Virus record (IMG/VR): IMGVR_UViG_3300045049_000316
Location: 1 to 27,331 of that record
Direction: 5' to 3' (one strand)
DNA from: a virus
Length of the DNA: 27,331 nt
In this document: in pieces, positions 1 through 27,331 of the stretch
How positions within the stretch are numbered: the first letter of the stretch is position 1
Layout of the letters: the number at the start of each line of letters is the position of its first letter
Program-made: the position numbers and the translations under genes
The notes under the pieces: model-generated
Told to the model about the DNA's origin: nothing
What the model saw: the letters and a program-made list of their open reading frames with translations, nothing else
Database searches by the model: none

Positions 1-43
1 GTGCCAGCGGAGAGGGGAACGGCTGAAAAAGCTTGAGCAGATA

Positions 44-88
44 TGGCGCGCCCGGCTGGGATCGAACCAGCAACCCCTGCCTTCGGAG
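44..88 (-). repeat. Partial tRNA-Arg(CCG) 3' half, probable attachment-site core (attL)
   Basis: Read on the minus strand this is a tRNA 3' half: an anticodon loop with CCG, a 3' anticodon-stem strand, a T-stem GCTGG/CCAGC around TTCGATC, an acceptor strand CGGGCGC and a terminal CCA (TGG at 44-46 on the plus strand). Similarity to a tRNA stops in the anticodon loop; no D-arm or 5' acceptor follows to the right, so the gene is incomplete. A 3' tRNA half that breaks off at the anticodon loop is typical of a crossover core left by tyrosine-recombinase integration. The orientation implies that the intact tRNA lies at the other end of the prophage, beyond the right edge. It could instead be the scar of another element. 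Confidence 0.65.
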
Positions 89-137
89 TTTTACGGACGC
101 GCACTGACCCTTTATAAATCAAAGCCTTACGCAACTC

Positions 138-201
138 GCAAGCTGCAAATCCAAGGCTAACCAAGGGCGATCCAGGCTGCGCCAGCGCCTGCAAGCTGCA
201 A
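138..201. repeat. 11-bp direct repeat GCAAGCTGCAA, two copies
   Basis: GCAAGCTGCAA occurs exactly at 138-148 and 191-201, start-to-start distance 53 bp, both within 120 bp of the presumed attachment core. Paired short direct repeats beside a core are what integrase arm-type or excisionase sites look like, but no integrase is visible to match them to. Confidence 0.35.
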
Positions 202-219
202 TTTAGCTGCACACCGGGT

Positions 220-235
220 GCGGCTGCGCAGCCGC
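220..235. repeat. Perfect 16-bp palindrome in the avcD leader region
   Basis: GCGGCTGCGCAGCCGC is its own reverse complement. It is GC-only and has no T-run after it, so it is not a convincing terminator. It lies in the non-coding stretch between the tRNA fragment and the deaminase gene. Confidence 0.3.
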
Positions 236-523
236 GCTTGTTTCTACTGCGCCACAGGTGGGGACGCGCCTGATAGCGTCGAGGGCCTCCAAGGCGCACA
301 TTCAGGAAAAACATCTTCTGCCGTAAACATGTACAGACGCAGTTCCGCAACCTATGCTGTATGGACGTACAGGCCCGAGCACACCGAGCCCATGATAGCC
401 AGTGATGTCTTTCCGGGCCGCTGCTATCCGCTCACCGCTTGAGAAATGGGGGCGCTGTAGGTTGTATGAACCAACGGACGACTTTAAATGTAATCGTTTA
501 TCGTAACTGTTCGCGGGGTGAAA
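236..523 (+). ncRNA. Non-coding leader of the avcD-like gene; candidate AvcI-type RNA region
   Basis: From the tRNA fragment to the deaminase start there are about 435 nt with no gene that looks real; the only plus-strand reading frame (218-442) has implausible composition and no ribosome site. In the characterised AvcID systems the deaminase is preceded by a short RNA, AvcI, that inhibits it, so an AvcI-like RNA is expected in this position. Visible elements are a CTGT-N8-ACAG dyad at 357-372 and a small GGTT/AACC hairpin near 460-472. I cannot recognise AvcI by sequence, so this is a positional inference and the boundaries are arbitrary. Confidence 0.3.
357..372. promoter_or_regulatory. Possible LexA-like dyad CTGT-N8-ACAG
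   Basis: The core CTGT-ATGGACGT-ACAG matches the LexA half-sites exactly, but the flanks and the centre fit poorly (about 13 of 20 to the extended E. coli consensus). With eight fixed bases a chance match is expected roughly 0.4 times in a window of this size. It lies about 150 bp upstream of the deaminase gene, where a promoter for the leader could be. Confidence 0.3.
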
Positions 524-2116
524 ATGACGACAAGAAGACCAGGGGCCAGGGCAAGATCAAATTCGAAGCCGTCCGCAAGTGAAGCAGGCGGCGATGAGTT
601 AGCTGAAGAATCGCGACTGGTCCCGAAGGATCACCCCGAGCTGGTTTTCGGTCTGATCGGTCCTGTGGGCGTTAATTTGGATCCAGTAATATCCATTCTT
701 TCCAGAAACTTAAAAACGTTAAATTATCGAGCCAAAACTATAAGACTTAGCCATCAGATAGAAAAATTTTTGGGCTCAAACCATGGAGGCGAGCCCGAGG
801 ATGAGCGAATTATCAATTTGATGGATGAAGGGACGAGGATAAGAGTAACGAGCGAACGCGGGGATGCCGTAGCACTACTTGGCATCGCTGAAATATGGAG
901 AGTTCGAAACGAGGAGCTTAACGGCTCTTTCGAGGGCAACGCATACATCCTTAGATCCCTAAAACATCCGCACGAAATCGAAACACTTCGAAACGTATAT
1001 GGGAAAGGATTCTTTGTAATATCCGCGTACTCGCCGCGTGAAGTGCGCGTCAGTGCGCTTGCGGAAAAAATAAGCAGATCACAATTTGAACGAGATAATA
1101 ATGCGCGCGCAAAAGCTGAAAATATTATCGAAAGGGATGAATCGGAAGACAACATCAAGCTAGGCCAAGATGTAAAAGACGCATTTCCATTGGCGGACCT
1201 TTTCGTTGACAGCCGCAGCAAGGCATCCCTAGAAAATCAAATTGGTCGATTCTTGGAATTGCTGTTCGGCAATGTGTATCTCACACCCGCGCGCGACGAG
1301 CATGGGATGTATCTTGCGAGGTCAGCCGCGCTGCGATCTGCAGACCTGGGAAGACAGGTAGGGGCGGCGATATTGCGGCCCGAAGGAGACCTCATCGCAG
1401 TCGGGTGTAACGATGTCCCCAAGGCCGGCGGCGACCTTTACTGGCCTGGCGATAAAGGTGATGCACGCGATTTTCAGCAGGGCATAGACGCGACTGCGGA
1501 CGAAAAAACGCAGGTCCTCGGAGAGCTACTGAAGCGACTTCATGGTAATGAATTATTGTCACCAAACATCGCTGAAAGTGATTTAAAGGCACTTGTAAAC
1601 GGATTGATCTCGGGAGAAAAACTAAAAGATACTCGAATCATGAGCTTACTTGAATTTGGCAGGAGCGTTCACGCAGAAATGGCCGCATTGATGACGGCTG
1701 CGAGACTGGGCGTTTCCGTTCAGGGCGCAACGCTTTTCAGCACGACGTTTCCGTGCCATATGTGCGCTCGACACATCGTCGCCAGCGGGATTAAGCGCGT
1801 GATTTATATAGAGCCATACCCGAAAAGCAAGGCAAAGCAATTACATCAAGACTCGATTAGCGTCGACCCAGTGACCGAATCGCCCGAACACGTTAATTTT
1901 GAGCCATTTGTAGGAATATCCCCAAAGCAGTATCAAAGCATTTTTAATGCCCGCGAATCCAGAAAAGATTCCGACGGGAGAATTATTGACTGGAGAGCAA
2001 AATATGGTAAGCCACGATTCGCTAGATTTTTAAACACATACCACGACATTGAAACGATGATCGTTACAGACGAGATTCCCATTCTTGCAAAACGACTCGG
2101 AATTAATGTAGACTAA
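524..2116 (+). CDS. avcD: AvcD-like anti-phage dCTP/dCMP deaminase with N-terminal P-loop-like domain
   Basis: Proteins of this type deaminate deoxycytidine nucleotides and drain the dCTP pool during phage infection; in AvcID systems a small RNA holds the enzyme inactive. From ATG 524 it is 530 aa, the usual length of this family. Residues about 43-51 (GLIGPVGVN) resemble a degenerate P-loop that lacks the Walker lysine. The C-terminal half is a zinc cytidine/dCMP deaminase: His383 and catalytic Glu385 in HAEMAAL, and Cys411 and Cys414 in PCHMC. ATG 524 is chosen over GTG 518 because GGGG at 515-518 sits at Shine-Dalgarno distance from 524. The gene is visibly richer in A+T than the phage structural genes, a sign of separate origin. 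Assignment to the deaminase family is firm; naming it AvcD rests on architecture. Confidence 0.85.
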   Translation: MTTRRPGARARSNSKPSASEAGGDELAEESRLVPKDHPELVFGLIGPVGVNLDPVISILSRNLKTLNYRAKTIRLSHQIEKFLGSNHGGEPEDERIINLMDEGTRIRVTSERGDAVALLGIAEIWRVRNEELNGSFEGNAYILRSLKHPHEIETLRNVYGKGFFVISAYSPREVRVSALAEKISRSQFERDNNARAKAENIIERDESEDNIKLGQDVKDAFPLADLFVDSRSKASLENQIGRFLELLFGNVYLTPARDEHGMYLARSAALRSADLGRQVGAAILRPEGDLIAVGCNDVPKAGGDLYWPGDKGDARDFQQGIDATADEKTQVLGELLKRLHGNELLSPNIAESDLKALVNGLISGEKLKDTRIMSLLEFGRSVHAEMAALMTAARLGVSVQGATLFSTTFPCHMCARHIVASGIKRVIYIEPYPKSKAKQLHQDSISVDPVTESPEHVNFEPFVGISPKQYQSIFNARESRKDSDGRIIDWRAKYGKPRFARFLNTYHDIETMIVTDEIPILAKRLGINVD

Positions 2117-2139
2117 CGCATCCGCATGGAGATATTTAT

Positions 2140-2316
2140 ATGAAAAAAACACCGAGCACCCTCGCGCAACAAATCGAGCAGGCGCAAAAAACTGTGGCGA
2201 CGTGGAGTGAGTCGCGCAAAATGGGCGTTAGATTACAGGGGTCGGATGTCTTTTTAAACCGTGCGTCGATGTTGAATACGGCACAGACCAAGCCCTCGGA
2301 GAAGCCCAAACGCTGA
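2140..2316 (+). CDS. Small unknown protein (58 aa) downstream of the deaminase
   Basis: This is a 58-codon gene 23 nt after the deaminase stop, with a good ribosome site (GGAG at 2129-2132, about 7 nt before ATG 2140). The protein begins MKKTPSTLAQQIEQAQKTVA, has a single tryptophan at position 22 followed by a basic stretch, and a polar, lysine/proline-rich tail; it has no membrane segment or cysteine. It shares the A+T-rich composition of the deaminase gene and is probably co-transcribed with it. I do not recognise a family with certainty. It could be an accessory or regulatory partner of the defence gene or merely a hitch-hiker. Confidence 0.7.
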   Translation: MKKTPSTLAQQIEQAQKTVATWSESRKMGVRLQGSDVFLNRASMLNTAQTKPSEKPKR

Positions 2317-2321
2317 ACGCC

Positions 2322-2365
2322 GCCGATGCAGTTTGTTGCCCTTCCGCGCATCAAACTGCATCGGC
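2322..2365. repeat. Perfect 13-bp inverted repeat (hairpin 1)
   Basis: GCCGATGCAGTTT at 2322-2334 is exactly complementary to 2353-2365, with an 18-nt loop. It begins 5 nt after the stop of the 58-aa gene, where a terminator would be expected, but no U-tract follows, so a Rho-independent terminator is not supported. Confidence 0.7.
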
Positions 2366-2367
2366 CT

Positions 2368-2411
2368 CCGCGGTTCATAGCCCGCTCGGCTCCAAGCAAC
2401 ATAAACCGCGG
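2368..2411. repeat. Perfect 8-bp inverted repeat (hairpin 2)
   Basis: CCGCGGTT at 2368-2375 pairs with AACCGCGG at 2404-2411 around a 28-nt loop, starting 2 nt after hairpin 1 ends. Confidence 0.55.
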
Positions 2412-2465
2412 AGCGGGGGATCTGCAGCATCAAAACCGGGCCTCTAAGCGGCGGGCAGGCGGGGA

Positions 2466-2510
2466 GGGGACTGCGAGTCGGCGCCTACAGCTTAGCGGCC
2501 TGCAGTCCCC
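2466..2510. repeat. Perfect 9-bp inverted repeat (hairpin 3)
   Basis: GGGGACTGC at 2466-2474 pairs with GCAGTCCCC at 2502-2510 around a 27-nt loop. Confidence 0.55.
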
Positions 2511-2555
2511 AGGGCCGGTTGCACTACTGGCTCCGACTAGGACTGATCTGATAAA

Positions 2556-2578
2556 TGGGTCACCCGCTTGATGACCCA
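2556..2578. repeat. Perfect 7-bp inverted repeat (hairpin 4)
   Basis: TGGGTCA at 2556-2562 pairs with TGACCCA at 2572-2578, with a 9-nt loop. Confidence 0.5.
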
Positions 2579-2602
2579 CAGCCGCGCCACTATCATTGCG
2601 GC

Positions 2603-2638
2603 GTGTTTGAAACAGCAAACACCCGGATTGGCATCCGG
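2603..2638. repeat. Two back-to-back hairpins (5 and 6)
   Basis: GTGTTTG at 2603-2609 pairs with CAAACAC at 2616-2622 around a 6-nt loop. Immediately after it CCGGAT at 2623-2628 pairs with ATCCGG at 2633-2638 around TGGC. There is no spacer between the two stems, as in a folded RNA with coaxial helices. Confidence 0.55.
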
Positions 2639-2651
2639 AATTGCTTTGGGT

Positions 2652-2691
2652 AGGCGGTCAAGGGAAATAGCAATGGTTCCCTTGACCGCCT
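2652..2691. repeat. Perfect 15-bp inverted repeat (hairpin 7)
   Basis: AGGCGGTCAAGGGAA at 2652-2666 is exactly complementary to 2677-2691, leaving the 10-nt loop ATAGCAATGG. It is the strongest stem in the window and directly precedes the structured leader of the 75-aa gene. It has no T-run, so it is more likely an RNA structure or protein site than a terminator. Confidence 0.7.
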
Positions 2692-2698
2692 GCGCGTC

Positions 2699-2845
2699 TT
2701 GCGCCGCCTATGGTCGGGCCTTGACAGGGGAGCCTTCGGGCTCGCCGGTTCCCAAAGCGCCGGTATGCCAACCCTGTTTCGTGCCCGGCCACCTCGTCTG
2801 ACATTGGGGTCCCGGGTCGTCGAACCCGCAAAGGAGCCCCGCGCC
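2699..2845 (+). ncRNA. Structured leader RNA, resembles the C4 antisense-RNA / icd-leader type of P1- and P4-like elements
   Basis: The stretch folds by eye into nested stems. An outer helix GGTCGGGC/GCCCGGCC (about 2711-2718 with 2780-2792) encloses ACAGGG/CCCTGT, which encloses a tight GAGCC-TTCG-GGCTC hairpin. After it, CGGGT/ACCCG (2813-2817/2824-2828) forms a small hairpin just before the ribosome site of the 75-aa gene. From memory this arrangement and the CCGGTT...CCAACCCTGT wording resemble the C4 antisense RNA family found before small phage genes in Burkholderia and enterobacteria. I could not test it against a covariance model, so the family name is tentative; the structure itself is seen. 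Confidence 0.45.
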
Positions 2846-3073
2846 ATGCGTCATCCTGCCGCCCCCCAGCTTCAACAGTCCTCCGTCGATGTCGCCATGA
2901 TCAACATCGACCGCCTGAACGCCTTAGCCTGCCTGCTGGCTAGCGAAGATGTCGCTGCCGCCTTCTCCAAGCTATCTGTCCGCGACCAAGCCGCAATATT
3001 TGGCACTTTCGAAGATGGACTCGAGGAAGCTCGGGATGCCTTGGTGCGCGCGGCAGTTGGCTTCGAGCATTGA
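2846..3073 (+). CDS. Small hypothetical phage protein (75 aa)
   Basis: ATG 2846 is chosen over the more upstream in-frame start at 2699 because AAAGGAG lies at 2829-2835, at a proper distance, and because the upstream part is the structured leader. The product begins MRHPAAPQLQQ and is mostly helical and acidic toward the C-terminus (for example SVRDQAAIFGTFEDGLEEAR); it has no membrane segment or recognised motif. A structured leader directly before it suggests post-transcriptional control. I do not recognise the family; small early or regulatory phage proteins are often found in this setting. Confidence 0.6.
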   Translation: MRHPAAPQLQQSSVDVAMINIDRLNALACLLASEDVAAAFSKLSVRDQAAIFGTFEDGLEEARDALVRAAVGFEH

Positions 3074-3168
3074 ACCGAAGCCGGAGCACCGGATGCGCTC
3101 GAAGCCGGGCGGTGCGACCGGGGCCGGGGCCGGGGCCGGACAGAGCGTCGGTATCACTTGGCCGCTTC

Positions 3169-3200
3169 GGGAGCGTCATCGCCTTGGGGATAACGCTCCC
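3169..3200. terminator. 8-bp inverted repeat, weak terminator candidate after the 75-aa gene
   Basis: GGGAGCGT at 3169-3176 pairs with ACGCTCCC at 3193-3200. It lies between the 75-aa gene and the SOS box. It lacks a T-run, so the terminator call is weak. Confidence 0.25.
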
Positions 3201-3254
3201 TCGATGCGCCTGTCAGCGCGCGTCGGGGTGAGCTATTATTTCGAAGGAATGGCA

Positions 3255-3274
3255 TACTGTATGTATACACAGTA
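3255..3274. promoter_or_regulatory. LexA (SOS) box upstream of the ShosTA-like operon
   Basis: TACTGT-ATGTATAC-ACAGTA has perfect 6-bp half-sites and agrees with the E. coli LexA consensus (TACTGT, alternating AT, ACAGTA) at 18 of 20 positions, differing only at two central bases. Betaproteobacterial LexA recognises the same CTGT-N8-ACAG core. It ends 19 nt before ATG 3294, an ideal place to block the promoter of the DprA-like gene, so the pair is probably derepressed by DNA damage. Confidence 0.75.
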
Positions 3275-3293
3275 CCGAATCGACCCAGCGCAC

Positions 3294-4211
3294 ATGAGCA
3301 CACTATTTCAAGCCCCTACCGGATTGTTGTCTACCCCTCCGATCCAGCCGCTGCGAGAAATGGGCGCCTACGAGGCACTGTGGGAGTCGGACGCCGCGTC
3401 GTTCAAGACGATTGCCGAAACGTTCGGGCAGAACCCGTCCGCGACGCCATCGCAACTGGTCCCAGCGGAAACGATCGACGCCACGGTGCCAGAGGTTATG
3501 CGCCACCTCGACGCCGCGAAGATTTACGACTTCGGAGTGAGCATTCACGGCACTGCCGACTACCCCGATAAGCTGCGTGCGGCGCGGCATCCGATCGAAT
3601 TTTTCTACTATCGCGGTTGGCAGGACCTGGCGTTTGCGAGGCGCTCGGTCGCAGTGGTCGGCACACGAACCCCGTCCGACGCCGGCATCAAGCGTGCACG
3701 GAAGCTAGTCCGCAAGCTCGTGGAGTACGAGTTCACCGTTTTCTCTGGCTTGGCCGCAGGGATCGATACCGTTGCGCATACAACCGCAATCGAGTGCGGC
3801 GGACGGACGGTAGCGGTCATCGGGACTCCGATCACGTCGGCTTATCCACGCGAAAACCAGGCATTGCAAGAAGAGATCGCGCGCGACCATCTAGTCGTCA
3901 GCCAGGTACCGATCCTTCGCTATGCGCGTCAGACGTATCGAGGCAATCGATTGTTCTTCCCTGAACGCAACGCAACGATGTCAGCGCTCACCGACGCGAC
4001 GATCATCGTTGAAGCAGGCGAAACGTCCGGCAGCTTGACCCAGGCACGCGCAGCTCTTCAACAAGGACGAAAACTGTTCATTTTGGACAGTTGCTTCACC
4101 AACCCCGCTCTGACGTGGCCCGCACGCCTCGCTCTGCAGGGTGCCATTCGCGTGGTCGACTTCGACGATATATTGAAGCACCTCGAACACGATGGCCCTA
4201 CTTCAAATTGA
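3294..4211 (+). CDS. shosA: DprA/Smf-like SLOG-domain protein, ShosA-like (antitoxin component)
   Basis: The 305-aa product has the DprA Rossmann core: SVAVVGTRTPSDAG at about 118-131, FSGLAAGIDTVAH at 150-162, GGRTVAVIGTPITSAYPREN at 169-188, FFPERNATMSAL at 221-232, and VEAGETSGSLTQARAALQQGR at about 239-259. In ShosTA systems the DprA-like protein neutralises the partner phosphoribosyltransferase, and the pair defends against phage. The frame stays open upstream to 2949, but ATG 3294 is chosen because the upstream part crosses the SOS box and a low-complexity GGGGCC repeat; ATG 3261 is an alternative. The last 20 nt overlap the next gene, indicating translational coupling. A housekeeping DprA is unlikely, given the partner gene and the location in a prophage. 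Confidence 0.8.
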   Translation: MSTLFQAPTGLLSTPPIQPLREMGAYEALWESDAASFKTIAETFGQNPSATPSQLVPAETIDATVPEVMRHLDAAKIYDFGVSIHGTADYPDKLRAARHPIEFFYYRGWQDLAFARRSVAVVGTRTPSDAGIKRARKLVRKLVEYEFTVFSGLAAGIDTVAHTTAIECGGRTVAVIGTPITSAYPRENQALQEEIARDHLVVSQVPILRYARQTYRGNRLFFPERNATMSALTDATIIVEAGETSGSLTQARAALQQGRKLFILDSCFTNPALTWPARLALQGAIRVVDFDDILKHLEHDGPTSN

Positions 4212-4866
4212 TGCAACGACTCGGGGCGACCACGTCTATCTACGCCCCGACGACTACTGCCTCTACATCGGGGACTACACCGCTCGCGGCGGCTTCGGCT
4301 GCAGCCCGATCAACAATCTCGTTCTCAATTTCAAGAAGCCCGTATCGCGCCGCGGTTTGGCCGAGTACGTTTATAAGGAGCGGGCCATCGAAAGAGTCGG
4401 CCGCTTTTTCCGAGACTCATTTTCCTCCGACGCATTTCGGCAGGTAACCTTCGTCCCGATTCCCCCGTCGAAGGCCAGGCACCACCCCGAGCATGACGAC
4501 CGCGTCATGCGCTCGCTCTCACATATGGCCGGCTTGGTCCGGGCTGAATTGAACGTGGTCGCCGACATCCGCGAAATCGTCGTGCAACGAGATAGCTACG
4601 ATCCCTCGCACATGGCCAATGCCGGGGCTCGCATGCATGCGGACGACCTCCTACCGCTTTACATGATCGACGACGCCGTCGCGCAGCAGGCGCCAGCGCG
4701 AATCCTCGTTGTGGATGACGTTCTGACGACAGGTAGCCATTTCGTCGCCATGAAAACCGTGCTCACGAACCGATTCCCTGGCGCTTGGATCGGAGGACTG
4801 TTCGTCGCACGACGGCGGCCATCGGACGACGCGGCGATTGCGCCTCGGACATTGGAGAACCCGTAA
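4192..4866 (+). CDS. shosT: ComF-type phosphoribosyltransferase, ShosT-like (toxin component)
   Basis: The 224-aa product carries the PRPP-binding motif of type I phosphoribosyltransferases at about 171-183 (ILVVDDVLTTGSH), with the acidic DD pair and TTG loop intact, and the FVPIPPSKARHHPE region at about 88-100 seen in ComF-like proteins. In ShosTA the phosphoribosyltransferase is the toxic effector, acting on nucleotide metabolism and restrained by the DprA partner. The start overlaps the end of the DprA-like gene by 20 nt; no separate ribosome site is obvious. Catalytic motifs look complete, so the toxin should be active. No clear terminator follows the stop codon. Confidence 0.8.
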   Translation: MALLQIDATTRGDHVYLRPDDYCLYIGDYTARGGFGCSPINNLVLNFKKPVSRRGLAEYVYKERAIERVGRFFRDSFSSDAFRQVTFVPIPPSKARHHPEHDDRVMRSLSHMAGLVRAELNVVADIREIVVQRDSYDPSHMANAGARMHADDLLPLYMIDDAVAQQAPARILVVDDVLTTGSHFVAMKTVLTNRFPGAWIGGLFVARRRPSDDAAIAPRTLENP

Positions 4867-5082
4867 GGCCATTCACCTCTGATGGCGATTAAGGAAGCAT
4901 TCAGCATCCCACTGCCGCCCCCAGCCCATCAGCGCTTCAGCGGTTTCCCTCCCCCCCAGAAGCTGGTCAATCACCGCTTGCAGACTGGCTTTGACGCTAC
5001 CGTCCTGTTTCCCCCACAAAGCATAGAGCGCGTTCAGCGCATTGGCAGGCGTGGCGTTGACCACGCCTCGTGCCCGATGCAC
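4867..5082. other. Non-coding or remnant segment between shosT and the SRAP pseudogene
   Basis: No complete gene is visible. On the minus strand an open frame covers about 4873-5097 and reads sensibly (for example LNALYALWGKQDGSVKASLQ and AEALMGWGRQWDAECF), but its upstream part runs into the SRAP remnant and there is no ribosome site. It may be the end of a gene cut off by a rearrangement. I do not recognise the family. P2 has its cos site just outside gene Q, so cos could lie in or near this segment, but I cannot identify it. Confidence 0.3.
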
Positions 5083-5751
5083 CTGCGAAGGCTGCAACCG
5101 AGAGCAAACGCATAGCCAGTAATAAGATCGAGGCTGCGATACGGCGGCTCGGCGACCTGCGCCACACGGAACTGAACGAGCGGGACGGGAGGATTTTTCC
5201 GGGCCACTACGCGCCTGTCATAGTCATCGATAACGGCGAGCGCGTCGCACGGCCGATGCGATACCAGTGTCGGCCGGCTGGGAAGCCCGCCTTCTACGAC
5301 AAGAAGTACCCGGGCCTCTACAATGCGCGCCGGGACAACCTCGAAGGCTTTTGGGGGGCAACTCTTCGGTTTCCCGCACGGGTTGCTGGTCGCGAACGCC
5401 TTCTATGAAAACGTAAAGAAATCGCGGCTCGAAGGACTGGAACCGCTGCCTGGGGAGAAGGAAGAAAACGTCGTCCTCGAGTTCAAGCCGCGCCTCGCCG
5501 TTGATATGCTCGTTGCTTGCCTGCGGTCCCACTGGTAGGGCACCGTCGAACCGGACCTACTGCCGTTCCCCGCGATCACAGACAAGCCCCCACGGGAAAT
5601 TGCCGCAGTCGGCCACGATCGCTGCATCATCCCAATCCGGCGGGAAAACGTCGACGCGCGGTTGCGTCCTGACCCCGACGGCCTGCAACGCCTTTATGCC
5701 GTTCTCGATGACCGCGAACGCCCATGTTACGACCATCGACTCGCTGCTTGA
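5083..5751 (+). pseudogene. SRAP (YedK/HMCES-like) protein remnant: N-terminally truncated, frameshifted, amber
   Basis: SRAP proteins crosslink to abasic sites in single-stranded DNA through Cys2. Here the recognisable part starts at KAATESKRIAS (about 5083) and continues through PMRYQCRPAGKPAFYDKKYP and YNARRDNLEGFWG. At the G6 run near 5352-5358 one extra G shifts the frame, after which LFGFPHGLLVANAFYENVKK and EENVVLEFKP follow. The frame then meets TAG after ACLRSHW (about 5536) and, read through, continues to AGHDRCIIPIRRENVDA and a TGA at 5749-5751. The N-terminus with the catalytic cysteine is absent, so the gene cannot work. Three independent lesions argue against a single sequencing error. 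Confidence 0.85.
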
Positions 5752-5759
5752 CACGGCTG

Positions 5760-6842
5760 TCATGCCGTCGCAACAAACCCTCGCGCATGACCTGCTACGG
5801 ATTCGGAGGGAATCCCATATTCGTCGAACCTGACGACCTCTTCGCCAAGCCAGTAATTCAGCTCGGAAAAACGAGCCTGTAGAGGCTTGATTTCGTTCCG
5901 TCCGAAAACCCGCGCTGCTGTATCGGGGGTACCGAACCCGCCTGAGTTGCTCGGCACAATGCCAAGCAACTGCGGCGGCACTCGGTGCGCCGCGAGCAGG
6001 TCGTCACGCGTCACGTTCTTGATGTTGAAGAACTCGTCCTTTGCGGCGACCTCCGATACCGGAATGAGTTGGATACCGTCCTTCTTGCCGTTCGGCGCAT
6101 ACATAAACACGTTGCGGAAGTTGCCTGGCCCCTTCGCGTTCTTCAGTGCCTCGCGCATGTTGTCGACGTCCTCCTGCCTCTGCGCGGCGTCGGTCATGTA
6201 CAGAATGAAGCCCGCGTGGCTACCGTTCTCGTAGTATTTCCTGCGGAACAATGTCGACGACTCGTTCAGCCAAGCCGAGTGCAGGGAACTCAGATACTCG
6301 GGCAGCCCGTACACTTCCTGGTTGATGTCCGGCCGCATGAGTTGGAATACGCTGTCCGGCTCGAACTCGTGTCGGTCCCGCCACCCGTTCACATAGACGA
6401 AGCCGCTGAAGTCTGCCTTGCGACGCGTGTATTTCGCCAACGCAGGTTCGAGCCACAACGTTCCGCCCAGCCGATTCCGACGACGCTCGAGGTACCCATT
6501 GCCAAACGTCAAGAAGTCGAGCACCCATCGCTCGAACGCGTGCCGCGACAGCCACTTGTGCGGGCGGAATGTTGATGCCAGCACGTTGGCCTTGAAGTAC
6601 AGCGCCGAGCTATGGTGCGTGCTCGCACGAAACGACTTGGCAAGGCCCGCGAAGCTCACCGGCGGTTCGAACCATTCGCCGTTCGACCAACACTCCACGT
6701 AATCGAGAATCTCGGCGCGGTTCATCACCGGCGTCGGATCGTCGAATGTGAACGCCTCAGCTCGTGTGACCGGAGTGCCGGCCGTGCGCCCGCTGGCGGC
6801 GGACGCGACCGTGTACCGCGCACTCGTGCGGCGCTTGCTCAT
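5760..6842 (-). CDS. Q: Portal protein, P2 gpQ family
   Basis: The product is 360 aa (P2 Q is 344) and begins MSKRRTSARYTVASA. Typical portal wording of the PBSX/P2 family includes AFERWVLDFLTFGNGYLERR, RKYYENGSHAGFILYMTD, FRNVFMYAPNGKKDGIQLIP and VPPQLLGIVPSNSGGFG. Twelve portal subunits form the DNA entry vertex of the capsid and dock the terminase. The start at 6842 overlaps the stop of P by ATGA, which decides it over an upstream in-frame start at 6923. Transcription is leftward, as in P2. It ends 8 nt from the SRAP pseudogene, which is convergent to it. Confidence 0.93.
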   Translation of the reverse strand: MSKRRTSARYTVASAASGRTAGTPVTRAEAFTFDDPTPVMNRAEILDYVECWSNGEWFEPPVSFAGLAKSFRASTHHSSALYFKANVLASTFRPHKWLSRHAFERWVLDFLTFGNGYLERRRNRLGGTLWLEPALAKYTRRKADFSGFVYVNGWRDRHEFEPDSVFQLMRPDINQEVYGLPEYLSSLHSAWLNESSTLFRRKYYENGSHAGFILYMTDAAQRQEDVDNMREALKNAKGPGNFRNVFMYAPNGKKDGIQLIPVSEVAAKDEFFNIKNVTRDDLLAAHRVPPQLLGIVPSNSGGFGTPDTAARVFGRNEIKPLQARFSELNYWLGEEVVRFDEYGIPSESVAGHARGFVATA

Positions 6843-8608
6843 GTGTAGAACTCCGTGAAAGATGAACTGTTGATGTCGGCGCCGGCAAGCGGCTCGCGAT
6901 CGATCGCATGTAAGCAAGCCCACGCCAAGTCTGCATGCCCTGTTTCTTCGTTCCGGTCGGCCGTGAACGTCGTTTGTCGGCCGCTCGCCGTCATCGTCTG
7001 CTTGATCGCCATGAAGGCTGCCGCCAGATCGGTCCAGCTCGCATCGAACTGAAGCCGCCCGTTGCGGACGACCGACTGGCCTTTCAACACGAGGCGCGTC
7101 TTCACCTCGGGCGAGTAGTTCAGCGCCACGACCGCCGGGTAGAACTTGCGCACAAGCTGATAGACGCCCTGCCCCATTCCGGTCGTGTCGATCGCGATGT
7201 AGCCAACGCTGTAACGCTGCGTGACCTGCTCGATCGCCGCGGCCTGGTCCTCGAAGTCATTGCCTCGGAACTGGTGTCGCTCGAGCACCCGAAACGGTCC
7301 GCCGTCGACGCGCGGCGGCGCCACAACAACAAGGCCCGCCGAATCGCCCGTCAACGCGGGGTCATAGCCAATCCACACCTCGCGATAGCCAAACGGCCGA
7401 AGCAGCAGCGGCGAGAAGTCGTCGGCCCACTCCTCCCACGAATCGACCATGCATCGCTGTAACTCCGCGAGCTTGAACACCGACAGCGAGTCGTCAATGA
7501 ACTGGCACATCAGCAGGTTCGCGAATTCCTCCGCGCTGTACTCGCGACGCAACTCGTCGATGTCGAACAAGTCGCATCCGCCCGTCATCGCATCAAGGAT
7601 CGTGACGATCTGGCGCCACTGCGCATCCGGGCACAACATCCCACGCACGAGCGCGTCGTGGCTCGTGTCGATTTCGATCCGATCGCCGCGAGCACGGCCG
7701 CGGTTGGCGTGCGCACCGCTCCAGAACGAGTACGCCTCGTGGGTAATACTCGACGGCGTGCTGAAGTAGGTCTTGCGCCAGCGCTTGTGCATCGCCATGC
7801 CCGACGCGACCTTGTTCAACTCCCGAAACCTGGGAACCCAGAAGTATTCGTCGAAATAGAAGTTGCCGTGGTACGACTGAGCGGTGCGCGCATTCGTCCC
7901 CAGAAAGTACAGAGAAGCACTGTTCGTAAGGATGATCGGATCGCCCGTGAGCTCGACGTCGGCCGCCTCGCGGGCGAACTGCGCGATGTACTGCTTGAAG
8001 ACGTGCGCCTGTGCCTTGCTGGCCGACAAGAAAATCTGATTTCGTCCGGTCTCGAGCGCGTCAACAAAGGCCTCACGTGCGAAGTACCACGTAGCGCCGA
8101 TCTGACGCGACTTCAAGATGTTGCGCGTGCGCCGGTCGCCATTGCGCCACCAGACCTTCTGATAGTCGAACAGCGATTCGCGAAATGCATCCACGATTCG
8201 GCCGTGCTGCGCTTCGGCGATCTCATTGCGACTCGATCGCCGCTTTCCCCCGGCATTACGCGCCGCAACGTTGGGATTCAGGTCGCTTTCTCTGCCTGTT
8301 TCCCCGTACTTGCGCACGCGCGCGAGCCGCTCAATCTGCCTGCCAAGCAGGTCGATCTCCTTGTAGTCGGCGCCATCCTTCTGGTCCTTCGCAATCAGAA
8401 CCATCAAGCGCGTTTCAGCAGCCGCCTCGATTCGCTCGATAGGCGTCGAGTCTTTCCATCGATCGCGCCGACACCACGAAGCCACAGTCGGCGTCTTCAG
8501 TTCTAGATGCCGAGCGATCGACGAGATGCGCCAACCTTGCCAGTAGAGCGCACGCGCAATCTGGCGCACGTTCGCTTCGCGTTGAGTTGGGGCTGTCGTG
8601 TCGAGCAT
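6839..8608 (-). CDS. P: Terminase large (ATPase) subunit, P2 gpP family
   Basis: From the start MLDTTAPTQREANVRQ it is 589 aa, almost exactly the size of P2 gpP (590). An N-terminal helix-turn-helix of the terminase type lies at about 20-53 (ALYWQGWRISSIARHLELKT). The ATPase has a Walker A-like KSRQIGATW at about 166-174 and Walker B YFDEYFW at 251-257; the nuclease begins around GYDPALTGDSAG at 414-425. It packages DNA and cuts at cos with gpM. The frame is open to a TTG at 8731, but that extension would add 41 residues not typical of the family. No clear Shine-Dalgarno precedes 8608. Confidence 0.92.
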   Translation of the reverse strand: MLDTTAPTQREANVRQIARALYWQGWRISSIARHLELKTPTVASWCRRDRWKDSTPIERIEAAAETRLMVLIAKDQKDGADYKEIDLLGRQIERLARVRKYGETGRESDLNPNVAARNAGGKRRSSRNEIAEAQHGRIVDAFRESLFDYQKVWWRNGDRRTRNILKSRQIGATWYFAREAFVDALETGRNQIFLSASKAQAHVFKQYIAQFAREAADVELTGDPIILTNSASLYFLGTNARTAQSYHGNFYFDEYFWVPRFRELNKVASGMAMHKRWRKTYFSTPSSITHEAYSFWSGAHANRGRARGDRIEIDTSHDALVRGMLCPDAQWRQIVTILDAMTGGCDLFDIDELRREYSAEEFANLLMCQFIDDSLSVFKLAELQRCMVDSWEEWADDFSPLLLRPFGYREVWIGYDPALTGDSAGLVVVAPPRVDGGPFRVLERHQFRGNDFEDQAAAIEQVTQRYSVGYIAIDTTGMGQGVYQLVRKFYPAVVALNYSPEVKTRLVLKGQSVVRNGRLQFDASWTDLAAAFMAIKQTMTASGRQTTFTADRNEETGHADLAWACLHAIDREPLAGADINSSSFTEFYT

Positions 8609-8754
8609 CCGGCAAGCGTAGAACTTCGCGCACGCGCGAGCACGCGCGGCGATGCGTATCCATTCCAGTAACGCACGGCGAGCGTTGAGTCTCGCCCGCC
8701 TAACGCCGAATATGGGCACACGCTCACTCAATCGCGGCGATCCGACCGCTCTCT

Positions 8755-9567
8755 ATGGCAACGAACAAGACGAAATTCTTCCGCGTCGCAGTCGAAGGCG
8801 CGACTGTCGATGGCCGCGAAATCAAGCGCGAGTGGCTCACGCAGATGGCGAGCAACTACGACCCGGAAGTGTACGGTGCACGCTTGAACGTCGAGCACGT
8901 GAAAGGCTTCGCGCCACTGTCGGCCAACAGCCCCTTCGGCGCATACGGAGACGTGATTGCGCTCGAAGCCAGGGAGATCGATGGGGGGCCATTGAAAGGG
9001 AAGCTGGCGCTCTATGCACGCATCGATCCGACCGAGGATATGGTCGCGCTGTCGAAAAAGCGCCAAAAAATCTATACGTCGATCGAGGTCAATCCCGCCT
9101 TTGCCGACACCGGGGAAGCGTACCTGGTCGGCCTTGCGGCAACCGACGATCCGGCAAGCCTCGGCACCGAAGTCCTGCAATTCGTAGCGAAGCGCTCGAA
9201 CAACCTCCTCTCCGCGCCGTGCGAGACAGCGATCGAAATCGACGGCGAGGTCGAAACGTCGAGCCTGTTTTCGGTCGTCAAAGGCATGTTTGCTCGCCAT
9301 CGCACGTCTGACGATCAGCGCCACAGTGATGTCCGCCGTGCCGTCGAAGAGATTGCCGCCTTCGCCACAAGACACGCCCTCGAAGCTGCGGAACTCCGTG
9401 TCGAGCTCGCTTCCGCACGGCAAGACGCGATCGACGCCAAAAACCGTGCGGGCGAAGCGGCGGCAGCCGTTGAAGCGCTGATCGAGAAGCTCTCGACGAC
9501 AGACAACAGCGCTTCTCGCCGGCCACTATCGACCGGCTCGGCCGGCGACCTCGTCACTGACTGCTGA
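8755..9567 (+). CDS. O: Capsid scaffolding protein and maturation protease, P2 gpO family
   Basis: The 270-aa product starts MATNKTKFFRVAVEGATVDG. The serine protease residues of gpO are preserved: Asp19 (TVDG), His48 (NVEHVKG) and the serine in YTSIEVN at about 109. The C-terminal third is an alanine- and glutamate-rich helical scaffold (for example AAELRVELASARQDAIDAKN). It directs procapsid assembly and processes gpN, gpQ and itself. It is divergent from P, with 146 bp between the two starts; a P2-type Ogr site (TGT-N12-ACA) was looked for in that gap and not found. Confidence 0.92.
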   Translation: MATNKTKFFRVAVEGATVDGREIKREWLTQMASNYDPEVYGARLNVEHVKGFAPLSANSPFGAYGDVIALEAREIDGGPLKGKLALYARIDPTEDMVALSKKRQKIYTSIEVNPAFADTGEAYLVGLAATDDPASLGTEVLQFVAKRSNNLLSAPCETAIEIDGEVETSSLFSVVKGMFARHRTSDDQRHSDVRRAVEEIAAFATRHALEAAELRVELASARQDAIDAKNRAGEAAAAVEALIEKLSTTDNSASRRPLSTGSAGDLVTDC

Positions 9568-9594
9568 CCGCACACGCTCAGCCCCGGAGCCAAG

Positions 9595-10608
9595 ATGAAG
9601 AAAGAAACTCGCCTGGCCTACAGTAAGTACGCCACGCAAATCGCCAAACTCAACGACACGGCTGACGTATCGATGAAGTTTTCCGTCGAGCCGTCCATTC
9701 AACAGAAGCTAGAAAGCAAAATTCAGGAATCGAGCGCGTTTCTCAAACGCATCAACGTTCTGCCCGTTACCGAGCTCGAAGGCGAGAAGCTTGGTTTGTC
9801 GGTATCGGGGCCGATCGCGAGCCGCACCGATACCACCAAGACGGATCGGCAACCCATCGACCCGACCGCTCTGGACAGCCTCAGGTATCGATGCGAGAAG
9901 ACCGACTACGACACCGCAATCGCGTATCGCAAGCTCGACGCATGGGCCAAGTTTCCGGATTTTCAACAGCGCATCCGTAACGTGATCGTGACGCAGTGCG
10001 CCCTCGATCGCATCATGATCGGCTGGAACGGCGTCAAGGCGGCCCCTACGACCGACAAGGCGGCTAACCCGCTCTTGCAAGACGTCAACATCGGGTGGCT
10101 GCAACAGTATCGGGACCATGCGGCGCAGCGAGTTCTGCACGAGGGTGCGAAGCAGGCGGGCAAAGTTCTCATCGGCAAAGACGGCGACTACGCCAACCTC
10201 GACGCGCTCGTGATGGACATCGTCTCGTCGATGATCGACCCGTGGTTCCAGGAAGACACGGGGCTCGTCGTCATTTGTGGTCGGGAATTGCTGCACGACA
10301 AGTACTTTCCGATCGTCAACACGACGCAGGCGCCGACCGAGCAGCTCGCCACCGACTTGGTCGTCAGTCAGAAACGCATTGGCAACTTGCCGGCCGTGCG
10401 CGTGCCATTCTTCCCGAAACGGGCACTGATGGTGACCAAGCTGGAAAACCTATCGATCTACTTCCAAGAGGGCGCCCGACGGCGGGCGCTCATCGACAAC
10501 CCGAAGCGCGACCAAATCGAGAACTACGAGTCGTCGAACGACACGTATGTGGTCGAGGATTTCGGGTGCGGCTGCGTAGCGGAAAACATCGAGCTGGTGA
10601 CGGCATGA
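9595..10608 (+). CDS. N: Major capsid protein, P2 gpN family
   Basis: The product is 337 aa (P2 N is 357). The start MKKETRLAYSKYATQIAKLN follows a GGAG at 9585-9588. Family wording includes FLKRINVLPVTELEGEKLGL, YDTAIAYRKLDAWAKFPDFQ and DRIMIGWNGVKAA, and the C-terminus has KRDQIENYESSNDTYVVEDF. The mature form, after N-terminal cleavage by gpO, builds the icosahedral shell. The stop overlaps the start of M in an ATGA. Confidence 0.95.
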   Translation: MKKETRLAYSKYATQIAKLNDTADVSMKFSVEPSIQQKLESKIQESSAFLKRINVLPVTELEGEKLGLSVSGPIASRTDTTKTDRQPIDPTALDSLRYRCEKTDYDTAIAYRKLDAWAKFPDFQQRIRNVIVTQCALDRIMIGWNGVKAAPTTDKAANPLLQDVNIGWLQQYRDHAAQRVLHEGAKQAGKVLIGKDGDYANLDALVMDIVSSMIDPWFQEDTGLVVICGRELLHDKYFPIVNTTQAPTEQLATDLVVSQKRIGNLPAVRVPFFPKRALMVTKLENLSIYFQEGARRRALIDNPKRDQIENYESSNDTYVVEDFGCGCVAENIELVTA

Positions 10609-11288
10609 CGATCACCACCCCGGCACGCGCGCACTTCATCCGGTTGACCGCAGCACGCGCAGCAGCCGACTCCGATCGGACGATGGCCGGCGCCACCCCG
10701 TATGAGTTGATGCTGGCGAAGCTAAACGCGGATCGTCGCGCTCTGAAGGGCGTGCAATCCGTCGCGCGGAAAGTCGAACTGAAGCGGAAGCTGTTGCCCG
10801 AGTACGCCGACTATGTTGCCGGCGTGCTGAGCGGCGGCCGCGGTGCGCAAGACGACGTGCTCGTCATGGTCATGATCTGGCGCATTGACGCCCAAGACTT
10901 TGACGGCGCGCTCGAGATCGCCTCTTACGCGCTCGCTCACCGGCTCTCGCTCCCTGATCAGTTCGAACGGTCACTCGCATCCGCTGTCGCGGAGCAGTTC
11001 GCGGACGCCGCACTTTCCGCGTTCATGGACGGCGCGTCGTTTGGCGCCGCGCACCTCGAACTAACGGAACAGCTAACGCGCGACGCCGACATGCACGACC
11101 AGGTCCGAGCGAAGCTTTACAAGGCACTCGGCTACGCGTTGCAGGATGTGGATGCGCAATGCGCCCTCGATTACTTACGCCGCGCGCTTTCGTTGAACGA
11201 TCGCGTCGGCGTCAAAAAAGACATCGACCGGCTCTCAAAGCTGATCGAGGCCTCGAACCGTCCTGGCAACGGTGACAACGGCGTGTAA
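10605..11288 (+). CDS. M: Terminase small subunit / endonuclease, P2 gpM family
   Basis: This 227-aa protein starts at the ATGA overlap with N (10605); the frame is open further upstream inside N, but that is a shadow. Recognisable are AGATPYELMLAKLNADRRALK, VARKVELKRKLLPEYADYVAG and ALEIASYALAHRLSLPDQFE; the C-terminal part DAQCALDYLRRALSLNDRVGV ends in a helix rich in Lys and Asp. It recognises cos with gpP and starts DNA packaging. The length is close to P2 M (247 aa). Confidence 0.92.
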   Translation: MTITTPARAHFIRLTAARAAADSDRTMAGATPYELMLAKLNADRRALKGVQSVARKVELKRKLLPEYADYVAGVLSGGRGAQDDVLVMVMIWRIDAQDFDGALEIASYALAHRLSLPDQFERSLASAVAEQFADAALSAFMDGASFGAAHLELTEQLTRDADMHDQVRAKLYKALGYALQDVDAQCALDYLRRALSLNDRVGVKKDIDRLSKLIEASNRPGNGDNGV

Positions 11289-11387
11289 AGAGCCCAACCC
11301 GGCATGGCGGCACCGGCGTTCGCTCCAACCGTGAAGGTAACGGAATGCGAACGTCGGTCCACCGCCTCGCCCAAGCAAGCCCACACC

Positions 11388-11870
11388 ATGAATAGCTTCA
11401 TTGCAATCGCTGGACCGACTGCACCCGCGCCAATCGACGCTTCCAGGACCATCAAAAACGACGGATGGTTTTGTGAAATCGATCTTCACGAATTGCGCGA
11501 AGCGATGCGCCTAGACGGCACCGTGTCGCACGAGCGATTGCGTCTTGCCATCGTCGATGCGATTGCGAGCGTGAACGATGAGCTACAGGAATGGCAAGGG
11601 GTCCAACGGGCAGCCGGATACATCGACCTTGCAAGCGTTACGGCCGCCCTGATCGACGGCGTCAGCAGCCATGTCCTGCGCTATCGCCGTGCCGTCTACA
11701 ACCTAGTGCGCGCCGATTTGACCGAGCAATACCGGTCATATGACGCCACCAAATCCGGTAGTCAGCATGCCGAGGAGCTCGACGCGACGATCTCCGAATC
11801 CCGCCGCAACGTCCGTTGGGCATTGAATGATATTCGCGGCATCGCGCGTTCGACCGTCGAGTTGATCTGA
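11388..11870 (+). CDS. L: Head completion/stabilisation protein, P2 gpL family
   Basis: The 160-aa product (P2 L is 169) shows the family pattern: DGWFCEIDLHELREAMRLDG, VSHERLRLAIVDAIASVNDE, AAGYIDLASVTAALIDGVSS and NVRWALNDIRGIARSTVELI at the C-terminus. It stabilises filled heads. The frame also has an ATG at 11304, but the extra 28 residues are not family-like, so MNSFIAIAG at 11388 is preferred; neither start has a strong ribosome site, and 11304 cannot be excluded. Confidence 0.88.
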   Translation: MNSFIAIAGPTAPAPIDASRTIKNDGWFCEIDLHELREAMRLDGTVSHERLRLAIVDAIASVNDELQEWQGVQRAAGYIDLASVTAALIDGVSSHVLRYRRAVYNLVRADLTEQYRSYDATKSGSQHAEELDATISESRRNVRWALNDIRGIARSTVELI

Positions 11871-11872
11871 CG

Positions 11873-12079
11873 ATGAACGTGCGAGCACTACAGGGCGATA
11901 CCGTGGATTCGATGTGCTGGCGCCACTATGGTCGTACCGAGAAGGCCGTCGAAGCGGTGCTCGAAGCGAACCCTGGCCTCGCTGACCTTGGCGCCGTGCT
12001 GCCAGTCGGCACGGTCGTCTTCATGCCGGCGCTCGGAAATGCGTCGAATACGAAGCCCCTATTGCAGCTCTTCGACTGA
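11873..12079 (+). CDS. X: Tail protein X, P2 gpX family (LysM-like)
   Basis: The 68-aa protein starts MNVRALQGDTVDSMCWRHYG and contains VLEANPGLADLGAVLPVGTV, the short LysM-like fold of gpX (P2 X is 67 aa). It is an essential tail protein. It starts 2 nt after the L stop. Confidence 0.93.
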   Translation: MNVRALQGDTVDSMCWRHYGRTEKAVEAVLEANPGLADLGAVLPVGTVVFMPALGNASNTKPLLQLFD

Positions 12080-12094
12080 ACTTGGAGGCCTCGC

Positions 12095-12439
12095 ATGACC
12101 GAAACGAACGCCCCTGCTACCGCCGCGCTGCCGGCCGCGGTCGCTATCGTGAGCCTGGCCCCTGGCATGGACGGGGATGCCTTGATCGGCGCGTTCTCGG
12201 GCGCGGCGCTTGTCGTCGTCATATCGAAGGACATCGGTGTCTTTCGGCGTGCCGTCTACATGGTGATTTCGCTTGTGATGGGGTACCTCGCGGCGCCGGA
12301 GATCGTTCTTGCAACGCCGATCCGCTCGACCGGAGTGGCCGCATTCTTCGCTGCTGCGCTCGTCATCGTCGTAACGCTTCAGCTCATCGAACGGATCAAA
12401 ACCCTTGATCTGCTCTTGCTGTTCCGCCGGGGAAAGTGA
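12095..12439 (+). CDS. Phage membrane protein, probable holin or antiholin
   Basis: The 114-aa product has three hydrophobic segments (about residues 35-52, 56-75 and 82-101) and ends in the basic tail LFRRGK. The ribosome site TTGGAGG at 12082-12088 is strong. It lies between tail gene X and a second small membrane protein directly before the endolysin, the position of the holin gene Y in P2. With two adjacent membrane proteins, one is probably the pore-former and the other a helper or inhibitor; the sequence does not say which. Confidence 0.75.
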   Translation: MTETNAPATAALPAAVAIVSLAPGMDGDALIGAFSGAALVVVISKDIGVFRRAVYMVISLVMGYLAAPEIVLATPIRSTGVAAFFAAALVIVVTLQLIERIKTLDLLLLFRRGK

Positions 12440-12440
12440 C

Positions 12441-12707
12441 ATGTCCCTCGCGTTTGCATCGGTTTTCCTCGCGGCACACGTCGCCGCCCTGATTCGTCTG
12501 CTCGGCTATCGACGAAACGGCGCGCGGCATCGGCGGCACGTGTCGTGGCTTGCCTGGGCGCTCGTCGCAGTCATCGGCGGCTCGTTGATCGAGTCCGCTT
12601 TACACGCCGAGCGGATCGGATTTTTCCAAGCAGCACCGGCCGTCTTTCTGGCCGTATTTGTCAATCGCGTGCGCGGCAACGTCGCACGACTACTTTGGAG
12701 TCAATGA
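12441..12707 (+). CDS. Putative three-helix phage holin
   Basis: The 88-aa protein starts MSLAFASVFLAAHVAALIRL and has hydrophobic segments at about 1-21, 35-50 and 61-76 separated by the basic loop YRRNGARHRRHVSW. Size and topology fit the three-transmembrane phage holin families seen in Burkholderia P2-like phages. The start is one nt after the stop of the preceding membrane protein and the endolysin follows 3 nt after its stop, so the three are one lysis unit. Confidence 0.78.
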   Translation: MSLAFASVFLAAHVAALIRLLGYRRNGARHRRHVSWLAWALVAVIGGSLIESALHAERIGFFQAAPAVFLAVFVNRVRGNVARLLWSQ

Positions 12708-12710
12708 CCT

Positions 12711-13541
12711 ATGCAAACACTGCGCTTCGGCGATGCCGGCGACGACGTCGGCCTACTGCAACGAGAACTTGTCAAAGCAGGTTTTCCCCTCGACGTCACA
12801 AACAGATACGACGAGGCGACTAAGGCCGCCGTGATCGCGTTTCAGCAAAAGACCGGCCTCGCGGCCGATGGAATCGCCGGCCCGAAGACCTACACCGCGC
12901 TCGCTGCTATCAGTAACGCTTCGAAGCGCTTGAGCACCGCCGACCTCGAGCGGGCGGCGCAGACGCTCGATGTCCCGATCGCTTGCGTGCAGGCCGTGAA
13001 CGAGGTCGAGTCTCGTGGCACAGGCTTTCTCCTAGATGGACGCCCCGTCATTCTGTTCGAGCGGCATGTGTTCTGGAAGCGCCTCGTCGCTCACGGCATC
13101 GATCCGGCCGCAATTGCGGCAATCGATCCGGACATTCTGTCGAAGACCCCGGGCGGCTACAAAGGCTACGCCGCCGAGTACCCGCGCCTGCTCGCGGCCG
13201 AGCGGATCCACTCTCGAGCAGCGCGAGAGTCGGCCAGTTGGGGCTCGTTTCAGGTGATGGGCTACCACTGGGAACGCCTAGGTTACGCGAGCATCGATGA
13301 CTTTGTGGAGCGCATGGGGAAGAGCGAGGCCGAGCATCTGGACGCGTTCGTCAGGTATGTTGCTGCCGACCCGGTGCTCGTCGCCGCGCTGAAGGCGCGA
13401 GACTGGGCAGAGTTCGCCAAGGGCTACAACGGGAAAAACTACGCCAAAAACCAGTATGACGTGAAGCTGCAGCGCGCCTATGAGCGATTTGCTTCGGGCA
13501 GCGGCACAGTGGCAGAACCCGTCAGCAACTTGGCCGCTTGA
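12711..13541 (+). CDS. Endolysin: peptidoglycan-binding domain plus N-acetylmuramidase
   Basis: The 276-aa enzyme has an N-terminal peptidoglycan_binding_1 domain (about 3-65: LRFGDAGDDVGLLQRELVKA, KTGLAADGIAGPKTYTAL) and a C-terminal N-acetylmuramidase domain of the DUF3380 type (about 75-265). A candidate catalytic glutamate lies in AVNEVESRG (98 or 100); FERHVFW follows at 116, and ASWGSFQVMGYHWERLGY is characteristic. It cuts the glycan backbone at lysis. No signal peptide is seen, so it needs the holin. It replaces the unrelated P2 endolysin K. Confidence 0.92.
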   Translation: MQTLRFGDAGDDVGLLQRELVKAGFPLDVTNRYDEATKAAVIAFQQKTGLAADGIAGPKTYTALAAISNASKRLSTADLERAAQTLDVPIACVQAVNEVESRGTGFLLDGRPVILFERHVFWKRLVAHGIDPAAIAAIDPDILSKTPGGYKGYAAEYPRLLAAERIHSRAARESASWGSFQVMGYHWERLGYASIDDFVERMGKSEAEHLDAFVRYVAADPVLVAALKARDWAEFAKGYNGKNYAKNQYDVKLQRAYERFASGSGTVAEPVSNLAA

Positions 13542-13978
13542 GCAGGCTCGCCTCTAGCCTGATCGCCGCAGTTGTCGTCCTGGCTGCGGCGATCTCTGGC
13601 GCCTCCTACGTGCGCTCGCTGCGAGCAGACTTTGCCTTAGCGCAGCAGCAACGCGACGACGCGCAGCGCTCGCTAGTCGATCGCGACAATGCGATCCGTC
13701 AATTGCGGAAGGACGCCGCCGACAAAGAACAGCAACAGGCTCAGTTGAACCGCACGCACACGGCGATCGCGAGAAGGCTGCATTCCGTTCAGACAACGAA
13801 CCGGAGATTGATCAATGAGAACGCTGCGCTCCTTGCTTGGGCTGGCTCCCCTCTGCCTGACGACGTTGTGCGAATGCAAACAAGCCCCGCCCTTACCGGG
13901 GCCGACGATTATCTCAAGTACGTGTCAACCGGTGAACGCGTGCACGCTGCCAGCGATGTCTCCGTCGACCAACGGTGA
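13538..13978 (+). CDS. lysB: Rz-like inner-membrane spanin, LysB
   Basis: The 146-aa product has one N-terminal hydrophobic helix (LIAAVVVLAAAISGASYV) followed by a long periplasmic coiled coil (FALAQQQRDDAQRSLVDRDN ... ADKEQQQAQLNRTH), the layout of an i-spanin. The probable start is TTG 13538, which overlaps the endolysin stop. With the outer-membrane partner nested in its 3' end it fuses the two membranes at the last step of lysis. Confidence 0.85.
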   Translation: MSRLASSLIAAVVVLAAAISGASYVRSLRADFALAQQQRDDAQRSLVDRDNAIRQLRKDAADKEQQQAQLNRTHTAIARRLHSVQTTNRRLINENAALLAWAGSPLPDDVVRMQTSPALTGADDYLKYVSTGERVHAASDVSVDQR

Positions 13979-14102
13979 CCTGCACGCTGCACTGACCACA
14001 GCAAAGGCGGCATGGGCAGAGTGCGCGGCCAAGGTCGATATGATTGCTTTCTGCCAAGCGCAGGTGCGTCAGCGCGAAGCCGCGGCGCTGCTCAATGAAT
14101 AA
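13815..14102 (+). CDS. lysC: Rz1-like outer-membrane spanin, LysC (overlapping gene)
   Basis: This 95-aa gene starts inside lysB in another frame and runs 124 nt past its stop, the usual Rz/Rz1 arrangement. The product starts MRTLRSLLGLAPLCLTTLCE and is followed by a proline-rich CKQAPPLPGP stretch, as in Rz1 lipoproteins. The lipobox is not canonical: the possible lipidated residues are Cys19 (LTTLC) and Cys21, and neither has the usual small residue just before it. Its longer cysteine-containing C-terminus is unusual beside the shortest Rz1 proteins. Confidence 0.8.
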   Translation: MRTLRSLLGLAPLCLTTLCECKQAPPLPGPTIISSTCQPVNACTLPAMSPSTNGDLHAALTTAKAAWAECAAKVDMIAFCQAQVRQREAAALLNE

Positions 14103-14535
14103 GCCCGCCAGCCTGCGCAGAGCGCTTGCGGCTGCGATTCCTTCGCTAGAGGCGGAACCCGATAAGCTGGCCGTGTTCCTCGACGCTGGATCGATTGTCG
14201 CGACGGGTACTCGCTCGCTGTCGTTCGAGTACCGGTACACGGCGCATGCCCTCGTCATGGATTTTGCTGGGGACGCCGATACGGTGTTCGTCGCGCTCGT
14301 CGAATGGGCGCGGACGAATCAGCCCGACCTTGTGACCAACATCGACGAACGCGAACGCGGAATAACATTTGAGGTGGACATACTCAATCACGCGACCGCC
14401 GACCTGTCGATCAAGATGGCGTTGACGGAAAGTGTTGTGGTGAGCAGCGGGCCCGATGGTAGTCGCGTTATCGAACACGTTGACGACAGCAACGTTGGAA
14501 CAGCCGATGCTTTGGCCTGGGTTGCTCAGCCGTGA
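14095..14535 (+). CDS. R: Tail completion protein, P2 gpR family
   Basis: The 146-aa protein starts MNKPASLRRALAAAIPSLEA; P2 R is 155 aa. FEYRYTAHALVMDFAGDADT and VALVEWARTNQPDL are family-typical. The ATG at 14095 overlaps the lysC stop. It acts at the head-proximal end of the tail with gpS. Confidence 0.9.
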   Translation: MNKPASLRRALAAAIPSLEAEPDKLAVFLDAGSIVATGTRSLSFEYRYTAHALVMDFAGDADTVFVALVEWARTNQPDLVTNIDERERGITFEVDILNHATADLSIKMALTESVVVSSGPDGSRVIEHVDDSNVGTADALAWVAQP

Positions 14536-14996
14536 ATGATTTGACGGCAGCAGAAGCGTGGGCGGGAGCCCTTCTCGCGCAGCTCTCTCCGGCTGGCAGG
14601 CGCAAAGCCATGCTCGACATTGCGCGCGAACTGCGCCGCAGTCAGCAAGCGCGCATCGCCGCTCAGAAGAACCCCGACGGCACGGGGTACGAACCGCGCA
14701 AGGTAAGGACGGGAACGAAGCGGCTACGCGGTAAGTCGGGACGGCTCAAGCGAGCCGCAATGTTCGCCAAGCTTCGCAAATCGCGGTGGCTGGCGATCGA
14801 TCAAAACGGCAACGAACTAGCCGTCGGCTTTGCAGGCCGGGTTGCCAGCGTGGCCCGCATCCACCAGTTCGGCGAGAAATCGGCTGTCGCATCGGGCGGG
14901 CCGGAATACCGATACCCTGCTCGCACTCTCCTTGGTTTGACGACTGCCGAGCGTGAAATGATCCGCGACCGTCTGCTCAGACACATCGCATCATGA
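14532..14996 (+). CDS. S: Tail completion / virion morphogenesis protein, P2 gpS family
   Basis: The 154-aa product starts at GTG 14532 in a GTGA overlap with R. It has the family pattern RELRRSQQARIAAQKNPDGT, GKSGRLKRAAMFAKLRKSR, VARIHQFGE and YPARTLLGLTTAEREMIRDR. After S the P2 order would go on to V, but here a 2.8-kb cargo block intervenes. Confidence 0.92.
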   Translation: MNDLTAAEAWAGALLAQLSPAGRRKAMLDIARELRRSQQARIAAQKNPDGTGYEPRKVRTGTKRLRGKSGRLKRAAMFAKLRKSRWLAIDQNGNELAVGFAGRVASVARIHQFGEKSAVASGGPEYRYPARTLLGLTTAEREMIRDRLLRHIAS

Positions 14997-15026
14997 GCCA
15001 GTCGGCCGATCTGCCTCCGGTCTCCT

Positions 15027-15040
15027 AGACAGATTTGTCT
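15027..15040. promoter_or_regulatory. Short dyad AGACA-N4-TGTCT before the cargo operon
   Basis: The exact 5-bp half-sites AGACA and TGTCT are separated by GATT. It lies 57 nt before ATG 15097, between the S gene and the first cargo gene, where an operator or promoter for an independently expressed gene would be. No clear -35/-10 pair at good spacing was found. Confidence 0.25.
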
Positions 15041-15096
15041 CGCGAGCGCGGTGTAGGATAGCGCCCCATTCCCTTAAAAGCGGAGGAGATCGATCG

Positions 15097-15831
15097 ATGG
15101 CCTCGGTCAAAATCGACTTGGGTTTCGGTGAACAAGCCATTCTCTCCGAGCGTGCAGGATCGGAAGCGCTGACGCCTAAGCACCAACGAGACGCGGAAGA
15201 ATTCTTGCGGCGCTGGCCACGGATTCGTTCCATTCAGCAGGAACGCAGCTACCTCCAGCAGCTCGGGCTACACGTTGGTTTCTGCCCGCCTGGCGCGAAT
15301 CCCAGCGACACAAGTGCCTTGCTACGATCAGCCGTGAAAAGCGGTAGGATCAAGGTGGCGATTGAGCGCGCTGCCGCAACTACAGGAGGGGGCGTGGTTG
15401 GCTCTGGCCCATCGACGCGTCCATATCCACTCGAAATGCGGCAGAAGGCCGCTCGGGTAGCACCGACTCCTAAGTCCTACTCCTACGATTGGCCGCAAAG
15501 ATACGATGACGTCAGCGCGAACGATCTGATCGCCTACCTTGAGGATTTTATCGGCCGCACTTCGACGACCACCGCAGCCGCCGACGCCGATCCGACGACG
15601 CCTCTCGGTGATGCACAGCCGTTCGAGTACAGCGAGGACTCCCCACTGAAAGAGGCGGAGGAAGTGGCTGCACGCGGTGTGAGCGAGGAAGATGAAGCCG
15701 AGTGCTACGCCCAATATGAACGAGACATGGACGAATGCAACGCCTATAAGTTAGCTATGGGTGGAGCTCGGTTCATGGAATCCTGTTCCCAACGCGCTTT
15801 CATGAATTATCAACAATGCAGAGGTTATTGA
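15097..15831 (+). CDS. Unknown cargo protein (244 aa) with C-terminal twin C-X10-C motif
   Basis: A very strong ribosome site (GGAGGAG at 15082-15088) precedes ATG 15097. The N-terminal ~90 residues are mixed helix/strand (EEFLRRWPRIRSIQQERSYL, SALLRSAVKSGRIKVAIER). A Gly/Pro/Thr-rich linker and a low-complexity acidic stretch (about 150-195) follow. The C-terminal ~45 residues have four cysteines spaced C-X10-C-X15-C-X10-C (ECYAQYERDMDEC, SCSQRAFMNYQQC), as in a helical hairpin closed by two disulfides. No signal peptide or membrane segment is seen. I do not recognise the family. The modular build, with a short overlapping partner gene, recalls effector-immunity or toxin-antitoxin pairs, but that is inference. 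Confidence 0.75.
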   Translation: MASVKIDLGFGEQAILSERAGSEALTPKHQRDAEEFLRRWPRIRSIQQERSYLQQLGLHVGFCPPGANPSDTSALLRSAVKSGRIKVAIERAAATTGGGVVGSGPSTRPYPLEMRQKAARVAPTPKSYSYDWPQRYDDVSANDLIAYLEDFIGRTSTTTAAADADPTTPLGDAQPFEYSEDSPLKEAEEVAARGVSEEDEAECYAQYERDMDECNAYKLAMGGARFMESCSQRAFMNYQQCRGY

Positions 15832-16091
15832 TGGCTGAACATCCCGAAAGAAAGTGTGTCGTTGTGATGTGGTCCGAGGAAAAGCAAGCTCTGATCTCTT
15901 ACACCCTAGAGGTAGACCGGGTCATCGCTGTCACGCAGCGTCTTTTCCCGTTGGAGCTTCCTCTCGCGGACTACGGCAACAACCTCGACGACGAATTCGC
16001 GCGGCGGTTTGGCGGCGCCACCTTGAATCTGCTGGCGCTGTCGAATCCGGAGTTGAAGCCACATTTAAAGATCACGCCTGCAGAAGATTGA
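15831..16091 (+). CDS. Unknown small partner protein (86 aa), possible immunity/antitoxin
   Basis: ATG 15831 overlaps the stop of the preceding gene (TGATG), so the two are translationally coupled. The product is acidic and globular-looking (starts MAEHPERKCVVVMWSEEKQA; later LPLADYGNNLDDEFARRFGG), with no membrane segment. A strong terminator follows 30 nt after its stop, so the transcription unit is just these two genes. Size, acidity and overlap suit an immunity or antitoxin protein. Family not recognised. Confidence 0.75.
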   Translation: MAEHPERKCVVVMWSEEKQALISYTLEVDRVIAVTQRLFPLELPLADYGNNLDDEFARRFGGATLNLLALSNPELKPHLKITPAED

Positions 16092-16121
16092 GCAGGAAGT
16101 AGCCGTCCGAGCTTGTGGGAG

Positions 16122-16143
16122 AACCGCCTTATGGCGGTTTTTT
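16122..16143 (+). terminator. Rho-independent terminator of the two-gene cargo operon
   Basis: AACCGCC at 16122-16128 pairs with GGCGGTT at 16133-16139 around TTAT, followed by a run of six T (16138-16143). It closes the 15097-16091 unit and separates it from the next gene. Confidence 0.88.
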
Positions 16144-16229
16144 CAGTCGTATCAAAATCATCAGAAAACCAGGCAACTCATCGCGACCAACCCTCAGAGA
16201 ACGCACCACCCAACTACAAGATAACAATC

Positions 16230-16760
16230 ATGACGTTCACCAACTTTGCGATAATCTTTATCCTCACCGGCGGCCATCTAGCATGGTTAATTCTTAATTC
16301 AGGAAGAGTTGCGCGCTCCCCGCTCTACATATCCTTGGTAGGGCTCGCAATTTGCGCCTCTGGTTTCTTCCTGCAAACCCAAGTTCATCGAATGGAAATG
16401 GTTCCGACGTGGTTTTCTGATAAATATCCATTCTTTTCAGCTAGCCACGACACGCTCGATCTCATCAAGAAAATGATTGAGGTGATCATCTACGCTGTCG
16501 GGAGCGGCGTCATTGCATCCGCCATGGTACTTCGCGCTCAGTTACGCCTTCAATTGGAAATACGAGATCAAGAAGAAAACAGGAGAGAGGCCATCGCCTT
16601 CATTGAGGAGTTGAAGAGAAATTTAAAGTTCGCCGAGGCCGACGCACGGCTAATGAAAATAGACGTCGAACAGCGAATTCGCGATGTTCTGAAAGCGTTA
16701 GACATATATAAAAAGAAGCTAAAGGATGCGGACCGCATATTGCGGTCGGTCGGCAACTGA
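16230..16760 (+). CDS. Unknown cargo membrane protein with C-terminal coiled coil (176 aa)
   Basis: From ATG 16230 the product starts MTFTNFAIIFILTGGHLAWL. It has three hydrophobic helices (about 5-24, 30-50 and 83-105), then a charged coiled coil to the end (LQLEIRDQEENRREAIAFIE; VEQRIRDVLKALDIYKKKLK). The open frame begins earlier, but the start at 16131 lies inside the terminator and the intermediate residues are not protein-like. Base composition is more A+T-rich than the neighbours, suggesting separate acquisition. Membrane anchors plus a cytoplasmic coiled coil are common in exclusion or abortive-infection proteins; no specific family is recognised. Confidence 0.7.
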   Translation: MTFTNFAIIFILTGGHLAWLILNSGRVARSPLYISLVGLAICASGFFLQTQVHRMEMVPTWFSDKYPFFSASHDTLDLIKKMIEVIIYAVGSGVIASAMVLRAQLRLQLEIRDQEENRREAIAFIEELKRNLKFAEADARLMKIDVEQRIRDVLKALDIYKKKLKDADRILRSVGN

Positions 16761-16956
16761 TTCGGTATGGTTAGCGAACGCGTTGGCGGATGCCCCTCGG
16801 TCCCGCCATTCAGATAGCAGCAGAACCACTTGTCGCTAGCTGCTTGGCAGGATTGTTGCCCAGTCCAAGCGAAGTCCTCTTTCGAGCGGCGGCGGCCACG
16901 TGTTCGTTGCCACCCGACTAACATCGGCCCGGCGCTCGTTGCAGAACCGTTCCCCA

Positions 16957-17724
16957 TCAAGCGCACTGCTCTGCCTGCTTATCAGCGCAACGTAGCCGCT
17001 CCGTGGCAACACGGTAATACACTTCGTTTGCCTCACACCCCGTCCAGTCCAACCCAGCCTCTTTCGCCGCGACGAGAAACGTGCCCGACCCTGCGAACGG
17101 ATCACAAACTACCCCGCCCTTCGGCGCGAGACGCACGACCTCGTGGGCCAACTCGAGTGGCTTTTCCGTTAGGTGTCTTTTGGGCAGTTTGAGCGCGCTG
17201 GGGAAGACCCCGGGCAAGTAGACGTCACTGCCGCGTATCGCGCCTTTGCTCGCCCAAACGATGAATTCGGCTTGTTGCTTGAATCCACCTCGACGCGGCC
17301 TCGCGCGGCTCATCGTCTTGTCCCACACGGCGATCCCGCGATGAATAAAGCCCGCCGCCTGTACAACATCCGTCAGCGCCGGCAACTGGCGCCAATCGAT
17401 GAAGCTAACCACAAGGCACCCCGGCTTCAATGCACGGTACGCCGCGGAAAGCCACGCGTGGCACCAAAACGTCCATGATCGCTGGTCCATGTTGTCCGAT
17501 CCGAAGTCCTCGTATGTCGTTTTGGTTCCGCTGGTGATGTACTTCTGCGTGGTGCTTTGCGCACGCGCCGCAGCATGCAGCCCGCCTGACGAGTACGGCG
17601 GGTCTGTGAAAAACATGTCGATGGACTCGCTCGGCAAGCGCCGCAAGAACTGAAGTGCATCCTCTCGATGCAAGCGATTGAGAAGCGGCGCGATATCGCC
17701 CGTCCGATGGTTGTCGTTCGTCAT
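16957..17724 (-). CDS. DNA methyltransferase (N6-adenine or N4-cytosine, beta class)
   Basis: The 255-aa enzyme starts MTNDNHRTGDIAPLLNRLHR. Motif IV DPPY is at 41-44 (FFTDPPYSSGG) and the AdoMet-binding motif FAGSG follows at 210-214 (DPFAGSGTFLVAA); this order, IV before I, defines the beta class (DpnA/CcrM-like). DPPY favours adenine or exocyclic cytosine amino methylation. No restriction gene adjoins, so it is an orphan methyltransferase that could protect phage DNA from host restriction. It is opposite to the tail operon, between the S-V cargo genes and V. The start is chosen at 17724; the long upstream extension in the same frame (to 17961) overlaps V and is arginine-rich, with no methyltransferase motif. 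Confidence 0.88.
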   Translation of the reverse strand: MTNDNHRTGDIAPLLNRLHREDALQFLRRLPSESIDMFFTDPPYSSGGLHAAARAQSTTQKYITSGTKTTYEDFGSDNMDQRSWTFWCHAWLSAAYRALKPGCLVVSFIDWRQLPALTDVVQAAGFIHRGIAVWDKTMSRARPRRGGFKQQAEFIVWASKGAIRGSDVYLPGVFPSALKLPKRHLTEKPLELAHEVVRLAPKGGVVCDPFAGSGTFLVAAKEAGLDWTGCEANEVYYRVATERLRCADKQAEQCA

Positions 17725-17849
17725 AGGAAGGATGCCTGTGAGGGGACGCCGATTCTCTCGTCGCACTAGAACCGGTCGCACGCCTCGCGAAACGTAGCCA
17801 GCCCAGGCACTCACATGGCCGCTCGCAACGCGCGAGCGGGGTCGGCAAC

Positions 17850-18524
17850 ATGCTGACCATGGACGAGAACGAAATCCACCGCCGCATTCTGAACATGATC
17901 CGAAAGGGCGTCGTGATGGACGTCGCGCATGCGAGCGCGCCGCCGACGTGCCGCGTGTCAACCGGCGAGTTGCAGACGGCCTGGCTTCCTTGGGTCGCCC
18001 TCACTGCCGGCGAGACCGTCGAATGGAATCCACCAAGCGTTGGGGAACAAGTTCTCGTCTTGTCGCCCAGCGGCGACCCGGCGCAGGGTGTCATCCTTCG
18101 CGGCCTCTATTCCGACAATGCCCCCGCCCCGACCGACAGCCCCCATAGGCACACCCGTGTCTATCCGGACGGAGCTGCTGTCGAGTACGACCATGCAGCG
18201 CACGCTCTGACGATCAACCTACCGGCCGGCGCGACCATCCAAGTTGTCGTCCCCGAAAGCATCATCGTCCAGACGCAAAGCGCGACTGTGCAAGCCGGCG
18301 TCATCGAGCTCGATGGCAACGTCAAGGTCACGAAGTCCATGACAGTCCAAGGCCCGTTCGCTTTCGAATCCGGCATGACCGGCAAGGGCGGCGGCAAGGG
18401 TGCGGCGATGAAAATCGATGGCCGAGCCGATTTCACGGACGAGGTGACTTCGAAAGGGAAGAGCCTTCCCCATCATTCGCACCGCGAACAAGGCGACGGC
18501 GAACTCGTGAGCGAGCCGCAATGA
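17850..18524 (+). CDS. V: Baseplate spike protein, P2 gpV family
   Basis: The 224-aa product (P2 V is 211) has an OB-fold N-terminus (CRVSTGELQTAWLPWVALTA, PPSVGEQVLVLSPSGDPAQG), a beta-helical middle, and a C-terminal SLPHHSHREQGDG whose HxH is the iron-binding tip motif of P2-like spikes. It is the membrane-piercing tip. The start could also be ATG 17859. It is divergent from the methyltransferase, with 125 bp between the starts, which must contain a promoter for V. Confidence 0.93.
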   Translation: MLTMDENEIHRRILNMIRKGVVMDVAHASAPPTCRVSTGELQTAWLPWVALTAGETVEWNPPSVGEQVLVLSPSGDPAQGVILRGLYSDNAPAPTDSPHRHTRVYPDGAAVEYDHAAHALTINLPAGATIQVVVPESIIVQTQSATVQAGVIELDGNVKVTKSMTVQGPFAFESGMTGKGGGKGAAMKIDGRADFTDEVTSKGKSLPHHSHREQGDGELVSEPQ

Positions 18525-18883
18525 GAGGCATGAACGCGAGCACCGGCCGGGCGATAGACGGCCTCGACCATCTCATGCAATCGGTCGGTAAGATCGTTGC
18601 CACCCCGCTAGCGTCGTGCGTGCAACGTCGCACGTTCGGCTCTGAGCTGCCCGACTTGATCGACGCCCCGAGCAATGGCGCGGTGCGCACCCGGCTGTAT
18701 GCCGCCGTGGCAACCGCGATCATGCGGTGGGAGCCGCGCCTGGTACTCAACCGCGTACAGATCACAAGCGACGACCGGCTCGCCTCCACCGGCGCACTCT
18801 ATCTTGACATCGAGGGCTGGACGACCGAATCCGGCGATGCAGTGTCGATGCGCGTACCGGTCGCACCTGGGAGCCGAGCATGA
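18521..18883 (+). CDS. W: Baseplate wedge protein, P2 gpW family (T4 gp25-like)
   Basis: The 120-aa protein starts in an ATGA overlap with V. RRTFGSELPDLIDAPSNGAV and AIMRWEPRLVLNRVQITSDD are the gp25-like signature. It initiates baseplate wedge and sheath assembly. Confidence 0.93.
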   Translation: MRGMNASTGRAIDGLDHLMQSVGKIVATPLASCVQRRTFGSELPDLIDAPSNGAVRTRLYAAVATAIMRWEPRLVLNRVQITSDDRLASTGALYLDIEGWTTESGDAVSMRVPVAPGSRA

Positions 18884-19785
18884 AGGCGACCCCGATCGAG
18901 CTGTCCCAACTGCCGCCCCCTGAGATCGTCGAGACGCTCGAGTACGAAACGCTGCTCGCAGAACGAAAAGCTCGGTTCGTCTCCCTTTACCCTGAAAGCG
19001 AACGAGCCGAGATCGCGTCGACGCTCGAACTCGAGTCGGAGCCGCTCGTGCGTTTATTGCAGGAAAACGCCTACCGCGAGCTGCTGTTGCGCCAAGTCAT
19101 CAACGACAGGGCACGCACGACCCTCCTCGCCTATGCGCGCCGCAATACCCTTGAGCACATCGCCGCTCTCTTCGACGTCGAGCGGCTGGTCGTCTCCGCT
19201 GGCGACCCTGCAAACGGCATCGATCCAGTCTATGAAGACGACGACAGCTTGCGCGAACGCGTGCAGTTAGCCCCCCGCGGCTTCTCCGTCGCGGGACCCG
19301 ATGACGCCTACGTCTTTCACGCACGCTCGGCGGACGGCCGCGTCCTATCGGCGACAGCCTATAGCCCGGAGCCCTGCGTGATGATCGTGACGCTCCTATC
19401 GCGCGAGGGCGACGGGACGGCAAGCGCCGAGCTGATCGAGATCGTCAAAGCAGCCCTTGAAAGCAAGCGCCCGCAAGCAGACGAGGTAATCGTCCGAAGC
19501 GCCAGGATCATCCCTTACGAGATTCGCGCGACGCTTCGCTTCTTTCGCGGAGCCGACCGTGTCGTCGCTCGCGACGAGGCCACACAGCGGGCGACGGCGT
19601 TCGCCAAGCGTATGCATCGGATCGGCACCGAGGTGACGCTTGACGGCCTCTACGCGTCGCTACGGGTGACCGGCGTACAGAAGGTGCTGCTCGACTCACC
19701 CGCTTCCGGCGTACTTGCCACGCGCGACGAGGCCGCTTTTTGCATGGGCGTCGATTTGATGGATGGTGGGCTCGTCGATGAGTGA
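18880..19785 (+). CDS. J: Baseplate wedge protein, P2 gpJ family
   Basis: At 301 aa it matches P2 J (302). The start overlaps the W stop (ATGA). Typical regions are ELSQLPPPEIVETLEYETLL, ENAYRELLLRQVINDRART, LAPRGFSVAGPDDAYVFHAR and FAKRMHRIGTEVTLDGLYAS. It is a T4 gp6-like baseplate component. Confidence 0.95.
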   Translation: MKATPIELSQLPPPEIVETLEYETLLAERKARFVSLYPESERAEIASTLELESEPLVRLLQENAYRELLLRQVINDRARTTLLAYARRNTLEHIAALFDVERLVVSAGDPANGIDPVYEDDDSLRERVQLAPRGFSVAGPDDAYVFHARSADGRVLSATAYSPEPCVMIVTLLSREGDGTASAELIEIVKAALESKRPQADEVIVRSARIIPYEIRATLRFFRGADRVVARDEATQRATAFAKRMHRIGTEVTLDGLYASLRVTGVQKVLLDSPASGVLATRDEAAFCMGVDLMDGGLVDE

Positions 19786-20320
19786 ATTGTTGCCGCCAAA
19801 CGCGACCGTGCTCGAGCGCCGCGTCTCGATGACGAACGCGCGAATCACCGGCATCCCAGTCGGTATCGCAATGCTGGTAAGCGCCGATGACATCCCCCTC
19901 TCGTTCCTGCCGTGGCTCGCTTGGCACCTCAGTGTGACGTCGTGGAACGATGGCTGGCCGGAGGAAAAGAAGCGCCGCCGCCTCAAAACGGCGATCCGCA
20001 CCGCACGGATCAGGGGCACAGCTACGGCTGTCAGCCAAGTATGCGCTTCGTTCGGGGCGAATATCACCATGCGCGAATGGTTCGAAACGACGCCGCGCGG
20101 AAGACCCGGCACGTTCGAAATCATCATGACCGCAGGCGTGGCGGACGGTGCGCCGCCGACCGCTGCGTGCGTCGCCGAAATCATCGCCGACGTAGACGCG
20201 GTCAAGCGCGGAACCGCGCACTACGAGTTCACGCAGAGCTTTGCGGCGAAGGGCAAACCTGCAGTCGCGGCAGCCATGCGTGTGGCCCTGTATGGCCGGT
20301 TGAATCTAAGCGAACGCTAG
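19778..20320 (+). CDS. I: Baseplate/tail protein, P2 gpI family
   Basis: The 180-aa product starts MSELLPPNATVLERRVSMTN, overlapping the end of J by 8 nt; P2 I is 176 aa. PLSFLPWLAWHLSVTSWNDG and KRRRLKTAIRTARIRGTATA are family-typical. It links baseplate and tail fibres. Confidence 0.93.
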   Translation: MSELLPPNATVLERRVSMTNARITGIPVGIAMLVSADDIPLSFLPWLAWHLSVTSWNDGWPEEKKRRRLKTAIRTARIRGTATAVSQVCASFGANITMREWFETTPRGRPGTFEIIMTAGVADGAPPTAACVAEIIADVDAVKRGTAHYEFTQSFAAKGKPAVAAAMRVALYGRLNLSER

Positions 20321-20325
20321 ACATC

Positions 20326-21684
20326 ATGGGAACGCTCATCACCGTCACCGACGCCGGCCGTGCAGCGCTTGTCGCTCGGGGCCACGAAGGCACAAACACG
20401 CACAAGATCGTGGAGATCGGCTTGGCGACAGCTCCGTTCGTCGCCAACGAGGAGCTTGAGACGCTGCCGAGCGAACTCAAGCGCATCGCCACGTTCGGTG
20501 GCACGAACGTCGCACCGGATACCATCCACGTGACGCTCAAGGACGACACGGCAGATCAGTACACGCTGTACGGGTTCGGGCTCTATCTGGAAAACGGCGT
20601 GCTGTTGGCGGTCTATTCCCAGCCGGAGCCGATCCTCGAGAAATCGCCGGTCGCAATACTACTGCTGTCGGCCGATTTGCAATTCGCGGCCATCGACGCG
20701 GCGAAACTCGTTTTTGGCGACGCGTCATTCGCCAACCCGCCGGCCTCGACCGATCGTCAAGGCGTGATCGAGCTCGCAACACAGGCCGAGGTCGACGCAG
20801 GCACTGACGAGCTGCGTGCCGTCACGCCCAAAACCGCGGCGATGCGCTACGCGGCGCTGTCGGGCGCTGTCTTCTCCGGACAGGTTGAAGTCCCGACACC
20901 TCCAGCCGGCGACCATTCCGACAGAGCAGCATCGACCGCCTTCGTGACGACCGCGATGATGCAGGCACACGTTGGGCAAATCGTTTTCGAGCCACGCGTG
21001 TCGGTCCGTCCCGGTTACCTCAAGTGCAACGGCGCGGTAGTCGATCGCTCGGACTATCCGGTGCTTTGGGCATACGCCGAGGCAAGCGGCGCGTTAGTGT
21101 CGGAGGCGGACTGGCAAGAAGGTCAATGGGGATGCTTCTCAATGGGTGACGGCGAGACAAGCTTCCGTCTTCCCGAACTGCGTGGAGAGTTCATTCGATG
21201 CTGGGCAGACGGACGCGAAGACATTGATCCCACCCGCTCCATCGGCTCGCAACAACGAGGGCAAAATCTGTCGCACTCACATGATGCATCCTCGAGCGAA
21301 GCCGGAGACCACGCGCACAGCGGGTGGACGAGCCAGGAGGGAATGCACCAGCACGGCGGAACGACCTTGGCTGCCGGCACACACAACCATACCCAGGGAA
21401 ACTACACCCGCCTACTGCGGCCGCCGTATCCCGGCTCTCTCACAGGCAGCGATGCCACGGGCAGCGGATCAGAGCTGGCAGTCGGCCCCGGCGACTCGGC
21501 GGACATCGTCGCCGCAGGCAATCACGAGCACTGGCTAACAACCAGCGTCACCGAAGCGCACGCTCACGCCGTCGGCATGAGCGCCGCTGGCCACCACACG
21601 CACGGCATCGCAATCAGCGTCGATGGGGGAACGGAATCGCGTCCCCGCAACATCGCACTGCTAGCAATGATCCGCGCTTACTAA
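20326..21684 (+). CDS. H: Tail fibre protein, P2 gpH-like, with collar domain and His-rich tip
   Basis: The 452-aa product starts MGTLITVTDAGRAALVARGH (DUF3751-type fibre N-terminus for baseplate attachment). A repeat-like linker follows (ASTDRQGVIELATQAEVDAG), then a collar-like region (GYLKCNGAVVDRSDYPVLWA, FRLPELRGEFIRCWADG). Between about residues 314 and 430 there are seven HxH motifs (HSH, HAH, HQH, HNH, HEH, HAH, HTH), and the end GTESRPRNIALLAMIRAY is typical. HxH motifs in fibre tips bind metal ions in the T4 long tail fibre. It determines host range. Confidence 0.9.
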   Translation: MGTLITVTDAGRAALVARGHEGTNTHKIVEIGLATAPFVANEELETLPSELKRIATFGGTNVAPDTIHVTLKDDTADQYTLYGFGLYLENGVLLAVYSQPEPILEKSPVAILLLSADLQFAAIDAAKLVFGDASFANPPASTDRQGVIELATQAEVDAGTDELRAVTPKTAAMRYAALSGAVFSGQVEVPTPPAGDHSDRAASTAFVTTAMMQAHVGQIVFEPRVSVRPGYLKCNGAVVDRSDYPVLWAYAEASGALVSEADWQEGQWGCFSMGDGETSFRLPELRGEFIRCWADGREDIDPTRSIGSQQRGQNLSHSHDASSSEAGDHAHSGWTSQEGMHQHGGTTLAAGTHNHTQGNYTRLLRPPYPGSLTGSDATGSGSELAVGPGDSADIVAAGNHEHWLTTSVTEAHAHAVGMSAAGHHTHGIAISVDGGTESRPRNIALLAMIRAY

Positions 21685-21702
21685 TTCAACGGCGACCAAA
21701 CG

Positions 21703-22365
21703 ATGCTGATTCACCACTACAACCCGGCGACTGGCGAATATCTGCGCAGCGGCCAACCGGACATCGATCCGCGCAATGACGATCGATGGCTGCTTCCTGC
21801 ATTCGCCACTCTGGACATGCCGCCTCCGCGCACTCCGACAACGTGGCCGTTCTACCGAGATGGCGCTTGGATTCTCCTTCCCGACTTCCGAGGCCGAATC
21901 TGCTACCGCACCGACACGGGCGAATTTGCGGAGATCGCCGTAGCGGGCCACACACCTGCCGACCTGGGCCTGACCACAGAACCTCGGCCGTCGCCCCGCC
22001 ACTCGTGGATAGGAGGAACTTGGACGGTCCCGCAGGAACTGATCGAGCGCGAAAAGTACGACGCCGCGATGGCCGAGTTCTCTCGCCTAATGGCGATGGC
22101 TCGTCGACATACAACCGGCAAGGCCGACGCATATGCCGCCGGGTTGCTCGATGAAGCACAGGTCTACACGTTCAAGGCTTGGTCGGCCTATCAAATGGCG
22201 CTGGTCTCTGCCATCGAGAGTGAATCGTTTCCCGACGTGGTCGATTGGCCGTCGACGCCGACGCCGTATTCCCCCATTGCGCAAAGCGAGGTGTGCGTTG
22301 ATGAGACGAACGAGCCGCATGAACAGGCGGAAGAGGCCGACGGAAACCGAGCCGTCTCCGACTGA
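21703..22365 (+). CDS. G: Tail fibre assembly protein, P2 gpG-like
   Basis: The 220-aa product starts MLIHHYNPATGEYLRSGQPD; the middle has GLTTEPRPSPRHSWIGGTW, and the C-terminal EAQVYTFKAWSAYQMALVSA is the tail fibre assembly (caudo_TAP) pattern. It follows the fibre gene and serves as its folding chaperone. P2 carries its fun/Z gene in the tail operon near this junction; here only 49 nt separate G from FI. Confidence 0.88.
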   Translation: MLIHHYNPATGEYLRSGQPDIDPRNDDRWLLPAFATLDMPPPRTPTTWPFYRDGAWILLPDFRGRICYRTDTGEFAEIAVAGHTPADLGLTTEPRPSPRHSWIGGTWTVPQELIEREKYDAAMAEFSRLMAMARRHTTGKADAYAAGLLDEAQVYTFKAWSAYQMALVSAIESESFPDVVDWPSTPTPYSPIAQSEVCVDETNEPHEQAEEADGNRAVSD

Positions 22366-22414
22366 CCCGCTTCCCTCTTTTTCCGGATTCCCTTCATCAC
22401 AGGAGCTGCGAACA

Positions 22415-23587
22415 ATGCCGCAGGACTATCACCACGGGGTACGCGTCCTCGAAATCAACGAGGGCACCCGTCCAATCCGAACGGTTTCAACGGCCGTCGT
22501 CGGCCTGGTCTGCACCGGCGACGACGCCGACGCTTCCGCCTTCCCGCTCGACACGCCAGTGCTAGTCACGAACGTCGTCGCCGCACTGGGTCACGCGGGC
22601 ACCACCGGCACGCTCTACCGAACGCTCGATGCCATCGGCCGACAGACAAAGCCCGTGACGATCGTGGTACGCGTGGCAGAGGGCCAAGATGCGGATGAGA
22701 CGACGTCGAATGTTATCGGCACCGTCACCTCCAACGGCGAGTACACAGGGATGAAGGCCCTACTTAGGGCACAGTCGCGCTTTGGCGTGAGGCCGCGCAT
22801 CCTTGCCGCGCCCGGCCTCGATACCGAGCCAGTAGCCGCATCGTTCGGCACCATCGCGCAGTCGCTTAGGGCGTTCGCGTATGTATCGGCACACGGCTGC
22901 AACACAAAGGAGGAAGCGACGGCATACCGGCGGAAGTTCGGTCAACGCGAAATCATGGTCATATGGCCAGATTTCCTTGCCTGGGACGACGTCAACAACG
23001 CGACCGTGACGGTGCCGGCCACCGCCTACGCCGCAGGCCTGCGCGCCAAGATCGACAATGACACCGGCTGGCACAAGACGCTGTCGAACGTCAGCGTCAA
23101 CGGCGTCACGGGCATCAGCGCCGACATATCGTGGGACTTGCAAGACCCAGCAACCGATGCGGGCTATCTCAACGAGCAAGACATCACGACGCTCGTGAAT
23201 CGCAACGGCTTTCGCTTTTGGGGCTCGCGCACGTGCTCCGATGATCCGCTGTTCGCTTTCGAGAACTACACGCGCACGGCACACGTAATCGCGGACTCCA
23301 TCGCCGAGGCACAGATGCCGGTCGTGGATGGCCCGCTGAACCCATCGCTGCCACGCGACATCATCGAAAGCATCAACGCCAAGTTTCGCGAGTGGATATC
23401 GCTGGGCTACCTCATCGGTGGCTCGTCGTGGTTCGACCCGGAGCCCAATACGACAGACGTGCTGAAGTCCGGCAAGGCTTATCTGGACTACGACTACACG
23501 CCCGTCCCGCCCCTCGAAAATCTGATGCTGCGTCAGCGCATCACCGATCGCTACCTCGCTGACTTCGCCGCGCGAGTGAACGCGTAA
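22415..23587 (+). CDS. FI: Tail sheath protein, P2 gpFI family
   Basis: The 390-aa product (P2 FI is 396) starts MPQDYHHGVRVLEINEGTRP after an AGGAG at 22401-22405. NRNGFRFWGSRTCSDDPLFA and SSWFDPEPNTTDVLKSGKAY are diagnostic of P2-like sheaths. It is the contractile tail sheath subunit. Confidence 0.95.
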   Translation: MPQDYHHGVRVLEINEGTRPIRTVSTAVVGLVCTGDDADASAFPLDTPVLVTNVVAALGHAGTTGTLYRTLDAIGRQTKPVTIVVRVAEGQDADETTSNVIGTVTSNGEYTGMKALLRAQSRFGVRPRILAAPGLDTEPVAASFGTIAQSLRAFAYVSAHGCNTKEEATAYRRKFGQREIMVIWPDFLAWDDVNNATVTVPATAYAAGLRAKIDNDTGWHKTLSNVSVNGVTGISADISWDLQDPATDAGYLNEQDITTLVNRNGFRFWGSRTCSDDPLFAFENYTRTAHVIADSIAEAQMPVVDGPLNPSLPRDIIESINAKFREWISLGYLIGGSSWFDPEPNTTDVLKSGKAYLDYDYTPVPPLENLMLRQRITDRYLADFAARVNA

Positions 23588-23616
23588 CGATCGGCGCCAC
23601 CAGGAATCACCACACA

Positions 23617-24126
23617 ATGGGCATGCCTCGCAAACTCAAAGGCTTCAACCTGTTCCAGAACGGCGAGAACTTCGTCGGTCAGGTTGCCGAGATCACCCTT
23701 CCCAAGCTCACACGCAAGATGGAGGACTACCAGGGCGGTGGCATGAGCGGTCCGATCAAGGTCGACTTCGGGCAGGAAGCAATTCAGCTCGAATGGACCT
23801 GCGGCGGCTTCATGAAATCCGTGCTGCAGCAATACGGCATCACAAAGCACGATGGTGTCCTACTGCGCTTTGCCGGCGGATACCAGTCCGAAGATTCCAC
23901 CGGCGCCGACGCGATCGAGATCGTCATCCGGGGTCGGCATTCGGAAATTGATCTCGGGACCGCCAAGCCGAAGGAAGACACCGCCTTCAAGGTGACGACG
24001 GCCGCCAGCTACTACAAGCTCACCGTGAACGGCGAGGAGATCATCGAGCTCGATTTCATCAACATGCTCGAAAGGATCAATGGCAACGACCTACTGGCTT
24101 CGCTGCGGAACGCGCTCGGCCTGTAA
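23617..24126 (+). CDS. FII: Tail tube protein, P2 gpFII family
   Basis: The 169-aa product (P2 FII is 172) starts MGMPRKLKGFNLFQNGENFV. LPKLTRKMEDYQGGGMSGPI and TAASYYKLTVNGEEIIELDF are typical. It forms the inner tail tube. Confidence 0.95.
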   Translation: MGMPRKLKGFNLFQNGENFVGQVAEITLPKLTRKMEDYQGGGMSGPIKVDFGQEAIQLEWTCGGFMKSVLQQYGITKHDGVLLRFAGGYQSEDSTGADAIEIVIRGRHSEIDLGTAKPKEDTAFKVTTAASYYKLTVNGEEIIELDFINMLERINGNDLLASLRNALGL

Positions 24127-24192
24127 GCACTGGATGCGGCGCCCGCCGACTAGCAGACCACACAACCTTGCATCACCAACCGAGGAAACCCC

Positions 24193-24561
24193 ATGTTCGA
24201 AGAGAGCAGCTTGTCGACCAACAATTCTGGTTCCCACGCAGCTGAGACGCCCACTGCCTCAAGCGAGAATTCAAACACCCACGTCCTCGATACCCCCATC
24301 GTTCGGGGCTCGCAGACGATCACCGAGATCACGCTTCGAAAGCCGAAGTCCGGCGAACTGCGCGGCGCGTCCCTCTCCGATCTCGTCAACCTCGACGTTG
24401 CCGCGCTCTCGAAGGTACTGCCCCGTATCAGCTCACCCACCCTCACCGAGCAGGACGTCGCGAACATCGACCCGGCGGACCTCGTGATGCTCGGAGGCAT
24501 CTTCGTTGGTTTTTTGATGCCGAGGGCCGTCAAATCGAAGCTGGACTCCCAGAGCGCGTAG
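24193..24561 (+). CDS. E: Tail assembly chaperone, P2 gpE
   Basis: The 122-aa 0-frame product contains ITEITLRKPKSGELRGASLS and DLVMLGGIFVGFL. In P2 this gene makes two proteins, E and the frameshifted E+E', which chaperone the tape measure. Here a T-TTT-TTG slippery heptamer sits at 24510-24516 within codons GGT-TTT-TTG, so the same mechanism applies. Confidence 0.92.
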   Translation: MFEESSLSTNNSGSHAAETPTASSENSNTHVLDTPIVRGSQTITEITLRKPKSGELRGASLSDLVNLDVAALSKVLPRISSPTLTEQDVANIDPADLVMLGGIFVGFLMPRAVKSKLDSQSA

Positions 24562-24683
24562 AAGACCCGATGGCTGACATTGCCACGGTGTTTGGCTGGC
24601 CGCCGTCCGAAATGGATCGGTTCACGCTACCGGAACTGATGGAGTGGCGTGAGCGGGCACGTCAACGAAGCGAAGGCGAATAG
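24193..24683 (+). CDS. E': E+E' frameshift fusion, tail assembly chaperone
   Basis: After the -1 shift at 24516 the protein continues for 55 residues and includes ADIATVFGWPPSEMDRFTLP and ELMEWRERARQRSEGE, the GpE' (P2_GpE) domain, giving about 163 aa in total. The E' part alone has an in-frame ATG at 24570. The product is needed in a fixed ratio to E for tail assembly. It ends 2 nt before the tape measure start. Confidence 0.88.
24510..24516 (+). promoter_or_regulatory. -1 programmed ribosomal frameshift site (T TTT TTG)
   Basis: The heptamer is in the right phase relative to E. A -1 slip joins codon 108 of E to a frame beginning at 24516 that stays open to TAG 24681-24683 and carries the E' domain. 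Such E/E' frameshifting is known from P2-like phages. Confidence 0.85.
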
Positions 24684-24685
24684 CG

Positions 24686-27271
24686 ATGGAGAACGCCCTC
24701 AAGCTACGCGTGATGTTCGACATGGTCGACCGCATCACGAAGCCGCTGAAAACCGTCCTTGCGGGAAACAAGGACCTCGCGAGTTCGCTGAAGCAAACGC
24801 GGCGCGAGCTGACGGAACTCGCGAAGAAGCAGAAGAGCATCGCCGAATTCCGCGAGATGCGCCTGGGGCTGGCATCGACGAGCTCGCAGCTCCAGGCCAT
24901 GCGGACTCGAGTATCGAATCTTGCAAGCGCTCTGCGCGCCGGGGGGCCGCCGTCGCGCAGCATGGTGAGGCAACTCGAGGGCGCCAAACGGGCAGCCGCC
25001 GGGTTAGCCGAAGAGCAAGAAAAGCAATCTGCTCGCGTGCAGCGTCTACGGGAACAGTTGGCAGCCGCGGGCATTAGCACTCGCAACCTCGCGCAGCATC
25101 AGCGCAACCTTTCAGCGCAGGCCCGCACTGCGAACCGCACATTGCGCGAGCAGGAGCAGTCGCTCGCGCGCGTCAGCCGACAACAGCAACGACTGCAAGC
25201 CGCCCGCGCACAGTTGAGCAACGCCAAGCAAACCGCCGGGAATGTCGCCGCAGCGTCGGCGGCCGGCGGCGCGCTCGGCGGGGGGATTCTCTTCGGCGCC
25301 AAGCGCCTGCTCTCCTCCGGCTACGAATTCGATGCCGCGATGTCGCGTGTACAGGCGCTCGCTCGGATCGAGAAGGAGTCGACCGAGTTGTCGGCGCTGC
25401 GCGCCCAAGCGCGTGCACTCGGCGCGACGACGAGCTTCACCGCTGGCGAGGCGGCAAGCGGTCAGGGCTTTCTCGCAATGGCCGGCTTCACACCCGATCA
25501 AATCCTGAAGGCCATGCCCGGAGTCCTCTCGATGGCAAAAGCCGGCGACACGGATCTCGCTCGCACTGCCGATATCTCGTCCAACATTCTTACCGGGTTC
25601 GGTATGAAGGCGGACGAAATGACGAGGATCGCCGACGTGCTCACGATGACGTTCACCACGTCCAATACGACGCTCGACATGCTCGGCGGCACAATGAAGT
25701 ACGTCGGGCCGGTGGCACGCGCCGCTGGCATGTCGCTTGAGCAGGCCGCAGCCACCGCCGGGCTGCTCGGCAACGCCGGCATTCAAGCGACGCAGGCGGG
25801 CACGACGTTGCGTTCGATGCTGCTTCGACTGTCGGCCCCGACTTCCGGTGCGTCCGTCGCGCTCAAAGAGCTGGGCGTGCGTGCGCTCGACGCGCGAGGC
25901 AACGTCCGTGACATACCGTCGATCCTGCACGACGTGGCAAGTGCGACGGCGAAGCTGGGCTCCGGCACGCGTCTGAACTACCTGAAGAAAATCTTCGGCG
26001 AGGAACCTGCGGCCGGGATGGCGGAACTCATCGCACAGCAAGGCTCACAGGGGATCGAGAAGTATGTAGCAATCCTGCGGCGCGCGGGCGGCACGGCGCA
26101 AACGGTCGCGTCGGTCATGGCCGATAATCTAAAGGGCGACGTTCTCACGACGCAGTCGGCCTTCGCGGACCTAGGCGTATCGATTTCGGATGCAGTCAAC
26201 CCTGCCCTGCGCAGGTTTACCCAGGTTGTCACACACTGCCTCGGCCGAGCTAGCCAATGGGTGAAAGAGAACCCTCAGCTCACACGCTCGCTGGGCATCG
26301 TTGCCCTTATGCTCGGAGGCCTGCTCGCATCTGTGAGCGCGTTGGCGCTCATGGCCGCCACGGTCATCGGCCCTTTCGCGCTGCTGCGCTTCGGGCTAAC
26401 GACGCTGGGCATGCAAGGGGGATTGGTCGCCCGCGTGCTGGTGCTCGCGACATTCGCATGGCGAGCGTTTAGCGCGGGCGCGATACTGGCGTCGCGCGCC
26501 CTCCTTGCGAACCCGCTCGGCCTTGCCATCGCTGCCATCGCTGCGGCAGCGATGTTGATCTACCGCTACTGGACACCGATCAAAACCTTCTTCGACGGTC
26601 TTTGGGGTGCAGTGCGCGGCGCCTTCAACGACGGCATTGCAGGCATCACTGCGCTCTTCGCGAAGTGGTCCCCGGTGACATCACTCTTGCAGCCATTGGT
26701 GACGACAATCGCCTCGCTCGGCGCTAGCCTGCCGCTCAAATTCGCGAGCTTAGGGGAGAAGATCGTCGGCGGGCTCGTCAAGGGTCTTACCGCAGGCGTA
26801 GGCGCCGTCAAAGGCGCAATTTCGAACCTCGCCAGTTCAAGCGTGGCCGGGTTCAAAGCTAAGCTCGGAATCCAGAGTCCGAGCCGGGTCTTTGGCGAGC
26901 TGGGCGGCTTCATCAGCCGGGGAGCGGCAGCCGGTATCGAAGATCAGCAGGCGCGCGTCGCGCGTGCATCGCTTCGGCTGGCCGCCGTGGCTGCATCGGC
27001 GTTTGCTCTTCCTGCGAGCGCAGCCGGTTCTCGGCTCGCGAGGCCGACCGCAGTGCCCCTCGCACGGTCGAGCATACCCATCGACCCTCGGCAATCGCTC
27101 GCAGCGTCGCCTACTGCCCCGAGGATTTCCGGCGCTGCTACGACCATTACGGTCAACGTCTACCCGCCCGCCGGAACAGATTCGGTCGACATTGCCCGAA
27201 TGGTCCGCGCTGAGCTCGAGCGCGCCGAGCGAACAAGGCAATCACGGATTCGCTCGCGCTTGACCGACTAA
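24686..27271 (+). CDS. T: Tail tape measure protein, P2 gpT family
   Basis: The 861-aa protein sets tail length. An N-terminal coiled coil (about 1-180: LKQTRRELTELAKKQKSIAE; REQEQSLARVSRQQQRL) precedes a TP901-type core (about 215-460: GATTSFTAGEAASGQGFLAM, LLGNAGIQATQAGTTLRSML). Hydrophobic segments follow at about 530-631, and the C-terminal FKAKLGIQSPSRVFGELGGF motif is typical of tape measures. P2 T is 815 aa. The reading frame is intact. Confidence 0.95.
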   Translation: MENALKLRVMFDMVDRITKPLKTVLAGNKDLASSLKQTRRELTELAKKQKSIAEFREMRLGLASTSSQLQAMRTRVSNLASALRAGGPPSRSMVRQLEGAKRAAAGLAEEQEKQSARVQRLREQLAAAGISTRNLAQHQRNLSAQARTANRTLREQEQSLARVSRQQQRLQAARAQLSNAKQTAGNVAAASAAGGALGGGILFGAKRLLSSGYEFDAAMSRVQALARIEKESTELSALRAQARALGATTSFTAGEAASGQGFLAMAGFTPDQILKAMPGVLSMAKAGDTDLARTADISSNILTGFGMKADEMTRIADVLTMTFTTSNTTLDMLGGTMKYVGPVARAAGMSLEQAAATAGLLGNAGIQATQAGTTLRSMLLRLSAPTSGASVALKELGVRALDARGNVRDIPSILHDVASATAKLGSGTRLNYLKKIFGEEPAAGMAELIAQQGSQGIEKYVAILRRAGGTAQTVASVMADNLKGDVLTTQSAFADLGVSISDAVNPALRRFTQVVTHCLGRASQWVKENPQLTRSLGIVALMLGGLLASVSALALMAATVIGPFALLRFGLTTLGMQGGLVARVLVLATFAWRAFSAGAILASRALLANPLGLAIAAIAAAAMLIYRYWTPIKTFFDGLWGAVRGAFNDGIAGITALFAKWSPVTSLLQPLVTTIASLGASLPLKFASLGEKIVGGLVKGLTAGVGAVKGAISNLASSSVAGFKAKLGIQSPSRVFGELGGFISRGAAAGIEDQQARVARASLRLAAVAASAFALPASAAGSRLARPTAVPLARSSIPIDPRQSLAASPTAPRISGAATTITVNVYPPAGTDSVDIARMVRAELERAERTRQSRIRSRLTD

Positions 27272-27289
27272 CGAAAAGGAAGCACTCAG

Positions 27290-27331
27290 ATGATGATGTC
27301 GCTCGATCGGTTCGTCTTCTCGCTGGCGAGT
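27290..27331 (+). CDS. U: Tail protein U, P2 gpU family (5' end only)
   Basis: Fourteen codons are visible (MMMSLDRFVFSLAS), preceded by AAAAGGAAG at Shine-Dalgarno distance. The wording and position directly after T fit gpU; the gene is cut by the window edge. Confidence 0.8.
   Translation, partial: MMMSLDRFVFSLAS

What the first reader, a model, noticed from the sequence alone, without database searches (positions are those of the whole stretch)
3255..3274. Near-perfect SOS box in front of a ShosTA-like defence pair
TACTGT-N8-ACAGTA (18 of 20 to the LexA consensus, perfect half-sites) lies 19 nt before the DprA-like start. This would place a phosphoribosyltransferase toxin and its DprA partner under DNA-damage control, linking defence to prophage induction: the pair would rise just when the prophage is induced or when an incoming phage damages DNA. 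I am not aware of LexA control being described for ShosTA.
Basis: partly seen in the sequence, partly recalled or inferred. Interest (0 to 1): 0.7.

Follow-up and report, generated by a model that had tools for sequence, protein, structure and literature searches.

The report
DNA-damage switch on phage-defence toxin
A phage-defence toxin-antitoxin pair (ShosTA) in a Burkholderia-type prophage has a near-perfect binding site for LexA, the bacterial DNA-damage repressor, just before its first gene, and about a third of its close relatives carry a LexA site of their own host group there, so DNA damage probably switches this defence on.

Summary
In detail: TACTGT-N8-ACAGTA lies at 3255-3274, 19 nt before shosA, and the pair matches PADLOC ShosA and ShosT. 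LexA control is strongly indicated. Burkholderia phage Mana keeps 18 of 20 box bases before its shosA, while only 8 of the 30 bases before the box match. A Cupriavidus genome has the same motif before its own lexA. Of 139 non-redundant ShosA upstream regions, 17 carry a CTGT-type and 30 an alpha-type LexA box, against 6 and 6 of 565 other genes in the same loci. Box type follows host class: alphaproteobacteria have 20 of 34 alpha-type and 0 of 34 CTGT-type. 42 of 46 boxed shosA genes are followed by a shosT-like gene. It is not universal: 93 of 139 lack a box, and so do the E. coli loci examined. The link to prophage induction is not supported. My searches showed no report of LexA control of ShosTA, but the main ShosTA mechanism paper is not held. 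No binding or induction was measured.

The parts
3255..3274 (+). LexA box (SOS box) TACTGTATGTATACACAGTA, proposed operator of shosAT
   Evidence: 0 mismatches to TACTGT-N8-ACAGTA; 18 of 20 bases kept in phage Mana; same motif before lexA in a Cupriavidus genome
3210..3239 (+). Promoter-like site CTGTCA-18-TATTAT, candidate promoter of shosAT
   Evidence: Consensus scan, 9 of 12, 1 found against 0.0 in shuffles; not evidence of function
3294..4211 (+). shosA, DprA-like antitoxin (305 aa)
   Evidence: PADLOC ShosA PDLC03961 322.4 bits; Pfam DNA_processg_A
4192..4866 (+). shosT, phosphoribosyltransferase-type toxin (224 aa), overlaps the end of shosA by 20 nt
   Evidence: PADLOC ShosT PDLC03962 132.4 bits; PRPP-loop-like VVDDVLTTG; 62% identical to Mana's

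Best explanation
3255-3274 is a LexA operator that represses the shosA-shosT operon. In undamaged cells LexA sits on it, close to or just downstream of the transcription start, and keeps both genes low. DNA damage makes RecA filaments, LexA cleaves itself, and the two-gene message rises: DprA-like ShosA first, then the overlapping ShosT. A review reports that ShosT harms the cell through the purine pool and DNA damage and that ShosA counters this, probably through recombination; the pair would thus be an SOS-regulon member whose toxin acts on the pathway that controls it. Shown here: the box, its conservation, its clade-matched recurrence and its place before the operon. Inferred: LexA binding, induction by damage, and use in defence.
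For: Exact motif, the only one in the window. Box kept in Mana, 18 of 20, with 8 of the 30 bases before it matching. The same motif lies about 25 nt before lexA and directly before a UvrA-like gene in a Cupriavidus genome. Enrichment before ShosA: exact CTGT-N8-ACAG 12 of 139 against 0.32 in shuffles, GTTC-N7-GTTC 18 of 139 against 0.64, six control motifs 0 of 139; 17 and 30 of 139 against 6 and 6 of 565 other genes. Box type follows host class. 42 of 46 boxed shosA genes are followed by shosT-like genes. Negative control family, dCTP deaminase: 0 of 19 viral and 0 of 12 Burkholderiaceae upstream regions. Biology: review passage on ShosT and DNA damage (PMC12593503); the PRTase domain of RqlH induces SOS without its DprA-like partner (PMC4670107 passages).
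Against: 93 of 139 relatives have no recognisable box. E. coli loci of both ShosTA subfamilies, the Agrobacterium plasmid, phage Riah and SopEPhi have none. In two Burkholderiales draws only 2 of 9 scored loci have a box, one being the centre genome. An Enterobacter plasmid locus has a GTTC-type match where the CTGT type would be expected. The promoter is only a weak consensus match. No binding or expression data.
Confidence: 0.85

Rival explanations
1. LexA control is real, but its main use is to keep a dangerous toxin silent, or to supply ShosA as a repair factor under damage, and not to time phage defence.
For: In Caulobacter LexA repression of higBA is strong enough that the antitoxin gene can be deleted without major effects (PMC13384398 passages). 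The reported trigger of ShosTA is T7 Gp0.7, an inhibitor of host RNA polymerase, not DNA damage (PMC12593503 passage). ShosA belongs to the DprA family.
Against: It does not conflict with the operator claim. A DprA plus PRTase pair in P2-like phages protects E. coli against T7 and lambda (PMC9122126 passages).
Confidence: 0.3
2. The box belongs to the phage cargo region rather than to ShosTA, or controls another gene nearby.
For: Mana and AP3 also carry a box before an SRAP cargo gene, and the window has a second core site before the dCTP deaminase.
Against: The box is 19 nt from shosA in the window and 15 nt in Mana, while the sequence around it has diverged. Boxes recur before shosA in alpha- and betaproteobacterial loci of other context.
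Confidence: 0.05
3. The palindrome is a chance match without function.
For: Most ShosA relatives lack it; 4 sites with up to 3 mismatches occur in the window against 2.17 expected.
Against: Exact half-sites, a typical spacer, conservation in Mana and enrichment before the family.
Confidence: 0.04

Closest known systems
ShosTA anti-phage toxin-antitoxin system (PADLOC PDLC03961/PDLC03962 subfamily)
   Same: Both proteins match the models; antitoxin gene first, toxin gene overlapping
   Different: A LexA box before the operon; the E. coli loci examined lack it, and no held paper found by my searches describes it
LexA-controlled higBA toxin-antitoxin of Caulobacter
   Same: Toxin-antitoxin operon repressed by LexA at a strong operator (PMC13384398 passages)
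   Different: Unrelated toxin and antitoxin; there the LexA-controlled insertion is restricted to one lineage, here boxes recur across classes
SRAP genes of the same phage group (Mana gp63, AP3 gp04)
   Same: Cargo gene of P2-like Burkholderia phages with a CTGT-N8-ACAG box 48 nt (Mana) or 67 nt (AP3) before the annotated start
   Different: A single SRAP gene (PF02586), not a toxin pair
RqlHI pair of E. coli
   Same: DprA-like protein restrains a PRTase domain that provokes SOS (PMC4670107 passages)
   Different: RqlH also carries a RecQ-like helicase; the word LexA does not occur in that paper's main text

Membership tests
ShosTA | ShosA (DprA-like antitoxin) | tested here: met
   PDLC03961 322.4 bits, 23-300 of 305 aa
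ShosTA | ShosT (PRTase-type toxin) directly beside it | tested here: met
   PDLC03962 132.4 bits; loop VVDDVLTTG. Pfam gives only sub-threshold PRTase matches (PF00156 E 0.19)
ShosTA | Anti-phage activity and toxin neutralisation | not testable with these tools
   Needs experiments
Canonical DprA (transformation) | NCBIfam TIGR00732 cut-off | tested here: not met
   162.6 bits, cut-off 191.15
LexA (SOS) regulon | Operator of the beta/gamma type before the gene | tested here: met
   Exact motif; same motif before lexA in a Cupriavidus genome
LexA (SOS) regulon | LexA binding and damage induction | not testable with these tools
   Needs gel shift and expression data
LexA (SOS) regulon | Operator conserved in orthologues | tested here: inconclusive
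   Conserved in Mana; clade-matched in 46 of 139 relatives, absent in 93
SOS-inducible prophage switch | LexA box or cleavable repressor in the phage control region | tested here: inconclusive
   Control region not in the window; Mana has no box there and no S24 domain in its repressor

The most novel reading that the evidence does not exclude
ShosTA is a recurrent member of the SOS regulon in proteobacteria that takes on the LexA operator of whichever host class it enters, and it forms a self-amplifying switch: ShosT damages DNA, damage removes LexA, more ShosTA is made, and the cell either recovers through ShosA-assisted repair or dies. Slight replication damage by a phage would then tip the cell into abortive infection.
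Probability: 0.3. Interest if true: 0.82.

Novelty: new variant of a known kind. Interest (0 to 1): 0.64.

Why it matters
If true, an anti-phage toxin pair said to act by DNA damage and repair is itself under the DNA-damage repressor, which joins immunity to the SOS response without a dedicated regulator. It predicts that DNA-damaging drugs arm or trigger this defence, that tests of ShosTA under artificial promoters miss its native logic, and that the E. coli loci examined here, which lack the box, are not typical of alphaproteobacteria and some betaproteobacteria. The change of operator type with host class would show a mobile defence operon wiring itself repeatedly into its host's own damage response.

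Tried and rejected
Box as chance: rejected. Box as part of the phage lytic switch: no support in Mana. dCTP deaminase (518-2116) as a second SOS gene: the exact core at 357-372 drew attention and its spacer fits moderately (top 0.44%), but 0 of 19 viral relatives and 0 of 12 scored Burkholderiaceae relatives have a CTGT-N8-ACAG core or GTTC-type site, one of them (L265) 66% identical (L274 gave no match, L277 is the second half of a split gene, and the L275 match starts only at residue 144), so it is not claimed. Xanthomonas-type LexA sites (motif recalled) were sought in 21 unboxed loci without a hit. A strict PRTase-loop pattern for finding shosT in relatives was too narrow and was replaced by an iterated profile. 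An SRAP remnant at 5070-5408 was suspected by eye, but Pfam and tblastn with the SRAP proteins of Mana and AP3 give no support. Triggering by phage through SOS could not be tested.

Rows dropped before counts: 181 records gave 141 after removal of near-identical loci and of matches that start beyond residue 40; 139 had enough upstream DNA; 134 entered the tree. Genome loci are the best 80 of 449 relatives and viral loci the best 80 of 95, so the fractions describe close relatives of this ShosA. Host classes were assigned by hand from record titles, and 7 of the 80 were dropped there as redundant. Related loci are not independent, so the Fisher values are too small.

Full report
What is there. 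The window is a 27,331-base virus record without a named host. It carries P2-type structural genes (portal, terminase, Phage_cap_P2). Its first 6 kb match 23 phage records, 19 of them named Burkholderia phages, with phage Mana covering most; a Burkholderia-type host is inferred. At the left end lie an anti-phage dCTP deaminase at 518-2116, then shosA 3294-4211 and shosT 4192-4866.

More than chance? The full motif occurs once. The core CTGT-N8-ACAG occurs twice against 0.20 expected. The spacer, which played no part in finding the site, resembles the spacers of 17 strong boxes in two Burkholderiaceae genomes: top 0.08% of all 8-mers in the window. In one of those genomes (Cupriavidus) the same motif lies about 25 nt before the lexA gene and directly before a UvrA-like gene, so this is the LexA operator there and not only in E. 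coli. In phage Mana, whose ShosA is 78% and ShosT 62% identical, the box keeps 18 of 20 bases, while 8 of the 30 and 28 of the 100 bases before it match in an ungapped comparison; it lies 15 nt before the homologous ATG. GenBank places Mana's start 66 nt further in, which makes the box look more distant from the gene.

Family-wide test. I collected ShosA relatives from viral contigs and species genomes, with two phage records. After removal of redundancy, 139 upstream regions could be scored. In 200 nt, exact CTGT-N8-ACAG is in 12 of 139 against a shuffle mean of 0.32 (maximum 4), the alphaproteobacterial type GTTC-N7-GTTC on either strand in 18 of 139 against 0.64 (maximum 4), the GAAC-N4-GTTC type in 1 of 139 against 0.34, and six control motifs and spacings in 0 of 139. 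In 275-nt windows CTGT-type boxes are in 17 of 139 and GTTC-type in 30 of 139, against 6 and 6 of 565 other genes of 150 aa or more in the same loci; 46 loci have one or the other, since L041 has both. Two GTTC-type hits look like chance: L041 at -3, and L110. In 21 of the 30 GTTC-type hits the base before the second GTTC is T, as in the Caulobacter LexA consensus (T/A)TGTTC-N6-TGTTC (PMC13384398, passages). In 6 of the 18 loci printed (L034, L045, L051, L061, L063, L073) TTGAC, a -35-like element, stands 4 nt before the box, by eye.

Clade matching. Of the 80 species-genome loci 73 were scored (7 redundant). Alphaproteobacteria have the GTTC type in 20 of 34 and the CTGT type in 0 of 34. Beta-, gamma- and unclassified proteobacteria have the CTGT type in 6 of 23 (beta 4 of 11) and the GTTC type in 1 of 23. 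The other 16 (other phyla and delta) have neither. On a FastTree tree of 134 ShosA proteins the CTGT label needs at least 9 changes and the GTTC label 13, although 49 of 130 inner branches are unsure. Of the 46 boxed shosA genes in that set, 42 are followed directly by a shosT-like gene, and of the 88 unboxed, 71. So the box heads the operon.

Results against. 93 of 139 loci have no recognisable box. E. coli loci of both PADLOC subfamilies have none (for phage P2_4C9 only 147 nt were at hand, but its chromosomal homologue L261 has none either), nor do phage Riah, SopEPhi and an Agrobacterium plasmid, while an Enterobacter plasmid has a GTTC-type match in an enteric host and a Rhizobium plasmid has the expected GTTC type. 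In two Burkholderiales draws of 399 and 398 genomes ShosA was found in 6 and 5 genomes (one in both); 2 of 9 scored loci have a box, one of them the centre genome's own, and L198 was not scored; several of these repeat loci. In the Sphingomonadales draw 3 of 4 first-copy loci have one, counting the centre. In the Enterobacterales draw 0 of 2 have one. The enteric-type boxes (L090, L114, L117) have an imperfect half-site. LexA control is thus a frequent trait, gained or lost repeatedly, and not a defining one.

How it most likely works. LexA bound at 3255-3274 blocks transcription from a promoter such as 3210-3239 (weak). Damage releases it, and the overlapping genes are expressed together. A review summarising Pu et al. 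2025 says that ShosT is a phosphoribosyltransferase and pyrophosphatase that disturbs purine metabolism, leading to DNA duplications, filamentation and death; that ShosA binds DNA and likely promotes homologous recombination; and that T7 Gp0.7 is a trigger (PMC12593503, passage; the primary paper is not held). In the related RqlHI pair the PRTase domain induces SOS when the DprA-like partner is absent (PMC4670107, passages). A LexA-controlled ShosTA would then sit in a loop with its own effect; that loop is inferred. A plainer use is tight silencing of a toxin, as reported for LexA and higBA in Caulobacter.

Prophage induction. In whole-genome scans of three relatives, Mana has strong boxes at ShosTA and before an SRAP gene and a weak core match at 32977; AP3 has one match, before SRAP; KL3 has one 10-of-12 match just after its repressor gene. 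The repressors of AP3 and KL3 show HTH domains only and that of Mana no Pfam hit. In the nearest relative the defence pair, not the phage switch, carries the SOS link.

Literature. ShosTA with phage gave 20 papers; I saw the listing of these and passages of three. ShosTA with LexA gave one paper, on AbpAB. ShosT or ShosA and LexA with defence or toxin terms were seen as listings, in part capped, and showed no report of LexA control of ShosTA. The library lacks many journals and Pu et al. itself, so prior mention cannot be excluded.

Verdict. The prophage-induction claim is not supported. This is a new regulatory variant of a known system.

Noticed in passing
window 355-374: A second exact CTGT-N8-ACAG core (TGCTGTATGGACGTACAGGC) about 145 nt before the dCTP deaminase start; not found before its relatives.
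   Followed up: yes
L259 37240-37259 and L258 1167-1186: Phages Mana and AP3 carry LexA-like boxes before their SRAP genes.
   Followed up: partly
L260 7773-7792: Phage KL3 has a 10-of-12 LexA-like match between its repressor gene and gp14.
   Followed up: no
L199-L206 (unnamed Sphingomonadales genomes) and L188: Some genomes carry two ShosA-like genes close together; the Rhizobium plasmid L188 has a second PRTase-DprA pair facing the first.
   Followed up: no
L021 6067: Mana's annotated DprA start lies 66 nt inside the homologous reading frame.
   Followed up: partly
window 4870-5760: Stretch between shosT and the portal gene without an identified gene; ORF 5070-5408 has no confident family match.
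   Followed up: partly
window 44-204: Matches the region after the integrase gene of phage AP3 at 83%, possibly the attachment-site region; no whole tRNA gene was found in the window.
   Followed up: no
G001:C15:109340-109358: A second LexA-like box about 700 nt upstream of the boxed Cupriavidus shosA.
   Followed up: no
PDB 9vzo_A: A solved structure named DprA-like antitoxin protein ShosA exists; it is only distantly similar to this ShosA (71.5 bits).
   Followed up: no

Follow-up and report, generated by a model that had tools for sequence, protein, structure and literature searches.

What is a pair of small genes doing in the middle of a phage tail operon? The question is raised by a virus record from IMG/VR, 27,331 bases long, the whole of which we refer to as the window. 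Its gene order is P2-like, and it is the genome of a P2-like virus of Burkholderia-type bacteria. An initial annotation, made from the letters of this DNA, described the pair as a self-contained cargo operon between tail genes S and V and offered three functions for it: an undescribed toxin and immunity pair, an anti-phage system, or an effector carried by the virion. Here we follow the pair through its relatives and weigh these possibilities.

Two functional genes inside the tail operon

The large gene, P0001 (15097-15831, + strand), encodes a predicted polymorphic toxin of 244 aa with a pI of 5.0; the small gene, P0002 (15831-16091, +), encodes its predicted cognate immunity protein of 86 aa, which at pI 4.9 is as acidic as the initial annotation had it. 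The two open reading frames overlap as TGATG. A Shine-Dalgarno sequence GGAGGAG, read directly at 15082-15088 (+), precedes the first ATG of P0001, and an intrinsic terminator (16116-16145, +) follows P0002: a 13-bp hairpin ending in a T-run, with a folding z-score of -3.7 against shuffled sequences. The strong ribosome site, the coupled gene pair and the terminator, which we rate as good, are thus all borne out. The description of the operon as self-contained relies on the ribosome site and the terminator: a search upstream of P0001 found no sigma-70-like promoter. The T-run of the terminator is missing in L002, a related phage from IMG/VR. Since no sigma-70-type promoter was found, the pair may also be transcribed together with the tail operon. 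Its placement inside that operon is right, as judged by the family matches of the surrounding genes: gene S belongs to PF05069 and gene R to PF06891 (Pfam), and gpV matches a baseplate protein (PHROG).

Both P0001 and P0002 are real, functional genes under purifying selection. In a comparison of the window with L002, pN/pS is 0.035 for the C-terminal module of P0001 and 0.086 for P0002, against 0.243 for tail gene S, which is thus less well conserved than either; the value for the whole of P0001 is 0.28.

We compared both proteins, and a third protein encoded downstream of them (P0003), with Pfam, PHROGs, NCBIfam and PADLOC, and found nothing above cut-off. The profile searches that the initial annotation had suggested as a check therefore place neither member of the pair in a curated library and give no match to a virion structural protein. 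No relative of P0001 or P0002 was found in the phage collection either. The putative toxin module, its immunity family and the N-terminal marker domain described below are new in the sense that all three are absent from the libraries searched. The literature was searched narrowly, and an earlier description of any of them under another name may exist; the kind of system, polymorphic toxin with immunity protein, is already known. The idea of a similar four-cysteine motif beside Tox-REase-5 domains was dropped, as none of 26 such loci had a matching pattern.

The C-terminal module of P0001 is exchangeable and keeps its partner

Comparison with relatives divides P0001 into an N-terminal domain, a linker and an exchangeable module, in line with the modular build proposed initially. 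The constant N-terminal marker domain (aa 1-95; 15097-15381, +) is shared by at least four different C-termini. The conserved linker TPLGDAQPFEY... (aa 168-191; 15598-15669, +) is the junction at which modules are exchanged, and it precedes unrelated C-termini in L061-L066 and L131-L138. The exchangeable C-terminal module (aa 192-244 plus stop; 15670-15831, +) is the putative toxin, a predicted Cys4 helical hairpin, with a GC content of 0.49 vs 0.59 for the N-terminal domain. Searches used one profile each for the module (A1), the small protein (A4) and P0001 residues 1-95 (A5).

The four cysteines of the module, C203, C214, C230 and C241, are spaced exactly as the symmetric C-X10-C-X15-C-X10-C motif that had been noted. 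This pattern occurred in 0 of 20,000 shuffles of P0001; far better evidence for the motif is its conservation, the four cysteines being kept in 54 distinct homologous modules.

Translated searches lead to Burkholderiaceae, where relatives lie on contigs as well as on plasmids and chromosomes. P0001 is matched over its whole length in L002 (67% identity) and pBVIE05 (39%), and most relatives match its last ~75 residues only. The last ~53 residues constitute the module that is found on several types of carrier: window-like N-terminal domains (L002, L010, L082-L085), PAAR proteins (L009 and L080, PF05488 above cut-off), RHS proteins (L086, and L013, whose plasmid-encoded protein is annotated DUF6531) and other N-terminal domains (L004, L005, L076). 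There are also orphan cassettes, in which a module with almost nothing before it is accompanied by the partner gene (L006, L007). In the family to which Paraburkholderia oxyphila (G001) belongs, 86 of 398 genomes had a match to profile A1, often more than one; in a class-wide sample of 369 genomes the reference genome G001 itself was the only match. At one locus, in Trinickia symbiotica (L003, 6001-6566), the large gene apparently has a break that separates the module from the N-terminal domain, and the immunity gene is intact.

Module and partner are closely tied. Where the four-cysteine end is intact, a relative of P0002 lies directly downstream in every one of the 54 distinct loci, vs 0 of 7 where the protein shares only the linker and has another C-terminal end. 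Distances between modules correlate with distances between partners (Mantel r 0.66, P 0.0002; best of 5,000 permutations 0.16), and the correlation is still 0.61 after N-terminal similarity has been regressed out. A single 21.7-kb contig (L009 and L081) encodes two PAAR proteins that are 92% identical up to the linker and only 54% identical in the module, with partners 31% identical, a difference that likely reflects a recent cassette exchange. The window and L009 present the reverse picture: their N-termini are unrelated, and the modules and partners are 75% and 85% identical, respectively. These contrasts in identity indicate that module and partner move as one cassette.

In polymorphic toxin systems generally, a C-terminus that can be swapped and has its own partner gene downstream marks a toxin with its immunity protein (PMC3482391). 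Module swapping, the invariant downstream partner, the orphan cassettes and the variability of the genomic slot (see below) leave us with little doubt that the pair is a polymorphic toxin-immunity cassette, and they support, at the level of the family, the undescribed toxin and immunity pair in a cargo slot of the initial annotation. It is also highly probable that toxicity resides in the C-terminal module and that P0002 confers immunity to it.

The N-terminal domain is joined to several C-termini

Profile A5 was found in 20 of the 398 family genomes, and judging by the relatives found, the marker domain appears to be restricted to Burkholderiaceae. Through the same linker (PLGDAQPFEY and variants) it is joined to at least four kinds of C-terminus, each with a partner: the four-cysteine module, paired with a P0002 relative; an AAKMLGYD...HDNGDVEFNG module, paired with a DUF4279 protein; a TWYTNPGSGQMRL...DFDHDHGQGIPHAHNW module with a partner of ~147 aa; and a CDIIKAECKG...FPGQYLN module with a partner of ~80 aa. 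The second partner passes the DUF4279 cut-off in L066 and narrowly misses it in L131; DUF4279 is listed as probably conferring immunity to a type VI Rhs toxin (PMC13304343). The three modules other than ours (L127, L132, L138 and relatives) match no Pfam toxin family above cut-off. For the A5 domain itself, hhalign indicates a distant relationship with a larger group of N-terminal domains (probability 86%, E 5e-6).

These other C-termini bear on a different division of labour, in which the module is a loading or partner-binding tag, P0002 a chaperone or adaptor, and any toxicity resides elsewhere. The very small size of the module, its lack of an enzyme-like match and the fact that P0002 falls in no recognisable immunity family would suit such an arrangement. 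We nevertheless consider it improbable: the other C-termini at the same junction have partners of their own, one of them from a predicted immunity family (DUF4279), the module and its partner occur together as orphan cassettes, and RHS and PAAR carriers leave nothing else variable.

The genomic context of the A5 domain speaks to the virion effector of the initial annotation. Here P0001 would travel on the tail or head of the phage and be injected along with its DNA, with P0002 protecting the lysogen; the genes do lie inside a late tail operon, L002 has a protein of the same N-terminal type in the corresponding slot, and the MuF polymorphic toxins are evidence that modules of this sort can be carried by temperate phages (PMC5576092). 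However, 19 of the 20 A5 neighbourhoods are without genes of the window phage beyond the cassette, in a test that used the genes of the window phage only; the sole exception, L167, has a terminase and a portal gene of the window phage type. As far as this test reaches, it argues that the A5 domain is not a structural part of the window phage, and a domain that is not phage-specific in turn argues against a virion protein. P0001 also has no MuF or other structural domain (Pfam, PHROG), and in other phages the cassette occupies a different slot (L167 and L080, the latter with a PAAR protein as carrier). We find the virion effector unsupported and give it only a small chance.

The S-V slot is variable

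The view of the S-V gap as a cargo slot in the tail operon agrees with what related phages hold there. The slot is empty in FLC5, where S and V are 84 bp apart, and in KL3 (PMC3091744) it contains a methyltransferase only (gp28); these two P2-like Burkholderia phages share the tail gene order of the window and lack the toxin-immunity pair between S and V. L002 has the pair, then a membrane protein of the P0003 type and then two OLD-like genes, the first AAA (AAA_15) and the second TOPRIM (8250-10128 of L002), which replace the methyltransferase. In L080 and L167, relatives of the window phage, the cassette is located beside portal gene Q instead of between S and V, carried by a PAAR protein in L080 and by an A5 domain, as in the window, in L167.

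Outside the pair, the slot of the window contains two more genes. P0003 (16230-16760, +) is a small membrane/coiled-coil protein of 176 aa, with hydrophobic N-terminal segments and a coiled coil, encoded at a low GC content of 0.475; a 67% identical copy occupies the same place in L002, and no relatives beyond L002 were found in viral contigs and phages. By its look only, it is a candidate superinfection-exclusion protein. On the opposite strand, an N6/N4 DNA methyltransferase gene (16957-17724, -; PF01555) encodes a protein 64% identical to KL3 gp28.

Elsewhere in the window, a gene at 518-2116 (+) encodes a 532-aa protein with a deoxycytidylate deaminase domain that matches the PADLOC model dCTPase (anti-phage dCTP deaminase) at 1.5e-162. 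A DprA-like and phosphoribosyltransferase-like gene pair (2949-4211 and 4192-4866, +) matches ShosA (1e-96) and ShosT (6e-39), respectively; this ShosTA-matching pair, a known defence/toxin-antitoxin system, sits between the deaminase gene and the portal gene.

The anti-phage system of the initial annotation would be a toxin-antitoxin or abortive-infection module, with protection of the lysogen or stabilisation of the prophage as its role. It is suggested by company only, namely these known defence genes near the portal gene and the OLD-like AAA/TOPRIM pair in the slot of L002, and it is unlikely: P0001, P0002 and P0003 have no PADLOC match (systems unlisted in PADLOC would escape), and exchange of C-termini among PAAR/RHS carriers together with a toxin-first gene order is typical of secreted polymorphic toxins, not of intracellular toxin-antitoxin systems (PMC3482391).

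Predicted structures and proposed mechanism

Structure prediction, the other check suggested at the outset, was carried out on the two proteins singly. The AlphaFold2 model of P0001 is of low confidence as a whole (whole-chain pLDDT 62), and we use only its local picture. The N-terminal domain has the predicted fold bb-aaa-b (pLDDT about 75), residues 93-194, the linker included, are largely disordered, and the C-terminus forms a two-helix hairpin (197-221/223-242, pLDDT about 80). Because the spacing of the cysteines is symmetric about the turn, C203 should probably face C241, and C214 should face C230, with two disulfides as the natural reading. The CHCH (twin CX9C) fold likewise consists of two antiparallel helices with two symmetric cysteines each; the resemblance is an analogy only, the module having CX10C spacing and no sequence or significant fold match to it.

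P0002 is modelled with higher confidence (pLDDT 87) as a beta-hairpin plus helices (bb-aaaa), for which neither Foldseek nor VIA-align finds a significant PDB fold. A weak profile match to YhcO of the barstar family (E 0.1) is accompanied by a different predicted topology. Foldseek finds no significant PDB fold for P0001 either, although the model is too weak for a strong statement, and neither protein has a convincing sequence match in the PDB. The P0002 sequence contains no hydrophobic leader, and no export signal is visible in any immunity relative of the alignment.

We propose the following mechanism for a secreted toxin with cognate immunity. The N-terminal marker domain would recruit P0001 to an export machine, most likely the type VI secretion system of the host. 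The disordered linker would join this domain to the ~53-residue C-terminal module, the two helices of which are probably locked by C203-C241 and C214-C230 and which would be the toxic part. P0002 would bind and neutralise the module in the cytoplasm of the lysogen, where we place this step because P0002 lacks an export signal; from the immunity relatives, which likewise have none visible, we infer that the target of the toxin may be cytoplasmic. The lysogen would then inhibit neighbouring cells in which the prophage or the immunity gene is missing. Two points sit uneasily with this mechanism: at ~53 residues the module is short by the standards of toxins, with no match to a known enzyme or PDB fold, and cysteines of the disulfide type are an awkward match for an immunity protein without an export signal.

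Likely delivery by type VI secretion

We lean towards delivery by type VI secretion because PAAR and RHS proteins carry this module too and because the module co-occurs with TssC. This component of the type VI system is present in 84 of 86 module-bearing genomes vs 167 of 312 others, a contrast that genome size may inflate. P0001 has no PAAR, VgrG, Hcp or RHS part (Pfam, NCBIfam), and vgrG, the one gene looked for, lies within 10 kb of 0 of 45 module genes in 15 genomes. Cargo effectors need no PAAR, VgrG, Hcp or RHS part of their own. RIX effectors are orphan genes and likewise not beside vgrG (PMC10435454). As a whole, the observations are probably best explained by a prophage-carried (moron) polymorphic toxin with its immunity protein, most likely acting as a type VI cargo effector of the lysogen.

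Discussion

The cassette resembles the PAAR, RHS and CDI polymorphic toxins (PMC3482391) in its constant N-terminal part, exchangeable C-terminus and downstream immunity gene, in the existence of orphan cassettes and in its multiple copies. It differs from the listed toxins in its ~53-aa Cys4 hairpin and its immunity family, neither of which matches a Pfam, NCBIfam, PHROG or PADLOC model.

A second likeness is to the RIX, MIX, FIX, PIX and WHIX cargo effectors (PMC10435454, PMC6688995, PMC12135965), which have a short N-terminal domain without PAAR and many C-terminal toxins. Window-type genes are orphan and away from vgrG as in these classes, and their distribution is restricted as in RIX, a class marked by an arginine-rich N-terminal region of 55 aa and reported only from Vibrionaceae and Moritellaceae (PMC10435454). 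A5, a predicted secretion domain, differs from these marker domains in sequence and has its home in Burkholderiaceae; the WHxxxH motif of the WHIX class (PMC12135965) is absent from P0001. MuF toxins (PMC5576092) also pair a phage-borne toxin gene with a small putative immunity gene behind it, but P0001 has no MuF domain, lies outside the packaging module and has N-terminal relatives mostly outside phages of the window type.

More tentatively, with the odds somewhat against so specific a proposal, the module may be a minimal toxin of a new class, with binding and not catalysis as its mode of action, and A5 may define a new Burkholderiaceae-specific class of type VI cargo, spread by prophages, plasmids and chromosomal cassettes. 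The authors of the RIX study suggested that such family-specific domains exist elsewhere (PMC10435454), and the marker domain described here allows a direct test of family-specific type VI secretion domains beyond the RIX domain of vibrios.

For the Burkholderiaceae, the cassette would enlarge the arsenal by an undescribed toxin module with its immunity family and by a marker domain confined to these bacteria, about a fifth of whose sampled genomes match the module profile. It would also provide a concrete, if predicted, case of a temperate phage arming its host against other bacteria from inside the tail operon.
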